A stretch of DNA of 64,000 nt, taken from the NCBI RefSeq assembly GCF_024972735.1, contig NZ_CP087723.1, positions 2,294,001 to 2,358,000 on the forward strand, given 5' to 3'. This DNA comes from Halalkaliarchaeum sp. AArc-CO. Lineage in GTDB: Archaea; Halobacteriota; Halobacteria; Halobacteriales; Haloferacaceae. Within the stretch, counting starts at the first letter, position 1, and the number at the start of each line of letters is the position of its first letter. The notes beneath the pieces were generated by a model. It did no database searches. It was not told the origin of the DNA and worked only from the letters and a program-made list of their open reading frames with translations. Both the position numbers and the translations under genes were made by a program. Shown piece after piece: positions 1 through 64,000 of the stretch.

Positions 1-217
1 GGGGAATGTCGTCGCCGACACCGTCCGGGAAATCCGCCGCCGGGGCGTAGTTCACGAGCAGTGACCCGGCGGATCGCTCGACGGCGCGTACCGTGTCACG
101 AAACAGCGCCTCGTACAGTTCGGCGGCGTCGGCGGCCGAAAGCGGGCTCGTCTCCACCAGTTCCTGGAGTACGTGACCTTCTTCGGGCGGCTCAGCGAGA
201 ACGGCGACGATCGTCAT
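1..217 (-). CDS. DUF2064-like glycosyltransferase-fold protein, 3' part missing
   Basis: Seventy-two N-terminal residues are visible from an ATG at 217; the gene continues past the left edge of the window. The start MTIVAVLAEPPEEGHVL followed by LSAADAAELYEALFRDTV and LLVNYAP resembles the N-terminus of the DUF2064 proteins of haloarchaea, which have a GT-A-like nucleotide-sugar fold and mostly unknown substrates. It lies 30 nt downstream of, and on the same strand as, the uracil-DNA-glycosylase-like gene, so the two may be cotranscribed. The family call rests on sequence feel alone, and the catalytic half is outside the window. Confidence 0.55.
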   Translation of the reverse strand, partial: MTIVAVLAEPPEEGHVLQELVETSPLSAADAAELYEALFRDTVRAVERSAGSLLVNYAPAADFPDGVGDDIP

Positions 218-247
218 ACCCGCGGTTCGTGCCGGGTTTCCTTGAAC

Positions 248-1024
248 TCACCGTTCCTGGCGGCCCTTCGTCTGCCGGTAATCCCGGCCGAGCACTCCCT
301 CGATGAACTGTTTCACCCACGCCTCCTGTTGCTCGTCGGTCGCGCGTTCGGGCGCGAGCATCGGCACCAGTTCGAACCCCCGGCCCCGGATCGTCGTCGC
401 GTGCGCCGCCTCGATGTCGAACGCCTCCGGCGGGCTGGTGGTGTACTCGACGGCGAGTGCCGCCAGGGTCCGGCCGCCGACCGGGACGATGACGTGTGGG
501 TTGATCATCCGGATTTCGGCGGTCAAAAACGGGTCGCAGGCGCCGATCTCGTCGTCGGATGGGTTCTCGGGACCGTGACACCGAGTGAGATGGGTCACAT
601 ACGCGTTGTCGAGAGGCAGTTCCCCAATTCCGTCGGAGCCTTCATCGGCGGCGATGTCGGGGTCCTCGTCGACCAACCCGACCGCCTCCAGGATCCGACC
701 GAGGTCGGTGCCCTCGAGGATCGGATCTCCGGCTTCGTCGGCTTCCGGTGACGGTGCTTCGGCGACGAACAGGAAGTCGGCCGCGACGTCGCCGTAGCCG
801 TGAACCACGTTCGATCGCGTCTCACAGCGACGGCAGTTCTCGCAGGTCTCGTCCATGCCGAACGGGTTCGAGGGCGTGTCCTGTCTGGCGTCCACGGCCT
901 CCAGTTCGACCGGACGGCCAAAACGCTGTGGGTCGACCTGCTCCTCGAGAGCGTTACAGACAGCCGGAACGAGCGGTGCGGAGAACTGGCATACGGCGAA
1001 CGAATCACAACCCTTAACCGTCAT
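248..1024 (-). CDS. Uracil-DNA glycosylase superfamily Fe-S protein
   Basis: The 258-residue protein has the core of family 4/5 uracil-DNA glycosylases. It has an N-terminal cysteine pair (CENCRRC), the motif FVAEAPSPEADEAGDPI (compare GEAPG..ED..G.PF), and a second cysteine pair spaced TRC-x13-C. Four cysteines so arranged bind a 4Fe-4S cluster in the family. The C-terminal His motif (HPS) of true family-4 enzymes is not obvious; the equivalent region reads VPMLAPE, so glycosylase activity is uncertain. ATG at 1024 is chosen because no other in-frame start precedes the VCNALEEQVDP region. It sits only 18 nt from the divergent tRNA gene, so the promoters must overlap. Longer in-frame extensions would run into the tRNA and were rejected. 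Confidence 0.75.
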   Translation of the reverse strand: MTVKGCDSFAVCQFSAPLVPAVCNALEEQVDPQRFGRPVELEAVDARQDTPSNPFGMDETCENCRRCETRSNVVHGYGDVAADFLFVAEAPSPEADEAGDPILEGTDLGRILEAVGLVDEDPDIAADEGSDGIGELPLDNAYVTHLTRCHGPENPSDDEIGACDPFLTAEIRMINPHVIVPVGGRTLAALAVEYTTSPPEAFDIEAAHATTIRGRGFELVPMLAPERATDEQQEAWVKQFIEGVLGRDYRQTKGRQER

Positions 1025-1042
1025 ACCCGATTTTTTTCTGGT

Positions 1043-1117
1043 AGCGGGATGGGATAGCCAGGAGATTCCGCCGGGCTCATAACCCGGAGATCGGTAGTTC
1101 AAATCTACCTCCCGCTA
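1043..1117 (+). tRNA. Initiator tRNA-Met (CAT)
   Basis: A complete cloverleaf of 75 nt. The acceptor stem AGCGGGA (1043-1049) pairs with TCCCGCT (1110-1116). The anticodon stem CCGGG/CCCGG (1071-1075, 1083-1087) encloses loop CTCATAA with anticodon CAT at 1078-1080. The T arm contains GTTCAAATC. The sequence closely follows the haloarchaeal initiator type, including the A-U first pair and the run of G-C pairs in the anticodon stem. CCA is not encoded. A TATA-like CTTAA at 1013-1017 lies about 28 nt upstream. Confidence 0.95.
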
Positions 1118-1124
1118 CTCCCAC

Positions 1125-1174
1125 TTTTCCGGTTTCACCACGGACGGAGAATTTTCCAGTTTCACCACGGACAG
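1125..1174 (+). repeat. Two-copy 23-bp direct repeat before the polymerase gene
   Basis: Two copies of a 23-nt unit (TTTTCCRGTTTCACCACGGA followed by CRG) occur at 1125-1147 and 1152-1174 with 27-nt periodicity and two mismatches. They fill most of the gap between the tRNA and the Y-family polymerase start at 1212. The pair could be tandem regulator sites for the polymerase, a tRNA downstream processing or termination element, or a chance duplication. Confidence 0.6.
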
Positions 1175-1211
1175 CGAAGGTTAACGGTCGTCCGACACCC
1201 ATTTCCCGTCG

Positions 1212-2549
1212 ATGGAGGCAGCCCGACTGCCCGGTACCGCCGACGAGGACGACCAGCGGATCGTCCTGCACGTCGATATGGACTGCTTTTACGCCTCCTG
1301 CGAGCGGCTGCGCGAGCCCGAACTCGAGGGGGAGCCGGTGGTCGTCGGCATGGGGTACGAGGCCGGCGAGACGAACGGTGCGGTCGCGACCGCGAGCTAC
1401 GAGGCGCGCGAGCACGGCGTCGAGAGCGCCCAGCCGATCTCCCGGGCGCTGGAGCAACTGCCGCGGATCGACGGCGAGACGGCAGACGGGACGGACACCG
1501 ATCACCGGGGACACTACCGGCCGGTCGACCTGGAGTTCTATCGAACCGTCGCAGCGGACGTGAAGTCGGTGTTACACGACTGCGCCGACGTCGTCCGGGA
1601 GGTGAGCATCGACGAGGCGTACCTGGACGTCACCGACCGCACCGGGTGGGATCCGGTTCCCGGCGGCGATCCGAGTGGGGCGGCGGGGCCGGCCGAGACC
1701 CGCCGGCTGGCCGAGGGGTACGCCAGACACGTGATCGAGCGGATCGACCGCGAGGCCGGCGTGCCCGCCAGCGTCGGCGTCGCACCCAACATGTCGACCG
1801 CGAAGATCGCCTCCGACTTCGACAAACCTAACGGTCTGACGGTGGTTCCACCGGGCCACGTCAGGGAGTTCCTTTCGCCGCTTTCGACCGCCGAACTCCA
1901 CGGCGTCGGTCCGGTGACAGCCCGTGAACTCTCGGAGCAGGGGATCGAAACCGCCGACGATCTAGCGGCGGCGGACCCGACGGAACTCGAAGCGCTGTTC
2001 GGCCAGCGCGGTCGGGAGCTGTACGCCCGGGCCCGCGGCGACGACGACCGCGAGGTGACGCCGACCGGTCGGCCGAAGAGCCTCTCGCGGGAGTCGGCAT
2101 TCGCCGAACCGGTACGCGAGGGAGAGCCGAAACGCGAGACAGTCCGGGCGCTCGCCGCGGACGTCGCCGACCGCGCCCGGAGCCGGGAGGCGCTGTACCG
2201 GACGATCGGGATCAAGGTCGTCGAACCGCCGTTCGAGGTGAACACCCGCGCGGAGTCGCTCTCGGGCCCCGTCGACGATCCCTCGCTGGTCGAGGAAATT
2301 GCCCTGGACCTACTCGAGGAGTTCCACGACCGGCGGGTACGCAAGCTCGGCGTGCGCGTCTCGAACCTCTCGTTCGAGGCGGGGGATCAGGCGACGCTCG
2401 GCGGATTCGAGGGGGCGGACGCCGGGATCCGAGACGACGGAGACGAGGACGACGGAGACGAGGACGACGGGCACACCAGCTCGAGGCCGTCGCGCTTCCG
2501 TCGGGGCTCCGGCCAGGCCGCGCTCGACGAGTGGACGGAAGACGGGTGA
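1212..2549 (+). CDS. dinB: Y-family DNA polymerase IV (translesion synthesis)
   Basis: This 445-residue protein is a full Y-family polymerase. The palm carboxylates appear as HVDMDCFYASCE (D22, D24) and EVSIDEAYLDV (D134, E135). A helix-hairpin-helix region follows around residues 230-265 (LHGVGPVTARELSEQGI), then the little-finger domain. Such enzymes copy past damaged bases at the replication fork. The C-terminus carries a duplicated acidic tract (GDEDDGDEDDG) and ends in QAALDEWTEDG, which fits a PCNA-interacting peptide of the Q-x-x-L-x-x-W type. The gene stands alone, 86 nt upstream of surE. The ATG at 1212 is the first start after the tRNA and leaves a normal short N-terminal extension. 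Confidence 0.95.
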   Translation: MEAARLPGTADEDDQRIVLHVDMDCFYASCERLREPELEGEPVVVGMGYEAGETNGAVATASYEAREHGVESAQPISRALEQLPRIDGETADGTDTDHRGHYRPVDLEFYRTVAADVKSVLHDCADVVREVSIDEAYLDVTDRTGWDPVPGGDPSGAAGPAETRRLAEGYARHVIERIDREAGVPASVGVAPNMSTAKIASDFDKPNGLTVVPPGHVREFLSPLSTAELHGVGPVTARELSEQGIETADDLAAADPTELEALFGQRGRELYARARGDDDREVTPTGRPKSLSRESAFAEPVREGEPKRETVRALAADVADRARSREALYRTIGIKVVEPPFEVNTRAESLSGPVDDPSLVEEIALDLLEEFHDRRVRKLGVRVSNLSFEAGDQATLGGFEGADAGIRDDGDEDDGDEDDGHTSSRPSRFRRGSGQAALDEWTEDG

Positions 2550-2635
2550 GGCGTCGACGCCGTACGGGGAACCCGGGACGAAAGGACCGACGTCCGGTAC
2601 GTTCTTGTACGAGAGCGACCCATCTCCCGAAACCA

Positions 2636-3517
2636 GTGACCCGGCCGAGGATCCTTCTCACCAACGACGACGGCATCGACGCCCCGGGGCTCGCGTCGCT
2701 GTACGAGGAGCTGACGGCGATCGCCGACGTCACCGTGATCGCCCCCGCGGAGAATCAAAGCGGCGTCGGACGCACCCGCAACGGCACCGTGACGGTTTCC
2801 GAGAGCCCTCGCGGCTACCGGGTGACGGGGACCCCAGCCGACTGCGTGGCGTTCGGCCTCGGCGGCGGCGTGAGCGCCGAGTTCGATTTCGTCGTGGCGG
2901 GCGTCAACGACGGCCCGAACGTCGGAAACTACGTCGTCGGCCGGTCGGGAACGGTCGGGGCCTGCATCGAGGCCTCCCTCCTCGACACGCCCGGTATCGC
3001 CGTGTCCGCCTACCACTCCCGGGACTACCACTGCTACCCGGCCGAGCGCTACGAGTTCGATCGGCCGGCTGTCGTCGCGCGGCGGCTTCTGACTCGGCTC
3101 TCCTCGACGAACGCGGCGACGGACATCGACGTGCTGAACGTGAACGCCCCGGTCGATCTCGCGGCGGCGCCGCTTCGGCTCACCAGCCTCGTCGTCGATT
3201 ACTCCCAGCGCGTCGAGTACGACCCCGCCGACGGCTCGGTGACGGACGGCTACCACGAGTCGATTCCCGACCGGGACGCGAGCCGGGGCGATCCGGACGG
3301 AACCGACGTCGAGTTGATCGACAAGACGTGGCCGCACGTCGAAGGCTACGAGAACCCGCTCGAGGGAGCGGCCCGCTACCGGGATCGGTATCCCGAAGCC
3401 AGCGACCGACGGGCGCTCATCGACGGCGCCGTGAGCGTCTCGCCGCTCTCGTCGTCCCTCTCGGCGGTCGATTCGCCGGCGCTCGCCTCGCTGGTGGAGA
3501 CGATCGACGAGACGTGA
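2636..3517 (+). CDS. surE: 5'/3'-nucleotidase SurE
   Basis: The 293-residue protein begins PRILLTNDDGIDAPGL with the SurE metal-binding DD pair at residues 11-12, followed by APAENQSGVGRTRNG and GVNDGPNVGNYVVGRSGTVGA, all signature segments of this metal-dependent nucleoside-monophosphate phosphatase. The start is a GTG at 2636 directly before the first beta strand; upstream in-frame sequence is arginine-rich and overlaps dinB, so it was discarded. At 293 residues it is a little longer than bacterial SurE (about 250), the excess lying in the C-terminal half, as is common in haloarchaea. Confidence 0.93.
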   Translation: MTRPRILLTNDDGIDAPGLASLYEELTAIADVTVIAPAENQSGVGRTRNGTVTVSESPRGYRVTGTPADCVAFGLGGGVSAEFDFVVAGVNDGPNVGNYVVGRSGTVGACIEASLLDTPGIAVSAYHSRDYHCYPAERYEFDRPAVVARRLLTRLSSTNAATDIDVLNVNAPVDLAAAPLRLTSLVVDYSQRVEYDPADGSVTDGYHESIPDRDASRGDPDGTDVELIDKTWPHVEGYENPLEGAARYRDRYPEASDRRALIDGAVSVSPLSSSLSAVDSPALASLVETIDET

Positions 3518-3623
3518 GGGCCGTAACGAGCGGCGATAATCCATGACGGAACGTGAACGAGGCGTCTGACGTGCGTCCGACAACGGGCAACACCTTTGCC
3601 ATCGCCACGTGGAACCTACGCCA

Positions 3624-5879
3624 ATGAGCGACGACGCGAAGGACGAAGAAACCATTCACGTCGCGGAAGCGAGCGCCGGACCGGGCGCGTCCCCGGACGT
3701 CGAACCCGGGTCGCCGATCGAGATCCCCGCGGTCGAACTGCTCACCGGACGGGGGTTCGTCACCGGAAAGTCGGGGTCGGGAAAGAGCATCCTCGAGGGA
3801 ACCCCTGTCGAGACGCTCGAGGGTCCGAAACCCATCGAACACGTCACCGAGGGCGAACGGGTGCTCTCTATCGACACCGACACCGGCGAGCCCGCCTTCC
3901 GGCCCGTCAGGGCGAGCATCCGGCACACCGACGACGACCTCCTCCGGATCGAACTCGAAGACGGGACCGAGATTGTCGGCACCGGCGACCACAGCTTCCT
4001 CACTCGCGAGGACGGCGACCGGGGGGAGATCGTTCCGGTTCGCGGCGACGAACTCGAGGCGGGTGACCCGATGCCGACCTCGCCGACACACGTGGAGGGT
4101 CGCGCCTCGTCGCCCCAGGCGTCCCGAACCCGTGCCGACGGTGGGATTGCCGCGACGCCGACCGCGACCGCGTGTTCCCCCTCGAGCGACGACGTCCGCT
4201 GGCAGCAGGTCGCCTCGATAGAACCGTACCCCGGCGAATACGAGGTGTACGATCTCGACGTCGCCGGCACGGACACGTTCCTCGCGAACGGCGTGTTCGT
4301 CCACAACTCCAACACCGCCTCCGTCTTCGTCGAGAACCTGCTGGCGGAGAACCTCAACGTCCTGATCGTCGACACCGACGGCGAATACTACGGCCTCAAA
4401 GAGGAGTACGAGATCCTCCACGTCGGCGCCGACGAGGAGTGTGACATCGTCGTCTCGCCGGAACACGCCGAGAAACTGGCGAACCTCGCGCTCGAACAGA
4501 ACGTACCGATCATCCTCGACGTCTCGGGCTACCTGGAAGAGGACGTCGCGAACGAACTCCTTTTGGAGACGACGAAACACCTCTTTGCGAAGGAAAAGAA
4601 GCTCAAAAAGCCGTTTTTGCTCGTCGTCGAGGAGTGTCACGAGTACATCCCCGAAAGCGGCGGAATGACCGAGACCGGGAAGATGCTCATCAAGGTCGGG
4701 AAACGGGGGCGGAAACACGGGCTCGGCATCGTCGGCATCAGCCAGCGCCCCGCCAACGTCAAGAAGGACTTTATAACCCAGTGTGACTGGCTGGTCTGGC
4801 ACCGACTCACCTGGGACAACGACACGAAAGTCGTCGGTCGGATCCTCGGATCCGATTACGCCGACGCGATCGAAGATCTGGACGACGGTGAGGCCTTCCT
4901 GATGCGCGACTGGGCGGACTCGATCGATCGGGTGCAGTTTCACCGCAAGCAGACGTTCGACGCCGGTGCGACGCCGGGGCTCGAGGACTTCGAGCGCCCG
5001 GAACTCAAAAGCGTCTCCGGGAACCTCGTCTCCGAACTCGAAGAGATCAGCGACGAAAAGGAGCGCCAGGAATCGAAGATTGCCGACCTCAAACAGGAAC
5101 TCGACCGCAAGCATGCGCGGATCCAGCAGCTCGAACAAGAGCTCGAGGAGGCGCGGGACCTCTCGCAGATGGCCGACCAGTTCGCCCAGGCGCTCCTGGG
5201 CCGAGCGGAGGCACCTTACCGGGGGGGGCAGGGCCGAAACCTGCACCGCGAGGAGGTGTCCGACCAGTCGGTACTTCCGGAGTACGAATCGGACGGAGCC
5301 GATGGCCCCGAAGATCGGAACCCCGATACTCGAGGTGAAACGACGGGTCGAAGGGAAACGGAGGCTCCAGGCGAAGCCGAGTCTCCAGGTGAAGCCCGTT
5401 CTGCAAACGAAACAGAGGGTTCGGGCGCAGCCGATGTGCCGGACAGCCGTGCCGCGAACGGCGGCCCGGTTGCACCGATCGACGCCGCCGACGTCGCGGA
5501 GGCGGCAATGGAGTTCGCGGCCGACGTCCGGCTCGGCACGAGAGAGGCAGTCATCCGCGAGCTTCGCGACCGGATCGAGTCGCTACCGGAGCTTTCCAGG
5601 CGGATGCTCGATCACTACCGCCGGGAGGGGACGAGCGAACCGGTCGCCGCCCACATCGACGCCGGCGGCGACGGCGACAGACAGCTGGCGTACGGACGCA
5701 ACCGACCAGTCAGGACCGCCGGACTGATCCGCCACACCGGCCAGGGGGAGTACACCTACGCGATTCCGGAACTGGTCCGGGACGCGTACGCGGATCGCCT
5801 CGGCGACGACGAGGTCGAAGAAATGGTCGAGGCGATCGAGGAAGCGCTCGACGACGAGACTCCCGAGGACGAAAACTGA
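3624..5879 (+). CDS. HerA/DUF87-type P-loop ATPase interrupted by a mini-intein
   Basis: The 751-residue precursor is a FtsK-HerA superfamily ATPase split at its Walker A motif. Residues 1-54 end in TGRGFVTGKSGSGK, residues 55-228 are an intein, and the extein resumes SNTASVFVENLL, restoring an uninterrupted GKSGSGKS P-loop. Walker B is FLLVVEECHEYIPE (about 331-344), followed by GKRGRKHGLGIVGISQRP and the CDWLVWHRLTWDND segment typical of the haloarchaeal DUF87 proteins. A coiled coil covers about 460-520 (KIADLKQELDRKHARIQQLE). A low-complexity linker then leads to a C-terminal helical domain. After splicing the protein would be 577 residues. HerA homologues pump DNA or remodel nucleoprotein; no nurA partner is adjacent, so the substrate is open. 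The ATG at 3624 is preferred over one five codons upstream because the conserved N-terminus follows it. Confidence 0.88.
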   Translation: MSDDAKDEETIHVAEASAGPGASPDVEPGSPIEIPAVELLTGRGFVTGKSGSGKSILEGTPVETLEGPKPIEHVTEGERVLSIDTDTGEPAFRPVRASIRHTDDDLLRIELEDGTEIVGTGDHSFLTREDGDRGEIVPVRGDELEAGDPMPTSPTHVEGRASSPQASRTRADGGIAATPTATACSPSSDDVRWQQVASIEPYPGEYEVYDLDVAGTDTFLANGVFVHNSNTASVFVENLLAENLNVLIVDTDGEYYGLKEEYEILHVGADEECDIVVSPEHAEKLANLALEQNVPIILDVSGYLEEDVANELLLETTKHLFAKEKKLKKPFLLVVEECHEYIPESGGMTETGKMLIKVGKRGRKHGLGIVGISQRPANVKKDFITQCDWLVWHRLTWDNDTKVVGRILGSDYADAIEDLDDGEAFLMRDWADSIDRVQFHRKQTFDAGATPGLEDFERPELKSVSGNLVSELEEISDEKERQESKIADLKQELDRKHARIQQLEQELEEARDLSQMADQFAQALLGRAEAPYRGGQGRNLHREEVSDQSVLPEYESDGADGPEDRNPDTRGETTGRRETEAPGEAESPGEARSANETEGSGAADVPDSRAANGGPVAPIDAADVAEAAMEFAADVRLGTREAVIRELRDRIESLPELSRRMLDHYRREGTSEPVAAHIDAGGDGDRQLAYGRNRPVRTAGLIRHTGQGEYTYAIPELVRDAYADRLGDDEVEEMVEAIEEALDDETPEDEN
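3786..4307 (+). other. In-frame mini-intein (174 residues, no endonuclease) in the P-loop
   Basis: The insertion starts at Ser1 (AGC at 3786, lysine of the P-loop just before) and ends VFVHN with Ser as the +1 extein residue (TCC at 4308). Splicing motifs are all present. Block A is SILEGTPVETLEGPKPI, block B is GTGDHSFLT with T-x-x-H, block F is EYEVYDLDVAGTDTFLANG, and block G is VFVHN with penultimate His and terminal Asn. The segment between blocks B and F is only about 70 residues of low-complexity sequence, with no LAGLIDADG or HNH endonuclease. It is therefore a mini-intein that can probably splice but cannot home by itself. Ligating the flanks gives GKSGSGK-SNTASV, the family consensus, which fixes both junctions. 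Confidence 0.9.
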
Positions 5880-5885
5880 CGCCTC

Positions 5886-6530
5886 TCAGATCTCGCTGAC
5901 CAGATCCCACAGCACCGCCTCGGGATCGTCGGCCTTGGCGACCCCCGACGCGAGCAGCACGCCCTCGGCACCCAGTTCCTGTGCGGCGGCGACGTCAGAG
6001 CCCGTCGAGACGCCGGCACCACAGAACACCGCCACGTCCTCGTCGACGGCGGCGGCGGCGTCGACGGCGTCCTCGACGATTCCCGGATCCGCGGTCGACA
6101 CCGAGACGTCGCCGCCGATCAGCTCCGGCGGTTCGACCGCGACGGCGTCGGGACTGAGCGCGGCAGCAGCACCGACCTGCGCGGGATTGTTCGCACAGAC
6201 GACCGTCTCGAGACCCGCCCGTTCGGCCGCCGACAGCGCGCCGTCGACGTCGGCCAGACGGAGCCGTCGCTCGGAGTGGTTTATGAGGGTCCCTGCGGCA
6301 CCGGCGTCGGCGACCGCCTCCGCGAGCGTCGAGCCGGTGTGGCTCCCGTGTTCGACCGGGGAGACGTGCTGGGCCCACGTCTCCGCGCCGGTGTCGTGGA
6401 TCGCGCGCAGTTCGGCCGCCTGCGGGGCGACTGCCATGCGGACGCCGGACTCCTCGCTCACTTCCCGGACCGCCGCGGCGACGGCAGGTCCCTCACACGG
6501 GTACGCCTTCAGGTTCACCAGAACGAACAT
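5886..6530 (-). CDS. tpiA: Triosephosphate isomerase
   Basis: A 214-residue archaeal-type TIM, shorter than the ~250-residue bacterial enzyme as expected. Catalytic residues are visible: NLKAYP (N6, K8), LINHSERR (H85) and [10 protein letters not shown] (E133), then GAGVSTG and the phosphate-binding [11 protein letters not shown] near the end. It interconverts dihydroxyacetone phosphate and glyceraldehyde 3-phosphate in the cytoplasm. The ATG at 6530 is chosen because [11 protein letters not shown] is the canonical archaeal N-terminus; nine extra upstream codons are not family-like. It is convergent with the HerA-like gene, 6 nt apart. Confidence 0.95.
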
Positions 6531-6665
6531 ACCGTGAGTGGTGGCCCGCGTGGCCAAATAGCTTCACGATCCGGACACACTTCGGTCGGTCGAGCCGGCA
6601 CGCGAACCGAACAAGTGGGAGTAATTGTCAAATACCTGCTTCTCGAAACCCCGAACGAAACCGAG

Positions 6666-7403
6666 ATGTCCCTCACCGAGCTTATCGCCGGCGTCGAATC
6701 CTACGAGAAGACGCTTTCGGTGATCAACGCGGACGACGACGTCGTCGCGGATCTCCGCGAGCGCTTTGCGGATCGGAACCTCCGGATCGAGACCGCGACG
6801 ATGGATGGAGGTCCCGAGTCGTTCGGCGTGCTGGGACAGACGGGGACGTTCCTGACGGCGATCGATCTCGATGAACTGGCAGAACCGGAAACACAGCGGG
6901 ATCCGGAGTTCGTTGCCGGCACGTACCGTCCGATCCTCGATCACCTCGACGAAACGATGTTCACCTCCTACTCTTCGAGGGAGATGCTCGCTGCCTCCCG
7001 CGAGATCGAGGACCGCGCCTGGCGGATCGGTGCGGGCAAGCTCCACGCCGGATTTCAAACCCTCGAGGTGTTTTCGAAGGAAGCTGCTACCTACGAACGG
7101 CTCGGAAGCAAACAGGGGTTGTCGGTGCACGCGTACGCCGTGCCCGAGGGGACACCCCCGAACCTGAAACACGTCACCCTCCACGTCGAACGGAACACCG
7201 AGATACGGAAGACGTGGTTTGTCGCCTACGACGGTGCCGGCGTCGACGACAACAAGTGCGCGCTGCTGGCCGAGGAGCGCGAGGACGGCGACTACTACGG
7301 GTTCTGGAGCTACGATCCCTCCACGGTCGACTACATGATCGACCACCTGACCGCCACGTACGGCTTCGCCGAACCCGACGACCGCGACGGCGTGACGCCG
7401 TGA
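6666..7403 (+). CDS. DICT sensory domain protein
   Basis: The 245-residue protein matches haloarchaeal proteins built on the DICT domain, a predicted light-response or redox-associated sensory module named from diguanylate cyclases and two-component systems. The N-terminal half (SLTELIAGVESYEKTL, TGTFLTAIDLDEL) and the middle (SREMLAASREIEDRAWRIGAGKLHAGFQTL) are family-like. The C-terminal half contains HVTLHVERNTEIRKTWFVAYDG and ends in YYGFWSYDPSTVDYMIDHL. No output domain such as a kinase or HTH is attached, so it probably acts through a partner. ATG at 6666 precedes the conserved start; a longer frame upstream overlaps tpiA. Confidence 0.72.
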   Translation: MSLTELIAGVESYEKTLSVINADDDVVADLRERFADRNLRIETATMDGGPESFGVLGQTGTFLTAIDLDELAEPETQRDPEFVAGTYRPILDHLDETMFTSYSSREMLAASREIEDRAWRIGAGKLHAGFQTLEVFSKEAATYERLGSKQGLSVHAYAVPEGTPPNLKHVTLHVERNTEIRKTWFVAYDGAGVDDNKCALLAEEREDGDYYGFWSYDPSTVDYMIDHLTATYGFAEPDDRDGVTP

Positions 7404-7473
7404 CTTCCGCTCGGCCCGGCGGCGAAGATTCCTCCGTAGGTAACTGGTTGCGTTCCCGGTTCTCGCAGTCCAA

Positions 7474-7482
7474 TACTTAAAA
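7474..7482 (+). promoter_or_regulatory. TATA-like promoter box TACTTAAAA
   Basis: An AT-rich box stands out in the 288-nt gap between the DICT gene and mbf1. It faces the plus strand, where no convincing protein gene follows, and would predict a transcript starting near 7500. It may drive a small RNA. Confidence 0.35.
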
Positions 7483-7499
7483 ACACCCTGGGCAGTGCT

Positions 7500-7690
7500 C
7501 GAGGAACAGGTACGTGAAACAGGGGACCGTTCGAACAGACCCCTCGAGATGCAGTGCGTACAGCATCCAACTCTCCTCCTCGTCGTTGTACCGGGAGCGA
7601 GGGCCGAAGGCCCGAGTTATCGGCTTTGTCCCTCGACCGTTTTCACCGAGCGGTCCTCCGAAAGCGAACCCGAGGCAGAAAAAGGTCGTT
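7500..7690 (+). ncRNA. Candidate small RNA (structured intergenic region)
   Basis: The stretch after the TATA-like box has pairing potential: CTCGAGG (7498-7504) with CCTCGAG (7542-7548), and a strong hairpin GGGCC-GAAG-GGCCC-like at about 7601-7613 (GGGCCGAAGGCCC). GCAGTGC is present twice as a direct repeat (7492-7498 and 7551-7557). It ends near an A-rich/T-rich tract at 7678-7684. A 66-codon frame exists but shows no family resemblance or start context. I cannot assign it to SRP RNA, RNase P RNA or another known class. It may equally be only the 3' trailer of mbf1 read on the other strand. Confidence 0.25.
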
Positions 7691-7691
7691 G

Positions 7692-8228
7692 CTAGTCTTT
7701 CCGCTTGACTACGTCGCCAAGCGTCATCGTCCCCGTCGAGTCGCTGGACCACTCGGAGTCTTCGACGTCCTCGCCCTCGAGGAGCGAGATCTCGAGTTCC
7801 CGCTCGAGTTTCTTTTGAACGTCGTCGCTGGGGAGAATGTCGCCGCGTTCGAGCTTCCGAATCAGGCTCGCCTTCTCGTTGAGCTTCTTCGCGAGCTCCT
7901 CCTGGCTCATGCCGGTCGACTCGCGGGCGTTCCGGATCCGGTCGTCGTAGTCGGCCGCGAGCTCGTCCATCTCGTCGAACATGTCCCGCCGGCGCGACCG
8001 GGAGGATCCGCCCGACCCCGTGCTTCCGGCGCCCCCGCCGCCGGAGTCGCCCGATGCGGTGCCCGAACTCGAGGTCGTGGAGTACTTGCTCCCCGAGGAA
8101 CCGGTAGACTCGGTGCGGACCTCCGTGCCGAACTCCGAACAGGAGTCACAAAGCTCCAGCTCGGCGCCTTCGACCTTGGTCGTGGTGAGGGACGGCTTCT
8201 CCGCACCACACATCTCACACTGGGGCAT
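7692..8228 (-). CDS. mbf1: Archaeal multiprotein bridging factor aMBF1
   Basis: The 178-residue protein starts MPQCEMCGAEKP with a second CDSC pair at about residues 38-41, forming the N-terminal zinc ribbon of archaeal MBF1. A long Ser/Gly-rich linker (about 45-82) follows. A C-terminal Cro-like HTH reads RNARESTGMSQEELAKKLNEKASLIRKLERGDILPSDD in two parts (about 98-140). Archaeal MBF1 is thought to touch the ribosome or the basal transcription apparatus. The gene is monocistronic, with a T-rich run on its coding strand (7678-7684) just past the stop that could terminate transcription. The start at 8228 gives the canonical MPQCEMCG. Confidence 0.9.
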   Translation of the reverse strand: MPQCEMCGAEKPSLTTTKVEGAELELCDSCSEFGTEVRTESTGSSGSKYSTTSSSGTASGDSGGGGAGSTGSGGSSRSRRRDMFDEMDELAADYDDRIRNARESTGMSQEELAKKLNEKASLIRKLERGDILPSDDVQKKLERELEISLLEGEDVEDSEWSSDSTGTMTLGDVVKRKD

Positions 8229-8301
8229 ACACGTCCGTACCGCCGCCGAGAGTAAAAACCACACGCCCCAGTGTCGAGCGCCGAGAACGGACCCCGGCGC
8301 G

Positions 8302-8904
8302 TCACAGATCGGACCACGCGCCGTAGAACCGCTGGAGCGCGGTCAGGTGGCCGACCACCGCGAACGCGACGAGTAGCAGTTCGACGACAGTAAAGCCCGC
8401 GGCCAGTTCGCCGGGGACCACCGCCGCAACGACGCCGACGACGCCCACGAGCGCGAGGCGGTCCGCCCGTCCGAGGGCGCCGCCGTACTCCCGACCGAGG
8501 CCGACCGCCTGGATCTGGGTGCCGAGATACGAGGTCATCAACACCCCGGTGACAGCCAGAAAGCCCAGCAGATACGCACCCGTTCCCGCCGCGAGTCCGG
8601 CGATGATCGCGATGTCGGCGTAGCGGTCCAGCACGTGATCCAGCAGGTCGCCCGCCGCCGACGCCTGGTTTTGACGGCGAGCGAGCGCGCCGTCGACCAG
8701 ATCGAGCCAACCGTTCGCGAACACCAGCACCGCGCCGACGACGAACCAAACTGGCTCCGCGATCGCGAACGCGCCGCCGGCCGCAAGCGCGCTGCCGAAC
8801 GCCAGCACGCTCACCCCGTCGGGGGAGAGGCCGACCGCGTCGGCGGCGTCGACGAACGGCCTCAAGGCCCTGTCGGCGATCGGGCGGAGCCGATCCAGCG
8901 TCAC
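8302..8904 (-). CDS. CDP-alcohol phosphatidyltransferase family membrane protein
   Basis: A 200-residue integral membrane enzyme with the CDP-alcohol phosphotransferase signature DG-x2-AR-x8-G-x3-D-x3-D, read as DGALARRQNQASAAGDLLDH followed by VLD. Several hydrophobic helices flank it. Enzymes of this family join CDP-archaeol to polar alcohols such as glycerol phosphate or inositol phosphate; which acceptor is used cannot be read from sequence. The GTG start at 8904 overlaps the stop of the upstream kinase gene in the string GTGA, which implies translational coupling. The arginine-rich in-frame sequence upstream is a shadow of the kinase gene and was excluded. Confidence 0.82.
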   Translation of the reverse strand: MTLDRLRPIADRALRPFVDAADAVGLSPDGVSVLAFGSALAAGGAFAIAEPVWFVVGAVLVFANGWLDLVDGALARRQNQASAAGDLLDHVLDRYADIAIIAGLAAGTGAYLLGFLAVTGVLMTSYLGTQIQAVGLGREYGGALGRADRLALVGVVGVVAAVVPGELAAGFTVVELLLVAFAVVGHLTALQRFYGAWSDL

Positions 8905-9488
8905 CCGTCTGTCCCCCCCGGGAGAAACTCGAGATAGTCGACCTGGCCGGCGCTGGGCGCCCGCTCCCCGCGAACCACTGCCGCGATCTCCTCGGCCACC
9001 GTCGAACTCGGCCAGTCGGTCGTGTCGATCTCGAACACCGACTCCCGGCCGTGACGTTCGACCGCCTCCGAGAGGATCACGTCGAGCGCCTCGCTCTCGC
9101 GGTTCTCCACGGCGTTCGCGGGTGACTCCCCGCGGTTCAACAGCCGTTCTTCCAGCACGTCCGGCCGGCACCGCAACACGATCACCCGGTCCGCCTCGAG
9201 GTGGTGGGCGACGTGCGACTCGACGATCCCGCTCCAGTCGCCCAGCCGGTCGCGCACCGCATCGAGATCGACGACGAGGGTGTCGCGCTCCGCGTCGCGG
9301 TCGGTCCACAGCCCGTCGGATTTCACGAGGTCGTTGAGGTGAACGACGTCGACCTCGAGGTCGGTGGCGTCGGCCAGTTGCTCGGTCGCGGAGGTCTTTC
9401 CGGTTCCGGGAGTCCCGGTCACGACGACCCGGCGGGCACGGCTCCCGGGGGGCGACATGTCGTCGGCCTCTTCGGCCCTTTCAGTCAC
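8901..9488 (-). CDS. Adenylate kinase-like NTPase (Fap7/AK6 family)
   Basis: The 195-residue product has a P-loop VVVTGTPGTGKTSATEQLA and the short AMP-lid layout of archaeal AK6/Fap7 proteins (HLNDLV, ESHVAHHLEADRVIVLRCRP, then LEERLLNRG.. and NRESEALDVILSEAV). Members act as adenylate kinases and in small-subunit ribosome maturation. The GTG start at 9488 overlaps the end of hisC by 8 nt. An internal ATG at 9458 would give 185 residues and removes an unneeded leader, so the start is not settled. It is the middle gene of a coupled three-gene set with hisC and the CDP-alcohol transferase. Confidence 0.82.
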   Translation of the reverse strand: MTERAEEADDMSPPGSRARRVVVTGTPGTGKTSATEQLADATDLEVDVVHLNDLVKSDGLWTDRDAERDTLVVDLDAVRDRLGDWSGIVESHVAHHLEADRVIVLRCRPDVLEERLLNRGESPANAVENRESEALDVILSEAVERHGRESVFEIDTTDWPSSTVAEEIAAVVRGERAPSAGQVDYLEFLPGGTDG

Positions 9489-10584
9489 GCGTCCTCACCC
9501 CGGCGACGTCGGCGTCGGCGAGCACCTCCTCGAGCGTCTCGACCGCGAGTGTCGTCTCCTCGCGGGTTCCACAGGAGATGCGGACGTACTCGGGGAGCCC
9601 GAAGCTCGTGCAGTCCCGGATCACCACGCCCGCCCGTTTGCTGCGTTCGGCGACCGTTTCCGCGTCGCCGACGTGTGCCAGCACGAAGTTGGCCGCGCTC
9701 TCGACGGTCGGGACGTCGAGTTCGGTCCGGAGGTACTCCCGGCTCCATCTCGCAGTCTCGACGGACGTCTGGAGGTGGTCGTCGTCTCCCAGTGCCGCCA
9801 TCGCCGCCCGACAGGCGAGTTCGTTCACCGCGAACGGGGTGTTCACCCGGGCGTAGGCGTCGCCCCATTCCCCGGGGACGACCGCGTAGCCGACCCGAAG
9901 GCCGGCGAGTCCGTACGCCTTCGAGAACGTCCGGGTCACCGCAAGGTTTCGGTGGGAGTCCAGCAGCTCGATACTCGAGGGAGACTCGCTGAACTCGCCG
10001 TACGCCTCGTCGACGATCACGAGCGTCCGGTCCTCGACCGACGAGAGCAGTTCCAGAAGCTCGTGCCGCGGGAACTCGGATCCAGCAGGGTTGTGGGGCG
10101 TGGTGACGTAGACGATCCGCTCGCCGTCGTAGGCAGACAGCACGGCGTCTGCGGTCCCGGCGAAATCGTTCCCGGACGAGAGGTCGTACGTCGCCACCGT
10201 CCCGTGGTGGTACCGCGCGCTCATCGGGTAGTACGCGAACCCGGGGTCGGGGACGAGCACTCGATCCCCCGCTGACAGCATCGCCCGGGCGAGGTAATCA
10301 AGCGCGCCGTCGGCCCCCGGAGAGAGCCACACCTGCCGGGAGTCGACCCCCCACTCCGCGGCGATTCGGTCGGTCAGATCGGCGTGTGCGGCCTTCGGAT
10401 ACTGGTGAATGCGGTCGGCGTGTTCCCTGATCGCTTCGACCGCGGCTGGGCTGGGTCCGTGGGGGTTCTCGTTCGAGGAGAGCGCGACGAGCTCGTCGGG
10501 ATCGACGCCGAGTTCCCGGGCGACCTCCTCGATGCCGCTTCCGGGGACGTACGGCGAGTGTGAAGAGAGGTCCCGTGGTTGCAT
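9481..10584 (-). CDS. hisC: Histidinol-phosphate aminotransferase
   Basis: A 367-residue class I/II PLP aminotransferase. The N-terminus MQPRDLSSHSPYVPG is the haloarchaeal HisC start. Markers include LSSNENPHGPSP (substrate contact), DEAYGEFSE, the PLP-lysine segment RTFSKAYGLAGLRVGYAV, and the C-terminal RISCGTREET. It makes histidinol phosphate from imidazole-acetol phosphate in histidine biosynthesis. Histidine degradation genes (hutUGI) lie about 11 kb away in the same window. The ATG at 10584 is preferred over an upstream ATG 13 codons away with no conserved residues between. Confidence 0.93.
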   Translation of the reverse strand: MQPRDLSSHSPYVPGSGIEEVARELGVDPDELVALSSNENPHGPSPAAVEAIREHADRIHQYPKAAHADLTDRIAAEWGVDSRQVWLSPGADGALDYLARAMLSAGDRVLVPDPGFAYYPMSARYHHGTVATYDLSSGNDFAGTADAVLSAYDGERIVYVTTPHNPAGSEFPRHELLELLSSVEDRTLVIVDEAYGEFSESPSSIELLDSHRNLAVTRTFSKAYGLAGLRVGYAVVPGEWGDAYARVNTPFAVNELACRAAMAALGDDDHLQTSVETARWSREYLRTELDVPTVESAANFVLAHVGDAETVAERSKRAGVVIRDCTSFGLPEYVRISCGTREETTLAVETLEEVLADADVAGVRTRD

Positions 10585-10721
10585 GTCGGAAGCCTCGGGA
10601 CCGCGCGACTTAAGGGTGCTCAAGCCGCTTCGGCCCTGCGGTCAGGGATCGGTGTATCCGCGCTATTTTCTCGGTCTCCGTTTTCGTGGCCCATTTGTTC
10701 GTTCGATCCCTGGAGGGGGGC

Positions 10722-11291
10722 ATGGACGGATACGACGCCGTGGTGTACGACCTGGACGGCACTCTCGCCAGGCTCGACGTCGACTGGGAGGCAGTCGCCC
10801 GAGAAGCGGCAGCAGTGTACCGGACCGCGGGAGTCGATCCGCCGGCCGGGGACCTCTGGAACCTGTTAGACGAAGCCGGAGCGCACGGCGTCGGCGAGGA
10901 GGTCGCGAGACTCGTCTGCGAGCGGGAACGCGAGGGCGCACGTCGATCGGATCGACTGTTCCTCGCCGATCAGCTCGTCGAACGAGCATCGGCCGGCGTC
11001 CCGATCGGTGTCTGCTCGCTCAACTGCGAGGACGCCGTCCGGATCGCGCTCGCGGAACACGGACTCGCCGAGTCAGTCGGCCAGGGAGCGATCGTGGGAC
11101 GGGACACGGTCGCGACCCGAAAGCCGGATCCGGAGCCGTTGCTGTCGACGTGTCGGGCGCTTTCGGTCGACCCCGAACGAACGCTGTTCGTCGGCGACTC
11201 CCCCCGGGACGAACGAACTGCAGACCGCGCCGGTACCGGGTTCGCGTACGTCTCGGAGCTCGTTTCGGATCGCGACGAACCGTCCCCCTAG
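10722..11291 (+). CDS. HAD-superfamily hydrolase
   Basis: The 189-residue protein has the HAD motifs in order: DLDGTLARLDVDW (motif I, nucleophile D), VCSLNC (motif II region), RKPDPEPL (motif III lysine), and FVGDSPRDERTADRAG (motif IV). The cap is small and helical. Phosphatase or phosphoglycolate-phosphatase-like activity is probable; the substrate is not evident. ATG at 10722 is preceded by a GGAGGGGGG Shine-Dalgarno-like run and puts the aspartate motif at the usual distance from the N-terminus. Confidence 0.85.
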   Translation: MDGYDAVVYDLDGTLARLDVDWEAVAREAAAVYRTAGVDPPAGDLWNLLDEAGAHGVGEEVARLVCEREREGARRSDRLFLADQLVERASAGVPIGVCSLNCEDAVRIALAEHGLAESVGQGAIVGRDTVATRKPDPEPLLSTCRALSVDPERTLFVGDSPRDERTADRAGTGFAYVSELVSDRDEPSP

Positions 11292-11309
11292 TCCGCGTCG
11301 ATCCCCCGA

Positions 11310-11561
11310 TCAGTCGACGCCGGTCACCCGGTGTCGCTTCGCGTAGGCGAACACGGCGATCGCCGTGAAGAACCAGATCGGCGCGCCGACCCGGATCGCG
11401 AACGCGGCGCGTTCGCCCCACGTCGCGAGCTCGACGCCGGTTCCCGAAGCCAAAAGCGCGACGGCGGGCGCGCCAACGATGATGGTGACGACGAACGTCA
11501 CCTGCATCACCCAGCCGTAATCGACCCCCTCCGGGTCGGTCTCGTCGACGACTCGTGGCAC
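11310..11561 (-). CDS. Small two-helix membrane protein (DUF5822-like)
   Basis: An 83-residue protein starting at a GTG: VPRVVDETDPEGVDYGWVMQ, then two hydrophobic helices (VTFVVTIIVGAPAVALLAS and an AIRVGAPIWFFTAIAVFAY segment) and a short basic tail. Similar small proteins with the DPEGVDYGWVMQ signature are widespread in haloarchaea and carry the label DUF5822; no function is known. It is convergent with the HAD gene and divergent from panB. Longer in-frame starts run into panB and were rejected. Confidence 0.7.
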   Translation of the reverse strand: MPRVVDETDPEGVDYGWVMQVTFVVTIIVGAPAVALLASGTGVELATWGERAAFAIRVGAPIWFFTAIAVFAYAKRHRVTGVD

Positions 11562-11688
11562 GACCGAGCGGTTTGTGGGGTGGCGAGTAAGAGTTACCGA
11601 TTCCGTCCCCTGACGCCCCCGGCGCGTCGTCTGGTCCGGACGACCGGCCACCGGACGCTTTATTCTTCGGGTGTCTGAACGTGGAGGT

Positions 11689-12501
11689 ATGGTGACGACA
11701 CGCGACCTCCGCGAGCGCGCGGGCGAGGAGCCGATCACCATGCTGACGGCGTACGACGCGCCGACCGCAGAGATCGTCGATCGGGCCGGCATCGACGTGA
11801 TCCTGGTGGGCGACAGCATGGGAAACGCGGTGCTCGGTTACGAGACGACGCTTCCGGTGACGCTCGAGGAGATGCACAGCCGGACGTCTGCGGTTGCCCG
11901 AGCGACCGATGAGGCGCTCGTCGTGGCCGACATGCCGTTTCTCTCGTTCGGCGTCGATACGGCCGAAAGCGTGGAAAACGCCGGCCGACTCCTGAAGGAG
12001 GCGAACGCCGACGCGGTCAAAATCGAGAGCGGCCGGCACACGGTCGAACTGACCGAACGGCTCGCCCAGGTCGGGATCCCGGTGATGGCACACGTCGGGC
12101 TCACCCCACAGCAGGTCAACGAGCTCGGCGGCTACGCCCGGCAGGGAACCACACAGGACGCAGCCAAGGATCTGCTCGAACTCGCGATCGCCCACCAGGA
12201 GGCCGGGGCGTTCTCGGTTGTACTGGAACACGTCCCCGCGAACGTCGCCGCCAGGGTGACCGAGGAGCTGTCGATCCCGACGATCGGGATCGGCGCCGGC
12301 GGCGACTGCGACGGCCAGGTGCTCGTGATCACCGACGTCCTGGGGATCGAGGCGGAGTCGCCGTCGTTTTCCAAACAGTACGCCGACCTCAGAGGCGAGA
12401 TGAAACGGGCCGTCGAGGAGTTCAAACGGGAGGTCGAATCCGGCGCGTTCCCGGCCGAGGAACACAGCCACGTCGAGGAGGGCCTCGAAGGACTGGACTG
12501 A
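11689..12501 (+). CDS. panB: 3-methyl-2-oxobutanoate hydroxymethyltransferase
   Basis: The 270-residue protein carries the ketopantoate hydroxymethyltransferase signatures: TMLTAYDAPTAEIVDRAGID, VGDSMGNAVLGYETTLPVT (metal-binding D), EEMHSRTSAVAR, VAHVGLTPQQVNELGG-like MAHVGLTPQQVN, and the C-terminal PTIGIGAGGDCDGQVLVITD. It transfers a hydroxymethyl group from methylene-tetrahydrofolate or a pterin onto 2-oxoisovalerate, the first step to pantoate and coenzyme A. ATG at 11689 has a GGAGG site immediately upstream and a TATA-like CTTTATTC about 30 nt before the start. Confidence 0.95.
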   Translation: MVTTRDLRERAGEEPITMLTAYDAPTAEIVDRAGIDVILVGDSMGNAVLGYETTLPVTLEEMHSRTSAVARATDEALVVADMPFLSFGVDTAESVENAGRLLKEANADAVKIESGRHTVELTERLAQVGIPVMAHVGLTPQQVNELGGYARQGTTQDAAKDLLELAIAHQEAGAFSVVLEHVPANVAARVTEELSIPTIGIGAGGDCDGQVLVITDVLGIEAESPSFSKQYADLRGEMKRAVEEFKREVESGAFPAEEHSHVEEGLEGLD

Positions 12502-12546
12502 TACTGATTATGAGTGCCAGTGGTCTCGGGAAACCGGCTCGCGACG

Positions 12547-13515
12547 TCACTGCCCGTTTCCGATCCGGCTGTGGGCCCCGATGAGTGCGCCGGCGAAGTC
12601 GAGCCCCTCGATGTGGGTGTCCTCGTCGATGATCGACCGCTTGATCTCCGCGTCACGAATCGTCACGTCCGGAAAGACGATCGCCTCCGACAGCGACGAG
12701 TTGACGACCGAAGAGTCAGCCATCACGTGGACGTTCTCGTCTAACTGGGAGTGTTCGACAGTCGCGTCGGGATGAACCAGGCAGTCGCCGTCGAGTTTCC
12801 ACCGGACGGCGTCGAGATAGCTTTCGGGGGTTCCGATGTCGAACCAGGCACCGTCGAACGTGAACGCGTGGACCTGCTTTCGCTCCTGGAGCCACTGGAT
12901 GAACCACCCCGGTTCGTCCGGATTGTTTCCGCCCTCGAGATACGTCTCGAACAGCGACAGCGACGTCGCGGGGAACGCGTAACAGGCGATCGACACCAGC
13001 GTCGAGTGGGGGTCGTCGGGCTTCTCCTGGAAGTCGACGACCCGCTCGCCGTCGAGTTCGACCAGCCCGTACGACTTCGCCCGCTCCCGGGAGCCGACGT
13101 CGTAGGCGGCGAGAGCGGGCGTCTCCCGGCGCTGGTAGAAGTCGAGGAACTCCGCGAGGTCGAAGCTGATGAGGTTGTCACCCGCCACAACCAGCAGGTC
13201 GTCGTCGATCCCCTCCCGTCGGATGAGCTGTGCGAGCGCGCCGATCACGCCGAACTTCTCGGACTCGTTTTCGGTGTCCTCGACCGAGAGGATCGGCTTC
13301 TCGTAGGGGGCGTCCGCAAGATACTCCCGGAAGTCCTCCTCGAAGCGCTCGTTCGTGCTCACGTACACTTCGTCGATCCGGTCGTCGACTTCCAGATCGG
13401 CGAACGTCTCGTCGATCACCGTGTTCTCGCCGACGGGAAGAAACATCTTCGGCCGGTTTTTCGTTATCGGCCACAGCCGCGTCGCGTATCCGCCCGCGAG
13501 CACGATCGCCTTCAT
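12547..13515 (-). CDS. Sugar-1-phosphate nucleotidyltransferase
   Basis: A 322-residue nucleotidyltransferase beginning MKAIVLAGGYATRLWPIT with the G-x-G-T-R-L-like pyrophosphorylase loop (here GGYATRLWP), KNRPKMFLPV, and catalytic GDNLISFDLAEFL. The C-terminal 70 residues form a left-handed beta-helix-like repeat (VHPDATVEHSQLDENVHV...). Such enzymes make NDP-sugars (dTDP-glucose, GDP-mannose or UDP-glucose) for glycosylation of surface proteins and lipids. The exact nucleotide and sugar cannot be told. The upstream 30 in-frame codons overlap the divergent HTH gene promoter and are not family-like. Confidence 0.85.
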   Translation of the reverse strand: MKAIVLAGGYATRLWPITKNRPKMFLPVGENTVIDETFADLEVDDRIDEVYVSTNERFEEDFREYLADAPYEKPILSVEDTENESEKFGVIGALAQLIRREGIDDDLLVVAGDNLISFDLAEFLDFYQRRETPALAAYDVGSRERAKSYGLVELDGERVVDFQEKPDDPHSTLVSIACYAFPATSLSLFETYLEGGNNPDEPGWFIQWLQERKQVHAFTFDGAWFDIGTPESYLDAVRWKLDGDCLVHPDATVEHSQLDENVHVMADSSVVNSSLSEAIVFPDVTIRDAEIKRSIIDEDTHIEGLDFAGALIGAHSRIGNGQ

Positions 13516-13574
13516 GACTACAGGGTTACTGCCGGTCGGTAAGTCTCTTTTCCTCGGCGGCCGTCTACCAATCG

Positions 13575-13889
13575 ATGAGTGACGAACCGACGGAGGAAAC
13601 CGCATTCAGAACCACCCGTCAGCGGATCGCCGAGCTCCTCCGCGAGTCCGAGGCGACCGCGAGCGAACTCGCAACACAGGTCGACGTGCCGGTTCCGGCC
13701 GTTTACGATCACGTCAGCCACGTCGCACAGTCGCTTTCGACGGCCGACGAGGAGCTGCTCGTCGCGCCGCCGACGTGCCGCCGCTGCGGATTCGACGGGT
13801 TCGACGATCCGGCGAACCAGCCGTCGCGGTGTCCCGAGTGTCGAAGCGAGGACGTAGCCGAGCCAGTTTTCACGATCCACGGAGAGTAA
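13575..13889 (+). CDS. HTH/zinc-ribbon transcriptional regulator
   Basis: A 104-residue protein with an N-terminal winged-helix-type HTH (TRQRIAELLRESEATASELATQVDVPVPAVYDHV) and a C-terminal rubredoxin-like zinc ribbon with CRRCGFDGF and CPECRSED. This two-part layout is a common haloarchaeal single-gene regulator (ArsR-like with zinc ribbon). The target is unknown. It is transcribed away from the nucleotidyltransferase gene across a 59-nt gap, so the two probably share an intergenic regulatory zone. Confidence 0.8.
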   Translation: MSDEPTEETAFRTTRQRIAELLRESEATASELATQVDVPVPAVYDHVSHVAQSLSTADEELLVAPPTCRRCGFDGFDDPANQPSRCPECRSEDVAEPVFTIHGE

Positions 13890-13926
13890 ACGACACTCGC
13901 GGGGATCGGAGGGTGTCCAAGGGCAG

Positions 13927-14493
13927 CTATCCGTCGCCGCGGCGATCGACGATGACCACCTCGCCGTCCTCGACGGTGACGTTGATGAGCGTCTTGACCC
14001 GGTAGTCAGTGTCGTCCAGCTCGTTCGGGCCGGTCTTTTTGATGACGGCGACGACGTCGATTATCTCCGCGCCGATGTCCGACAGCGCATCGAGGATTCC
14101 CTTCATCGTTCCGCCCGTCGAGAGCACGTCGTCGAGCACGAGCACGCGGTCGCCCGCCTCGACGTCGTTTATGAACATCTCCGACTCGGAGTAGCCGGTC
14201 TGCTTGGCCAGCGACACTTCCCCGTCGAGGCCGTACTCCCGCTTGCGGATCACGACGAGCGGGATGTCGGTCATCAGGGAGACAGCCGTCGAGATGTGGA
14301 TCCCCATCGCCGCGGGGGTGACGATCTTGTCGACGTCTTCCAGTTCCGCCTTCCGGATGATTTTGATGACGATCTCCCGGAGCAGTTCCGGTTCGAGCAT
14401 CGGGACGCCGTCGCTGATCGGATGAACGAAGTACTGGTATTCGCCCTTCTCGATGATCGGGGCGTCGAGCAACGACTGTTCCAGTCGATCCAT
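13927..14493 (-). CDS. hpt: Hypoxanthine/adenine phosphoribosyltransferase
   Basis: A 188-residue PRTase with the PRPP-binding loop [18 protein letters not shown] and the archaeal hpt layout ([51 protein letters not shown]). It salvages hypoxanthine or adenine to the nucleotide using PRPP. The family is close to haloarchaeal purine PRTases, some of which act on both adenine and hypoxanthine. Monocistronic; convergent with the HTH gene, 37 nt apart. Confidence 0.92.
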
Positions 14494-14577
14494 GTCGTGG
14501 GTACTGGGGTAGGAAGATAAAAAGTGACGGTTCGCAGCTCACGGGGGGCTGGAGCTGTGAGAAACGATCCCGAGCGG

Positions 14578-16272
14578 TCACCGACGCCCGAGCCGTCGTT
14601 CGACGTCGAACAGCTTCATCGCTTCGAGATAGTTCCGGTGTTCCGCCTCGAGTGAATCCACCGCCCGCTCGTCCCCGAGGACGCGCTCGACGTTGTCGAC
14701 CAGTTGATCGGCCGCCAGCACGTCCGGGACGGCGACGAACTCCGCACCGGCCGCCAGGAGTTCGCGTGCTTCCCCGGATTTGTCGGCCCGGAGAATGACG
14801 TCGGCGCGCGTTTCGAGTGCGAGAATCGACTCGGAAACCGGCCGGTGATCGGCAGTCGATATCACGAGCTGTGCACGGTCGACCCGGGCCAGGTCCATCG
14901 GATACGACGCCATCGCGTCGCCGAGCACGTAGTTGCGACAGTCGGCACGGAGGTCATCGAGCAGTGTCGGATCGTTCTCGAGAACGACGTATTCCTCGCC
15001 GAGTTCCTCGAGTGTTTCCACGACCCGCCGCCCCTGGCGGCCGTAGCCGACGACGACGACGTGATCGGTCAGTCCGTCCTCGACGCTACTGTTGGTGTCG
15101 ATGTACCGGGTTCGCCCCGAAAGTATCGGCTCCAAGATTGCGTCGTAGAAGGCGTTCTCGTACCGCTCTGAAACCGCCCCGATAATCATCGTCGCGACGC
15201 CGGCGAGAACGATCGCCTCGAACAACGGTGGGGCGATCGTCCCGAGCAGCCACGCCTGGATCGCGATCACGAGCGACAGCTCGCTGACCTGGTTGAGGCT
15301 CGACCCAGCCAGGAACGCCGTCCGGCCGTCGTATCCCTCGAACACGAACGCGAGCGCGTGCAGTGCCGGGTTGGCTGCGATGACGAGCAGCGTGAGAATG
15401 CTCGAAAGCACGACGACCTCGATGGTCGGAACCGCCACCAGCGCACCCAGGGTGACGAAGAAGATCGCAGCGAAGAAGTCCTTGATCGACTCGATCCCGT
15501 TTCGAACGGCGAGCGACTCCACCCCTTCGCTCCGGACTGCCAGCCCAGCAGCGAACGCCCCGACGACGATCGAGATCCCAACCGTTTCGGCGGCGGCCAG
15601 GAACGCGATCAGGATCGAGATGCTCCCCATCAAGATTAGCTCCTCGCCGCCATCGGAGATCCGAACCAGTGCGGGGTAGCCGTGGCGGTAGATGAGCAGG
15701 CCCGCCAGGACGAACAGCACGGCGTAGCCGATCTTCGAGGTGATCAACTGTGCGTCCGTGATGACTTCCGCCGACAGGACGACCAGTGCCATGATCGCCA
15801 CCACATCGTCGAAGAAGTGCACCGAGGAGGCGAGACGACCGTACACGAGGTCGTTTCGGATCTCTTCAGCGAGTACGGCACCACCGACGAGCGTCGAACT
15901 CAGCGTCGCCGCCGCGCCGAAGTAGATCGCGTTCCGGAACGGATCCTCGAACCCGAACAGGTCGCCGAGAAGATACCCGATTCCGACGGCGATCGGCGCA
16001 ACGAGGGCCAGCTGCGTGAGTGCGGCGACTTCTCCGTCTCGCAGCACCGACTGGAGGTCGCCGAGGTCGATCCGGATCCCGAAGACGAACACCAGGAAGG
16101 CGATCCCCCACAGCGCGAGTTCGACCAGCGCGGGCTGGCCGACGACGAGCCCCGTTATCAGCCCCGCGATGATGTAAAACGGGATCGGAGGAAGGCCGAG
16201 CTGGTTTGCAACCAGCAGCAAGGCCCCGGCGGTGACGAACACCACCGCGAGGGCGATCACGAACTCAGTCAT
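14578..16272 (-). CDS. CPA2 cation/proton antiporter with C-terminal RCK_N domain
   Basis: A 564-residue KefB/KhtU-like transporter. About 12 hydrophobic helices fill residues 1-385 (for example FVIALAVVFVTAGALLLVA, SSVHFFDDVVAIMALVVL with the paired acidic residues of CPA2). They are followed by a Rossmann TrkA-N/RCK domain: HVVVVGYGRQGRRVVETLEE with the G-x-G-x-x-G fold, then YVLGDAM. The ATG at 16272 overlaps the upstream antiporter stop by 8 nt (ATGACTGA), so it is translationally coupled and third in the operon. It may exchange K+ or Na+ for H+; ion selectivity is not readable. Confidence 0.88.
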   Translation of the reverse strand: MTEFVIALAVVFVTAGALLLVANQLGLPPIPFYIIAGLITGLVVGQPALVELALWGIAFLVFVFGIRIDLGDLQSVLRDGEVAALTQLALVAPIAVGIGYLLGDLFGFEDPFRNAIYFGAAATLSSTLVGGAVLAEEIRNDLVYGRLASSVHFFDDVVAIMALVVLSAEVITDAQLITSKIGYAVLFVLAGLLIYRHGYPALVRISDGGEELILMGSISILIAFLAAAETVGISIVVGAFAAGLAVRSEGVESLAVRNGIESIKDFFAAIFFVTLGALVAVPTIEVVVLSSILTLLVIAANPALHALAFVFEGYDGRTAFLAGSSLNQVSELSLVIAIQAWLLGTIAPPLFEAIVLAGVATMIIGAVSERYENAFYDAILEPILSGRTRYIDTNSSVEDGLTDHVVVVGYGRQGRRVVETLEELGEEYVVLENDPTLLDDLRADCRNYVLGDAMASYPMDLARVDRAQLVISTADHRPVSESILALETRADVILRADKSGEARELLAAGAEFVAVPDVLAADQLVDNVERVLGDERAVDSLEAEHRNYLEAMKLFDVERRLGRR

Positions 16273-18019
16273 CGTCACCACCCCACCGGCGCGGGTCGGC
16301 CTGGAGATCGAACCGCGGCGACGTCGGCCCGTCCCGTCGCCGTCCTCTTCGCATGATGGTCTCGATGTCGGCGGCGATCGCCTCCTCGAACGCCTCCCGG
16401 TCGGTGAAGTACCGCTCGATGTAGTCGCTCAACTTTTCCCCGGCCAGATACGTGTCCATGATGACGTACGCCGCACCCTGCTCGTAGAGTGTGTACGCGT
16501 CGACGATCCGGTCGGCCTCGACGAAGACGACGGCGTCGTCCGGTGCCTCCGCGAGCAACGCGGCGTTGACGTCCCGTTCGACCGTCGAGCTGAGGACGAA
16601 CTTCGCGTTTTTGAGCCCGGCCGCCTTCCGGATCTCCGTGTGGCGGACGTCCCCGAAGAGGTAGTCGTATTGTCCCTCCTCGCGGAGCTCGGCGACGTGT
16701 TCGGTTTTCCGGTCGACGACGACGACCTGCCCGTACCGTTCTTGCAATAGCGGCAGCGCCTGTTCGGTGATCTCGTCGTAGCCGATCGCGACGGCGTGGT
16801 CGTCGTACTCGCGGAGTTCCCTGTCGATCTTCTCGTCGGACTGGAACCGCTCGAACCAGGGGTGGACGCGTTCGTATATCTCGTGGTTGTAGGTGATCAC
16901 GTACGTCGAGGCGGTCATCGTCAGCAACGCCATCAGCGTCAGGTACCCGAGGATGTCTGGACCGATCAGCTCCTGCTGGAGCGCGAGCGCGCCGACGACG
17001 AGCGAGAACTCGCTTACCTGGACCATGTTGATGCTGCCGAGGAACGACGTCTCGACGCTGAACCCCTCGCGGTCGATGAGGTAAAACATGATCCAGAAGT
17101 TGCCGATCATCAACACGACCGACGCGACGACTGCTTCCTGCCAGTAGGCGAGCAGGCTGGCGAGGCTCTCGATCTGGAGGCCGATCGACGCGAAGAACAC
17201 GAGGATGAAGAAGTCGGTGATCGGCGTGATCCGGTCTTCGAGCTCCTTGCTGTACGGGAGCTGGGCGAGACTGATCCCGGCGAGGAACGCGCCCACTTCG
17301 ACTGAAAGTTCGAACGCCTCGGCGATCGCGATAAAGAGGAACACCCACGCGATCGCCACGACGAGGAACACCTCCTTTTGATCCGCGATCCGGCGGAAGA
17401 GCCGTGGGAGGAGATACCGCGAGGAGGCGAGCGAGAACAGCCCGATAAAGCCCATCATGACGAAAATGACGCCGAGCGTCGTCGCGACCTGTACCGGATC
17501 GTCCAGCCGGTCGGCCGAAAACAGCGCGAGCACGACGACGAGATAGATGTCCTGAACGATTAGCACGCCGACGTCGATCTTGCCCGGCAGGGAGGTGATC
17601 TCGTTTTTGTCCGTGAGGAGTTTGACGATGATCGGCGTCGCCCCGAAGACAGTTGCCAGTGCGATCACGATGATCTCGACGGTTGCGAACCCGAGCGCCC
17701 AGGCGACAGCGAACGCCAATGCGGTCTGGAGGATCGTCTGTCCGACGGCGATGTTGGTGATCGGCCGGAGGATCTCGCGAATGTCGTCGAACCGCATCTT
17801 CAATCCGAGCAGGAACAGGAGGAACCCGAGTCCGAGTTCGGCCATTACCTCGACGAGCCCCTCGATGGTGACGACGTCGAGCGCGACCGGCCCGAGCACG
17901 ACGCCCGTGAGAATGTAGGCGACGATGGTCGGCTGGCCGAACTGACGTGCCAGGAGCGCGATCGCCGTCGCAGCCACGATGATGAGTGCGAAATCCGCGG
18001 AGAGAACGACCTCAGTCAC
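16265..18019 (-). CDS. CPA2 cation/proton antiporter with RCK domain (KhtU/KefB-like)
   Basis: A 584-residue transporter starting at GTG 18019. Helices span residues 1-390, including LGLGFLLFLLGLKMRFDD, GATPIIVKLLTDKNEI and GVLIVQDIYLVVVLALFSADR. A TrkA-N domain follows (HAVAIGYDEITEQALPLL.., YDYLFGDVRHTEI), with a short basic tail. It follows the RCK_C regulator gene by 6 nt and overlaps the second antiporter. The Gly-rich nucleotide loop is weaker here (GYDEIT in place of GxGxxG), so ligand binding may differ from its partner. Confidence 0.88.
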   Translation of the reverse strand: MTEVVLSADFALIIVAATAIALLARQFGQPTIVAYILTGVVLGPVALDVVTIEGLVEVMAELGLGFLLFLLGLKMRFDDIREILRPITNIAVGQTILQTALAFAVAWALGFATVEIIVIALATVFGATPIIVKLLTDKNEITSLPGKIDVGVLIVQDIYLVVVLALFSADRLDDPVQVATTLGVIFVMMGFIGLFSLASSRYLLPRLFRRIADQKEVFLVVAIAWVFLFIAIAEAFELSVEVGAFLAGISLAQLPYSKELEDRITPITDFFILVFFASIGLQIESLASLLAYWQEAVVASVVLMIGNFWIMFYLIDREGFSVETSFLGSINMVQVSEFSLVVGALALQQELIGPDILGYLTLMALLTMTASTYVITYNHEIYERVHPWFERFQSDEKIDRELREYDDHAVAIGYDEITEQALPLLQERYGQVVVVDRKTEHVAELREEGQYDYLFGDVRHTEIRKAAGLKNAKFVLSSTVERDVNAALLAEAPDDAVVFVEADRIVDAYTLYEQGAAYVIMDTYLAGEKLSDYIERYFTDREAFEEAIAADIETIMRRGRRRDGPTSPRFDLQADPRRWGGDDD

Positions 18020-18025
18020 GGCAGC

Positions 18026-18526
18026 TCACTGCGGTTGCGTTCCGTGAATCAGTTCGCCCAGCTTTTGGTGTGCCGTCTGATCGCCGATTGCGACGAGGTG
18101 GTCGTCGACCTGGAGAACGAAGTCGTCGGAGGGATGAACTGTCCGGTCCCCCCGCCGAATGATTGCGAGCACCACAGCGTTCGTTTCGACGCTGACGCCG
18201 AGGTCGCCGAGAGACTCGCCCACCGCCGGTGCGTCCTCCGCGACCTGGTACCACTTGGTGTGCTCGTCGGTCGGCGTGACCTCGCCCGCCTGTGCCGGCA
18301 CCGGCTGGTAGTATGCGCCGACCAGTAACAGCCCGAGTGCCCGGGCCTGGGAATCGGTCAGTTCGACTACGTGCTCGAAGTCGACTGTCTCGTCTCCATC
18401 GCGATAGTACAGGTCCCTTCGCCCAGTATTGTGGATGAGTACCGCGACGGTTTCCTCGGCAGAGAGATCCGCCTCGTAGCGGACGCCGACACCTGGCAGA
18501 TCGCGTTCCCGTATTTCGAGTGGCAT
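18026..18526 (-). CDS. RCK_C (TrkA-C) regulatory subunit, KhtT-like
   Basis: A 166-residue soluble protein. The N-terminal half (VRYEADLSAEETVAVLIHNTGRRDLYYRD) resembles the N-domain of KhtT-type subunits. The C-terminal ~75 residues form an RCK_C domain (ESLGDLGVSVETNAVVLAIIRRGDRTVHPSDDFVLQVDDHLVAIG, given here as a span). KhtT proteins gate CPA2 K+/H+ antiporters in response to nucleotides or pH. It is the first gene of the operon, 6 nt before the antiporter start, which supports the pairing. Confidence 0.85.
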   Translation of the reverse strand: MPLEIRERDLPGVGVRYEADLSAEETVAVLIHNTGRRDLYYRDGDETVDFEHVVELTDSQARALGLLLVGAYYQPVPAQAGEVTPTDEHTKWYQVAEDAPAVGESLGDLGVSVETNAVVLAIIRRGDRTVHPSDDFVLQVDDHLVAIGDQTAHQKLGELIHGTQPQ

Positions 18527-18792
18527 GGGTTGGTGATCGAAGCGCGTCAGGACGGCTTCTATCCGACTATTGGGGAATCCAGCCCGTCAATCTTCCAGTC
18601 GATTTTACAGGCCTAAACAGTTTCTCCGATCGGATCAGCAGCGTCGGGCAAGGACGGCGGTTCTTCGCGAAACGTGGGTTTTCACTCGCCGATAACGACC
18701 GAGGAAACGGATGTGACGTTCTCGATCTGGTGAGACGAGACAACACCTTTCAGCTCCCGGACCGAACCAGCGAGAGAACGGACGAGACACAC

Positions 18793-19200
18793 ATGAGCAA
18801 ACAGTGGGATCCCGACGGAATCTTCGAGGTACTGGCGTGCAAAGAAAGCCGGCGGATCCTGGCGGCCGCAAGCGTGCGGCCGGTCACGGCAAAGGAACTC
18901 GATCGGCTGTGTGACGCGTCGCTGCCCACGATCTACCGTCGGGTCAACGTACTGGTCGAGTATGACATGCTGTCAGAGGAACGGATCGTCGGCCCCGACA
19001 ACGAACAGTCGAAACAGTACTCGACTGATCTCGAAGAGATCAGAGTCACGGTCGCGGACGGCGACGTCGACGTCAACGTCGAAATCAAGAAGGACACCGT
19101 CGAGAAGTTCGGAGAGCTGTTCGAGGACCTCGGCGAGGGGCACCGGAAGACGTCGGCCACCGAATTCCCCGACCTCTCTTCGACGCTTCCGGAGGAGTAG
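18793..19200 (+). CDS. Winged-helix (ArsR-like) transcriptional regulator
   Basis: A 135-residue haloarchaeal HTH protein: FEVLACKESRRILAAASVRPVTAKELDRL then CDASLPTIYRRVNVLVEYDMLSE is a standard winged helix at about 8-60. The C-terminus (VADGDVDVNVEIKKDTVEKF) is a small beta/helix extension. It is followed after 2 nt by a three-helix membrane protein, a pairing frequent in haloarchaea and suggestive of a regulator with membrane partner. ATG at 18793 is used; the 266-nt gap upstream has no convincing gene. Confidence 0.82.
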   Translation: MSKQWDPDGIFEVLACKESRRILAAASVRPVTAKELDRLCDASLPTIYRRVNVLVEYDMLSEERIVGPDNEQSKQYSTDLEEIRVTVADGDVDVNVEIKKDTVEKFGELFEDLGEGHRKTSATEFPDLSSTLPEE

Positions 19201-19202
19201 CC

Positions 19203-19502
19203 ATGGCGAACGCACAGCTGTGGATGTTCGTCGTGAGCAACCTCCTCGTGTTCTCCATCGGCGGCGCGCTCACGGTACTCAGCTACCGGGCGCAACTGCG
19301 ACTCGGGCGGGAGAACCTCCGGTTTACAACGATCGGGTTCGCGTTGATCACGATAAGCACCGCCGTCGAGGCAGTGTACGCCCCCGGGATTTCGGGCGGT
19401 GATTGGCTCACGAGTGGCCAGTTGCTCACCCTGTACACGATCGAATCGCTGTTGATCGCGTCTGGGCTCGCCTGTATCGCCTACTCAGTCCTTCGGTACT
19501 AA
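19203..19502 (+). CDS. Small membrane protein paired with HTH regulator (DUF7521-like)
   Basis: A 99-residue protein with three hydrophobic segments (about 8-26, 41-58 and 73-95) and a short charged loop (YRAQLRLGRENLRFT) after the first. It is transcribed directly behind the HTH gene with a 2-nt gap. Haloarchaeal genomes hold many such regulator plus small membrane protein pairs; I believe this is the DUF7521 group but cannot confirm it. No function is known. Confidence 0.7.
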   Translation: MANAQLWMFVVSNLLVFSIGGALTVLSYRAQLRLGRENLRFTTIGFALITISTAVEAVYAPGISGGDWLTSGQLLTLYTIESLLIASGLACIAYSVLRY

Positions 19503-19514
19503 CTCGTCGACAGG

Positions 19515-19925
19515 TCACTCCTCTGCGATCACTTTTTCGGCACGGTCGTTGACCCGTTCGAAGTACTCGAGAACGTTCTGTCGGTTGCTGTCTAACGTCT
19601 GGGCGATCTGTGTCGGAGTCTGGCCCCACGCCGCGTACATGTAGGCGGCGATCTCGGCGGTCCCCGCGACCGCGACGTTCACGGGGATGCCGCCCTCGCC
19701 GACGCCGCCGATTCGGAACCCGTCCACGGCAGTGTAGAGGTCCGCAAACAGCCGCGCCCGGTCTTCGTCCGCGAACGTGACGGCCTCTCGAACCGGTGCG
19801 TGGAACCGGAACGACCGCCCCTCTTCCGGGTGGTCCCGCTCGACGAGGAAGACGTCCGCGGGATACTCCCGCAGGATCGATTCGTATTCGTCCAGATCCG
19901 GATCAGTGTTCAGGTACGACGTCAT
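19515..19925 (-). CDS. Haloarchaeal hypothetical protein with a possible HTH
   Basis: A 136-residue soluble acidic protein. The middle contains GGVGEGGIPVNVAVAGTAEIAAYMY in two parts, and the C-terminus reads TPTQIAQTLDSNRQNVLEYFERV, which looks like a sigma-70-type or homeodomain-like HTH that could contact DNA. I do not recognise a named family. It is convergent with the preceding membrane protein gene (12-nt gap) and divergent from a lipoprotein gene. Confidence 0.6.
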   Translation of the reverse strand: MTSYLNTDPDLDEYESILREYPADVFLVERDHPEEGRSFRFHAPVREAVTFADEDRARLFADLYTAVDGFRIGGVGEGGIPVNVAVAGTAEIAAYMYAAWGQTPTQIAQTLDSNRQNVLEYFERVNDRAEKVIAEE

Positions 19926-20032
19926 GACTCATGGTTTTCCCCCCAGCTGTATTAATGCTCACTCTCGAAGCTGCTCGCCTGCGAAAGCCTCCCGACACAA
20001 AACCCATTATGTTGCCTCGGAGAACTACTTCC

Positions 20033-20437
20033 ATGAAACGCCGCCGAGCCCTCCAGATAGCGCCGACAGCGGTGAGCATCCTGGCCGCTGGCTGTCTTTC
20101 GGACCCCGGGGAGGAGGACGCCACAGACACGCCGGGGACTGTCACCGAAACCCCGCCCCTTGAGACCATGCCGGCGGGAACCCGGATCGTCGAGGTAGTC
20201 GTCCGGGACGGGTTCTCCGGGACAGTGGTACTCGATCCCGGCTGTCGCGACGTGGAAGTTCGGGTCTCTCCCGGGGAACGGAACGATCTCACTCGCGAAA
20301 ATGCGGGCGAAACGTGCACCATCGAGCTCAGATCCGACGACGAGTTGCTTTTCGAAACACGAGTCGCCGACTACGAGAGCCTCGAGTTGACTGTTCGGGC
20401 CGACGGCGAGGTAGCCGTCCACGCGGTCGCCGTGTGA
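20033..20437 (+). CDS. Predicted lipoprotein
   Basis: A 134-residue protein with an N-terminal signal MKRRRALQIAPTAVSILAAGC; LAAGC is a lipobox and the arginine-rich start is Tat-like. A Thr/Asp/Pro-rich linker follows, as is usual in haloarchaeal surface lipoproteins. The remainder (about 45-134) is predicted beta-rich with two cysteines (DPGCRDVEV, ETCTIEL) that may form a disulfide outside the cell. Function unknown. Confidence 0.7.
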   Translation: MKRRRALQIAPTAVSILAAGCLSDPGEEDATDTPGTVTETPPLETMPAGTRIVEVVVRDGFSGTVVLDPGCRDVEVRVSPGERNDLTRENAGETCTIELRSDDELLFETRVADYESLELTVRADGEVAVHAVAV

Positions 20438-20459
20438 TGCTGACTCCTGTTGGCCGGGA

Positions 20460-21539
20460 TCACTGATCGGCGATGGTGACCTCGACCCGCCGAGCCTCTT
20501 TGGCAGAACGATACACGGCCATCGCGGTCTGGACGTCGACGAGGCCGTCGCGACCGTCCGGTTCCGGCTTGTCGCCCGTCAACAGACAGTGGGCGAAGTA
20601 GTCGAACTCCTCGACCGTTTCGTCACGGCCGAACCCCGTCTGTTCCAGCGTGCCCTCGGTGGTCTCGACCGTCAGTTGTCGGTCGGCGTTCACGCCGAAC
20701 GCGTCCCGCAGCGCCACCCGACCCTCGGTTCCGTGGATCGAGAGTTCGGCGTTCGAGTGGCCGCTGAAACTGGCCGAAAAGTTCCCGATCGCTTCGGGGA
20801 ACTCGACGCCGAAGTCGACGTGTTCGTCGACGTCGCCGAACGGTCCGCTCGTCCGGGTCGTTCCCCACACCGCGACCGGATCCGCATCGAGCAGGAACCG
20901 CGAGGTGTTGAGCGGGTAGACGCCGACGTCCATCAGCGCTCCCCCGCCGGCCAGGTGGTCGTCGAGTCGCCACTGGTCTGGGCCGTTCGAACCGCCGAGC
21001 ACGTCGAAGCTGAAGTTGCCGAACAACCGGACCGGATCGCCGAGCCCGCCCTGCCGGACGAACTCTCGCAGCCGACGGACGACCGGATCAGTCTGCATCC
21101 GGTAGGCCGTCATCAGCGTCACCCCGGCCTCCTCACACACCGCGACCGCCTTGCGGGCCCTGTTTGCGGTCGCCTCCAGCGGCTTTTCCGAAATCACACT
21201 CTTCCCGTGATCAGCGGCCGTCTCGATCTGCGGGAGATGCTTCCGGTTCGGCGTGGCGACGTAAACGGCGTCGTATTCGTCTTCGGCCTCTCCGTCGGCG
21301 TACTGCTCGTAGGTGAGGCCGACGGCGTCGTACTCTCGGGCCGTCTCAATCCGACTGGTCTCGGTCCCGCTGACGACGACCGTCGGGACGCAGTACTCGC
21401 TCTCGGCGATCGCCGGAAGCGAGACCATTCGGGCGTAATTCCCGAGCCCGACGACGGCCATTCGAACGATCCCGTCGGGGGTGGTGTCCCAGTCGCGCCG
21501 ATCGGGTCCAGTGAAGACGTCCAGCGATGTGTCCGACAT
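20460..21539 (-). CDS. Gfo/Idh/MocA oxidoreductase, D-xylose 1-dehydrogenase-like (Gfo6)
   Basis: A 359-residue NAD(P)-dependent oxidoreductase. The Rossmann start RMAVVGLGNYARMVSLPAI is followed by YDAVYVATPNRKHLPQIETA, the EKP motif (VISEKPLEAT), and the C-terminal GGGALMDVGVYPLNTSRFLLDADPV, close to the Haloferax xylose dehydrogenase pattern. Xylose oxidation to xylonate is a reasonable prediction, but other sugars are possible; no xylose dehydratase or transporter is adjacent. ATG at 21539 precedes the TSLDVFTGPDRRDW leader typical of this group. Confidence 0.82.
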   Translation of the reverse strand: MSDTSLDVFTGPDRRDWDTTPDGIVRMAVVGLGNYARMVSLPAIAESEYCVPTVVVSGTETSRIETAREYDAVGLTYEQYADGEAEDEYDAVYVATPNRKHLPQIETAADHGKSVISEKPLEATANRARKAVAVCEEAGVTLMTAYRMQTDPVVRRLREFVRQGGLGDPVRLFGNFSFDVLGGSNGPDQWRLDDHLAGGGALMDVGVYPLNTSRFLLDADPVAVWGTTRTSGPFGDVDEHVDFGVEFPEAIGNFSASFSGHSNAELSIHGTEGRVALRDAFGVNADRQLTVETTEGTLEQTGFGRDETVEEFDYFAHCLLTGDKPEPDGRDGLVDVQTAMAVYRSAKEARRVEVTIADQ

Positions 21540-21662
21540 GGCTCGCTCTACTCCCCGATGGGGGTAATCCTTTGTGCCGCCGCGAACTCTCAGTCGACGC
21601 ACGAGTTGTGTTATAAGGTATCAATTAACAGGATTCTTGGTGGAGGGCTGCATACGACAGTC

Positions 21663-21818
21663 ATGAACGAATCGCGACCGCCATCGACGGAGGAGACGCG
21701 TCGAACTCGGAGACGACTGCTCGCGGTCGGAGTCACGGGACTGCTCCTTGTACTTGCGGGGTGTGCTGATCCCGACGACGACGGTGACGACGATGAAAAC
21801 GGCGGCGGCCCGTATTGA
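21663..21818 (+). CDS. Small lipoprotein (51 residues)
   Basis: A 51-residue protein with an arginine-rich N-terminus, a hydrophobic stretch and lipobox: RRRLLAVGVTGLLLVLAGC, then an acidic tail DPDDDGDDDENGGGPY. It would be anchored outside the membrane. A TATA-like TTATAAG at 21611-21617 stands about 50 nt before the ATG. It lies directly before the hut operon with an 88-nt gap. Very short tails of this type are common among haloarchaeal lipoproteins of unknown role. Confidence 0.6.
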   Translation: MNESRPPSTEETRRTRRRLLAVGVTGLLLVLAGCADPDDDGDDDENGGGPY

Positions 21819-21906
21819 CCGACGGCGATTCTATTGACCGACGGTGATCAGTTTCGAAACCCGGCGGTGCCTTTTCAGTAGGGCCGGTCGTACGTCCACT
21901 GTTGAC

Positions 21907-23643
21907 ATGGACACCAACCGATCCACCGCCGACTCGCAGTCGCCACCCAGCGACCAGTGGCGCGAGTACCAGGGGGCGCCGACCGGGACCGACCTGGAGT
22001 GTGAGGGGTGGCGACAGGAGGCGGCGCTGCGGCTGCTCAACAACAACCTGGACCCGGAGGTGGCCGAAGACCCCGAAAAGCTGGTCGTGTACGGCGGCAC
22101 CGGACGGGCGGCCCGATCGTGGGACGCCTACGACGCGATCCTCGAACAGCTCCGGGAGCTCGACGACGACGAGACGCTGTTGATCCAGTCGGGGAAACCA
22201 GTCGGACGGTTCGAGACGCACGAGCGCGCCCCGCGGGTGTTGATTGCGAATTCCAATCTCGTGGGCAAGTGGGACAACTGGGAGCACTTCCACGAACTGG
22301 AGGCCGAGGGGAAAATCATGTACGGGCAGATGACGGCCGGTTCGTGGGCGTACATCGGGACTCAGGGAATCATCCAGGGAACCTACGAAACGCTTGCAGA
22401 ACTCGCCCGCCAGCACTACGATGGCGATCTCGCGGGGAAGATCGTCGTCACCGGAGGCCTCGGCGGCATGGGCGGGGCACAGCCGCTGGCGGTGACGATG
22501 AACAGGGGCGTCTGTATCGCCGCCGAGGTCGACGAGCGACGCATCGACCGCCGGATCGAGACGGGCTACTGCATGGAGAAAACCGACGACCTCGAGGAGG
22601 CGCTGGACCGCGCAAGGGAGGCGGTTCGGGCCGAAGAGCCGTACAGCGTCGGGGTTCACGTGAACGCGGCGGACATGCTCGAGGGGCTGGTGGAGCGGGA
22701 CTTCGTCCCCGACGTGATCACGGATCAGACGAGCGCCCACGACGTTCTCGAGGGGTACTACCCGTCGGGATACACAGTGGAGGCGGCCGATAGGCTCAGG
22801 GAGGAGGATCCCGACGCGTATCGGCGGGAGAGCCTCGACACGATGGAGCGACACGTCGACGCGATCCTCAAACTCCAGGATCGGGGCGCAGTCGCGTTCG
22901 AGTACGGCAACAACATCAGAGGGCAGATCGCAGAACAACGCGGCCGCGATGACGCCTTCGAGTTCCCGGGATTCGTCCCGGCGTACATCCGCCCACAGTT
23001 CTGCCGGGGGAAGGGACCGTTCCGGTGGCTCGCGCTGTCGGGCAATCCCGAGGACATCTATCGGACCGACGAGGCGATCCTCGAGTTGTTCCCCGAGAAG
23101 GACCATCTCAGGCGATGGATCGAACTGGCGCAAGACCGGATCCAGTTCCAGGGGCTCCCGAGCCGGGTGTGCTGGCTCGGATACAACACCGAAGGCGGTG
23201 GGGTCGAGGGACTCACGGAGCGGGCCCGCTTTGCCCTCCGGATCAATGACCTCGTCGCCGACGGCGAGATCACGGCTCCGATCGTGGTCACCCGGGACCA
23301 CCTCGACGCCGGCAGCGTCGCCAGCCCGTACCGGGAGACGGAGGCGATGAAGGACGGGACCGACGCCGTCGCCGACTGGCCGATCCTCAACGCGTTGCTC
23401 AACTGCGCGGCGGGGGCAGACATCGTCAGCGTCCACGACGGCGGCGGCGTCGGGATCGGCAACGCGATCCACGCCAACAACCACGTCGTGCTCGACGGGA
23501 CGGAGCTCGCCGCCAAAAAGGCGGAGGCGGTGTTCACGACCGATCCGGGAACCGGCGTGATCCGCCACGCCGACGCCGGCTACGAGGAAGCGATCGCCGA
23601 GGCCCGCGAGTCGGGGGTCGAGATCCCCATGGACGAGCAATGA
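21907..23643 (+). CDS. hutU: Urocanate hydratase
   Basis: A 578-residue urocanase, near the usual ~555. Motifs include [22 protein letters not shown] in parts, the NAD-binding [26 protein letters not shown], and [13 protein letters not shown]. It converts urocanate to imidazolone propionate in histidine catabolism, using NAD+ as a tightly bound cofactor. ATG at 21907 is the first start that gives a family-like N-terminus. It is first of three genes; the stop overlaps hutG in ATGA. Confidence 0.96.
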
Positions 23644-24704
23644 TCGACGGGATCGTTGCCCCCGACTGGCGGGGATGGGAGGGTCCGTCCGACGATCCGA
23701 ACGATCGGCAGTTCGGCGACGTGATCGAGGGTGCAGAGAAAGGAGACGTCGCGGACGACCCGGATGCGGTCCTCCTCGGCGAACCCTACGACGGAGCGGT
23801 GATCGGCCGCCGGGGCGCACGGGAAGGCCCTCTCGCGATCCGCCGCTCGCTCGCGGGAACGAAGACCGCCCACTGTACTGCAGGAGCAACCAGTCCCCTG
23901 TCGGCGACTCGGATCGTCGACATCGGCGACGTCGCGCGTTCTGGTGACGTCGCGGACGACCAGACGGGGGCTGACGTCGCGGACGACCAGACGGGGAGTG
24001 ACGTCGCGGACGACCCGACGGGAGGCGACGTCGCCGCAGTCCAGACGCAGGTTCGCGAGGTCGCCGGGGAGGTCCACGCGCTCGATTCGCTTCCGGTTTT
24101 TCTCGGCGGTGACAACTCGCTTTCGTACGCCAACGTGGCGCCCCTCCTGGATCGGGGGCAGGTCGGCGTCGTGAACTTCGACGCCCACCTCGACTGCAGG
24201 GCACTCCACGACGGTCCGACGAGTGGCACTCCCTACCGGCAGCTGATCGAGGACGGCCTCGACACCTACGTCGCCGTGGGAGTCCGCCACTTCGAGACGT
24301 CAGGGCCGTACGTCGAGTACGTCCGCGACCGGGGCGGAACGATCGTCCCGGCGGACGCGTTCGACGACGGCGTCGACGCAGCCGTCGAGGCGGTCCGCGA
24401 GGCAGTCGCCGACGTCGAACTGCTCTACATTAGCGTCGACTGCGACGTCCTCGATGCGGCTGTCGCACCCGGCGTCAGCGCGCCGACACCCGGCGGTCTC
24501 ACCGCCAGGGAGCTGTTTGCGGCCGTCGGAGATCTGGTCTGTGACGACAGGCTCGCGGGATTCGAGATCGTCGAGTGTGCGCCGCCCCTGGACGTCGATG
24601 GCCGGACAGTCGACGCAGCTGCGAGGACTGTCGCACATGCACTGTACGGTGCGCTCGTTCGGAGAAACGGAGGAGACGATACCGACAACGACCACAACCA
24701 ATGA
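23640..24704 (+). CDS. hutG: Formimidoylglutamase (arginase/agmatinase family) with repeat insert
   Basis: A 354-residue ureohydrolase. Metal-binding segments are [18 protein letters not shown] and [10 protein letters not shown], in the arginase order. It hydrolyses N-formimino-glutamate to glutamate and formamide. Between residues ~100 and 130 there is a tandem repeat ([19 protein letters not shown]...) of a 9-residue unit not typical of the family, and the same DVADDP motif appears near residue 36. The start overlaps hutU by 4 nt and the end overlaps hutI by 4 nt, so the three are one coupled operon. The insert may sit in a surface loop without affecting catalysis. Confidence 0.93.
23946..24026 (+). 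repeat. Three tandem 27-bp repeats inside hutG
   Basis: Three in-frame 27-bp units (GACGTCGCGGACGACCAGAC plus GGGGGCT and variants) run 23946-23972, 23973-23999 and 24000-24026, with a partial fourth start after. The third unit has CCGAC for CAGAC. The first 16 nt also occur once upstream at 23745-23760, likely the parent copy. They encode 9-residue DVADD-rich repeats, consistent with recent slippage expansion. Confidence 0.9.
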
Positions 24705-25981
24705 GTTACACGATCGTCCACGACGCGGCGGAACTGGTCGTCGGACCGGCGGACGACCTCAGCGGGGGAGTCGACACCGACAGCGTCACACTCGAGGCAG
24801 GGGGCGTTCTCGACACCCGATCCGACGCGGCAGTCGTCCTCGAAGACGGCATCGTCATCGAGATCGGTTCGAGCGACGAACTCGTCCGGCAGTACCCGAT
24901 CGAGAACGCAGCCGCAGCCGTCGACGCAACGGGACAGTGTGTCCTCCCGGGGTTCGTCGACGCCCACACCCACGCGCTGTTCGTCGGTGACCGGTCCGAC
25001 GAGTTCGAGGCAAAGCTCCGCGGACAGACCTACCAGGAGATCCTCGCCGAGGGGGGCGGGATCCTCCGGACGGTCCGTCGCGTCCGGGAGGCGAGCGAAC
25101 AGGAACTCCGGGATCGGCTGCTCGAACATCTCGACGTGCTGCTCGCCCACGGGACGACAACGGTCGAAGTGAAGTCCGGCTACGGACTGAACACGGAAAC
25201 GGAGCTGAAGATGCTGTCGGCAATCGACGGGGCCGACGACGAACACCCCGTCGACGTGGTGGCGACGTTCATGGGTGCACACGCGATCCCGGAGGGTGCC
25301 GACGCGGACGACTACGTCGACAGCGTGGTCGAAGACCAGCTGCCGGCGGTCGCCGATCAGGGGATTGCAGAGTTCTGTGACGTCTTCTGCGAGGAGGGGG
25401 TTTTTACCCTGGAGCAGTCCCGTCGGGTACTGGAGGCTGGCGCAACGCAGGGCTTGACGCCGAAGATCCACGCAGACGAGTTCGAACGGCTGGGCGGGAC
25501 CAGGCTGGCGGCCGAACTCGGCGCCGCCAGCGCCGACCACCTGCTCCAGTCGACCGACTGGGACGTCAGGGCACTGCTTTCGGCAGACGTCACGCCGGTG
25601 TTGCTCCCGGGGACCGCGTTCGGGCTGGGCGAGGGCTATCCGGACCTCGAGCCGTACCGGAAGCGGGGCGCCGTTCCCGCGATCGCGACCGACTTCAACC
25701 CGAACTGCCACGCCCCGAGCCCCGGGTTCGCGGCGACGCTCGCCTGTGTTGGGATGGGAATGACTCCAGCGGAGGCGGTGGTCGGGATCACCGAACGGGG
25801 CGCCGCCGCGATCGACCGGGATCGAGCATCCGGTGGCGCCGGTACTTTGACCGTCGGCGCACCGGGCGATCTCGTCGTGATCGACGGATCGTCACACCGA
25901 CATCTCCCGTACAACTTCGGGGTCAACGTCGTCGAAACGGTTCTGAAGGCCGGCGAGATCGTCGTCTCGCGCCATCCGTAG
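24701..25981 (+). CDS. hutI: Imidazolonepropionase
   Basis: A 426-residue amidohydrolase-superfamily enzyme. The metal-binding [13 protein letters not shown] segment sits at about residue 87, with [26 protein letters not shown] and IHADEFE further on, and [12 protein letters not shown] near the end; these are the imidazolonepropionase markers. It opens the imidazolone ring to give N-formimino-glutamate. The start overlaps hutG by 4 nt (ATGA). The next gene in the same direction is 3-dehydroquinate synthase II, not histidine ammonia-lyase. Confidence 0.95.
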
Positions 25982-26013
25982 TTTTCAAGCCCCACGCCTT
26001 CGTGGTCCCAGTA

Positions 26014-27195
26014 ATGACACGGACGGTCTGGGTGAAAGCCGACGACGACGTCGGCGACTGGCAGGCGCGAAAGCGACGCATCACGGCGGGAATCGAGGCT
26101 GGAGTCGACTGGGTGCTGGTCGACGAACCGGACGTCGCCCGGGTGCGAGAGCTGGGCGACGTAAACGTCGCAGCGTTCCTACCGGACGCCGACGTCGTCG
26201 ACGCCGACGCCGTCGACGAGGCGGAAGAGACCGAGGCCGACGCGTATCTCGTCGGCAAGGACGGCGAGGGTGATGGGACGATCGGCCTACCCTCGGACTT
26301 CTCCGGCAGCGCCGACCTCACCACGCTTCGCGGGAACAACCGCGCGCAGGGAACGTACGTCCACATTCTCGATGAAGGATACGAGGCGTTCGCCGAGGAG
26401 GCCGCCAGAGACGGCGAGTACACCCTGGTGATCGGCTCCGACTGGACGATCATCCCCCTGGAGAACCTCATCTCGAGGGTGGGGGAGGACACCCACCTGG
26501 TGGCCGGCGTGACGTCCGCCGCGGAGGCGGAAACCGCCTTCGAGACGCTCGAGATCGGTGCGGACGGCGTGTTGCTCGACACCGACGACCCCGACGAGAT
26601 CCGCCGGACCGTCGAGGTGCGCGACGCGACCGAACGCGAACAGCTCGATCTCACCCTCGCGGAGGTCACCGCCGTCGAACGCACCGGGATGGCCGACCGC
26701 GTCTGCATCGACACCGGCAACCTGATGGAAGACGACGAGGGGATGCTCGTCGGCTCGATGTCACGGGGGCTGTTCTTCGTGCACGCCGAGACCGCCGAAT
26801 CGCCGTACGTCGCCTCCCGCCCGTTCCGGGTCAACGCCGGCGCGGTCCACGCGTACGTCCGCGTTCCGGAGGGGGAAACGAAGTACCTCGCGGAACTGCA
26901 AAGCGGCGACGAGGTCCAGATCGTCGACACGGACGGCCGGACACGCGAGGGGATCGTGGGTCGGGTGAAGATCGAAAAGCGCCCGATGTTCAGGGTCCAG
27001 GCCGAGGTGGAAACCGAAGACGGCGTGGATCGGATCGAGACGCTGCTGCAAAACGCCGAGACGATCAAGGTGGCGACAGCCGAGGGGCGGACCGCCGTCA
27101 CCGATCTCGAAGAAGGCGACGAACTGCTCGTCTACTACGAGGACGTCGCGCGCCACTTCGGGGCGTCCGTCGAGGAGAGCATCATCGAGAAGTGA
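26014..27195 (+). CDS. 3-dehydroquinate synthase II (archaeal type)
   Basis: A 393-residue protein of the type II dehydroquinate synthase family, with TVWVKADDDVGDWQARKRR at the start, SDWTIIPLENLIS, LEIGADGVLLDT, and a C-terminal segment RVKIEKRPMFRVQAEVE. In archaea this NAD-dependent enzyme makes 3-dehydroquinate from a 2-amino-3,7-dideoxy-heptulosonate precursor rather than from DAHP, so aromatic amino acids arise by the alternative route. The partner ADH synthase is not visible here. ATG at 26014 gives the canonical archaeal N-terminus. Confidence 0.93.
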   Translation: MTRTVWVKADDDVGDWQARKRRITAGIEAGVDWVLVDEPDVARVRELGDVNVAAFLPDADVVDADAVDEAEETEADAYLVGKDGEGDGTIGLPSDFSGSADLTTLRGNNRAQGTYVHILDEGYEAFAEEAARDGEYTLVIGSDWTIIPLENLISRVGEDTHLVAGVTSAAEAETAFETLEIGADGVLLDTDDPDEIRRTVEVRDATEREQLDLTLAEVTAVERTGMADRVCIDTGNLMEDDEGMLVGSMSRGLFFVHAETAESPYVASRPFRVNAGAVHAYVRVPEGETKYLAELQSGDEVQIVDTDGRTREGIVGRVKIEKRPMFRVQAEVETEDGVDRIETLLQNAETIKVATAEGRTAVTDLEEGDELLVYYEDVARHFGASVEESIIEK

Positions 27196-27237
27196 GCGGC
27201 GCCACAGCTCGGATCGACACTACCCCTCGGATCGACA

Positions 27238-27708
27238 CTACGTTTCTGGCTCTTCTTCCGCATCGGCGAACTTCCCGGTGCACCACGTACAGAAATCCAG
27301 CTCCGGATCCGTCTCCCGGCCGCAGTGCGGACAGGTGACGGTCGCCGATTGCTCGCCGTCCGCCGCTGCAGCCGGCGTCTCCCCGTCCGCGAGGTCGGCG
27401 GGAACCGAAACCGAGGGGGTCGCGTTCGCCTTCCGGATCGAGACGAGATAGGCGTCGACGACACTTATAAAGAGGATGAAGAAGATGCCGGCGACGACCG
27501 TCGGCGGGAGGTCGAACACCGACGAGGGGACGGTGTCGCCGGCGGCCGAGACGACGAGCGCGGCACCCCCGAACAGCGCCAGAAGGAACCACAGCAGCGC
27601 ACGTTTCCACTCGCGGAGGTAGGCGTGTCCGACCCCGGCGACGCCGAACACCGCCCCGCCGACAGCGAGCAACACGGTTATCACCGACCGACGGCGGTTC
27701 TCGTTCAT
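27238..27708 (-). CDS. Zinc-ribbon membrane protein
   Basis: A 156-residue protein with four predicted hydrophobic helices in the first 95 residues (for example ALLWFLLALFGGAALVVSAA and PPTVVAGIFFILFISVV). A cytosolic tail ends in a zinc ribbon CPHCGRETDPELDFCTWC. The layout matches many haloarchaeal proteins of unknown function labelled zinc ribbon domain-containing. It is convergent with dehydroquinate synthase across a 42-nt gap. Confidence 0.75.
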   Translation of the reverse strand: MNENRRRSVITVLLAVGGAVFGVAGVGHAYLREWKRALLWFLLALFGGAALVVSAAGDTVPSSVFDLPPTVVAGIFFILFISVVDAYLVSIRKANATPSVSVPADLADGETPAAAADGEQSATVTCPHCGRETDPELDFCTWCTGKFADAEEEPET

Positions 27709-27859
27709 GTCCCACAGTTGGAGCGGTAGATGAATTATAGGCTACGGTGTCGAGGCTGTGACGGTCCGGCGGCGGAGACCAGTCCACCGCTGCAGGGCGA
27801 TTCGTCGCCGCCGACCGGTTTACTCCAGCTTTTTTAGGCTGCTGTCGAAACTACCGGCC

Positions 27860-28906
27860 ATGTTCGACAAGCGGACGTGGATCAAACTCCCCCGGAACGT
27901 GGTGGTCGGACACGACGTCCTGGGCGAGTTGGGCGAGGCGGTCGGCGAACTGTCGCTTTCGGGACCCGCACTGATCGTGACCAGCCCGACCCCCGATCGG
28001 CTTGCAGGCGACAGGGTCCGTGCGCAGTTCGACGACCCCGAGACCGTCTCGATCGAGGAGGCACGCTTCGACACGATCGAGGAGGTGGTCGAGGCGGCCC
28101 GCGCGACCGACGCCGGGTTCCTGGTCGGCCTCGGCGGCGGCAAGCCAATCGACGTCGCAAAGACCGCAAGCGACCGGCTCGGCGTCGGGTTCGTTTCGGT
28201 TCCGACAGCCGCGAGCCACGACGGAATCGTCTCCGGCCGGTCGTCGATTCCGGAGGGGGACACCCGCCACTCGGTGGCGGCCGATCCGCCGCTGGCGGTC
28301 GTCGCCGATACGGAGCTGATCGCCGAGGCCCCCTGGGAACTGACGACCGCCGGCTGTGCGGACATCATCTCCAACTACACCGCCGTCAAGGACTGGCGGC
28401 TCGCCCAGCGCCTCAAAAACGTCGAGTACAGCGAGTACGCCGGCGCGCTCTCGGAGATGACCGCCGAGATGCTCGTGGACAACGCCGACTCGATCAAGAA
28501 GGACCTCGAGGAGTCGGCCTGGATCGTCGTCAAAGCGCTCGTCTCCTCGGGCGTGGCAATGTCGATCGCGGGCTCCTCCCGGCCCGCCTCCGGTGCGGAG
28601 CATCTCGTCTCCCACCAGCTCGACCGGATCGCGCCCGGTCGGGCGCTGCACGGCCACCAGGTCGGCGTCGCGTCGATCGTTACCGAGTACCTCCACTCCG
28701 GCGAGGACGGCCAGTGGCGGGCGATCCGGGACGCGCTCGCGAGCATCGACGCCCCGACGACCGCCGACGGGTTGGAGGTCACCGACGAGGAGTTCCTCGA
28801 AGCGCTCACGACCGCCCACACGATCCGCGACCGGTACACGATCCTCGGAAACGGCATCAGCGAGGCCGCTGCACGGGAGGCCGGACGGGTTACGGGCGTG
28901 ATCTAG
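27860..28906 (+). CDS. egsA: sn-Glycerol-1-phosphate dehydrogenase
   Basis: A 348-residue NAD(P)-dependent enzyme. It has MFDKRTWIKLPRNVVVGHDV at the start, the nucleotide loop LVGLGGGKPIDVAKTASDR, VPTAASHDGIVSGRS, and the metal ligands in SHQLDRIAPGRALHGHQVG. It reduces dihydroxyacetone phosphate to sn-glycerol-1-phosphate, the stereochemically archaeal lipid backbone, and so is the strongest single marker here for an archaeal origin. ATG at 27860 gives the standard N-terminus. No lipid-synthesis partner is adjacent. Confidence 0.96.
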   Translation: MFDKRTWIKLPRNVVVGHDVLGELGEAVGELSLSGPALIVTSPTPDRLAGDRVRAQFDDPETVSIEEARFDTIEEVVEAARATDAGFLVGLGGGKPIDVAKTASDRLGVGFVSVPTAASHDGIVSGRSSIPEGDTRHSVAADPPLAVVADTELIAEAPWELTTAGCADIISNYTAVKDWRLAQRLKNVEYSEYAGALSEMTAEMLVDNADSIKKDLEESAWIVVKALVSSGVAMSIAGSSRPASGAEHLVSHQLDRIAPGRALHGHQVGVASIVTEYLHSGEDGQWRAIRDALASIDAPTTADGLEVTDEEFLEALTTAHTIRDRYTILGNGISEAAAREAGRVTGVI

Positions 28907-28972
28907 GCACGGACGCCACGCGGCACTCCGGTGCTCGCAGTGCCTTTGTAGTCGGCGGACCAACCGGAACGT

Positions 28973-30313
28973 ATGACAGACGACGTGATCGTGGTCGGCG
29001 GCGGACTTGCCGGCCTCGTGGCGGCCCGACGTCTGGCGGAGCGTGGCGCCGACGTGACGGTTCTAGAACGGCGCGAAACCGTCGGCGGACGGGTACAAAG
29101 CAGAACGCGGGACGGGTTCACCCTGGATCGCGGGTTCCAGGTGCTTTTTACCGGCTACCCCGCGGTGAAACGCGAGCTCGATCTCGACGCGCTGGACCTG
29201 CGCCGGTTCAAACCGGGAGCGATCATCGCCCGCCCGAGCGAACGGTCGGTGCTTTCGGACCCCCTTCGCGACCCGACCGCGGCCGTCGAATCGTTTTTCA
29301 ACCACGAGATCCCGCTGAGCGACAAGCTCAGGACGCTGCTGTTGCGCCGCGAACTCCGGAGCCGGGATCTCGCGTCGATTTTCGACGGTCGCGACACGGA
29401 CATCCGGACGTACCTCCGGGAATGGGGATTTTCAGAAGCGTACGTGAACAACTTCGTCGCGCCCTTTTATGGCGGGATCACGCTCGATCGGTCGCTGTCG
29501 ACCTCCAAACGAGTGTTCGAGTACACCTTCGCCGTGCTCTCGAAAGGACACACTGCCGTCCCCGCCGACGGGATGGGCGCGATCACCGCACAGCTCGCCG
29601 ACCGGGCGGCCGCCGCCGGCGCGACGATCGAGACCGACACGCGGGTCACCGGGGTAGAGCCGACCGACGACGGGACCGTCGAGATCACGACGACGGAGGA
29701 GGGCCGCCGCGCGGAGGCGGCGATCGTCGCGACCGATCCCAGAGCGGCCGCCGAGTTGACCGGAATCGACTCGATCCCGATCGACGGGCGGGCAAGCGTC
29801 ACCCAGTACTACAGCCTTCCCGCCGGTGCGGGGCCGGGGACCGATCGACGGATCCTGCTGAACGCGAAAGGAGGCGTCGCCAGCGAGGCCGACACCGCCT
29901 CGGGCGAGGAGATCCCGGGCGTCGACACGCCGAACGCGATGGTCCCGCTCACCGAGGTCGCCCCGGAGTACGCCCCGGGGGACCGGGAACTGCTGTGTGC
30001 GACGTTCCTCGGCGAGCGACCGGTCGAGGTCAGCGACGAGGAACTGTTCGAACGCGCCCAGCGAACCCTCGAATCGTGGTACCCCGAGCGGACGTTCGGC
30101 GGCCTCGAACACGTCTGGACCGAGCGGATCCAGTTCGGGCAGTTCCGTCAGCCGCCGGGGATCCACGAGACCCTTCCGGACGTACGCGATCCGGATGGGT
30201 CGGTGTATCTGGCCGGCGAGTACACCCACTGGTCGTCGATCCAGGGCGCCATGGAGAGCGGTCGGGTTGTGACAAAGGCAGTCCTCGCGGACGGACTCGG
30301 TAGTTCACAGTAG
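28973..30313 (+). CDS. FAD-dependent amine oxidase / phytoene desaturase-like oxidoreductase
   Basis: A 446-residue flavoprotein. The dinucleotide-binding motif is VIVVGGGLAGLVAARRLAERGADVTVLERR, followed by GGRVQSRTRDGFTLDRGFQVL and a C-terminal FAD clamp VYLAGEYTHWSSIQGAMESG. The fold is that of amine oxidases and carotenoid desaturases; the substrate is not evident. No crt genes are adjacent, so a carotenoid role is only one option. It is convergent with a phosphoesterase gene whose stop it overlaps by 9 nt. Confidence 0.8.
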   Translation: MTDDVIVVGGGLAGLVAARRLAERGADVTVLERRETVGGRVQSRTRDGFTLDRGFQVLFTGYPAVKRELDLDALDLRRFKPGAIIARPSERSVLSDPLRDPTAAVESFFNHEIPLSDKLRTLLLRRELRSRDLASIFDGRDTDIRTYLREWGFSEAYVNNFVAPFYGGITLDRSLSTSKRVFEYTFAVLSKGHTAVPADGMGAITAQLADRAAAAGATIETDTRVTGVEPTDDGTVEITTTEEGRRAEAAIVATDPRAAAELTGIDSIPIDGRASVTQYYSLPAGAGPGTDRRILLNAKGGVASEADTASGEEIPGVDTPNAMVPLTEVAPEYAPGDRELLCATFLGERPVEVSDEELFERAQRTLESWYPERTFGGLEHVWTERIQFGQFRQPPGIHETLPDVRDPDGSVYLAGEYTHWSSIQGAMESGRVVTKAVLADGLGSSQ

Positions 30314-30997
30314 ACGATGGAACTCCGACAGCGGCGGAAACCGGAGCGTCTCCTGGCTGTCCGGATCGTAGACGATCGGGCGGAACGCGTCTATTTCGGG
30401 AGCCAACGGGGTCGAAACGTCGGCGGTTCCCACCCCGTTCACGTCGACGCCCGGGGCGAGCCGGTTGAACGCCGGCAACACCAGCACGTCGGCGCCGTCG
30501 TACGCCTCCCGTCCCCACAGGAAACAGGGATAGGTGTTCCCCTCGATCGAGATCGTCGGGTGAAGATGACCGATCACGTACCGATGCCCCTCGACTGACG
30601 GCTCCTCGTGGCCGTGACAGACGACAGTCCCGTCGGCAAGCGCGTACGCATCGTGGACGTCGTTGTCAGTCGCCGCCGCGAGCCTCGTGTCGTGGTTGCC
30701 GCCGACGAGCACCGGCCGGGTGTCCCTTCGTCGACAGGCCGTCACGAGTTCGCACAATCCGCGGCGTGAGAGGTCACTCACCCGGTCAAACCGGTGGAAA
30801 AGGTCACCGGCGAAAACGACAGTGTCGGGATCGTAATGGACGAGTAGCGCGTCGAGACGGTCCACGAGATCGTCGCGTTCACCGAGGGGAAACTGGACGC
30901 TGGAGGATTCGTCGCGGCCGACATGAACGTCTGCGACGACGAGCGCGTCGGGGGCCGAAAGGAACGCGGCGCGGTCCCGGACCGTCAGATCCCGCAT
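30305..30997 (-). CDS. Calcineurin-like metallophosphoesterase (LigD-associated/MPE type)
   Basis: A 230-residue metallophosphoesterase with the motifs DALVVADVHVGRDE (D-x-H), FAGDLFHRF (G-D-x-x-x), LVGGNHDTRL (G-N-H-D), and C-terminal VCHGHEEPSVEG plus VIGHLHPT. Such haloarchaeal enzymes are annotated as DNA-ligase-associated or general phosphoesterases; the substrate is unknown. ATG at 30997 follows a TATATAT box at 31019-31026, at the distance expected for a leaderless transcript. Upstream in-frame codons cross that box and were rejected. Confidence 0.82.
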   Translation of the reverse strand: MRDLTVRDRAAFLSAPDALVVADVHVGRDESSSVQFPLGERDDLVDRLDALLVHYDPDTVVFAGDLFHRFDRVSDLSRRGLCELVTACRRRDTRPVLVGGNHDTRLAAATDNDVHDAYALADGTVVCHGHEEPSVEGHRYVIGHLHPTISIEGNTYPCFLWGREAYDGADVLVLPAFNRLAPGVDVNGVGTADVSTPLAPEIDAFRPIVYDPDSQETLRFPPLSEFHRLL

Positions 30998-31018
30998 ACC
31001 CGTCAGTACGGCGATGCG

Positions 31019-31026
31019 ATATATAT
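31019..31026 (-). promoter_or_regulatory. TATA box of the phosphoesterase gene
   Basis: The alternating run ATATATAT lies 22 nt before the start codon at 30997 on the minus strand. That spacing is typical of a leaderless archaeal promoter. The divergent regulator gene at 31119 shares this 120-nt intergenic stretch. Confidence 0.5.
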
Positions 31027-31118
31027 CCCTGCCGTCGACCGAGACGGCGGGGCGATCCCTGTCGTCACTTCGGGTCAGTTGAGGGGGGTTTTTACCGATT
31101 CCCCACGTGTTCGACGGT

Positions 31119-31904
31119 ATGAGCGACGCCCTGCGGGACAAGCGCACGGCGACCCGATTTCGGATCCTCTCGGAGATCGCCGACCGACAGCCTGCGGTCA
31201 GTCAAGGGGAGATCGCGACCGAAGTAGGGGTAACCAGTCAGGCAGTGAGCGAGTACATCCGGGAGCTCGTCGAGGACGGGCTCGTGACCAAGGACGGACG
31301 GTCGCGCTACCGGGTGACCAAGGAGGGGGTCGACTGGCTCTTCCAGGAGGCCCGGGAGCTCAGACGGGTCGCCGATCACGTCACCGAAGACGTCCTCGAC
31401 AGCGTCCAGGAGGACGCCGCGATCGCCGCCGAATCGATCGAAAGCGGGGAGACTGTCACGCTCGTCGTGACGGACGGTCTACTGTACGCCCGTCCCGGCG
31501 AGGAGGGTCCCGCCACCGGAATCGCGACGACCGACGCCGAACCCGGCCAGGACGTAAGCGTCACCGGGTTCGAGGGCGTCATCGACATCGAACCGGGAAC
31601 GGTCACCGTTTTCCGCGTTCCACCGGCCCGATCCGGGGGAAGCGACACCGTCGACGAGGCGGCGCTTTCGTCGGCCGTCTCGGCGGCCGATCTGGTGATG
31701 GCCGCTGGCGTGGAGGGGGTAGTGGCACTCGGAAGAATCGACGCCGAGCCGGCGGTGACCGCCGCCGCCGGCGAGGTCGCAGCCGAGGCCGCGATGCGCG
31801 GCCAAGACGTGGCCGTCGTCGCGAGCGCCGACGCCCTGGGACGGGTGACCGATGCGCTGCGGGACGCCGGCGTCTCCTACGAGGTCGCCGGCGCCGACGG
31901 ATAA
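31119..31904 (+). CDS. MarR/Lrp-like HTH regulator with C-terminal ligand domain
   Basis: A 261-residue protein. A winged HTH at about 10-80 reads TRFRILSEIADRQPAVSQGEIATEVGVTSQAVSEYIRELVEDGLV in sections, followed by a helix (EEARELRRVADHVTEDVL) and a Rossmann-like or ligand-binding C-terminal domain rich in Ala and Gly (LVMAAGVEGVVALG). Similar proteins occur in methanogens and haloarchaea as uncharacterised regulators (DUF7839-like). Start at 31119 is the first ATG followed by the HTH. A T-rich stretch at 31088-31094 could be its TATA region. Confidence 0.75.
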   Translation: MSDALRDKRTATRFRILSEIADRQPAVSQGEIATEVGVTSQAVSEYIRELVEDGLVTKDGRSRYRVTKEGVDWLFQEARELRRVADHVTEDVLDSVQEDAAIAAESIESGETVTLVVTDGLLYARPGEEGPATGIATTDAEPGQDVSVTGFEGVIDIEPGTVTVFRVPPARSGGSDTVDEAALSSAVSAADLVMAAGVEGVVALGRIDAEPAVTAAAGEVAAEAAMRGQDVAVVASADALGRVTDALRDAGVSYEVAGADG

Positions 31905-31923
31905 CGAAACCGTGCTGTCGAGC

Positions 31924-32181
31924 CTAGATCACGTCCTCGGCTTTGAGTCCTGCTATGATGTCGTCGACGAGCCCCTCGACGTCGTCGTACGGGAACTCCT
32001 GGTGGTCGCCCAGCTTCGAGGCCAGCTCCATCGCCGAGAGCGTGACGTCGCCGGCCTCGAACTTCGTGCCGGGACCGTCCGGCAGCGCCGGGACGAGATC
32101 CATCTGGTTGTTGACCGGGTAGTCGGCTCCCTCGAACGCCTCGATGAACTGTTCGCGTAGCTGTGATTCTACGTCTGCCAT
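31924..32181 (-). CDS. MTH865-like family small protein
   Basis: An 85-residue protein that reads as a member of the MTH865-like family, an EF-hand-like helical domain with NQMDLVPALPDGPGTKFEAG and VTLSAMELASKLGDHQEFPY; the family has a solved fold but no assigned function. It is convergent with the regulator gene (19 nt) and divergent from the M42 peptidase gene. A perfect 8-bp-arm palindrome lies in the 143-nt divergent region. Confidence 0.8.
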   Translation of the reverse strand: MADVESQLREQFIEAFEGADYPVNNQMDLVPALPDGPGTKFEAGDVTLSAMELASKLGDHQEFPYDDVEGLVDDIIAGLKAEDVI

Positions 32182-32229
32182 GCGTCAACATGCTCGGAAG
32201 ACCCGCAAAAGCGTTCCGAAACCCGAAAC

Positions 32230-32247
32230 AACAACTCGGGAGTTGTT
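32230..32247. promoter_or_regulatory. Perfect palindrome AACAACTC-GG-GAGTTGTT
   Basis: Eight-base arms with a 2-bp centre lie between the divergently transcribed MTH865-like gene (start 32181) and the M42 peptidase (start 32325). The sequence runs into TTAACTTT, a TATA-like box. It looks like a dimeric regulator operator, though the regulator is unknown. Confidence 0.45.
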
Positions 32248-32324
32248 AACTTTCGAGAGCGTCCGCAACCGGACGCACGTGCCGGTATCTCGGTGTTTTT
32301 GCGTCCTGCTCGTGAGATGGGGGT

Positions 32325-33383
32325 ATGGAGCACGACTTCGAACTCCTCCGAGAGCTCACCGAAGCACGCGGCGTCCCGGGATACGAGGACCGGATCCGGG
32401 AGATCGTTCGACGGGAATTCGACGACTCGGTCGACCGGGTACGGACGGACGCGATGGGGAACGTCGTCGGGACAATCGAAGGAACCGGCGAGGACGAGGG
32501 GTACAGCGTCGCCGTCGCAGCACACATGGACGAAATCGGGTTCATGGTGAAACACGTGACCGACGAGGGGTTCCTCCAGGTAGACGCGCTGGGCGGGTTC
32601 GACCCTCGCGTGTTGCGCGCCCAGCGGGTGACGGTCCACACCGACGGCGGGGACCTGACCGGCGTGATCGGTTCGGTGCCGCCACACACGCTCACCGAGG
32701 AACAGCGCGAGAAGAAAGACGAGGTCGAAGACGTCTACATCGACGTCGGTCTCGACGGCGACGCGGCGAGCGAGCAGGTGGCCGTCGGCGACCTGGTGAC
32801 GCTGGACCAGACGACCGTCGAGATGGGGAACCTGATCACCGGGAAGGCGCTCGACGATCGAGTCTGCGTGTTCCAGCTGCTCGAGGCCGCCAACCGAATC
32901 GAGGATCCCGACGTCACGGTCCACTTCGCGGCGACCGTCCAGGAGGAGGTCGGCCTCCGAGGGGCCCAGGCGCTGGGAGTCGACGTCGATCCCGATCTGG
33001 CGATCGCGCTGGACGTCACCGTCGCGAACGACGTCCCACAGATCGGCGACGAGTCCAAGCAGGTGACCGAAGTCGGCGACGGGGCGGCCGTCAAGCTGAA
33101 GGACTCCAGTGTCATCACGAACCCGAAAGTGAACCGCCGGCTGCGGGACGTCGCCGAGCGCCGGGAAATCGATCACCAGCTCGAAGTGCTCCCCGCCGGG
33201 GGGACAGACACCGCCGGGTTCCAGAACACCCACGGCGCGAAGCCGGTGGGAGCGATCTCGACACCGACGAGATACCTCCATACGGTCACCGAAAGCGCCC
33301 ACGCCGACGACGTCGACGCCGCGATCGACCTGCTGGTGGCGTTCCTCGAGACCGAAACCGGCGATCACGATTACACGCTGTGA
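32325..33383 (+). CDS. M42 family metallo-aminopeptidase
   Basis: A 352-residue M42 peptidase. Dinuclear zinc ligands are in VAVAAHMDEIGFMVKHV and LDDRVCVFQLLEA, the catalytic glutamate pair in ATVQEEVGLRGAQAL, then ALDVTVANDVPQIGD and a final HTVTESAHADDVDAA. These form large tetrahedral TET-like assemblies that trim peptides after the proteasome. The palindrome at 32230 precedes it. ATG at 32325 matches the family N-terminus (FELLRELTEARGVPGYE). Confidence 0.94.
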   Translation: MEHDFELLRELTEARGVPGYEDRIREIVRREFDDSVDRVRTDAMGNVVGTIEGTGEDEGYSVAVAAHMDEIGFMVKHVTDEGFLQVDALGGFDPRVLRAQRVTVHTDGGDLTGVIGSVPPHTLTEEQREKKDEVEDVYIDVGLDGDAASEQVAVGDLVTLDQTTVEMGNLITGKALDDRVCVFQLLEAANRIEDPDVTVHFAATVQEEVGLRGAQALGVDVDPDLAIALDVTVANDVPQIGDESKQVTEVGDGAAVKLKDSSVITNPKVNRRLRDVAERREIDHQLEVLPAGGTDTAGFQNTHGAKPVGAISTPTRYLHTVTESAHADDVDAAIDLLVAFLETETGDHDYTL

Positions 33384-33456
33384 CGGTCGGGGAACCCCAT
33401 GTAGCTCCACCTCCGGAACCGCAGTATTCACTACGGGGGATCCCTAACGGGAGTCC

Positions 33457-34089
33457 ATGACCGGAAACGACGTCTCCCGACGCGCGTTCGTCAGGACGGC
33501 CGCCGGTGCAACGGCGGCTGCCGGCGCGACCGCAGCGGGGGCCGGCACCGCGAGCGCACAGGAGCAACCCGACTTCGAAGGGTATCTCGACGGGATCGGC
33601 GGCGGGTTCGAGGACCTCCGTGGAGAAGAGGAAGTCACTGTGATGGTCGGAACGGGCGACAGCGGGCTCGAGTTCTCCCCGGCCGGCATCTGGATCGACG
33701 AGGGGACGACTGTCACCTGGGAGTGGACTGGCAGGGGTGGAGATCACAACGTCGTGACGAATCAGGAAAACGACGAGTTCGACAACGCCCACCAGTTCGA
33801 CAGCGGCGACGCTGTCGCTGATGAGGGACACACCTTCACACACACCTTCGAGGAGGGCGGTCGCACCGGGTACGTCTGTGAACCACACAGAGCCGTCGGG
33901 ATGTGGGGCGCCGTCGCCGTGGGCGACGACGTGCCGACGGTCGGCGCCGGCAACGGGAACGGAGCGACGGTTCCCCAGGTGCCCGACACCGCACGCGCAC
34001 TGGCGGTTGCCACCTTCATGGCGATGGTCGCGACGCTGGGGCTCGCATTCTTCTTCCTGAAATACGGCGGCGACTACGAAGAGCAGTAA
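33457..34089 (+). CDS. Halocyanin-type blue copper protein with C-terminal membrane anchor
   Basis: A 210-residue Tat-exported protein. It has RRAFVRTAAGATAAAG near the start and a cleavage-like ASAQ at about residue 34. The plastocyanin-like domain (about 55-165) carries the copper ligands as GDHNVV (His), TGYVCEPHRAVGMWG (Cys, His, Met). A C-terminal helix ATFMAMVATLGLAFFFLK ends the chain. Halocyanins shuttle electrons at the outer face of the membrane. No terminal oxidase is adjacent. ATG at 33457 places the twin-arginine motif correctly. Confidence 0.93.
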   Translation: MTGNDVSRRAFVRTAAGATAAAGATAAGAGTASAQEQPDFEGYLDGIGGGFEDLRGEEEVTVMVGTGDSGLEFSPAGIWIDEGTTVTWEWTGRGGDHNVVTNQENDEFDNAHQFDSGDAVADEGHTFTHTFEEGGRTGYVCEPHRAVGMWGAVAVGDDVPTVGAGNGNGATVPQVPDTARALAVATFMAMVATLGLAFFFLKYGGDYEEQ

Positions 34090-34206
34090 GCACCGGGGCG
34101 CCGTTCGTTTGCGGGGGTCGATCGCGTCGTCACGCGCCCGTTATCAACGGCCGGAATTTCGCCCAAAGTTACTTACAGAAAACTCTCGGTGGGTCATATA
34201 TAGAAG

Positions 34207-35760
34207 ATGACAGACACCGATTCCCGGCTCACACGTCGAAGCGTTCTGCAGGCAGCCTCGATCGCAGTCGGAGTAGGGGTAGCGGGCTGTGCCGGCGAGG
34301 AGGAGCCGCCCGAGACGCCCGAACCCACTGCGACCCCGACGGAGACGCCAACACCCACGCCGACGCCCACGCCCGATCGACCGAGCATCGAACGCCAGGT
34401 CGTCCTCCGAGATCGGGCTGGGATCGTTCACATCCGTCGCACGGTGAGCGGCGAGATCGTGTGGCCCTCCTACGAAGTCGACAACCTCGTCGATCCCGCG
34501 ATCCTCGGGGTCTGGGAGGGAGAGGAAGCGTATCTGGGGATGGCAGCCGACGGGAGTTACGTCTTCGAGTTCCCCGACGGAACTGTGGAAGGGGGCTACT
34601 ACACCGTTGGCGAGGAGATCACGTTCGTCTGGCCGGACGACACGAGCGACACGTTCGGGTACGAGCTCCGGACCGACGAATCGCCGACTGAACTGCTGTT
34701 TTTCGTCGACGGAAACGTGACCGACCGCTTCGAACTGGTCGAACCCTGGGAAGACACTCGCGACGTCGTCCAGATATTCGACGACTTGATACTTTACGAG
34801 GAGGACGACCCCACGGAGGAGGGCGAGGAGCTGGAAACCGGCAGCGCGGGCTCGGGATTCGTCGTCAGCTCGGACGGTCACATCGTCACCAACGCTCACG
34901 TGGTCGGGACGCATCGGGATCCCGAAGAACAGCTGTTCGGCCGGCTGGCAGTGCGCCAGCGACAGGCAATCCAGGAGGAACTCACGGACGATTTCGAGCT
35001 GTCGGACAGCGAGCGACTGGAGGTCGAAAACGAGCTGTTCGAGATGTTCATGTCGTACTACGCCGACAACTCCGAAACGAGAAACGTGTCGGCGGACATC
35101 GGCGTTCTCCACGGCCGAACGCCGCCCGACCAGGAGTTCGAGGTGCAAAGCTGGCCAGCGGAGGTCCGGACGTCCGGGACCGTATTGGAGACAGTCGAAG
35201 GGGAACCGTCCTGGGGGCGGGACGTCGCAATCATCAAGGTGGACGAAGAACCGCTCCAGACGGTGCCGCTGGGCAGTTCGGGAGACCTGGGAACCGGCGA
35301 CAAACTGTTCGTCATCGGCTATCCCGACATCGGCATCCAGGAACTGTTCGAGGAGCGAACAACGACGCTGGAGCCGACCCTCACGTCGGGCGTCGTCAGC
35401 GCGCGTCGACGACTCAACTCGGGGGTCAACACGATCCAGACCGACGCCGGGATCAACCGCGGCAACAGCGGGGGTCCGATATACAACGGCGAGGGGGAAG
35501 TCGTCGGCGTCGCAACGTTCGGTCCCGAAGACGTGGAGCTCCAGGAGATCCAGTTCGGGCTCCCGATCGAAATCGCGACGGGCTTTTTGGGCGAACTCGG
35601 AGTCGCAGCCGAGCCTGGCGAACTGGACGAGGCGTTCCGCGACGGCCTGGAGGCGTACTGGCGAAGCGACTGTGAGGGGGTCGAAGACCACATGGGCCGG
35701 GTGCTCGAGCTGTCGCCGGACCATCCGTACGCCGAGGAGTTCATCGAGGACTGCGAGTGA
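34207..35760 (+). CDS. HtrA/DegP-like trypsin-fold serine protease, Tat lipoprotein
   Basis: A 517-residue protein with a twin-arginine signal and lipobox (LTRRSVLQAASIAVGVGVAGC). A Thr/Pro/Glu-rich linker follows (PTPTPTPTPD), then a beta domain (about 65-190) of unknown type. The protease has the triad visible as H231 (VTNAHV), D339 (WGRDVAIIKV) and S421 (INRGNSGGPIYN). It is probably anchored at the outer face of the membrane and degrades or checks exported proteins. No PDZ domain is obvious, and the C-terminal 60 residues are acidic. Confidence 0.87.
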   Translation: MTDTDSRLTRRSVLQAASIAVGVGVAGCAGEEEPPETPEPTATPTETPTPTPTPTPDRPSIERQVVLRDRAGIVHIRRTVSGEIVWPSYEVDNLVDPAILGVWEGEEAYLGMAADGSYVFEFPDGTVEGGYYTVGEEITFVWPDDTSDTFGYELRTDESPTELLFFVDGNVTDRFELVEPWEDTRDVVQIFDDLILYEEDDPTEEGEELETGSAGSGFVVSSDGHIVTNAHVVGTHRDPEEQLFGRLAVRQRQAIQEELTDDFELSDSERLEVENELFEMFMSYYADNSETRNVSADIGVLHGRTPPDQEFEVQSWPAEVRTSGTVLETVEGEPSWGRDVAIIKVDEEPLQTVPLGSSGDLGTGDKLFVIGYPDIGIQELFEERTTTLEPTLTSGVVSARRRLNSGVNTIQTDAGINRGNSGGPIYNGEGEVVGVATFGPEDVELQEIQFGLPIEIATGFLGELGVAAEPGELDEAFRDGLEAYWRSDCEGVEDHMGRVLELSPDHPYAEEFIEDCE

Positions 35761-35770
35761 TTGCGAACCC

Positions 35771-36826
35771 TCAAAACAGCCCGTACGCCTCGATCTCGTC
35801 CCGGTAGCAGTCGAGATACTGCTCTAACACGGCCCGCCGGTCGTACTCCTCGAACCGGTCGTCGACGGACCGTCGCTCCAGGCGGCCCGCCGCGACGATC
35901 TCGTCGGCCAGCTCCTGGGGACTGGTCACGAGCGTCGATCGCTCGCGCCCCTCGACGAGTTCGTGTGCACTCGAGTCGGCCTGGTACTCGACGAGGCCGA
36001 CGCAGCCACACGCCAGCGCCCACAACAGGTCGTGGGCGAACGGCTCGTAGCGGGCGGTCTGAGCGAAGACGTGGGTCCCTTTGAATATCTCTACCCGCTT
36101 TTCGATCGGAAGGGAGCCGAGGAACTCGACCCGATCGTCGATCCGCAAGTCGGCGGCGGCCTCCTCGGCGTCGACGCGAGCAGGACCGTCGCCGACGACC
36201 GCGACCCGCCAGTCGCGTCGACGAAGCTCCGCAAGCGCCAAAAGCAGCGTCTCCACGTTGGCGTCCGCGTCCAGCGGACGGGAGTACACGACGTCGAACC
36301 GGTCGTCGACGCCCGCCGATCGGACGAGCGAGTAGTCGACACTTTCGGGAACGACCCGAACGTCGGAGCCGTTCGCCCCCCGTTGCCTCACCTGCGTTTT
36401 GACCGTTCGTGACGGGGTGAGTACCCGATTCGCCCCCCGAATCGCACGTTTGTAGGGCCCTCCAGCGCCCGGATCGACGTCCCACCAGTCGAGCAACAGC
36501 GGCCGACGCTTCACCCGACAGGCGACGGCCGCGGCGGCCGCTCCGAGCGGCGGCGTCACGACGGCCTGCACCACCTCCGGGTCGAGACGCTGGAGCGCAA
36601 ACGGCAGCTTCGAGGCGAAGGCCCGCCGCGACGGTCGATCGACGATCCCTCGGTAGGTGATCCCCTCGTCGTCGAACTCGCGGAAGCCGCCCTCCCACCA
36701 CTTCGCCGACAGCACCGTGACGTCGTGACCACGATCGGCGAGCAGGCGGGCCGTGCGCCGCGTCCGGCGCCTCGCCGGGGTTTCGCCGTGGTGGGTCGTC
36801 TCCATCGACACGAACGCGACGCGCAT
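35771..36826 (-). CDS. GT4-family glycosyltransferase
   Basis: A 351-residue retaining glycosyltransferase. The N-terminal MRVAFVSMETTHHGETPARRRTRRTARLLADRGHDVTVLSAKWW is the acceptor-side Rossmann half. The C-terminal half contains VAVVGDGPARVDAEEAA, VEFLGSLPIEKRVEIF and an E-containing YEPFAHDLLWALACGC. It fits the GT4 pattern. The substrate is not evident. It is convergent with the protease gene (10-nt gap) and lies beside a permease gene rather than other glycosylation genes. Confidence 0.83.
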   Translation of the reverse strand: MRVAFVSMETTHHGETPARRRTRRTARLLADRGHDVTVLSAKWWEGGFREFDDEGITYRGIVDRPSRRAFASKLPFALQRLDPEVVQAVVTPPLGAAAAAVACRVKRRPLLLDWWDVDPGAGGPYKRAIRGANRVLTPSRTVKTQVRQRGANGSDVRVVPESVDYSLVRSAGVDDRFDVVYSRPLDADANVETLLLALAELRRRDWRVAVVGDGPARVDAEEAAADLRIDDRVEFLGSLPIEKRVEIFKGTHVFAQTARYEPFAHDLLWALACGCVGLVEYQADSSAHELVEGRERSTLVTSPQELADEIVAAGRLERRSVDDRFEEYDRRAVLEQYLDCYRDEIEAYGLF

Positions 36827-36871
36827 TTCATCGGATGGTGAACGCGGGCATTTAAAAAGGCTCGCGGTCCG

Positions 36872-38806
36872 TCACGCCGCGACGCCCCAGATGGCCCAGA
36901 TCCCGACGGTGACCACGACCGCGATCAGGAACTGCAGGGGGCCACCGACCCGGAGGTAGTCGACGAACCGGTAGCCGCCGGGACCGTACACCATGAGGTT
37001 GGTCTGGTAGCCGACCGGCGTCATGAACGCGGCGCTGCTGGCGAACATCACCGCGAGGAGAAACGAAAAGGGATCACCGCCGGCGGCGATCGCGGTGTCG
37101 ACGGCCACTGGAATCATGAGGATCACGCTCGCGACGGGCGTGATCACGTTCGACAACAGCCCCGTGAGTACATAAAAGATCAACAGGAGCCCGACGAGCG
37201 AGATCGCGCCCGAAAGCGCCTCCAGCAGTCCGGCGAGCCAGAGCGTGCCGCCCGTCGCCTGCATGGCAAGCCCCAGCGGGATCACGCCGGCCAGAAGGAA
37301 AATTACGTTCCAGTTCACCGCCTCGTAGGCGTCACTCGTCGTCAAACAGCCGGTCGCGAGCATGACGAACGCGCCACCCAGCGCCGCGATCACGATCGGA
37401 ACGAGCCCGAGCCCGGCGACGACTATGACACCGGCCATCGTCGGTAGCGCGATCGGCGCGGTCGCGGAGAGCGGCTCTGGTTTCGCCTCGTCGAGCGCCT
37501 GGAGTTCGGCTGCGAAGCCGCCCGTGAGCAGGAACTCGTCGTCGGCTGCGAGGAGTCGCCCCCCGTCGTCGGTGGTCTGGAGCAGCAGCGTGTCCCCCGG
37601 TTCCAGAACGAACTCCGAGAGTCTCTCGTGGTGCAGGTTCTCGTCCCGGCGGACCGCGAGAACGGTGGCGTCGAACCGATCCCGGAGGGAGAGTTCGCCG
37701 AGGCTGTCCCCGATCGCGGACGACTCAGGGGAGACAAGCGCCTCGACGAGCCGGCTCTCGACAGCTGCAGACCGCAGCGTGTCGTCGGTGACTGTCGCGC
37801 GTCGAGCTCGCCGGAGCCCGTACTCCGATGCGAGTTCCCGGAGCCGCGCCCGGGGGGCGCGGACGACGAGTTCGTCGCCGGGCTCGATCGGCCGATCCGA
37901 TCTCGCTCCGTGGATCGTCTCGTCGGCGCGCTCCACGAGTAACAGCGCGACGCCGTTGTCATCGACGGGACTGCCGGCTTCGATCGCGTCGAACTCGGCG
38001 GCGAACGCCTTCCGGATCGGAACGCCAACCAGCGGGGAATCGTCGCGAACGACGAGGCGCGAAAGGTACGGCTGGACGTCGAACCGATCGACCGCGTCGG
38101 CTTTCGCCGGGATCCGTTCGGGGGTAAGCCGCCGACCGACGGTCAGGAGATACGCCGCGCCGACGAACAACACGACGAACCCGAGGGAGGTGAACTCGAA
38201 CATCCCGATCGGCCGGTCCAGCAGTTCCCGCGAGAGCCCGCCGGCGAGGATGTTCGTCGAGGTGCCGATCAGCGTGAGCGTCCCTCCGAGCATGGCGGCG
38301 TACGACAGCGGCAACAGCAGCTTCGACGGGGAGATTCCGGACCGCTCGGCCAGCCCGACCACCATCGGGATGAACACCGCGACGATCGGCGTGTTGTTGA
38401 CGAAGCCGGCCGAAAGGCCAGTGGTGCCGACCGTCGCGGCCGCGAGTCGTCGTTCCTCGCCCCGTGTGATGCGGGTGATCGCCGCGCCGAGGCGTTCGAC
38501 GATCCCGGTTCGGTTGACCCCCTCACTGAGGATGTACATCGCGATGATCGTCACCGTCGCCGGGTTCGCGAACCCCTGGATCCCGGCGATCGCGTCCACG
38601 CCGGTGTACGGCTCCAGTACGACCAGCGAGACGATGACGCCGATGGCGGTGACGTCGTTTGGAATCAGTTCGGAGACGAAAAGCACCAGTGCGAGGAAGA
38701 TGATGCCGAACACGACAAGCGCCGATCGCGGCGGGGCAGAGACGGCGACCGTGTCGACGGCGGCTGCAACCTGCGCCGGAAGCGCAACCGCCGAACCAGC
38801 GACCAT
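36872..38806 (-). CDS. SLC13-type anion permease with two RCK_C domains
   Basis: A 644-residue transporter of the ArsB/NhaD or SLC13 permease group. The first ~220 residues hold about six helices with GFVNNTPIVAVFIPMVVGL. Two cytosolic TrkA-C/RCK_C modules follow (about 240-325 and 335-420: PLVGVPIRKAFAAEF, DSLGELSLRDRFDATVLAV). The rest has about six helices including GLLSNVITPVASVILMIPV. Proteins of this type carry dicarboxylates, sulfate or related anions; no substrate marker is visible. The pair of RCK_C domains implies ligand gating. Confidence 0.87.
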   Translation of the reverse strand: MVAGSAVALPAQVAAAVDTVAVSAPPRSALVVFGIIFLALVLFVSELIPNDVTAIGVIVSLVVLEPYTGVDAIAGIQGFANPATVTIIAMYILSEGVNRTGIVERLGAAITRITRGEERRLAAATVGTTGLSAGFVNNTPIVAVFIPMVVGLAERSGISPSKLLLPLSYAAMLGGTLTLIGTSTNILAGGLSRELLDRPIGMFEFTSLGFVVLFVGAAYLLTVGRRLTPERIPAKADAVDRFDVQPYLSRLVVRDDSPLVGVPIRKAFAAEFDAIEAGSPVDDNGVALLLVERADETIHGARSDRPIEPGDELVVRAPRARLRELASEYGLRRARRATVTDDTLRSAAVESRLVEALVSPESSAIGDSLGELSLRDRFDATVLAVRRDENLHHERLSEFVLEPGDTLLLQTTDDGGRLLAADDEFLLTGGFAAELQALDEAKPEPLSATAPIALPTMAGVIVVAGLGLVPIVIAALGGAFVMLATGCLTTSDAYEAVNWNVIFLLAGVIPLGLAMQATGGTLWLAGLLEALSGAISLVGLLLIFYVLTGLLSNVITPVASVILMIPVAVDTAIAAGGDPFSFLLAVMFASSAAFMTPVGYQTNLMVYGPGGYRFVDYLRVGGPLQFLIAVVVTVGIWAIWGVAA

Positions 38807-38949
38807 GTCATCTCCCGCGAAGCCCGTCGACTATAGCCTTTCGGCGACGGGACACGGCCGACGCCGTCGGCTCGGCCTCGCGGCACGAAGAAACGCCAAC
38901 CGGTTCCGGCACCCGAAGAGGTTTGCCGCCCGGTCACGAGAGTCCGGGC

Positions 38950-40752
38950 ATGCCGGACGTTAGCCGATATCTCAACGTGCGAAGCGCGGCCGGGGCGGAT
39001 TTCGGTCCCGACGGCGACCGACTCTCGTTTCGGCTCGACGCCACCGGGACGTTCCAGGTGTGGTCCCTCGAGGAGCCGGAAGGGTGGCCCGAACAGCACA
39101 CGTTCTTCGACGAGCGGGTGACGTTCGCCTCCGTTTCCCCCGAGCGACCCGAGCTGATCTTCGGGATGGACGAGGGAGGAAACGAGCGGGCGCAGCTGTA
39201 CCGGCTCGAACCGGCGGCCGGGGAGATCACCGAGCTTACTCGACGGCCGTCCGCGAAACACCGCTGGGGCGGCTGGTCGAACGACGGCGAGCGGTTCGCG
39301 TTCGCGTCGAACCGCAGGGCGGACGCTGTCTTCGACGTGTACGTGCAGGGACGCGAGGAGGTCGGGGAGGAGGCTACACTGGTACAGGAGGGTGACGGCT
39401 GGCTCACCGTCGCGGGATGGAGCCCGGACGACAGCCGCCTTTTGGTCGTCGAATCCCACTCGAGCTTCGATCAGGATCTCTACGTGCTCGGTCTCGACGA
39501 CGGCTCGTTTTCGCATCTGACGCCTCACGAGGGCGACGTCCGCCATCTCAGTCCCGAGTGGGGGCCCGACGGCGAGGGGATCTACCTCGTCACCGACCGG
39601 AACTCCGACAGCCTGCAACTGGAACGGCTCGATATCGCCTCACAGACGTTCGACGTCGTCGAGGAAGGCGGCGAGTGGAACGTCGACGGCGTTGCGGTCC
39701 ACGAGCCCTCTCGCCGCGTCGTCTACACCCGAAACGTCGACGGGTACACCGACGTCACGGCCGGGGAACTCGTCGCACCCGACCGAATTGACGAGCTGCC
39801 CACCCCCGATCTCCCCGACGGGGTGGCCGGCGGCGTCGCCTTCGCTCCAGACGGTGATCGGTACGCGATCACCGTGACCGGTAGCACCCACAACCCCAAC
39901 GTCTACGTCGTAGAGACGACGACCGGCGAGGCGACGCGGTGGACCCGGGCGTCGACGGCGGGGATCCCACCGGAGACGTTCATCGAGCGCGAACTTCTCC
40001 GGTATCCAACGTTCGACGGCCGGAAGATTCCGGCGTTTTTCTCGACGCCCGCCTCCCCGGCGCCCGAGGGCGGCTACCCGGTTATCGTCGACATCCACGG
40101 CGGTCCCGAATCACAGCGGCGTCCCTCCTTCAGCGCAGTGACGCAGTTCTTCCTCGCGGAGGGGTACGCCGTAATGGAGCCGAACGTTCGCGGCTCCTCG
40201 GGCTACGGGACCGAATACAGCTCGCTGGACGACGTCGAAAAGCGGATGGACTCGGTCGCCGACATCGAGGCGGCCGTCGAGTGGCTCCACGACCACCCCG
40301 AAGTCGACGGGGAGCGGATCGTCGCCCTGGGCGGCTCCTACGGCGGGTTCATGGTGCTGTCGTCGCTCTCGGAGTATCCGGAGCTGTGGGCCGCCGGCAT
40401 CGACATCGTCGGGATCGCGAACTTCGTGACGTTCCTCGAGAACACCGGGGACTGGCGGCGGGAGCTCCGGGAGGCCGAGTACGGGAGCCTCGAGGAAGAC
40501 CGGGAGTTCCTCGAAGAGATCTCGCCGATCAACAACGTCGATCGAATCGAGGCTCCGCTGTTCGTCCTGCACGGCGAGAACGACCCCCGCGTCCCGGTCG
40601 GCGAAGCCGAACAGGTGGCAGAGAAGGCCAGGGAGGCGGGCGTTCCCGTCCGGAAGCTACTCTTCGAGGACGAGGGGCACGGCTTCTCCAAACTGGAAAA
40701 CCGGATCGAGGCGTACTCCGCGATCGTGGAGTTCCTCGAAAACCACGTGTGA
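38950..40752 (+). CDS. S9 prolyl-oligopeptidase-family peptidase
   Basis: A 600-residue serine peptidase with an N-terminal beta-propeller (about 1-340, repeats of the DxxLxxW type) and a C-terminal alpha/beta hydrolase domain. The triad is visible as S463 (LGGSYGGFM), D545 (HGENDPRVP) and H577 (EDEGHGFSK). It probably hydrolyses short peptides at the cytoplasmic side; no signal peptide is seen. ATG at 38950 is preferred over one nine codons upstream. Confidence 0.92.
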   Translation: MPDVSRYLNVRSAAGADFGPDGDRLSFRLDATGTFQVWSLEEPEGWPEQHTFFDERVTFASVSPERPELIFGMDEGGNERAQLYRLEPAAGEITELTRRPSAKHRWGGWSNDGERFAFASNRRADAVFDVYVQGREEVGEEATLVQEGDGWLTVAGWSPDDSRLLVVESHSSFDQDLYVLGLDDGSFSHLTPHEGDVRHLSPEWGPDGEGIYLVTDRNSDSLQLERLDIASQTFDVVEEGGEWNVDGVAVHEPSRRVVYTRNVDGYTDVTAGELVAPDRIDELPTPDLPDGVAGGVAFAPDGDRYAITVTGSTHNPNVYVVETTTGEATRWTRASTAGIPPETFIERELLRYPTFDGRKIPAFFSTPASPAPEGGYPVIVDIHGGPESQRRPSFSAVTQFFLAEGYAVMEPNVRGSSGYGTEYSSLDDVEKRMDSVADIEAAVEWLHDHPEVDGERIVALGGSYGGFMVLSSLSEYPELWAAGIDIVGIANFVTFLENTGDWRRELREAEYGSLEEDREFLEEISPINNVDRIEAPLFVLHGENDPRVPVGEAEQVAEKAREAGVPVRKLLFEDEGHGFSKLENRIEAYSAIVEFLENHV

Positions 40753-40833
40753 GCGCCGGAGAAATACGGTTTCGAACGGATCCGGAACGAATCGCCGGAA
40801 ACGGTTTTGTGATCGCCGACTGAATAGGTGGAT

Positions 40834-41589
40834 ATGAACGTCCGTGAAGCGACGATAGATGACATCGAGGGAATCCGCCGGGTCGCCCGCGAGTCCTTCG
40901 AAGCGTCCTACGAGGAGGCGCTCGGGGCGGACCGGATCGAACGCGGGATCGAGTCGTGGTACTCGACGGAGACGCTCCGAGGGGAACTCCCGGACGACGC
41001 GCGACCGTTCTTCGTCGCGACCGCGGACGGCGACGTCGTTGCGTTCGCACAGAGCTATCTCGCCAGCCGCCGGGAAACAGTCGGAGAAATCGACTGGATT
41101 CACGTCTCTCCGGAATACCGGGGGAGGGGGATCGGATCTCGCCTGCTGGAACGGGTCGAAGCCGAACTCCGCGACCGGGGGGCCACCCGGATCGAGGGCC
41201 GCGTCCTGCTGGCAAACGAGACCGGAACCGCGTTTTACGAGCGGGAAGGCTACTCGGAGGCGGGCGATCGAGACGTCGACATCGGCGGGGAGACGTTCCG
41301 GGAGCGACTCTACGTGAAGTTCGTCACCGGCGACGGCGAGCAAGTGCTCACCGAGGCTCGGTCGGGTCCGGACGGCACCCTCCGGTACGTCGCCTTCGAC
41401 GAGGCGGTTCGCGCCTCCCAGGGCGCGTTCTATCCGGCGTACGCAGACCGGGAGCGAACCGACCTTTACGGATGGATGTGCGGGAACTGCGATTCGTTCG
41501 ACGTCGCGATCGACACCATGGACCGGTACGAGTGTGTCGAGTGTGGAAACCGGCGCAAGCCGGCCCGATGGGACGCGGCATACCTTTGA
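40834..41589 (+). CDS. GNAT N-acetyltransferase fused to a zinc-ribbon domain
   Basis: A 251-residue protein. The N-terminal GNAT fold (about 1-155) contains the acetyl-CoA loop SPEYRGRGIGSRLLERVE (R/Q-x-x-G-x-G/A) and the C-terminal strand GTAFYEREGYSEAG. Residues ~170-251 form a second domain ending in a zinc ribbon CGNCDSF...CVECGN. The extra domain resembles the haloarchaeal DUF5816, often found fused to acetyltransferases. The acceptor is unknown. Start at 40834 is used in place of a GTG two codons upstream. Confidence 0.78.
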   Translation: MNVREATIDDIEGIRRVARESFEASYEEALGADRIERGIESWYSTETLRGELPDDARPFFVATADGDVVAFAQSYLASRRETVGEIDWIHVSPEYRGRGIGSRLLERVEAELRDRGATRIEGRVLLANETGTAFYEREGYSEAGDRDVDIGGETFRERLYVKFVTGDGEQVLTEARSGPDGTLRYVAFDEAVRASQGAFYPAYADRERTDLYGWMCGNCDSFDVAIDTMDRYECVECGNRRKPARWDAAYL

Positions 41590-41693
41590 ACACCATTCAC
41601 AGTACCACCAACAGTCACGGACTGCGGCAGCGTCCCGCCAACGAAACCACCGATTAAAACCTGATAGTCAGAATTGATAACTCGCCCAACACA

Positions 41694-41700
41694 GTTAAAC
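41694..41700 (+). promoter_or_regulatory. TATA-like box of the MinD-like gene
   Basis: GTTAAAC lies 24-30 nt before the ATG at 41724, in an AT-rich 130-nt gap that also holds two TGATAG copies (41662 and 41702). The spacing suits a leaderless promoter. Confidence 0.4.
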
Positions 41701-41723
41701 TGATAGGATAGCAATTGACTGTC

Positions 41724-42533
41724 ATGCCCGCGCGAACGCTCGCAGTCGCCGGCGCGAAGGGGGGCGTCGGAAAGACGACGACGAGCATCAACCTCAGCGC
41801 TGCGCTGGCAGATGCGGGACTGGACGTCCTCGTCGTAGAGACGGATCTCGCGATGGCGAACGTCGTCGACTTTCTGCGATTCTCGCCGGAGGAAACACTC
41901 CACGAGGTACTGGCAGGCGACGCCGCGCCCAAGGAGGCGATTTACTCCGTTCCCGGCGGCTTCGAGGTGCTCCCGAGCGGAACGACCGTCGAGGGCTTCG
42001 TCGACGCAGACGTCACGGAGATTCCGGCGGTTCTCGAGGCCGTCGAAGACCGATACGACGTCATCATCTTCGACACTGGTGCGGGCGTGAGCCACGAGTC
42101 GCTGCTCCCGCTGGGGCTGGCAGATCGGACCGTCATCGTCTCCTCGCCCCGGGTTGCGAGCGTTCGTGACGCGAACAAGACCGCCGAACTCGCCGAACGA
42201 CTCGGCGGCCAGGTCGCCGGCGTACTGTTTAGCAAGTCAGGAACCGGGCGCTCCCCCCCGCCAGAACAGATCGCCTCCTATCTGGAACTTCCGCTTTTGG
42301 GCCACGTTCCCGAGGATCCTGCAGTCCCCGACGCACAGGACAGCGGCCGGCCGGTGGTAACCGTCGCCCCAGAATCGGCGGCGGCGCGGGCGTACCGCGA
42401 GGTCGCACGAACGCTGTTCGAGGAGAAGCCGAGCGATCAGGCTACCAGAAAGAACGGGAGTTCGAGTCCCGGAACCGAAACGCAGGATCGGCGGTCGTCC
42501 GGGGACGTCGGAACAGCCGTCAACGACGGCTAA
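41724..42533 (+). CDS. MinD/ParA-family ATPase
   Basis: A 269-residue deviant Walker-A ATPase beginning AVAGAKGGVGKTTTSINLSAAL. A switch region IIFDTGAGVSH and LGGQVAGVLFSKSGTG follow. The C-terminal ~35 residues are a Ser/Arg/Asp-rich tail. Such proteins position cell-surface or division structures. No minE or polarity partner is adjacent; haloarchaeal MinD4-type proteins act in archaellum and pilus placement. Which paralogue this is cannot be told. Confidence 0.85.
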   Translation: MPARTLAVAGAKGGVGKTTTSINLSAALADAGLDVLVVETDLAMANVVDFLRFSPEETLHEVLAGDAAPKEAIYSVPGGFEVLPSGTTVEGFVDADVTEIPAVLEAVEDRYDVIIFDTGAGVSHESLLPLGLADRTVIVSSPRVASVRDANKTAELAERLGGQVAGVLFSKSGTGRSPPPEQIASYLELPLLGHVPEDPAVPDAQDSGRPVVTVAPESAAARAYREVARTLFEEKPSDQATRKNGSSSPGTETQDRRSSGDVGTAVNDG

Positions 42534-42557
42534 TTCGCACCGAGCAGACGTCGTCGT

Positions 42558-43019
42558 TCAGTCCTCGTCGCCGGCGTCAACGACGAGCACGGGGATCGAC
42601 GTCGTGCGCAGTACCCGCTCGGTGACGCTACCGAGCAGCGCTCGGCGGATCCCCGATCGACCGTGTGACCCCATCACGATCATTTCGATCCCGTGTTCGT
42701 CGGCGTAGTCGGCGATCGACTGGTGTGGCTTGCCGCTCACGACGCGTTCGATCACGTCGATCCCTCGCTCGTTCGCCCGTTGTGCGACGACCCGGGTCGC
42801 CCGTTCGGCGAACTCCTCGATTTCGTCCAGCTGTCCGAACTCGCCGTCGTCGATTCGGTCGACCTGTTCGGGCGACAGCGACATCTCCATGGCGTCGGTG
42901 TCGACGACGTACAGCGTGTGGATCGTCGCGCCGTACGTCTCCGCCAGGTCCAGCGCGTGGTCGACAGCGTGCTCTGCGACTTTGCTTCCGTCGGTGGGAA
43001 CGAGAATGGCCTCGTACAT
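42558..43019 (-). CDS. Universal stress protein (UspA family)
   Basis: A 153-residue UspA fold with YEAILVPTDGSKVAEHAVDHAL at the start and the ATP-binding G-x2-G-x9-G(S/T) pattern MGSHGRSGIRRALLGSVTERVL near the end. Haloarchaea carry many such nucleotide-binding stress proteins. It stands between the MinD-like gene (convergent, 24-nt gap) and acs. Confidence 0.94.
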   Translation of the reverse strand: MYEAILVPTDGSKVAEHAVDHALDLAETYGATIHTLYVVDTDAMEMSLSPEQVDRIDDGEFGQLDEIEEFAERATRVVAQRANERGIDVIERVVSGKPHQSIADYADEHGIEMIVMGSHGRSGIRRALLGSVTERVLRTTSIPVLVVDAGDED

Positions 43020-43047
43020 AGTCTACGGATCGCTCGGGGGCGACGAC

Positions 43048-45045
43048 TCAGGCGTCCCGGACCTTCTCCTGGATCTCTTCGACGATGCCGGGGTTCTGGA
43101 GCGTGCTGGTGTTGCCGAGTTCCTCGCCGTTGGCGATGTTTTCGAGCAGGCGACGCATGATCTTTCCGGATCGCGTCTTCGGGAGGTCGGGCGTGAAGAT
43201 TACCCGTTCGGGGCGGGCGATCGGCCCGATCGCCGACTCGACTCCGTCGACGATCCGCTGCCGGAGCGTCTCGTCGCCCTCGTAGCCGTCCTCGGTGATG
43301 ACGTACGCGTACACTGCCTCGCCTTTGAGTTCGTGCTCGCCGCCCACGACGGCCGCCTCCGCGACGCCCTCGACGCCGACGATCGCCGACTCCAGTTCCA
43401 TCGTTCCGAGCCGGTGCCCCGAGACGTTGAGCACGTCGTCGACGCGGCCCAGAACCGTGATGTAGCCGTCCGCGTCGATCTTCGCGCCGTCCTCGGGCGA
43501 ATACACCCAGTCGTCCATGTCCTCGGAGTCGAGATCGGAGTACTCCGCCCAGTACTCCCGGATGAATCGCTCGTCGTTGCGATACAGCGTCCGCAACATT
43601 CCTGGCCAGGGTTTTTGAATCGTCAGGTAGCCTGCCCGGCCGTCCTCGACCTCCTCGCCGGCAGCGTCGACCACGCGGGCGTCGACACCGGGAAGCGGGG
43701 GTCCCGCGGATCCGGGTTTCATCTCACAGATCCCCGGCAGCGTCGTCACCATCATCCCGCCGGTTTCGGTTTGCCACCAGGTATCGACGACCGGACACTC
43801 CTCGTTGCCGATATTGGTGTAGTACCACTTCCAGGCCCGGGGGTTGATCGGCTCGCCGACGGTTCCCAGCAGGCGAAGCGACGAGAGGTCGTGCCGGTCG
43901 GGATACTCCTCGCCCCACTTCATGAACGCCCGAATGGCGGTCGGAGCGGTGTACAGCTGCGTGGCCTCGTACTCTTCGATGATCTCCCACAGCCGGTCGT
44001 AGTCGGGGTAATCCGACGTTCCTTCGTACATCATCGTGGTCGTACCGAGCGAAAGTGGGCCGTAGACGATGTACGAGTGGCCGGTGATCCAGCCGATGTC
44101 GGCCGCACAGAAGTAGGTGTCCTCGGATTTCACGTCCAGCACCGCCTGCGATGTCCAGGTGGCCCACGAGAGGTAGCCGCCGGTCGTGTGTTTCACCCCC
44201 TTCGGCTTCCCGGTCGTGCCGGAGGTGTACATCAAAAACAGCATGTCCTCCGCGTCGCGGGAAACCGGGTCGATCGTGTCGCCTTCGTGGTCGGCAATCA
44301 GGGTCGCGTAATCGTGCTGGTTGTCATGGAGGTCGTGTCCGAACCCGTCGCCGTTTGCGCCGAGCCGGTCGACGACGACAGTCGCCTCGGCGTCGTGATC
44401 GACGCCGGCGAGCCCCTCGTTTGCCTTCTCGAGGTGATCGAGTGGATCCCCCCGCCGGTAGTAGCCGTCGCAGGTGATCAGATACGAGGAGTCGGCAGCG
44501 TTCATCCGGGTCGCGAGTGCCTCCGCGGAGAAGCCGGCGAAGACGACACTGTGGGGAGCACCGATCCGGGCACATGCCAACATCGCGATCGGCAGCTCCG
44601 GAACCATCGGCATGTAGACGGTGACGACGTCGTCTTCCTCTACGCCGAGTTCCCGGAGCGCTGCGGCGAACTCGTTTACCTCCCGGTGGAGCTGTTCGTA
44701 CGTGTAGGTCCGGTTTTCCTCGTCGGTCGGTTCGCCGATCCACTCGATGGCGGGTTCCTCCCCCCGTTCGTCGAGATGTCGGTCGAGACAGTTCGCCGAC
44801 GCGTTCAGCCCACCTCCCGTGAACCACTCGTAAAACGGCGGATCGCTCGCGTCGAGCACCTGATCGTACTTCCGCTCCCAGTCGACCAGTTCGGCGGCCG
44901 CCTCCCAGCACTCCGGCCAGTTCTCCTCGAACTCCTCGTAGATCCCGGGATCGGTGACGTTCGCCCCCTCGAGGAACGCCTCCGGAGGGTCGAACGTCTC
45001 ACTGTCGGGAAGTCTCGCTTCCAGAACCGTGTCGTCGTCTGACAT
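43048..45045 (-). CDS. acs: Acetyl-CoA synthetase (AMP-forming)
   Basis: A 665-residue adenylate-forming enzyme with FLMYTSGTTGKPKGVKHTTGG, the Acs-type WGDITGHSY-like segment DIGWITGHSYIVYGPL, TWWQTETGG, and the C-terminal A10 loop LPKTRSGKIMRRLL with the regulatory lysine. It activates acetate to acetyl-CoA with AMP and PPi release. The ATG at 45045 precedes the acidic N-terminus (MSDDDTVLEARLPDSE). A TATA-like GTTAATAG on the minus strand at 45072-45079 sits about 28 nt upstream and would give a leaderless message. Confidence 0.95.
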   Translation of the reverse strand: MSDDDTVLEARLPDSETFDPPEAFLEGANVTDPGIYEEFEENWPECWEAAAELVDWERKYDQVLDASDPPFYEWFTGGGLNASANCLDRHLDERGEEPAIEWIGEPTDEENRTYTYEQLHREVNEFAAALRELGVEEDDVVTVYMPMVPELPIAMLACARIGAPHSVVFAGFSAEALATRMNAADSSYLITCDGYYRRGDPLDHLEKANEGLAGVDHDAEATVVVDRLGANGDGFGHDLHDNQHDYATLIADHEGDTIDPVSRDAEDMLFLMYTSGTTGKPKGVKHTTGGYLSWATWTSQAVLDVKSEDTYFCAADIGWITGHSYIVYGPLSLGTTTMMYEGTSDYPDYDRLWEIIEEYEATQLYTAPTAIRAFMKWGEEYPDRHDLSSLRLLGTVGEPINPRAWKWYYTNIGNEECPVVDTWWQTETGGMMVTTLPGICEMKPGSAGPPLPGVDARVVDAAGEEVEDGRAGYLTIQKPWPGMLRTLYRNDERFIREYWAEYSDLDSEDMDDWVYSPEDGAKIDADGYITVLGRVDDVLNVSGHRLGTMELESAIVGVEGVAEAAVVGGEHELKGEAVYAYVITEDGYEGDETLRQRIVDGVESAIGPIARPERVIFTPDLPKTRSGKIMRRLLENIANGEELGNTSTLQNPGIVEEIQEKVRDA

Positions 45046-45137
45046 GGGTCGGGCGTACACAGCCGGTGGACGCTATTAACAGTTGTTGGCGATTCGAAGT
45101 CGACAGTGAAAAATGGGCGTCGGGGGTACTGCCGGCC

Positions 45138-46250
45138 GTGCGCCCGCTCGTCCACCTCGAACTCGGCGACCGGCTCGACCGATCGGGCATCGGCACGGCG
45201 GCGTCCCACCAGCGTCGGGCCCTTTCAGAGCACGTTACGGGCGTGGAACCGGTCGCCAGCCTCTGGACCGGCGGCTCCATCCGCGGGGCCGGGACCGCCG
45301 CGCTGCGGGGACGAAACCCGATCCGGAACGTCGACGTCGTCCACTGTCACCTCCCGGGTCCCGCTTCGCTCGCGCTCGCCCGGCTGGCCCGCCGGCGTGG
45401 CGTTCCGGTGGTGTTTCACGCCCACGTGACGAGCGAGGACTTCGCCGGCTCGTTCCGTGGATCGACCGCTGTCGCGCCCGCGTTGCGGCGGTATCTCCGT
45501 CGGGCGTACTCTGTGGCCGATCTGGTGTTGTGTCCGAGCGAGTACACGAAACGCCGGCTCGAGGAGTATCCGATCGACGCACCCGTCGAGCCGATAACGA
45601 ACGGTGTAGATCTCGCGTCGCTCGAAGGCCACGACCGGCTCCGAGGAGAGTACCGCCGCCGGTTCGATCTCTCGGGAACGGTCGTGTTCACGGTCGGCAA
45701 CGTCTTCGCCCGGAAGGGGATCGGCGACTTCTGTCGGCTCGCCGGGGAACTTCGGGACCAGCCGACGCCCGCGGTCGCACCGGGCGACGGGGACGGCTAC
45801 GAGTTCGCCTGGTTCGGCCCGTACGATACCGGCCTTACGGCGTCCTCGACCGTCCGGCGGTGGCTCCGGTCGCATCCGTCGAACGTCACGTTCACCGGCT
45901 GGATCGACGACAAACGCGGCGCGTTCGGCGCCGGCGACGTCTACCTGTTCCCGACACACGAGGAGAACCAGGGGATCGCCGCCCTCGAGGCGATGGCGTG
46001 TGGCAAGCCGGTCGTGATGCGGGACCTGCCGGTGTTCGAAGAGTACTACGAACACGGCCACGACTGTTTGCTGTGTGCCGATCGAACGGAAATGCGCGAG
46101 GCGATCGAGCGCCTCGCCGGCGATCCGGAGCTTCGGGAACGGCTCGGCGCCAACGCCCGCGAAACCGCACGCGAACACGGACTCGACCGGCTCGGGAAGC
46201 GACTGACCGGGAGTTATCGGGGGCTGCTGGAGCGAAACACAAGCGATTAA
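45138..46250 (+). CDS. GT4-family glycosyltransferase
   Basis: A ~370-residue retaining glycosyltransferase: VDVVHCHLPGPASLALARLAR, VVFHAHVTSEDFAGS, LVLCPSEYTKRRLEEYP, FTVGNVFARKGIGDF, and the E-x7-E donor motif HEENQGIAALEAMACGKPVV. The start is uncertain: GTG at 45138 gives the family-like VRPLVHLELGDRLDRSGIG, while an upstream GTG at 45066 adds 24 codons. It is followed after 30 nt by a second glycosyltransferase, so the two likely form a lipid or protein glycosylation pair. Confidence 0.83.
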   Translation: MRPLVHLELGDRLDRSGIGTAASHQRRALSEHVTGVEPVASLWTGGSIRGAGTAALRGRNPIRNVDVVHCHLPGPASLALARLARRRGVPVVFHAHVTSEDFAGSFRGSTAVAPALRRYLRRAYSVADLVLCPSEYTKRRLEEYPIDAPVEPITNGVDLASLEGHDRLRGEYRRRFDLSGTVVFTVGNVFARKGIGDFCRLAGELRDQPTPAVAPGDGDGYEFAWFGPYDTGLTASSTVRRWLRSHPSNVTFTGWIDDKRGAFGAGDVYLFPTHEENQGIAALEAMACGKPVVMRDLPVFEEYYEHGHDCLLCADRTEMREAIERLAGDPELRERLGANARETAREHGLDRLGKRLTGSYRGLLERNTSD

Positions 46251-46280
46251 CCTGCCGCTCGTGAAGCCGGATCCGAACCC

Positions 46281-47387
46281 ATGTACCGTGTCGCCGCGTT
46301 CACGGACACGTATCTCCCCACGGTCAACGGGGTAACGTACACGGTTCGGACGTGGGCGCGCCACTGGCGCGCGCGTGGCGGCCGGATGGACGTGGTGTAC
46401 CCCGACGCGCCGGATCGGGATCCCGACGTGGGTGAGTATCCCGTCGAAAGCCTCCCGTTCCCCTTTTATGAGGGGTTCCGGGTCGGCGTGCCGTCGATCC
46501 CCGCCGACGTCGCCACGCCGGATCTGGTGCACGCACACACCCCGTTCGCGCTCGGGCTTGCCGCGCGCCGGCTCGCCGGCGGCGCGTCGGTTCCGCTGGT
46601 TGTCTCGTACCACACGCCGACCCCGGAGTACGCCCCGTATCTCTCCGGGGACTCCCGGGTCGAATCCTGGATCAGGCGTACCGCAGCGGCGTACGAACGG
46701 TGGGTGCTCGGGGCGGCAGACGCCGTCGTGGTCCCGAGTGAACCCACCGCGGCCGAGGTGCGCGAGCGGACGGGCATCGAGGAGCTGTTCGTCGTCCCGA
46801 ACGGCGTCGACACCGACCGGTTCGCGCCGGCCGACGACGTCGATGTCAGGGCGTTCCGACGACGACACGACCTGGACTCCGGACCGCTCGTGGGCTACAC
46901 CGGCCGGCACGGCTACGAGAAGCGACTCACGGAGATCCCGCCGGCGATCGCCGACCTCGACGTCACGCTCGTGGTCGCCGGCGACGGGCCCGCCCGCGAG
47001 GAGTTCGAACGGGCCGTCCGGCACCACGACATCGACGCCAGGTTCCTTGGATTCCTCGATCGGGGAGAGCTACCGACGTTCTACTCCGCGCTGTCGGCGT
47101 TCCTGTTCCCGAGTCCCGTCGAGACCCAGGGGCTCGTCGCGCTGGAGGCGAACGCCTGCGGCACGCCAGTCGTCGGCGTCGACGCCGGCGCGCTCACCGA
47201 GACGATCGAGGAAGGAGTTACCGGCTATCGGTACCCCGAGGGCGACACCGAAGAGTTCGGGGACGCGATCGAACGGACTCTCTCGGAGAACGCGACGCTG
47301 TCCCGGCGGTGCCTCGACCGACGGGATGAGATCTGCGTCGAACGGTCCCTCGACACGCTGCGTGACGTGTACGAACGCCTGGTTTGA
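46281..47387 (+). CDS. GT4-family glycosyltransferase (diacylglycerol glycosyltransferase-like)
   Basis: A 368-residue retaining glycosyltransferase starting RVAAFTDTYLPTVNGVTYTV, the GT4 sugar-lipid N-terminus. VVPSEPTAAEVRERTGIE, VPNGVDTDRFAP, LVGYTGRHGYEKRL and the donor-site PSPVETQGLVALEANACGTPVV follow. It resembles SQDG synthase or glucosyl-diacylglycerol synthases, so a glycolipid substrate is likely but unproven. It follows the first glycosyltransferase by 30 nt in the same direction. Confidence 0.85.
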   Translation: MYRVAAFTDTYLPTVNGVTYTVRTWARHWRARGGRMDVVYPDAPDRDPDVGEYPVESLPFPFYEGFRVGVPSIPADVATPDLVHAHTPFALGLAARRLAGGASVPLVVSYHTPTPEYAPYLSGDSRVESWIRRTAAAYERWVLGAADAVVVPSEPTAAEVRERTGIEELFVVPNGVDTDRFAPADDVDVRAFRRRHDLDSGPLVGYTGRHGYEKRLTEIPPAIADLDVTLVVAGDGPAREEFERAVRHHDIDARFLGFLDRGELPTFYSALSAFLFPSPVETQGLVALEANACGTPVVGVDAGALTETIEEGVTGYRYPEGDTEEFGDAIERTLSENATLSRRCLDRRDEICVERSLDTLRDVYERLV

Positions 47388-47439
47388 ACGAGTATGTCGC
47401 ACTCCTACGGCGGCCGGTCGCACGCCCGCGCGACCCAGT

Positions 47440-47904
47440 TCAGTCGTCGTCTTCCAGCGCCTGCGCGATCCGCTGGAGCTGTCGAGTGACGTCGCGCACC
47501 TCGTCGCGGAGCTGCCGGATCTCACGGACGACCTCCTCGTTGCCGGCACCCTCCGACCCGCGCTCGCCACGCTCTCCGGGGGCACCCGGCGGGCCGCCCA
47601 TGCCGCCACCCGGGCCGCCGCCCATCATGCCACTCATCATCTGTGCGAAGGGGTTGCCACCGCCCATACCGCCGCCGGGACCCCCACCCATCATCTCCTC
47701 GGGGGACGGGCGTTCGGGGTCACCGCCCTCTTCGCGTTCCTGTTGCCGGCGCTCGCGGATCTCCTCGACCCGTTCGCGGAACGACTTCTCCTCCTCGTCG
47801 CCGTCGCCGTTTCCGCCCTCGTCCGCCCCGGCCGGATCGGCAGTCTCTGTCTCCTCGACGTCTTCTCGCGTCTCGTCGGCGTCGTCGGCTGGATCGTCTG
47901 CCAT
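47440..47904 (-). CDS. Acidic Gly/Met-rich haloarchaeal protein with C-terminal coiled coil
   Basis: A 154-residue protein in three zones: acidic N-terminus (DDPADDADETREDVEE), a basic helix (ERVEEIRERRQQER), a Gly/Met/Pro tract (about 70-110: GGGPGGGMGGGNPFAQMMSG then MMGGGPGGGMGG), and a C-terminal heptad helix (VREIRQLRDEVRDVTRQLQR). Not a family I recognise. Low-complexity Gly/Met linkers between helices could permit oligomer assembly. It is convergent with the glycosyltransferase and divergent from the Mrr-like gene. Confidence 0.6.
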   Translation of the reverse strand: MADDPADDADETREDVEETETADPAGADEGGNGDGDEEEKSFRERVEEIRERRQQEREEGGDPERPSPEEMMGGGPGGGMGGGNPFAQMMSGMMGGGPGGGMGGPPGAPGERGERGSEGAGNEEVVREIRQLRDEVRDVTRQLQRIAQALEDDD

Positions 47905-48080
47905 GGCTCCCCGTTCGGTACTGCGACCGAAAAGCGTTGTTCATCGGAACCGGAAACTTGCCGTGGAGACGAACGCGTTCGGGTGGCGACACCACGTTTT
48001 ATACTCCGGGGATCGAACGACTCCGCCGTGACGCGAACGAGTGGATTTAGGGCGAGGACCACCCGAGGCCGTCGGCGACG

Positions 48081-49463
48081 ATGACGCTGCTCGACGAGCT
48101 ATCGGGGTTCGAGTTCGAGGAACTGATGGTCGACGTCTTCCGACATCAGGGGTACGACGACGTCCGGCAGGCGGTGCGGACGGCCGACGAAGGCCGGGAC
48201 GTCACGATGATCGATCGGTCCGAGGCCGGTCCGCCGACCGGCGTCGTCGTCGAGTGCAAGCACACCGACACCGTCGGGCGCCCCGTCGTCCAGAAGCTCC
48301 ATTCGGCGGTGAAGACGTACGACTTCGACGGGCCGAAACGGGGGATGGTGGCGACGACCGGACGGTTCACCGGCCCGGCCCAGGAGTACGCCCAGCGCGT
48401 GTCCGACGCGCCCGGCGACGTCGACATCGACCTGCTCGGTGGTCGAAAGCTGCGGGAGATCGGCGAGGAGATCGGGATGGACCTGAAGAACGGCCGGATC
48501 GAGGTGCTGTGTGAGGAGTCGCTCGCGCCGCCGGCGGAAGGCGAGGCGATCCGTCGAGTCAGGGAGTCCGCCGGGCGCGTGTCGAATCTGGAGCCGGACT
48601 CGACGATCCGCCCGGAAACAGGGATGGAGCTGTTTCCGACACTGGTGATCGATACGGAAGTAACAGCAGTCTTCGAGACGTCGGTCGGAGTCATTCACGC
48701 CATCGACGACCGGGACCGATTTCTCGTGCGGGCCGACCGGGACGGGCCGGGGATTCTGACCGATCGAGTCGAACAGTTCGTGATCGCCGGTTTCGCCGGT
48801 ACCGTTCCGATCGAGGAGCTCCAGGAGCGTGCCCGGGGTGGGGACGCACCGCCGGTGGAGTCAGTCGGCCGGTTCTGGCTCACCGAAACGGAATACAAAG
48901 ACTGGGCAGTCGAACGACAGTGCGATCGCTACGAGACGACCGTCCAGTACACGGGCGACAACAACGTCACCTACGAACGGACGTGCACGCCGAACCGCTC
49001 GGACGTGATCGTCACGGACGTCGAACCCGTGTACGTGCCACACGTGAAAGCGACCGCAGAACTCGGAGAGTACGCCTACGACCACGCGACGTTTGCGTCC
49101 GACGACGACGCCGTCGTCCTCGTAAACGAGTACGACCGCTGCGTCCACTGCGGGGACGCGAACGACGAACGGACGTTCGGGGACGGTGCGCTCACCTACT
49201 GTGAGAACTGCGGGAGCATCAACTGCGACGATCACGTCCGGACGGAACGGCTCGTCGACGAGCCGGTGTGTACGGGCTGTTCGGTGACCGGGACGTTCTT
49301 CTTCGCAACGAAACACTTCTACGACGAGGAGAACCTGGAGGCGTTCAGCGAGGAGTACGCGGCGATGCCGTTCTATCGGAAACCGCTCGAGAACCCGAAG
49401 CTGGTTGCGGCCGTCGGCGTCGCGCTTGCGGTACTTTTGGCACTCGCAATCGCGGCCGTGTGA
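48081..49463 (+). CDS. Mrr-like PD-(D/E)XK nuclease with zinc ribbon and C-terminal membrane anchor
   Basis: A 460-residue protein. The N-terminal ~110 residues are an Mrr/restriction-endonuclease-type fold: ELSGFEFEELMVDVFRHQGY, D40 in GRDVTM, and E58-x-K60 in VVVECKHTD, the catalytic D-ExK set. A middle region (about 190-340) has unknown fold with beta-rich segments. A zinc-binding part carries CVHCGDAN, CENCGSINCDDH and VCTGCSVTG (about 354-405). A C-terminal helix VAAVGVALAVLLALAIAAV would anchor it. A membrane-tethered nuclease is unusual. No methyltransferase is adjacent. It could act on foreign DNA at entry or in quality control. Confidence 0.78.
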   Translation: MTLLDELSGFEFEELMVDVFRHQGYDDVRQAVRTADEGRDVTMIDRSEAGPPTGVVVECKHTDTVGRPVVQKLHSAVKTYDFDGPKRGMVATTGRFTGPAQEYAQRVSDAPGDVDIDLLGGRKLREIGEEIGMDLKNGRIEVLCEESLAPPAEGEAIRRVRESAGRVSNLEPDSTIRPETGMELFPTLVIDTEVTAVFETSVGVIHAIDDRDRFLVRADRDGPGILTDRVEQFVIAGFAGTVPIEELQERARGGDAPPVESVGRFWLTETEYKDWAVERQCDRYETTVQYTGDNNVTYERTCTPNRSDVIVTDVEPVYVPHVKATAELGEYAYDHATFASDDDAVVLVNEYDRCVHCGDANDERTFGDGALTYCENCGSINCDDHVRTERLVDEPVCTGCSVTGTFFFATKHFYDEENLEAFSEEYAAMPFYRKPLENPKLVAAVGVALAVLLALAIAAV

Positions 49464-49532
49464 CGGCTGAGTCGAGAAGAGAACGCGAGAGTGTTCGACA
49501 ACGGTTTTGTGGTAGGGGAACACCTCGACGGT

Positions 49533-50384
49533 ATGGACGGTCAAGAGTGCGGTGACATTGCCGACGGCAGGACCGTCGGGCGGCGACCGTTCCTAGCGGC
49601 GACCACAGCCTGGGGAAGCCTGGCGGTATCGGGCTGTGTCGGGCGACCGTGGGGGGAAGAGCAGACAACCGCGTGGACCGAACAGTACGATCCACCTGGC
49701 GGGGGACAGGTGACCGTCGAGAACATCGACGGGCCGGTCACGGTGCGTGGAGCGGACAGAGGAACGATCGAGCTGTCAGTCGAGAAGCGATCGACGGACG
49801 GGGACGCGCTCGACCGGAGCCGCGTTCGCGCCGAACACGACGGCGACGGGTTCGCCGTCCGGGCCGAACACGTCGACGGTCCCGGAGCCGAGCCGCCGAC
49901 AGTCGAACTCCTCGTCACGGTGCCACGCACCTATCCGGTCGAGCGAGTGTGGACGGTAAACGGCGACGTGAGCGTCGACGGAACCAGGGGCGACCTGTGG
50001 ACGGGAACCGTCAACGGCGACGTCGACGTCGACGGCGTTCGTGGGTACGTGACGATCGAGGCGAAGAACGGTGATCTGTCGGCCACTCGGACGACCGGGA
50101 TCGACGACCTCTCGGTGTCGAACGGGGACGTCGACGCCGACGTCAGAGCGATCCGGAGCGACAGCCGGATCGAGACGACGAACGGAGACGTCGACGTCAG
50201 ACTCGGCCCCGGACTCGACGCCGAAATACGGGCGGAGGCGACGAGCGGGCGCGTCGATGCCGACGGCGTCCCGCTGGAGAACGCGAGCCGTGTCCCGAGA
50301 ACGGCGACCGGCTCACTCGGGGAGGGAAGCCGCCAGTTGACCGCCGAAACGGCGAACGGCGTCGTGACGCTGTCGATGCTTTGA
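49533..50384 (+). CDS. DUF4097-like beta-strand repeat lipoprotein
   Basis: A 283-residue exported protein. The N-terminus RRPFLAATTAWGSLAVSGC is Tat-like with lipobox. The rest is a right-handed beta-helix-like series of short repeats of the form VNGDVDVDG / IEAKNGDLSA / SVSNGDVDAD (about 140-250), matching the DUF4097 (DUF4098) adhesin-like family. It may sit on the outer face of the membrane and possibly bind cell-surface polymer. It follows the membrane-anchored nuclease by 69 nt on the same strand; whether they are cotranscribed is not known. ATG at 49533 is used. Confidence 0.75.
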   Translation: MDGQECGDIADGRTVGRRPFLAATTAWGSLAVSGCVGRPWGEEQTTAWTEQYDPPGGGQVTVENIDGPVTVRGADRGTIELSVEKRSTDGDALDRSRVRAEHDGDGFAVRAEHVDGPGAEPPTVELLVTVPRTYPVERVWTVNGDVSVDGTRGDLWTGTVNGDVDVDGVRGYVTIEAKNGDLSATRTTGIDDLSVSNGDVDADVRAIRSDSRIETTNGDVDVRLGPGLDAEIRAEATSGRVDADGVPLENASRVPRTATGSLGEGSRQLTAETANGVVTLSML

Positions 50385-50419
50385 GGCCGATCGAGGGGGA
50401 TCTCTCGGTCGAAAAGGCA

Positions 50420-50477
50420 AGTCCGTCACGCAGGCAGAAACCACAACCGTGACAGCGGGGGGCGGGCGTGACGGACT
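50420..50477. repeat. 12-bp perfect inverted repeat
   Basis: AGTCCGTCACGC (50420-50431) and GCGTGACGGACT (50466-50477) can form a 12-bp stem with a 34-nt loop, 36 nt past the lipoprotein stop codon. A terminator-like or RNA-processing hairpin is possible. Confidence 0.5.
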
Positions 50478-50596
50478 CGTGGAGGGGCAGCGTCTGTGGG
50501 TGACGCCGTGGGGGGCAGGGGGGATGACGACACCCGTCGAACGGGGACTGAGAGGGCCGAAGCGGGTGTCGCAGTTTCACGTAGCGATGGAATCAG

Positions 50597-50603
50597 TATA
50601 TAA
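50597..50603 (+). promoter_or_regulatory. TATA box upstream of tRNA-Val
   Basis: TATATAA lies 155 nt before tRNA-Val, too far for a direct tRNA promoter but placed to drive a transcript of about 130 nt leader plus the tRNA. The tract is followed by an AT-rich segment and a GC-rich hairpin-forming stretch. Confidence 0.45.
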
Positions 50604-50757
50604 CTACCTTAGACACAAACGCGCGTTTTAGCTATCCGAATATCGCCCGGCCGAAGCGTGATGATCCGCGAGGCCGACGGCTCCTGCGCCCCGAGTCGAA
50701 AGCTTCAATTACGTACCCGGGTAACCAGAAGATGCGCCGAAGAAACGCAGACAGACC

Positions 50758-50832
50758 GGGTTGGTGGTCTAGTCTGGTTATGACACCTCCTTGACATGGA
50801 GGAGGCCGGCGGTTCAAATCCGCCCCAACCCA
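50758..50832 (+). tRNA. tRNA-Val (GAC)
   Basis: A complete 75-nt cloverleaf. The acceptor stem GGGTTGG (50758-50764) pairs with CCAACCC (50825-50831), with discriminator A at 50832. The anticodon stem CCTCC/GGAGG (50786-50790, 50798-50802) encloses TTGACAT with anticodon GAC at 50793-50795. The T arm has GGTTCAAATCC. CCA is not encoded. Overlapping reading frames on both strands (for example the one starting in the anticodon arm) are artefacts. Confidence 0.95.
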
Positions 50833-51192
50833 TTTCTCGGCGGCGCAACGCGACGAGCGGAGCGAGGCGTGAGCGGAGCGAACGCCTCGAAAACGCGAAC
50901 GGCGAAGCCGTGAGCGGAGCGAGGAGCCGCGCCGCCGTGAATGGTTCTCTGGACGGATTTGAATCCGGGGAGTCGCAGCCCGGAAGCGCAGCGAAGTTGG
51001 TTTGCTTTGAAGCGCTGAGGTATGGATAAGAGACAGTCCTCAACAGTCTATCCATGAGACTCTCGTGAGAAAAGATGATTCAACCTCCACTTCGAGATAT
51101 CATACTCGCGGCTCTCATTTCGACCGAGAATTGGTTGTGTACAGTATACCCAATACAAAACAATTATCTTGGGACACACCATACCGGCAGTC
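50833..51192 (+). other. Non-coding structured region downstream of tRNA-Val
   Basis: No gene is seen. It starts with a GC-rich block (50839-50936) bounded by an 8-bp inverted repeat (GGCGGCGC and GCGCCGCC). The block contains three copies of GAGCGGAGCGA (50855, 50871, 50912), nested hairpins GAGGCGT/ACGCCTC and ACGGC-GAA-GCCGT. A tRNA-T-arm-like CGGATTTGAA (the reverse complement of part of tRNA-Val) follows at about 50955. An ATGGATA/TATCCAT inverted repeat near 51022-51055 follows, then AT-rich DNA with promoter-like tracts before the oxidoreductase. Such GAGCGGAGCGA-type blocks are frequent next to haloarchaeal tRNAs. Confidence 0.5.
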
Positions 51193-52590
51193 ATGGCAGT
51201 ACACGTCGCAGTCATCGGCGCGTATGGGAGCGCCGGGGCTGCCGTCGCAGACAGGCTCGCTTCGGAACCGAACGTCAGGCTCACCTTGATCGACGACGGG
51301 GATCCCGGTGGCGGACTGTGCATTCTTGCCGGGTGTATGCCCTCGAAAGAACTACTCTCGGCGACCGAGCGCCGGTTTGCCGCCCGAACCGACGATCGTC
51401 TCCGGGGGGACGCCCCCGAACTGAATATCGAACAGGTGATCGGAAAGAAAAACGAGAACATCTCGGCGTACGCGAACCGGCGACGGTCGCACATCCAGGG
51501 ACTGGCCGAACGGGACGGCGTCACTCTCCGACGGGAGACGGCGAAGTTTCTCGATGAACGACGGCTGGCCGTCGGCGACGACGTCCTCGAACCCGACTAC
51601 GTCGTGGTCGCCACCGGATCGGCACCAAACGTCCCGCCGGTCCCTGGGATCGAGGATATTCCCTTCCGGACAAGTGCCGACGTCCTCGATGCAACCGAGT
51701 TCGGCGAGTCGGGACTGGTGATCGGATTGGGCGTAATCGGCCTGGAGCTCGTTCCGTACCTCTCGGAAGCGGCGGGCATGGACCTGACCGTCGTCGAACA
51801 GCTCCCGCAGATCCTTCCTGACGCGGATCCGGAGTTCGGCGCGGAACTCGTCGAGCAGTACAGCGAGCAGTTCGACATTGACATCCACCTCGGTACCGAA
51901 ACGAAGCAACTGGAGGAAACCGGCGGCGGCGTTCGGGCTGTAATCGACAACGGGGAGGAGACTGCTCTCGAAGCCGACGAACTGTTCGTCTTCACCGGCC
52001 GGAAGCCGGCACTGGACAACCTCGGCCTCGAGGCGACGGCGCTCACCCCCGAGCCGGGGTGGATCGACGACACGATGCAGGCCCGCGACGACGATCGCGT
52101 GTTCGTGGTCGGCGACGCCAACGGTCGGGAGCCGATCCTGCACGTCGCCAAGGAGGAGGCGCTGGTCGCCGCTGAAAACGTCCTGCGTCACCACGATGGG
52201 GAACCACTCGAATCATACGAGAACGTCACCCATCAGGTCATCTTCACCGGCCTCGGCGACCTGCCGTACGCCCGCCTCGGACACACCGCCGACTCCGCGC
52301 GCGAAGCCGGCCACGACCCGATCGTGGTCCGTCAGGACGTCGCGGGGCTCGGTGTCTTCCGGAGCCGGAACTACACCGAGGGAATGGCGACACTCGTCGT
52401 GGACGAGGATGGCACCGTCCTCGGGTACCAGGGGCTGCATCCTGATGCTGACGTGATGGCGAAGACGATGCAGGTGATCATCGAGCTACAACTGGACGTC
52501 CACGAAATCCCCGACCGGGCGTACCACCCGACGACACCTGAAATCCTCGATGGGCTGTTCACCGACGCAGTGGCGGAACTCGAGGGGTAA
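51193..52590 (+). CDS. Dihydrolipoamide dehydrogenase-like flavoprotein
   Basis: A 465-residue class-I pyridine nucleotide disulfide oxidoreductase. The FAD fold is VAVIGAYGSAGAAVADRL (a GxxGxxG variant), with the redox disulfide C43-x4-C48 in GGLCILAGCMPSK. An NAD-binding half has GLVIGLGVIGLELVPYL, then VFVVGDANG. A C-terminal dimer domain ends in YHPTTPEILDGLF, whose HPTxPE matches the His-Glu dyad of lipoamide dehydrogenases. No E1/E2 subunits are adjacent, so it may be a stand-alone reductase such as a mycothione, mercury or CoA-disulfide-type enzyme. It sits just past tRNA-Val with AT-rich promoter DNA. Confidence 0.8.
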   Translation: MAVHVAVIGAYGSAGAAVADRLASEPNVRLTLIDDGDPGGGLCILAGCMPSKELLSATERRFAARTDDRLRGDAPELNIEQVIGKKNENISAYANRRRSHIQGLAERDGVTLRRETAKFLDERRLAVGDDVLEPDYVVVATGSAPNVPPVPGIEDIPFRTSADVLDATEFGESGLVIGLGVIGLELVPYLSEAAGMDLTVVEQLPQILPDADPEFGAELVEQYSEQFDIDIHLGTETKQLEETGGGVRAVIDNGEETALEADELFVFTGRKPALDNLGLEATALTPEPGWIDDTMQARDDDRVFVVGDANGREPILHVAKEEALVAAENVLRHHDGEPLESYENVTHQVIFTGLGDLPYARLGHTADSAREAGHDPIVVRQDVAGLGVFRSRNYTEGMATLVVDEDGTVLGYQGLHPDADVMAKTMQVIIELQLDVHEIPDRAYHPTTPEILDGLFTDAVAELEG

Positions 52591-52648
52591 ACCGCTTGGG
52601 GGGTTGGGAACTGTACTATCGAAAACACTTCCTCTAGACACCCGGAAG

Positions 52649-52655
52649 TTATATC
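52649..52655 (+). promoter_or_regulatory. TATA-like box before hypothetical gene
   Basis: TTATATC lies 26-32 nt before the ATG at 52681 in a short AT-rich gap, consistent with a leaderless archaeal promoter. Confidence 0.5.
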
Positions 52656-52680
52656 AATATACAATCAAATCACCCGGTCG

Positions 52681-53373
52681 ATGTCCGGTGCAACGATCGA
52701 ATTCCGGTTCGAGTCCCCTGCGGACGAACGGCTGTTTCTCCGGGAGTATCTCGCCCCGGCGTGGCCGCGGTTCCAGACGAGCGAGAGCTGGGAGACCGGC
52801 TGGTACTGGGCGTACGGACAGTTCGCTCCATACGACTCGGGCCCGGATGGCGGTCTCGTGCGACTGGTGTTCGAAGGGTCTCCCGACGAGCTCGTCGACG
52901 CGGAGGCCGGTCGGTGGACCGGGTTCGAGGGGCTCGTCGGCTGGGAACTCACGAGATACGACGAGGAGGGATACGACAGTCTCCTCGAACAGCAGCGTGA
53001 CGCGAAGGGCGACGTCGGGGGGGAGTGGGATTATCGACTGAAACCGCTCGTGTCGGAGTTCTCACTCTCCTATCTTCGGGCGTTCGATGAACCCTTGCCG
53101 GTCGTCGGCGACCGAAACGAGGACAACCCCGTCGGATTCGGACTCTGGGCGGTGATCCATTACGCGATGATCCAGTGTGGCCACGACTGGTACGACGAAA
53201 CCCGTGCCTGTCAGATGGCCCTGAAAAACCGGTTGCAGTCGATTGCCGCCTACCGCGGGGCAGATGCCGCCAGGACGGAGTACGACCGACTGCTCAAGGA
53301 GTGGCGAGACCACCGCGAGGAACTGACCCAGTGGCTCGAGGACAATCCGACTGGAGAAACGACGCTCGAGTGA
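52681..53373 (+). CDS. Hypothetical haloarchaeal protein
   Basis: A 230-residue soluble protein I cannot place in a family. It is rich in aromatic residues (ESWETGWYWAYGQFAPY) and ends in a basic/acidic helix (EYDRLLKEWRDHREELTQWLED). GFGLWAVIHYAMIQCGHDWYDETRAC contains two Cys and three His residues and may bind metal or be structural. It lies between the lipoamide-dehydrogenase-like gene and the histidine kinase, with its own TATA-like box. Confidence 0.6.
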   Translation: MSGATIEFRFESPADERLFLREYLAPAWPRFQTSESWETGWYWAYGQFAPYDSGPDGGLVRLVFEGSPDELVDAEAGRWTGFEGLVGWELTRYDEEGYDSLLEQQRDAKGDVGGEWDYRLKPLVSEFSLSYLRAFDEPLPVVGDRNEDNPVGFGLWAVIHYAMIQCGHDWYDETRACQMALKNRLQSIAAYRGADAARTEYDRLLKEWRDHREELTQWLEDNPTGETTLE

Positions 53374-53473
53374 ATTCGGGAGCCGGACCGACGAGCTGTC
53401 GGTCGATCGGTCGACAGCGAGCCCACCTGTTCGATCCGGGGGAGCTAAGTTGGACTGCGTTGACATCAAAACG

Positions 53474-54457
53474 ATGGTCGACGCCCGGGAGCTCCTGAAT
53501 CACACGCTAGACGTCGTCTCCGTCCTCGACGAGGACGGAACTGTGCTCTACGAGACCCCGTCGGTAGCGCACCTGCTCGGCTACGAGCACGAAACGCTGG
53601 TCGGCGAGACCATCTTCGAGTACATCCACCCCGAGGACAGGGACCTGGTCGCCGAACTGTTCCAGGAAATCAAAGAACGGCCGGAAGACGACCACGAGCG
53701 CGTCGAGTTCCGGATGCGACACGCAGACGGTGCCTGGGTGTGGGTCGAGTCGATCGGCGCACCCCGTCCGGAGCCGGAGTCAACGCACGTCGTTGTAAGC
53801 ACTCGCGACGTCACCGAACGAAAGCGCAAGGAGCGGCGCCTCGAGAAGTTCTCCGGGATCGTGTCCCACGACCTCCGCAATCCGCTGAACGTGGCCGAAG
53901 GTCGACTGGCGCTGGCGATGGAGGAGTGTGACAGCGAACACCTCGAACACGTCCAGCGAGCACTCGACCGAATGGAACACCTGATCGACGACACACTCGC
54001 GCTCGCTCGTCAGGGCCGGACTGCCGCTGATCCCGAACCCGTCGCGCTCCCGGCACTGATCGACCGCTGCTGGCAGATGGTCGACACGGAAGCTGCCACC
54101 TTACGGCAAGAAGTGGACGGCTCCGTCCGCGGGGATCCGGAGTCGCTCAAACAGCTGTTCGAGAACCTGATCCGGAACGCAATCAACCACGGTGGCGACG
54201 GGGTCACCGTCCGAGTAGGGCGGATCGACGACACTGGACTGTTTTTCGAAGACGACGGTCCCGGGATCCCCGAACCCGTCCGCGATCGTGTCACCGAACC
54301 GGGGTACACGACGACGTCGGACGGGACCGGGTTCGGGCTCGCGATCGTCGAGGAAATCGTCGAGGGGCACGGATGGAGCCTCTCGATCGCGGAAAGCGAT
54401 ATGGGCGACACCGGCGCCCGGTTCGAGATGAGGGGCGTCGAGTTCGTCCGAGACTGA
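53474..54457 (+). CDS. PAS-domain histidine kinase (orphan)
   Basis: A 327-residue kinase. An N-terminal PAS domain (about 5-115: DVVSVLDEDGTVLYETPSVAHLLGY, the PAS core) is followed by a PAC-like segment. The HisKA H-box SGIVSHDLRNPLN carries H132. The ATPase has N-box LIRNAINHG, G1 FEDDGPGIP and G2 GTGFGLAIVEEIVEGHG. No transmembrane helix, so it is cytosolic. No response regulator is adjacent. ATG at 53474 is chosen over TTG eight codons upstream. Confidence 0.88.
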   Translation: MVDARELLNHTLDVVSVLDEDGTVLYETPSVAHLLGYEHETLVGETIFEYIHPEDRDLVAELFQEIKERPEDDHERVEFRMRHADGAWVWVESIGAPRPEPESTHVVVSTRDVTERKRKERRLEKFSGIVSHDLRNPLNVAEGRLALAMEECDSEHLEHVQRALDRMEHLIDDTLALARQGRTAADPEPVALPALIDRCWQMVDTEAATLRQEVDGSVRGDPESLKQLFENLIRNAINHGGDGVTVRVGRIDDTGLFFEDDGPGIPEPVRDRVTEPGYTTTSDGTGFGLAIVEEIVEGHGWSLSIAESDMGDTGARFEMRGVEFVRD

Positions 54458-54465
54458 ACCCCCGT

Positions 54466-54582
54466 TATCAGTTGTTGGCAATGTGATTTACTTTAGTTAG
54501 CTCGGAACGCGTAAACTGGCGTTCCGAACTCGATTACCGCGGATTCGTATATAAACCTGAGTCATATTGCCAACTACTGTTA
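54466..54582. repeat. Inverted-repeat element, MITE-like, in convergent gap
   Basis: A 17-bp terminal inverted repeat (left 54466-54482, right 54566-54582; 15 of 17 matching) frames 83 nt of AT-rich DNA. An inner 9-bp perfect inverted repeat TCGGAACGC/GCGTTCCGA (54502-54510 and 54519-54527) extends imperfectly to 12 bp. The right arm covers the stop codon of sppA (TTA at 54580-54582). The arrangement suggests a miniature inverted-repeat element or a bidirectional terminator. An 11-nt match to the left arm (CAGTTGTTGGC) is also found at 45080-45090. Confidence 0.5.
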
Positions 54583-55590
54583 TAGTCGGAGTTCCGGCGA
54601 CTCCTCCCCGACGATCCGGTCGGCGATACCTGCACCCAGCGCGTAGGCGACACTTCGGGCGCCGATGCCGATCCGTTCGGGGAGCGACCGCTGCGGTTCG
54701 AACGGCTGGACGCGCGCCTCCGGGACGTCGATCAGTTCCTCGACGTGATCGCGGACGTCCTCGCGGGTCCCCAGTTCGTCGACGAGTCCGAGTTCGTGGG
54801 CCTCCTCGCCCAGATACACCCGCGCTTCGGTCTCCCGAACGAACTCCGGATCAAGATCACGTCCCTCGGCGACTCGCTCTACGAAGCTGTCGTAGAAGTC
54901 GTCGGTGAGTCCCTGGAGATACTCCCGCTCGTCGTCGTCCATTTCCTTGAGCAACGTGCCGGCGTCCTTGAACTTCCCGGCGGCGAACCGCTCGTAGGAG
55001 AGCCCGACCTTCTCCGCCAGTTCGGCCGCGTTCACCCGAGAGCTTATGACCCCGATCGAGCCGACGAGGCTGGCGTCCCTGGCCCACAGTTCGTCACAGC
55101 CCGACGCGATCCAGTAACCCCCCGAAGCGCAGACGTCGGTAGCGTACGCGACGGTCGGCCCCTCGAACTCCATCGCCGCCCGGCGGATGTCGTCGCTGGG
55201 CAGGACCTCGCCTCCGGGAGTGTTCAGCTCCAGCATCAACGCGTCGACGGCGTCGTCGGCGTCGGCGAGTTCGATCTGTTCGACGATGTCGTCGGCGGGC
55301 GTCCCCATCCCCCGGGCGACAGGGTTCGGGTTGCCGCCGTCGCGGGTGATCGGGCCGTCGACGCTCACCTCCGCGACGTTGTAATCGGCGATCGTCGACC
55401 GGACGACCATCGCCGCGATCCGGAGCAGGATCAACGCGAGCACGATCGTGAGCACGACACCGCCGAGATCGACCAGCGATTCCACGAACCAGACGAAGAC
55501 AGTGTACCCGATCGCGACTGCGGCGGCGGCGACCACCACGAACGCGAGGAGGCCGACGATCGACCGGGTCCTGGGAGTCGTTCGAACCAT
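54580..55590 (-). CDS. sppA: Signal peptide peptidase SppA-like membrane protease
   Basis: A 336-residue protein with an N-terminal helix pair (about 10-60), then a serine-protease-type SppA domain: VSVDGPITRDGGN, DALMLELNTPGGEVLPSDD, TVAYATDVCASGGYWIASGCDEL (S nucleophile region), DASLVGSIGVISSRV and, after it, GKFKDAGTLLKEM with the likely general-base lysine. It cuts leftover signal peptides in the membrane. Its stop codon overlaps the right arm of the inverted-repeat element. Convergent with the histidine kinase gene. Confidence 0.88.
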   Translation of the reverse strand: MVRTTPRTRSIVGLLAFVVVAAAAVAIGYTVFVWFVESLVDLGGVVLTIVLALILLRIAAMVVRSTIADYNVAEVSVDGPITRDGGNPNPVARGMGTPADDIVEQIELADADDAVDALMLELNTPGGEVLPSDDIRRAAMEFEGPTVAYATDVCASGGYWIASGCDELWARDASLVGSIGVISSRVNAAELAEKVGLSYERFAAGKFKDAGTLLKEMDDDEREYLQGLTDDFYDSFVERVAEGRDLDPEFVRETEARVYLGEEAHELGLVDELGTREDVRDHVEELIDVPEARVQPFEPQRSLPERIGIGARSVAYALGAGIADRIVGEESPELRL

Positions 55591-55701
55591 ACTCGCAAGT
55601 GGCCGGCGGCTCAGTTAAAAGAGTCACGTTGGGGACGATCGAAAACCCACGGGCGAATCGACCGGGCGGAACCGCAAGCGCGCTCGTCCGACGGACGGAC
55701 G

Positions 55702-55746
55702 GCGCTCCGGCGACGAGCGCTCCGGCGACGAGCGCTCCGGCGACGA
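55702..55746 (+). repeat. Three tandem 15-bp repeats
   Basis: The 15-nt unit GCGCTCCGGCGACGA occurs three times in perfect tandem at 55702-55716, 55717-55731 and 55732-55746, in the 164-nt gap between sppA and the coiled-coil gene. It lies just past the stop of the coiled-coil gene and may be a slippage product. Confidence 0.85.
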
Positions 55747-55754
55747 CGGTCTCC

Positions 55755-56678
55755 CTACAGCAGTCCCGTCTTCTGGAGCTTCATCAGGTCCTCGGTATCG
55801 AGGGTCTCGCCTTCCTTGAACTTCTGGTAGATCTCCTCGGCTTCCTTCTTCTCTTCTTCCATCTCCTTTTCGCGCTCGTCCTTGCGCTCCTTTTCCTCTT
55901 CCTTGTCGAGTTCGCGGAGCCGCTTTTGGACGCGAACGAAGTCTTCGTGGTGTTTGTCGGCGGCCTCCTGGGCCTCGACGAACAGCTCGTGCATTGCGTC
56001 GGCCTCGTCGCGGACGTCGTCGGCCTCGCGATAGGCCTCGATCATCTTGTTGTGGTGTTCCTGGGCCTTGTCCGCGAGCTCGGTCACCTTCTGGTGGTGT
56101 TTCGAGGCCTCCGACCGGACCTCCTCGGCCTCCTCGATGAGCCCTTCCAGGTCACCGCCTTCGTCGAGCTTCTCTTTTTTCTCCGCGAGCTTCTCGCGCT
56201 TCTCCTCGATCTTCTCGATGAGTTCGCGCTCGTCCTCCGCCGAGAGCACCTCCGTCTGCTGTCGGAACTCGAGCTGCTCGATCTCCTCTTCGAGCTCCTC
56301 GATCGACTTTCCGTCCGACAGCTCCAGGTCCTGTTTGCGCTGTTCGACCTCGTCGAACAGCTCGTTGGCGTCGGCGTTGAGCTCGTTGCGCTTTTCTTTG
56401 TGCTCTTGGACCTGTTCGTTGAGCTCGTCGCGCTTCTCGCGGTGCTCCTGAGCCTCGTCGACCTTCTCCCGCGTTTTCGCGTTGAGATCGTCGCGTTTCG
56501 ACGCCCGTTCGGACGCCATCTGGTTGAGCTCGTTTCGTCGGTCCCGAAGCTGGCCAGCCTTCTTGATGAGCTGCCCCTTCGAGTCGTTTTCCAGTTCCTC
56601 TTCGGAAACGTCGACGTTGTTCGATTCTTGTAGCTGCGATACGTCGTACTCGTCGAGTACGTCCTGTTTCGTTACCAT
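55755..56678 (-). CDS. Long coiled-coil protein (haloarchaeal DUF7121-like)
   Basis: A 307-residue protein almost wholly of charged heptads (RRNELNQMASERASKRDDL, EKRDELNEQVQEHKEKRNEL, EEEIEQLEFRQQTEVL), without membrane or catalytic motifs. Such acidic coiled-coil proteins occur in nearly all haloarchaea and some are annotated as phosphoserine-phosphatase-like or SMC-like; function is unknown. The start at 56678 gives MVTKQDVLDEYDVSQLQ. It has a ~345-nt upstream region shared with the divergent methylglyoxal synthase gene. Confidence 0.82.
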   Translation of the reverse strand: MVTKQDVLDEYDVSQLQESNNVDVSEEELENDSKGQLIKKAGQLRDRRNELNQMASERASKRDDLNAKTREKVDEAQEHREKRDELNEQVQEHKEKRNELNADANELFDEVEQRKQDLELSDGKSIEELEEEIEQLEFRQQTEVLSAEDERELIEKIEEKREKLAEKKEKLDEGGDLEGLIEEAEEVRSEASKHHQKVTELADKAQEHHNKMIEAYREADDVRDEADAMHELFVEAQEAADKHHEDFVRVQKRLRELDKEEEKERKDEREKEMEEEKKEAEEIYQKFKEGETLDTEDLMKLQKTGLL

Positions 56679-57022
56679 GCGTAGTATGACCTCGATACCA
56701 TCACCGCTCCGGACACACCAGCGGCTGCGTGGCGTGCATCCGACCGTGGGTAAGAACTCCCGATCATTTTTCGCGCGATGCCACCAGTGCCGGAGGCTTC
56801 TGGTAGTTCCCATTACAGTACACCCACATAAAAATACTTCGGTGCCCTCGTGCGTGAAAACGCTTGCCACACGGGCTGAAACCCCCGTGTGAAGCACCCG
56901 CAGGGTATTCGATCCCGCTGTGAAATCACATAAATGTTCGACGGTCGACCGACCCACGCAACGACGAGGCGAACGCGACGTCGACCGACAATCGCTTGTG
57001 AGCCCGGCATAGACCTCGAACA
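56679..57022. other. 344-nt divergent intergenic region with hairpin and TATA-like boxes
   Basis: No gene is seen. Between the coiled-coil gene (minus) and mgsA (plus) there is a perfect 8-bp inverted repeat CACACGGG/CCCGTGTG (56868-56875 and 56884-56891, 8-nt loop). A CATAAAAATAC segment near 56827 and a CACATAAATG segment near 56929 could serve as TATA boxes in opposite directions. Both imply long leaders, so small upstream features may exist. Confidence 0.35.
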
Positions 57023-57394
57023 ATGCGGCTTGCACTCATTGCACACGACGAGAAAAAACCCGAGATGATCCAGTTCGCGCGCGAAAACCACGCCGCGCTG
57101 TCCGACTGTGAACTGTTCGCCACGGGAACGACGGGGAAACGGCTGCGGGAGGAAGCCGACCTGACGGTCGAACGGAAGGCCTCCGGGCCGCTGGGCGGCG
57201 ACCTCCAGATCGGTGCCGCCATCGCGGACGGGCGGTGTGACGGCGTCGTGTTCCTCCGGGACCCACTCACGGCGCAGCCACACGAGCCCGACATCTCCGC
57301 GCTGTTGCGGATCTGTGACGTCCACGACGTGCCACTTTCGACGAACCTGGCCTCCGCAGAGTTGCTGGTCGACGGCCTGTTGAACGACGGCTGA
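57023..57394 (+). CDS. mgsA: Methylglyoxal synthase
   Basis: A 123-residue MGS-like-domain enzyme: [19 protein letters not shown], then [10 protein letters not shown] with the phosphate-binding loop, [16 protein letters not shown], and [22 protein letters not shown] with the catalytic Asp region. It converts dihydroxyacetone phosphate to methylglyoxal and phosphate, an overflow bypass of glycolysis. tpiA, whose substrate it shares, lies elsewhere in the window. Start ATG at 57023. Confidence 0.93.
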
Positions 57395-57482
57395 CACCTC
57401 GAAAACACCGTTGTATGGCGGGCTTTTTTACAATATGAGAATCGTCCGCGCCGTTTTGAGTGTCCCTTGCATAACTGTGCGT

Positions 57483-58112
57483 ATGACTGGACTTCGTGCG
57501 GAGTTGGCCGTCTCCGACCCGGGGAACTGCCCGCTCGCGTCGCTGTCGCGGGACGTCTCCGGAACGCTCGAGAACGTAAACTGGACCCACTCGAACGGGG
57601 ACCCCGTCACCGAGGAGTTCTCCACCGACATCGAACTCGACGACGAGGACTCGGTTCCGGTGTTTTCAGAGGGCCACAAACAGACGTACCACATCGAGCG
57701 CGACGCGGACCCGTGTGCGTGTGAACTCGTCGAGGGCGCAGGACATCCCCTCGCGAAAGTCGACGTTCGGGACGGGCGGCTCGCGCTCACGCTCAACCTC
57801 CCGAATGCGGACGCCCTCCGGGAGGTCGTGGCCACACTGTCGGATGTCAGCGACAGCGTCGAGGTCCAGTACCTCGTTCGCGACGCAAAAGAGGACACGA
57901 GCGACCCGGTGATCGTCGACCGCGGCGAACTCACCGACCGGCAACGGGAAGTCCTCGAAGTGGCGTACGCCGAGGGATACTTCGAGTATCCGCGGCGTTC
58001 CAGCGCCGGTGACGTCGCTGAGAAGCTCGGGATATCCCGCTCGACGTTCGCCGAGCACCTGGCTGCCGCCCAGTCCCGGCTGTTCGAGACGATCGCCGGG
58101 AACGGTCACTGA
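57483..58112 (+). CDS. HTH-10 (bacterio-opsin activator-like) transcriptional regulator
   Basis: A 209-residue regulator. An N-terminal sensor-like half (LRAELAVSDPGNCPLAS.. , CACELVEGAGHPLAKVDV) is followed by a C-terminal HTH_10 (about 145-205) with LTDRQREVLEVAYAEGYFEY, SSAGDVAEKLGISRSTFAEHL. Haloarchaeal HTH-10 proteins include the bacterio-opsin activator Bat. Its target is not evident; mgsA 88 nt upstream is a candidate neighbour. ATG at 57483. Confidence 0.85.
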   Translation: MTGLRAELAVSDPGNCPLASLSRDVSGTLENVNWTHSNGDPVTEEFSTDIELDDEDSVPVFSEGHKQTYHIERDADPCACELVEGAGHPLAKVDVRDGRLALTLNLPNADALREVVATLSDVSDSVEVQYLVRDAKEDTSDPVIVDRGELTDRQREVLEVAYAEGYFEYPRRSSAGDVAEKLGISRSTFAEHLAAAQSRLFETIAGNGH

Positions 58113-58144
58113 GAGCACTTATTTGAAGGCCGGTCGTTGGTCCG

Positions 58145-58732
58145 ATGATGGCCGACCCATCCACGCGGGAGCCGGCCCTCGTTCCAGGCCTCCTGACGAG
58201 TCAAAAGAGCGCGGTCCTGTTCGTCGGAGCCACACTCGTAGTCGCTTCGTTGCTTCTGGTGGCGGGAGTCGCCATCGGAACCGCAGCGGCCACAGAAACC
58301 ACCTCCCAACCAGCCCCCGACGTCGACGACGGGAGTGCCGTCGAAACGAGTGAGTCGGTCACTGACACTGAAGTCCTCGACTCGGGCTGTTTCGCGGGTG
58401 AGGGGCGAGCGTTCTCGATCGGAACCCAGGGACCACGGATCGCGATGCGACTCCATCTGTCGGTGTTGACGGACCTCGGCGAGCCCGGCTCCTTTGGCGT
58501 CGAACTCGCGGGTTCGACAGGCCAGTACGACCTGGTTCACCTGGTCGCTGGCGTGCAGTTTTCCGGCCTGGAGGACGCAGACCGGTTCCTTCGGAACCCC
58601 TTCGACGCGTTCTCGCTGGTGTACAGCTACGAACTCCGGCTACCGATGTTCGCCGACGCACCGGGGGTCGACCCGATCCACACCGAGGACGAACCGCCTC
58701 TCGAGGGGCCCGTCGGCGTCGCCGACTGCTGA
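58145..58732 (+). CDS. Membrane-anchored hypothetical protein
   Basis: A 195-residue protein. An N-terminal transmembrane segment (AVLFVGATLVVASLLLVAGVAIG, about 24-46) is followed by a Thr/Ser/Asp/Pro linker. A soluble part follows with two Cys (DSGCFAGEG near 83, final Cys at 195) and a short beta-strand region (VHLVAGVQFSGLEDADRFL). Probably faces outside the cell. I do not recognise a family. Start at 58145 or at the second ATG three nt later. Confidence 0.55.
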   Translation: MMADPSTREPALVPGLLTSQKSAVLFVGATLVVASLLLVAGVAIGTAAATETTSQPAPDVDDGSAVETSESVTDTEVLDSGCFAGEGRAFSIGTQGPRIAMRLHLSVLTDLGEPGSFGVELAGSTGQYDLVHLVAGVQFSGLEDADRFLRNPFDAFSLVYSYELRLPMFADAPGVDPIHTEDEPPLEGPVGVADC

Positions 58733-58834
58733 ACGTCCCTGCTGTCGAGTCGCCGCTCCGTCTCGAAAGAACAACCCACGGCCGGTTGTCGGCGGTTCCG
58801 CGACCTACAAGGGATCCCAGGGAGACGGACCGGT

Positions 58835-59293
58835 ATGGACGAGGAAATCGACGAGCGTCCCCCGTTGCCCGAGGAGGCCACAGCGGTCCTCGAGCACGCA
58901 ATCGAAAAGGAGCACGGCTACCTCTCCTGGCTCGGAACCGAGGTGACGGCGGTCGAACGGGGAAAGATCGTTCTCACGGTCCCGTACGACGAAAAGCTCA
59001 CCAACTCCGACGGCGAGACGGTCCACGGCGGCGTCGCGGCGACCCTGATCGACACCGCCGGCGGGATCGCCCAGCAGACCTGTCTCGAGGATCCGCTCTC
59101 CTCGAGCGCCGCAACGGTGAACCTCAACGTGAACTACCTCCGGCGGGCGACCGGCGACCTCCGGGCCGTCGGGGAGGTGATCCGTCACGGCGGGACGATC
59201 GGCGTCAGCGACCTCCGCGTCGAGAGCTCGACGCCCGACGGTGACATCCGCGAGGTTGTGGTCGGCCAGGGCTCCTACCGGCTGTTCCGGTGA
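58835..59293 (+). CDS. PaaI/HGG hotdog-fold thioesterase
   Basis: A 152-residue hotdog enzyme with GETVHGGVAATLIDTAGGIA, the helix motif HGG-x15-D signature of PaaI-type acyl-CoA thioesterases, and VNLNVNYLRRATGDL. It may hydrolyse aromatic or medium-chain acyl-CoA. Cytoplasmic, standalone. Confidence 0.88.
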   Translation: MDEEIDERPPLPEEATAVLEHAIEKEHGYLSWLGTEVTAVERGKIVLTVPYDEKLTNSDGETVHGGVAATLIDTAGGIAQQTCLEDPLSSSAATVNLNVNYLRRATGDLRAVGEVIRHGGTIGVSDLRVESSTPDGDIREVVVGQGSYRLFR

Positions 59294-59297
59294 CCGA

Positions 59298-59717
59298 TCA
59301 GTCGTCGGTCGCGTCGTCGTCCTCGTCAGCCGCCTCCTGAAGTGCACCCCGTAGCTCCGGCACCGTGCTCGTGAGCGCGGTGACGTCCTCACGGGCGGCC
59401 TCGATCGTCTCCAGCAGCGCCGACAGCTCCTCGAGATCGGCCTCCAGGTCGTCTGCGTCCTCGAACGCGTCGGCGCGTTCGCCCATGGTGTACCACTTCT
59501 TCGCCTGCCGCAGCTCCTCGGCGGCGTCGCCGACGTCGAGCGCCGACTTCAGTCCGTTGAGCGCACCGAGCACGTTGTCCGCGTCCGTCTCCCAGACGTC
59601 TTCCGGGGACGGCAGCTCCGCGCGGGCCGTCTCGAGGTGTGACTCGACGTCCTCGCGCATCTCGTCGGCCGCTTCGCCGAACAGTTCGTCGTCGCCGAAC
59701 GTGGTCTGACTGCTCAT
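59298..59717 (-). CDS. DUF5790 family helical protein
   Basis: A 139-residue acidic helical protein: TTFGDDELFGEAADEMREDVE, then ELPSPEDVWETDADNVLGALNGLKSALD and a heptad-like C-terminus ending in DEDDDATDD. This start and the WETDADNVLG segment match the haloarchaeal DUF5790 proteins. Function unknown. Convergent with the thioesterase, 4 nt apart. Confidence 0.78.
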   Translation of the reverse strand: MSSQTTFGDDELFGEAADEMREDVESHLETARAELPSPEDVWETDADNVLGALNGLKSALDVGDAAEELRQAKKWYTMGERADAFEDADDLEADLEELSALLETIEAAREDVTALTSTVPELRGALQEAADEDDDATDD

Positions 59718-59790
59718 GGCCGGCGGTTCGACGCCGACAAATGTAAATCCGTGCCCGAAAGCGAAAGTGAAATGGGCGGAAACGTGGCGG

Positions 59791-60138
59791 CTATCCCCCG
59801 AGATCGACGCTTTCGAGTTTCATCAATGGATAGCCGTCGGAAAGCTCCATGCGAGTCTCGGCGACGATTCCGTCGTACTCGATTCGCATCTCGACGTCCA
59901 TGAGCGAACCCGTAAGCTCCGTGTAGCCGTTCTCGTGATCGATCGCCTCGCGAACCCGGTCGTCGTCGATTCGAACAGTGACCGACTCGCAGTACGGCTG
60001 GTTTTCGATCGCCTCCGCCATTGCCGTCTCCAGCGACCGGGTGCTGTCGGGACTGACGGGTGTGCCGGCGAACTGGTGATAGAGAGTTCCGAACTTGATG
60101 CCGGCCTCGAAGCAGGCCCGCTGGGCGTCCGTTGGCAT
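59791..60138 (-). CDS. mptD: Dihydroneopterin aldolase, archaeal type (MptD)
   Basis: A 115-residue protein of the archaeal dihydroneopterin aldolase family (formerly DUF381): ACFEAGIKFGTLYHQFAGTPVSP, AIENQPYCESVTVRID, then LTGSLMDVEMRIEY. It cleaves 7,8-dihydroneopterin to 6-hydroxymethyl-dihydropterin for tetrahydrofolate or methanopterin synthesis. It is a single gene; panB, a folate-dependent enzyme, lies elsewhere. ATG at 60138. Confidence 0.85.
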   Translation of the reverse strand: MPTDAQRACFEAGIKFGTLYHQFAGTPVSPDSTRSLETAMAEAIENQPYCESVTVRIDDDRVREAIDHENGYTELTGSLMDVEMRIEYDGIVAETRMELSDGYPLMKLESVDLGG

Positions 60139-60203
60139 ACCCGAAGCGAAACGCCCACCGCCCTAATAGCTCCCGGACCCGGCGGGGGGTTGTGGCGATC
60201 CGG

Positions 60204-60920
60204 TCACGCTGTGACCCGGCGCGACTGTTCGACGAACGAATGGAAGTTGTCGAACAGTTGCTTCACCTCGCAGGCGGCGGCGTGGTTTTCGGGCGTGATT
60301 TCGGCGAGCACGGCGTCGACCGTCTCGTCGCCGAGTCGGTCGCGTTTCCCCTCGGTCACTTCCCGTGCGGTGTCGATGTCGTACTCGGGGTGAAACTGGA
60401 CGCCCCAGGCGTGGCCCTTCCGGAACGCGTGGATCCCGTACTCGTTCTCAGCGAGCACGCGCGATCCCGGGGGCGGGTCGACGACGACGTCACCGTGGGT
60501 GGTAAACGCCGTGAACCGGCGGCCGATCCCCGTGAGGACCGGATCGTCGTCGACGCAGCGCCGGATCTCGTTGTAGCCGATCTCGAAGCCGTCCATCCCG
60601 GCGACCCGACCGCCCAGCGCCTCCGCGATCACCTGATGGCCGTAACAGACCCCGAGGATCGGGAGCCCCCGATCGTAAGCGTCGGCGACGTACTCCAACA
60701 GCGGCGGAATCCAGGATTCGTCCCAGTACACCGACGACCGCGATCCCGTGACGACGACCCCGTCGAAGTCGAAGACGGCACCGTCGGGGTAGCCGCCGGG
60801 AAGCTCCCCGCCGGCGGCGTCGTACTCCACGAGGTCGGCGTTGAGCTCCCGTCGGAAGTTGCGTCGGGTGCTCGCACCGTCGTGTGCGGCGTTCAACAGT
60901 GCGAGGCGAGTGTCGGTCAT
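60204..60920 (-). CDS. Class I glutamine amidotransferase (GMP synthase-like)
   Basis: A 238-residue amidotransferase: DGVVVTGSRSSVYWDESWI, nucleophile in PILGVCYGHQVIAEALGG, and the His-Glu pair in WGVQFHPEYDIDTAREV. No ATP-pyrophosphatase domain is attached, so it is a single-domain relative of GMP synthase subunit A. A role in glutamine hydrolysis for an unknown synthase is likely. ATG at 60920; the upstream in-frame arginine-rich region is a shadow. Confidence 0.85.
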   Translation of the reverse strand: MTDTRLALLNAAHDGASTRRNFRRELNADLVEYDAAGGELPGGYPDGAVFDFDGVVVTGSRSSVYWDESWIPPLLEYVADAYDRGLPILGVCYGHQVIAEALGGRVAGMDGFEIGYNEIRRCVDDDPVLTGIGRRFTAFTTHGDVVVDPPPGSRVLAENEYGIHAFRKGHAWGVQFHPEYDIDTAREVTEGKRDRLGDETVDAVLAEITPENHAAACEVKQLFDNFHSFVEQSRRVTA

Positions 60921-61042
60921 CGACAGCCCGTAGCCGACCGACCCAAAAAGAGGTTGCGCCCGCGGCGGGGATTTGCCGAATCCCGTGACGCCGGAGTGGT
61001 GGAGTGTACGTTTCTCGATGTCGGAGTCGCGGTGTGTCCCCC

Positions 61043-61825
61043 TCACGTCCGTCGATCGTCCAGCCACTCGACCAGCCGATCGTTGACCAGCCGCGAGGCC
61101 TCGACGTGTGCGAGGTGGCCTGCCTCGGGGACTGGCTCGTAGACGCCCCGTGGCAATCCCTCCGCGAGCGCACGACCACTGGAGGGCGGACACTGGTCGT
61201 CGAGTTCGCCGTGGATCACGAGGGTCGACTGCGTCAGCTCGTAGAGCCGATCAGCAGCGTCGAACTCATCGATTGCGGAACGCTGGGCCTCCCAGACCCG
61301 TCTGTCTGCGTCCTCCCGGGCCCGCCACTCCACGATCGAGTCGACGACCTCGGGCTGACGTTCGGGGAACCCCGGCGAAAGCGCAGCCAGAACCGACGAA
61401 CGAAGCGCCTCCCGGTCGTCCGGCGGCGCCCACAGCGGCTCCGGATCGAACTCCTCTCCCGACGGGGGCGTTCCCAGGACCACGACGCTTTCGACGCGCG
61501 TAGAGCGCTCTGCCGCCGACAGCGAGACCATCCCGCCGAGCCCGCAGCCGACCAGGTGGGCCTTCCTGACGCCGGCGTCGGAGAGAATTGCCTCGAGATC
61601 GGCAACGAGTTCCGCGAGCCGGTACGGCCCGGGCGGAGCCTCGGAGCTGCCGATTCCTCTCATGTCGTACACGAGACTCTCGTACGGGCCGGCAACCGCG
61701 GCGTGTTGCCACCCCCACTGCCAGGCGCCGAAACCGATCTCTCCGACGAACACGACGGTCGGTGCGTCCGGATTGCCGTCCACCTCGTAGTACAGCGACC
61801 GTCCCTCGCAGGTGGCGTACGGCAC
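61043..61825 (-). CDS. Alpha/beta-hydrolase fold protein lacking the serine nucleophile
   Basis: A 260-residue protein with the alpha/beta-hydrolase order: PTVVFVGEIGFGAWQWGWQH, DMRGIGSSEAPPGP, and the nucleophile elbow reading LVGCGLGGMVSLSA. Position 95, where a catalytic Ser is expected (G-x-S-x-G), is Gly (codon at 61541-61543), and the preceding residue is Cys. The acid residue region (VIHGELDDQCPP) and the final His (EAGHLAHVE) are present. The elbow suggests a non-hydrolytic or altered enzyme. GTG at 61825 starts 7 nt after alaS ends, so it is the second gene of a likely operon with alaS. Confidence 0.82.
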   Translation of the reverse strand: MPYATCEGRSLYYEVDGNPDAPTVVFVGEIGFGAWQWGWQHAAVAGPYESLVYDMRGIGSSEAPPGPYRLAELVADLEAILSDAGVRKAHLVGCGLGGMVSLSAAERSTRVESVVVLGTPPSGEEFDPEPLWAPPDDREALRSSVLAALSPGFPERQPEVVDSIVEWRAREDADRRVWEAQRSAIDEFDAADRLYELTQSTLVIHGELDDQCPPSSGRALAEGLPRGVYEPVPEAGHLAHVEASRLVNDRLVEWLDDRRT

Positions 61826-61832
61826 GGTGGGG

Positions 61833-64000
61833 TCAGTCGGCCGCGAGCAGGTTTTTGAGCACGTCCGGAGCCGACTCCAGGGCCTCGTCGAGCCGGTCGA
61901 CCTCCGGGCCACCGCCCTGCGCGAAGTCCGGCGGTCCGCCGCCGCCACCGCCGACGCGTCCGGCGAGTTCGGAGACGACTTCGCCGGCGTTCACCCCGGT
62001 CCCCTCGGGGACGCCGACGACGAACTGTGCGGATCCGCCGGCGCCCGAGCCGAGTACGGCGATCTTTCCCTCCTCGACCAGGGCGTTCGCGGTGGCGCGA
62101 AGCTCGTCCGGGTCGCCGTCGAGCCGCTGGATGACTGCCGGCGTCCCGCCCACGTCGACCTCCTCGGCGTCGGCGCTTGCCCGCAGCTCCGCGAGTTCGC
62201 TTTTGAGTTCGTCGATAGTTTTGCCCCGCTGCTTCCACTCCTCGAAGAACCGTTCGGCCGTCTCGGGGACGTCCATCGGATCGACGTCGAGCACCTCGGC
62301 TGCGTCCAGCAGGGCGTCCTCGGTGCGCTGGGTCGCCTCGATCGCGGCCGTCCCGGCGGCAAACACCAGCCGCTCGACCCCGTCCTGTACGGGTTCGGTC
62401 TTGAGCAGCTTTATCGTCCCGACCTCGCCGGTCCGGGCGACGTGGGTGCCACCACACGCCTGAACGTCCTCGTCGATGTGGATCAGTCGGACGTTGCGTC
62501 CCGGCGGGATCCCACCCTGGTACAGGTCGAAGCCGTGCTCTTTTTCTGCCTCGTGACGGTCGGGCCACTCGACTTTCACCCCGACGTTGTCCATCACGAT
62601 CTCGTTTGCGACCCGTTCGATCTCCGTTTTCTCCTCTCGGGAGATCCGCTCGTAGTGACGGACGTCGAGACGGGAGGAGTCGATCCCCTTCTGGGCCCCG
62701 GCCTGCCGGACGTGTTCGCCGAGCACCTGCCTGGCGGCGAACCCGACGATGTGAGTGGCGGTGTGGTGGCGCATCAGCCGGCGGCGGCGGTCGACGTCGA
62801 TCTGTCCGCGGACGATCTCGCCTTTCCCGGGATCGCCGTCCGCCCTGTGGAGGATCACGCCGTCGTGAATCTGGACGTCCGTGATCTCCACGGTGGCGTC
62901 GGCGGTCGAAAGCGTCCCGTGGTCGGCAGGTTGCCCCCCGCCTTCGGGGTAGAACATCGTCCCGTCGAGCACGACGTCGAACTCGCCGTCGACGCGCTCG
63001 AACACGTCCAGCACGACGGCCTCGAACTCCGTCCGCTCCTGGTCTTCGTAGTAGAGCCGTTCGGTCTCCGGGAGGTCCTCGATCCGGTCGTCCGTCGCGG
63101 TGTCCCGATCGCCCGCCTCCTCTTCGTCGTGGCGCTTGGCGACCAGCGAGTAGAAGTCGTCCGGGACGTCGACTGTCGCCCCCCGATCGGCCGCGATCTC
63201 CTCGACCATCTCCGGCTGTATGCCGTGGCTGTCGTACAGCTCGATCAGCTCCGAAAGCGGGATCGGCTCCCCGGTGCCGGCGTACTCGTCGGCGAGTTGC
63301 TTGACCTTCCGGGTGCCCCGCTCGAGCGTCCGGCGGTACTTCCGCTCTTCGGTACGGACCATCTCGCGGATCGTGTCGCGGTTCCGGTAGCCGAGCCGCT
63401 CGGCCTGCATGTCGACCAGCTCGTCGAGCGGTGCGTCGACGCCGACCCGGTCGACCAGCCGCTTCGTCCGGCGCAGCACCATCCGCGCGAGATACCCCGT
63501 CCCGACGTTCGAGGGGACGATCTCGTCGCCGAACATGTACGCCAGCGTCCGGCAGTGGTCAGCAATCGCGTAGATGTCCTCCAGCGGTTCCATCAGCTCC
63601 CGGAGTCGACCCACGTCGACGTCGAGTTTCTCGGCGACGTCTTCGCGGGCTGACTCGAGGTCGTCGACGTCGTCGATGTCCATCCGGCCGGCGAGTTTGG
63701 CCGCACGGTGGACGAGTTCCTCCTCCTCGGACGTGTGTTCGACGTCGGCGTTGTCCTTCAGGAACGCGATCGCGTCGGGGTAGATCGCCTCGTACACCGT
63801 CGGCGTCCCCTGGCTCATCCAGGTCCACCGTTCGAGCCCGTAGCCGGTGTCGACGATGTAGGTGTCCATCTTCGAGTACCGGTTGCCGTCCTTCAGTTCG
63901 TACTCCCCGTCTGGGTCCTGCTCCATCGACATGAACACGAGCGTCGCCAGCTCCGCGCCCCGGTAGATCACCTCGATCGCGGGGCCGGCGTTCCCCCCGC
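61833..64000 (-). CDS. alaS: Alanyl-tRNA synthetase, N-terminal part missing
   Basis: The gene runs past the right edge, so the first residues are missing; about 720 residues are visible. Visible are the later part of the class II catalytic core ([20 protein letters not shown]), the tRNA-binding helices, the editing domain with the zinc site HHTATH and CGGTHV, a coiled region ([21 protein letters not shown]), and the Gly-rich C-terminal ([18 protein letters not shown]) shared with most AlaRS. It charges tRNA-Ala and removes mischarged Ser or Gly. The alpha/beta-fold gene follows closely, in line with an operon. Confidence 0.95.

Follow-up and report, generated by a model that had tools for sequence, protein, structure and literature searches.

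An endonuclease-free class 1 intein at the Walker A site of a haloarchaeal HerA-like ATPase

The junction between the lysine and the following threonine or serine of the Walker A motif has been called a classic intein site (PMC5050341), and is the junction used by the MCM-a and VMA-b inteins (PMC10643990). These archaeal P-loop inteins (CDC21/MCM-a and VMA-b) belong to class 1, whose established chemistry has been reviewed (PMC10663303); they have the HINT fold, and are inserted after the Walker A lysine of a motor that handles DNA or ATP. Among haloarchaea, a survey of 118 halobacterial genomes found 24 intein alleles in 13 genes, and described large, mini and empty versions of the same allele side by side for pol-IIa and cdc21-a (Soucy 2014; PMC4071816). 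The intein described here resembles the former group in its position and fold and the latter in its coexisting states. In contrast to CDC21/MCM-a and VMA-b, its host is a HerA/FtsK-type ATPase and it forms a separate allele by sequence, and neither a HerA-like ATPase nor this site is among the 24 alleles of the survey. A search of freely accessible papers on inteins together with HerA or DUF87 found nothing on this host. Given these two results, the allele is probably unreported, while the kind of intein is already known.

The window, by which we mean the whole 64,000-nucleotide stretch analysed, is part of a 3.18-Mb haloarchaeal genome (G000:C2:2294001-2358000). The ATPase gene is a single forward-strand frame of 751 aa, from the ATG at 3624 to the stop codon ending at 5879, with a GTG at 3609 as a possible alternative start. 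The N-extein (3624-3785, 54 aa, 96% identical to that of a species of the same genus) ends in TGKSGSGK, which is the Walker A motif up to its lysine. It is followed by a 174-residue insert (3786-4307), and then by the C-extein (4308-5879), which begins SNTASVF and contains the remaining part of the ATPase domain (EECHE, Walker B), a coiled coil, a C-terminal domain and the stop codon, and is about 60-73% identical to full-length empty-site homologues within the family. The insertion is therefore between the lysine and serine of Walker A. The preliminary description, made from the sequence alone, had placed an intein at 3786-4307; in coordinates and frame, as in the splice junctions and the four blocks (A, B, F and G), it is correct to the base. 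The joined sequence that it gave was also right, but the serine after the splice belongs to the C-extein, so that the junction is GKSGSGK|SNTASV. The computed masses are 82.1 kDa for the precursor, which had been put in the 80-kDa class, 18.7 kDa for the intein, and 63.5 kDa for the spliced ATPase, rather than 58 kDa.

Several analyses identify the insert as an intein. In profile searches it matches the Pfam family Intein_splicing (PF14890, E = 4e-19), as well as TIGR01443 and TIGR01445 (about 1e-6 and 1e-5), and among solved inteins the CDC21-1 intein of P. horikoshii is nearest in sequence (2e-7). The N-terminal splicing half (residues 1-97, 3786-4076) contains blocks A and B, with S1 encoded at 3786-3788 and block B reading TGDH (T66-G-D-H69). 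The C-terminal half (residues 135-174, 4188-4307) contains blocks F and G, reading from VYDLDV in block F to GVFVHN, the terminal His-Asn being encoded at 4302-4307 and Ser+1 at 4308-4310. An alignment of nine same-site inteins has 52 invariant columns, among them S1, T66/H69, D156, H173 and N174. The defining residues of class 1 are thus all present, namely the TxxH of block B, the aspartate of block F (D156) and the C-terminal H173-N174, and S1 and S+1 are kept in all same-site copies read. The block F histidine that assists Asn cyclisation is absent, being an aspartate (D163) in all nine. This histidine is accessory rather than defining, and some active inteins do not have it; its replacement by D163 means that splicing efficiency is not readable from the sequence.

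A structure for the intein was predicted by AlphaFold from the window sequence and its relatives, with a mean pLDDT of 81, falling below 50 at residues 103-129. The model superimposes on solved inteins with Z of about 19-21 over some 124-142 residues and an rmsd of 1.3-2.0 Å for most of the best-ranked matches, and the insert is accordingly modelled as a HINT fold. The poorly predicted residues lie in the linker between the two splicing halves (residues 98-134, 4077-4187), which is mostly disordered in the model. A profile search of the 174-residue insert found no LAGLIDADG match, and in the alignment with relatives of 432-453 aa the gap coincides exactly with the endonuclease in the 432-aa forms, in agreement with the earlier view of a mini-intein that has no endonuclease. 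The linker is what the loss of that LAGLIDADG domain has left.

The host was classified using an empty-site homologue. This scores 48 bits against DUF87, above the Pfam cut-off of 23.2, and 54.7 bits against the HerA equivalog, for which the cut-off is 970. Its matches to HerA, CedD and antiphage HerA lie in the core regions of the P-loop and Walker B, and score far below the equivalog cut-offs. It has only about 50 residues ahead of Walker A; CedD has about 225 profile positions before the Walker A serine, against only about 54 residues in the host here. Because the HerA equivalog score is so far under its cut-off, the host is not HerA proper: within the HerA/FtsK superfamily it is a HerA-like ATPase with a DUF87 core, and the original assignment of a Walker A site in a HerA/DUF87-type host is supported. 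No nurA was seen directly adjoining the gene among the neighbour translations in the window. Judged from translations only, the flanking frames are DNA polymerase IV-like (1212-2549), SurE-like (2531-3517) and, on the reverse strand, triosephosphate isomerase-like (5886-6557) and a multiprotein-bridging-factor-like regulator (7692-8264).

Matches to the host protein are found in 290 of the 293 genomes of the order. Haloarchaeal homologues that have no insert read GKSGSGKSNTASV at the site, which is identical to the predicted spliced sequence, and the insert is thus in frame with precise flanks. Among the matches listed, the best matches to relatives start at residue 233-234, where the insert ends, except in G160 and G080, where the alignment extends into the intein. 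Since homologues with no insert are widespread, the segment is an optional element and not a conserved domain; a domain common to all homologues can be rejected from the empty sites across the order. A read error producing a false insert can also be rejected, as the separate genome of another species of the genus (G296) has a 171-aa mini-intein at the same site, 71% identical.

Longer forms, most with a LAGLIDADG endonuclease that looks intact, occupy the identical site in other genera belonging to three families. Full-length inteins of 432-433 aa are present in G294, G298 (Halegenticoccus soli) and G305, and, in a different family, in G160 (Halobacterium sp. CBA1126) and G080. They bear the LAGLIDADG-type motifs GLYLAEGSFD and SGYxDGDGT, and the one copy tested by profile, that of Halegenticoccus, matches LAGLIDADG_3 at 8e-15. 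Copies of 432 aa occur in three more MAGs. In a third family (f4), the copy in G428 is intact, whereas that of the MAG G425 (C22, L134) has a frameshift ahead of its C-terminal splicing block, with the ATPase frame running on downstream; this may be a real loss or an assembly deletion. The inteins of G391 (A07HR60; L081) and G392 (L082), of 443-453 aa, keep the length of the endonuclease domain but gave no LAGLIDADG match in the profile search, and their acidic motifs are altered (LGANGRT and LATGSSN; DATQT and DGSGT); they are intermediate between a homing intein and a mini-intein. All other homologues read have an empty site. A family-wide search found at least 7 of 170 genomes occupied, this being a lower bound because up to 20 candidates per genome were scored. 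As for carriage of the allele by viruses, the viral contigs scanned gave distant matches only, none having a Walker A intein by pattern.

The intein is patchily distributed, in a way that departs from the host tree. On the host-protein tree the occupied state needs seven changes, at least five of them forced by supported branches, and it never forms a single clade in bootstrap trees. Inteins usually evolve faster than their hosts. Nevertheless, some here are as similar as their hosts or more so (between G294 and G298 the intein is 77% identical and the host 73%), a pattern that fits horizontal homing. Apart from the closest pairs, the branches of the intein tree are weakly supported, and the tree was rejected as proof of transfer because that support is too weak for naming donors. 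The two mini-inteins are sisters, so that the simplest reading is a single loss of the endonuclease before their species diverged.

Invaded, decaying, mini and empty alleles are thus found side by side, which is the homing cycle. The intein, its site and its empty, endonuclease-bearing and decayed-endonuclease alleles can be read directly from the sequences, and we regard it as almost certain that this endonuclease-free class 1 intein is a LAGLIDADG homing intein at a late, degenerate stage, one that has invaded, on repeated occasions, a single Walker A site of this conserved HerA-like ATPase of haloarchaea. The residues Ser1, T66/H69, D156, H173, N174 and Ser+1 fit class 1 chemistry, from which we infer splicing itself. 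After translation, Ser1 would form an ester with the preceding lysine, Ser+1 would attack this ester, and the terminal asparagine (N174) would cyclise, joining the exteins as GKSGSGK-SNTASV to give the 63.5-kDa ATPase, with the predicted junction peptide SGSGKSNTASVF. Given that the P-loop is interrupted between its lysine and serine, the precursor should be inactive and unable to bind ATP normally. Imprecise loss of the intein would destroy the ATPase, and this would be enough to retain it with no need of a regulatory benefit.

Selection on the element was estimated from the two mini-intein species (G000 and G296). The ATPase core has a dN/dS of 0.04 and the intein one of 0.30; within the intein, the N- and C-terminal splicing halves give 0.24 and 0.18, and the linker 0.46. 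This is a two-sequence estimate, which does not separate an intein that must splice from one whose splicing is regulated. The splicing blocks are under purifying selection, and the pattern is that expected for a splicing-competent but otherwise unneeded element.

The preliminary description went further, and suggested that splicing could act as a switch under salt or redox stress. That the intein is now such a post-translational switch, with splicing and hence ATPase activity responding to salt or redox, we consider improbable. Conditional splicing is known in principle, from an intein in Halobacterium salinarum whose splicing depends on salt (Reitter 2016, as cited in PMC10663303) and from the RadA intein of P. 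horikoshii (PMC5790916), and the mini-intein is kept in both species of the genus with its splicing blocks conserved. However, keeping a splicing-competent mini-intein follows from the need for the host protein alone, nearly all other haloarchaea have no intein at this site, and the series of endonuclease-bearing, decayed, mini and empty alleles is explained by a selfish element. A redox trap was rejected, there being no suitable conserved cysteine: the only cysteine of the insert, at residue 130, falls within the linker and has no counterpart in the sister species, and both S1 and S+1 are serine. The switch thus remains an unsupported analogy with the H. salinarum intein. Its more specific form, in which the element has been domesticated in the two mini-intein species and its splicing lets intracellular salt gate a conserved HerA-like DNA motor, would be slightly less probable again.

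A precursor that no longer splices, the intein being a dead relic, is very unlikely. The endonuclease has gone and the intein evolves faster than the ATPase core, as a relic would, but the core catalytic residues are retained, the frame is open in both species, and dN/dS stays under 1, with its lowest values in the splicing blocks, next to a strongly conserved extein core. Although the HINT fold is common to Hedgehog autoprocessing domains, a domain kept in the mature ATPase, or one that cleaves in the manner of Hedgehog, is less likely still in view of the terminal HN followed by Ser+1, the exact empty sites, the interruption of Walker A and the LAGLIDADG-bearing relatives.

As a homing intein in a late stage of decay, the element adds a host protein and a site to the list of haloarchaeal inteins, and leaves ideas on how inteins work unchanged. 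Its value lies in a clean natural series at one site, where related genomes have alleles with an endonuclease, with a decayed one, with none, or with no intein at all, which makes the dynamics of the homing cycle testable in a conserved and poorly studied motor. A possible salt dependence of splicing at a Walker A site likewise becomes testable.

It is worth adding that the genome is rich in inteins: Intein_splicing has 19 matches there, spread over about eight frames, and one frame of 3105 aa has several; examples are at C2:652512-658877, C2:28321-31119, C2:138405-140594 and C2:565796-568192. A second mini-intein, 40% identical to the one described here, lies about 10 kb past the window in RNA polymerase A'' (rpoA2; G000:C2:2368255-2368761, L075). 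It is common to the sister species and several members of the family, and a longer version is found in L083 and L084.

Follow-up and report, generated by a model that had tools for sequence, protein, structure and literature searches.

We found that the inverted-repeat element at 54469..54579 (+ strand) is very probably a MITE, a short non-coding element whose transposase is supplied in trans by a larger element that shares its ends. The analysis covered a 64,000-nucleotide stretch of DNA, called the window here, which corresponds to C2:2294001-2358000 of a source genome of 3.18 Mb in two contigs. The first-pass annotation had suggested either a MITE or a bidirectional terminator, and the former suggestion is borne out by seven copies in the source genome, target duplications at all seven, three sites that are empty in a congener, the lack of any ORF longer than 22 aa inside the element, and ends held in common with a transposase-bearing element. 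A transposase recognising its ends is almost certainly what moves the MITE, most likely that of a transposon (HRAMP transposon) carrying a gene cassette that resembles HRAMP, a haloarchaeal CRISPR derivative with no array. As an element the MITE is of an ordinary kind; the surprise is its likely parent.

The MITE is 111 bp long and has a G+C content of 44%, compared with 66% in the window. Its longest wholly internal ORF is 22 aa, and a transposase gene is therefore absent from it. It is bounded by a left terminal inverted repeat, CAGTTGTTGGCAAT (54469..54482, + strand), and a right one at 54566..54579 that reads CAGTAGTTGGCAAT on the - strand, and it is flanked by the target-site duplication TTAT at 54465..54468 and 54580..54583. 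A repeat search extended the terminal inverted repeat to 21 nt at 86% (54466-54486 / 54562-54582), and within 1 kb of surrounding sequence the highest-scoring inverted repeat of 21 nt reached 18/21, compared with 14-16 for 12 Markov shuffles. The arms described earlier, 17 bp long with 15/17 matches, are present, as is the 9-bp inner repeat, which lies inside a repeat found by the same search at 54499-54510 / 54519-54530 (92%). The borders first proposed, 54466-54582, do enclose the element, but their outer three bases on each side are part of the 4-bp target duplication. Similarly, the element had been said to end on the sppA stop codon; the stop (TAA on the - strand) is indeed formed by the first three bases of the right TTAT, but it belongs to the duplication, and the element proper ends at 54579.

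The interior contains a central palindrome (TCGGAACGC / GCGTTCCGA, 8-nt spacer; 54502..54527), conserved in relatives mainly by sequence, and an A+T-rich subterminal box, GTATATAAAC (54547..54556). Judged by eye, the box lies near the spacing of TGAATAA at the transposon ends and may be a TATA-box-like signal on the - strand. The left neighbour of the MITE is a PAS-histidine kinase gene (53450..54457, + strand) and its right neighbour is sppA, encoding a signal peptide peptidase of family S49 (54580..55590, - strand).

A search of the source genome recovered seven full copies on its two contigs, in addition to shorter matches, and relatives were found in other genomes. Five of the seven are identical across all 111 bp, including one on the 167-kb contig C1, and the other two are at 77% and 81%. 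The target-site duplication that the first-pass annotation proposed to look for was present as a perfect 4-bp repeat at every copy (TTAT at four, including the one at sppA, TTAA at two and ATAA at one). A long ORF ends within the duplication at two of the seven copies, namely sppA (336 aa) and a 204-aa ORF at the copy in L046. TA-centred 4-mers are uncommon in the window, beginning at 1.45% of its positions, which makes stop codons natural targets. The target being NTAN, and the duplicated TTAT here containing the stop codon of sppA, the element comes to end on that codon. We infer that the sppA stop codon would have been struck because NTAN is scarce in G+C-rich DNA and is supplied by stop codons, and that the duplication would have restored the stop codon and left sppA intact. 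An insertion may thus end on a stop codon harmlessly.

The partial copy of the left arm reported at 45080 is real, consisting of CAGTTGTTGGCGAT after TTAA (45076..45093, + strand), but it is a single end and no full copy. It has one mismatch to the 14-bp end, and approximately one such 14-mer is expected by chance at the size of the source genome (by arithmetic), so that it may be a remnant of the MITE family or a chance match. Unpaired ends with TTAA beside CAGTTGTTGGC... were seen both here and at G000:C2:1087563-1087576; these are perhaps deletion remnants.

We then compared the insertion sites with a congener (G004), whose SppA is 93% identical. The element is absent beside sppA in this genome, where the site reads CCCCGTTACAGCCGGAG, compared with CCCCGTTAT + element + TTATAGTCGGAG in the window. 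Only about 8 bp of the left flank could be compared, because the kinase gene is also absent in the congener; the small region at 53450-54457 has therefore been changed by more than the MITE. For each of the six other copies the two flanks were joined and compared with the congener; two of these joined sequences matched across the junction without the element (83% and 88%), three gave one-sided matches and one gave no match. The presence/absence comparison therefore yielded empty sites at three of the seven positions, and the element, far from being a sole copy fully conserved with its flanking genes, has seven copies at home.

These results bear directly on the second suggestion, that the element terminates transcription in both directions between the converging kinase and sppA genes, which we consider very improbable. 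The element does sit in the convergent gap and is predicted to form a strong RNA fold (-46.3 kcal/mol, z -7.0, on the + strand; z -5.7 on the - strand), but this fold is explained by the terminal repeats. Moreover, the element is not conserved with the flanking genes, as the congener retains sppA without it, and identical copies with target duplications lie at unrelated places. No terminator-like site (a stem plus a T run) was found in 54300-54800 by a scan that is not designed for archaeal terminators. The element could nevertheless have a secondary terminator effect.

Evidence on the parent of the MITE came from its ends. The exact 14-bp end occurs in the source genome at the seven MITEs and at three other places, of which one is unpaired and two bound a 9,603-bp segment (C2:2963495-2973097; L048 3496-13098) with the same 4-bp flank on both sides. 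The first 27 bp of the MITE match the left end of this 9.6-kb transposon, and with it that of one HRAMP-transposon subfamily, at 96%, and the match of the MITE left end to the other end of the transposon covers 17 bp. The right end is shared with transposon right ends over 14-16 bp only (14 bp at 93% with the 9.6-kb transposon, and 16/16 bp with a relative, L148), and beyond the ends no common interior was found between the MITE and the transposons. The three HRAMP-like genes lie beside the left end of the 9.6-kb segment, and its other cargo comprises an Rce1-like protease, a beta-lactamase-fold protein and an RNA-guided TnpB. An empty site for this transposon was not recovered in the congener, where the right flank matched alone and the left flank had a partial match elsewhere.

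The transposase of the 9.6-kb segment is split over two frames by a frameshift, and its intact relatives are 618 aa long. The ISH3 model of NCBIfam, NF033541, was the best model for this protein (56.5 bits) and for two others (90.2 and 131.1 bits), although none of the three reached its curated cut-off of 225 bits; we therefore term them ISH3-like only. DDE_Tnp_1 (PF01609, cut-off 23) was found in the intact transposases of L147 and L163 (34.0 and 37.5 bits), and the frameshifted protein had no Pfam match. In addition to their scores, the elements described here differ from the ISH3 family in having 618-aa transposases and lengths of about 4-10 kb with cargo.

ISH3-like transposases are widespread, with matches in 124 of 170 genomes (E<=1e-5), including one more in the source genome, and the congener contains MITE relatives but yielded no close transposase or HRAMP match. 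Both observations would suit a MITE driven by a transposase outside the HRAMP-transposon family, for example that of an ordinary ISH3-type element. We regard such a driver as unlikely, as the exact 14-bp end is restricted in the source genome to the seven MITEs, both ends of the 9.6-kb transposon and one lone end, and as the left-end match extends across 27 bp. Under the preferred reading, the HRAMP-transposon transposase, or an intact relative, would bind the shared ends and excise the MITE, which would then be inserted at NTAN with duplication of 4 bp. The only close transposase in the source genome is the frameshifted one. The sequence comparisons support past transposition of the MITE, and its present mobility is putative.

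The three genes beside the transposon left end fit descriptions of HRAMP, which is reported in the excerpted text of PMC8730458 to consist of divergent homologues of Cas5 and Cas7 accompanied by nucleases and other, uncharacterised proteins, and in that of PMC12669027 to be array-less. Gene 1 is remotely similar to Csm3/Cas7, as is gene 3 to Cmr3, with no curated match. Csm3 models in PADLOC matched gene 1 of L048 (7.8e-5), with no such match for L156, and Cmr3 models matched gene 3 in all four proteins tested (best 1.5e-6). Of 15 gene 1 proteins, 10 matched Pfam RAMPs when E values up to 1 were admitted, the best being 1.6e-4. The top Foldseek matches of a low-confidence structure model of gene 1 (pLDDT 54.7) were chains from CRISPR effector complexes of types III, VII and IV, the best at E 3.9e-3 and none at E<=0.001. 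Gene 2 was assigned no identity, its structure model (pLDDT 44.5) being useless, and PDB sequence searches with profiles of the three cassette genes gave nothing credible.

In four loci spanning 11-17 kb, no repeat set of CRISPR form was seen. L163 has, just upstream of a winged-helix gene (8513-8607), three degenerate palindromic repeats of 22 nt (77%), separated by 11- and 18-nt gaps, which are perhaps operators. A non-coding guide RNA upstream of gene 1 was considered and dropped, since the stretch conserved between L147 and L163 looks, by eye, like the end of a short reading frame. Directly upstream of the Cas7-like gene of L147 is a tRNA-like stretch (7550-7644), called tRNA-Leu by ARAGORN; Rfam gave no match in L147, and nothing comparable was found at the equivalent place in five other loci scanned.

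Four HRAMP transposons were complete among the 13 entries tested, with both ends and identical flanks (9,603, 7,292, 3,880 and 6,341 bp), completeness being defined by a right end with at most two mismatches and an identical flank. The right end of L083, with four mismatches, was excluded by this definition, and the other entries had no convincing right end within the stretch. The transposase of the 3,880-bp element is decayed. One Haloferax genome carries two complete transposons, L147 4834-12125 (7,292 bp) and L163 5033-11373 (6,341 bp), with transposases only 34% identical; gene 1 of the latter is 81% identical to that of the source genome. The flanks of the 7,292-bp element join into one continuous frame, which we identified by eye as a putative intein-containing DNA-methyltransferase gene, and a search of 14 other Haloferax genomes found no homologue of this insertion site.

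We surveyed the cassette more widely and found matches in 47 genomes, of which 42 were examined in longer stretches; five genomes with fragments only, further fragments within the 42 genomes and the fragment L248 were left out, and L086 and L084 were added from a separate search. The loci fell into two clades. The transposon clade comprises 21 loci with gene 1 at 69-100% identity to the source genome, among them L048, L147, L148 and L163, together with L084, which has a gene 3 fragment only, giving 22; the sister clade comprises 26 loci with gene 1 at 53-60% identity (L156-L159, L226-L247). A gene 1 tree, which leaves out L225, L248 and L084, separated the two with support 100/100. Of the 21 transposon-clade loci with gene 3 (L225 is without it), 16 have the transposon left end at a distance of 72-127 bp from where the gene 3 match stops, the end at L151 being weak (0.66, against a shuffle maximum of 0.62), and the left end was absent at L153, L154, L155, L220 and L224. 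It was found in none of the 26 sister-clade loci. In the tree, 15 loci with the end and five without it were intermixed on one side.

The clades also differed in gene content. A tblastn search with sister-clade queries (E<=1e-5, Pfam families confirmed), in which RNase_H_2-type and HNH genes were sought, found neither in any of the 22 transposon-clade loci, compared with RNase_H_2-type genes in 23/26, HNH genes in 22/26 and at least one of the two in 26/26 sister-clade loci. A small third gene with no family assigned was present in 26/26 sister-clade and 3/22 transposon-clade loci. Absence of a gene is weak evidence in the short stretches L154 (3.7 kb), L086 (4.3 kb), L231 (6.5 kb) and L084 (8.4 kb). 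Within the stretches examined, 10/22 transposon-clade loci had a transposase match, in one case a distant one, compared with 0/26 in the sister clade. As only 10 of the 22 have such a match, many of these loci are probably remnants.

The cassette resembles HRAMP as described in the excerpted sources in having a Cas7-like, a Cas5/Cmr3-like and a third conserved protein, with no CRISPR-like array seen, and the transposon-clade cassettes differ in lying at a transposon end and in being without the HNH and RNase_H_2-type genes of the sister clade. The HRAMP descriptions, as excerpted from PMC8730458 and PMC12669027, include nucleases and do not mention carriage on transposons, and this link was not reported in the titles or abstract openings covered, the founding 2019 HRAMP paper falling outside this coverage. 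Tn7-like CASTs, in the same excerpts of PMC8730458, are similar in carrying nuclease-free CRISPR-like effector genes on a transposon, whereas the HRAMP transposons have an ISH3-like DDE transposase, a 4-bp duplication and no array seen, and we do not class them as CASTs. A Tn7-type gene was not found among the HRAMP-transposon cargo proteins scanned. The transposon-clade HRAMP has either lost these nuclease partners or never had them, just as CASTs are without theirs, a likeness of pattern and not of mechanism.

We tentatively raise the possibility, unlikely as we judge it, that the HRAMP-transposon family is an archaeal, non-Tn7 counterpart of CRISPR-associated transposons, with an effector that works for the benefit of the transposon itself, through RNA-directed target choice or suppression of rivals. 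A nuclease-free HRAMP effector (the Cas7-like, Cas5-like and third proteins) would then have been captured and kept beside one transposon end across transposases only 34% identical, and the 111-bp MITE would be the minimal DNA substrate of that machine. The diverse NTAN sites do not point to guided insertion, and a guide was not found; that HRAMP is plain cargo, used for instance against rival elements, is no less likely. The association of one HRAMP clade with transposon ends, and without those nuclease genes, makes HRAMP function directly testable.

Turning to known small elements, a haloarchaeal case of MITEs is described in the Haloquadratum paper (PMC3119063). As given in excerpts of that paper, the MITEs of Haloquadratum walsbyi are short, share terminal repeats with transposons, often have target duplications and depend on a transposase in trans; the 111-bp element, compared by description only, is like them in the first three traits and probably in the last. 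The same excerpts describe SMR-A small mobile repeats, which are haloarchaeal, about 110 bp long and bounded by inverted terminal repeats, produce no target duplication, have ends unrelated to known transposons, and are present in 109 and 128 copies in two strains, in three families. The 111-bp element is like these in length class, inverted terminal repeats and host, and unlike them in duplicating NTAN and in having ends in common with a transposon. Identity with the Haloquadratum SMR-A was judged improbable, as the genome G098, whose genus label is that of a Haloquadratum MAG, has just five matches to its own copy, which is too few. Taken alone, the MITE is one more family and a marker of recent transposition.

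Relatives of the MITE were detected at E<=0.01 in 21 of the 170 genomes of the family, near full length in nine only and elsewhere as short matches to one end or to part of the element; up to five candidates were scored per genome, making copy numbers lower bounds. Perfect duplications were present at 30 of 47 loci across genomes, all 30 of the form NTAN (oriented by script); among the remaining 17 are copies that have decayed and a few whose boundaries were wrongly placed. The interior was recognisable in 29 copies from several genera, with a mean column identity of 76%, and the central palindrome was kept in 81% of cells, compared with 25-50% when slid.

Such conservation could mean that the palindrome and the A+T box make the MITE a mobile regulatory or RNA-producing element, in which a TATA-like box close to the right end would direct transcription that begins shortly before the central hairpin and exits through the left end. 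We find this unlikely. Covariation in the palindrome is weak, with 15 to 49 of 500 shuffles reaching the observed values over five measures, many of the copies in one genome have a changed A+T box, and a protein-binding dyad would explain the palindrome equally well. Because covariation is weak, we describe the interior as a conserved dyad and make no claim of RNA; a conserved RNA was likewise rejected after an Rfam search, which gave one chance-level match (mir-23, E 0.72).

Eight plasmid records, seven of them haloarchaeal by name, contain only short matches, to the left end or elsewhere in the element, of which they cover 22-32%. A truncated MITE-like copy was seen near position 4022 of L086, between the HRAMP genes and a remnant of the HRAMP-transposon transposase. 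The genome G099 (loci L187, L190, L192, L196 and L198-L211) yielded 40 matches from 40 candidates scored, some covering the whole MITE and some part of it, and is a good place to study the family.
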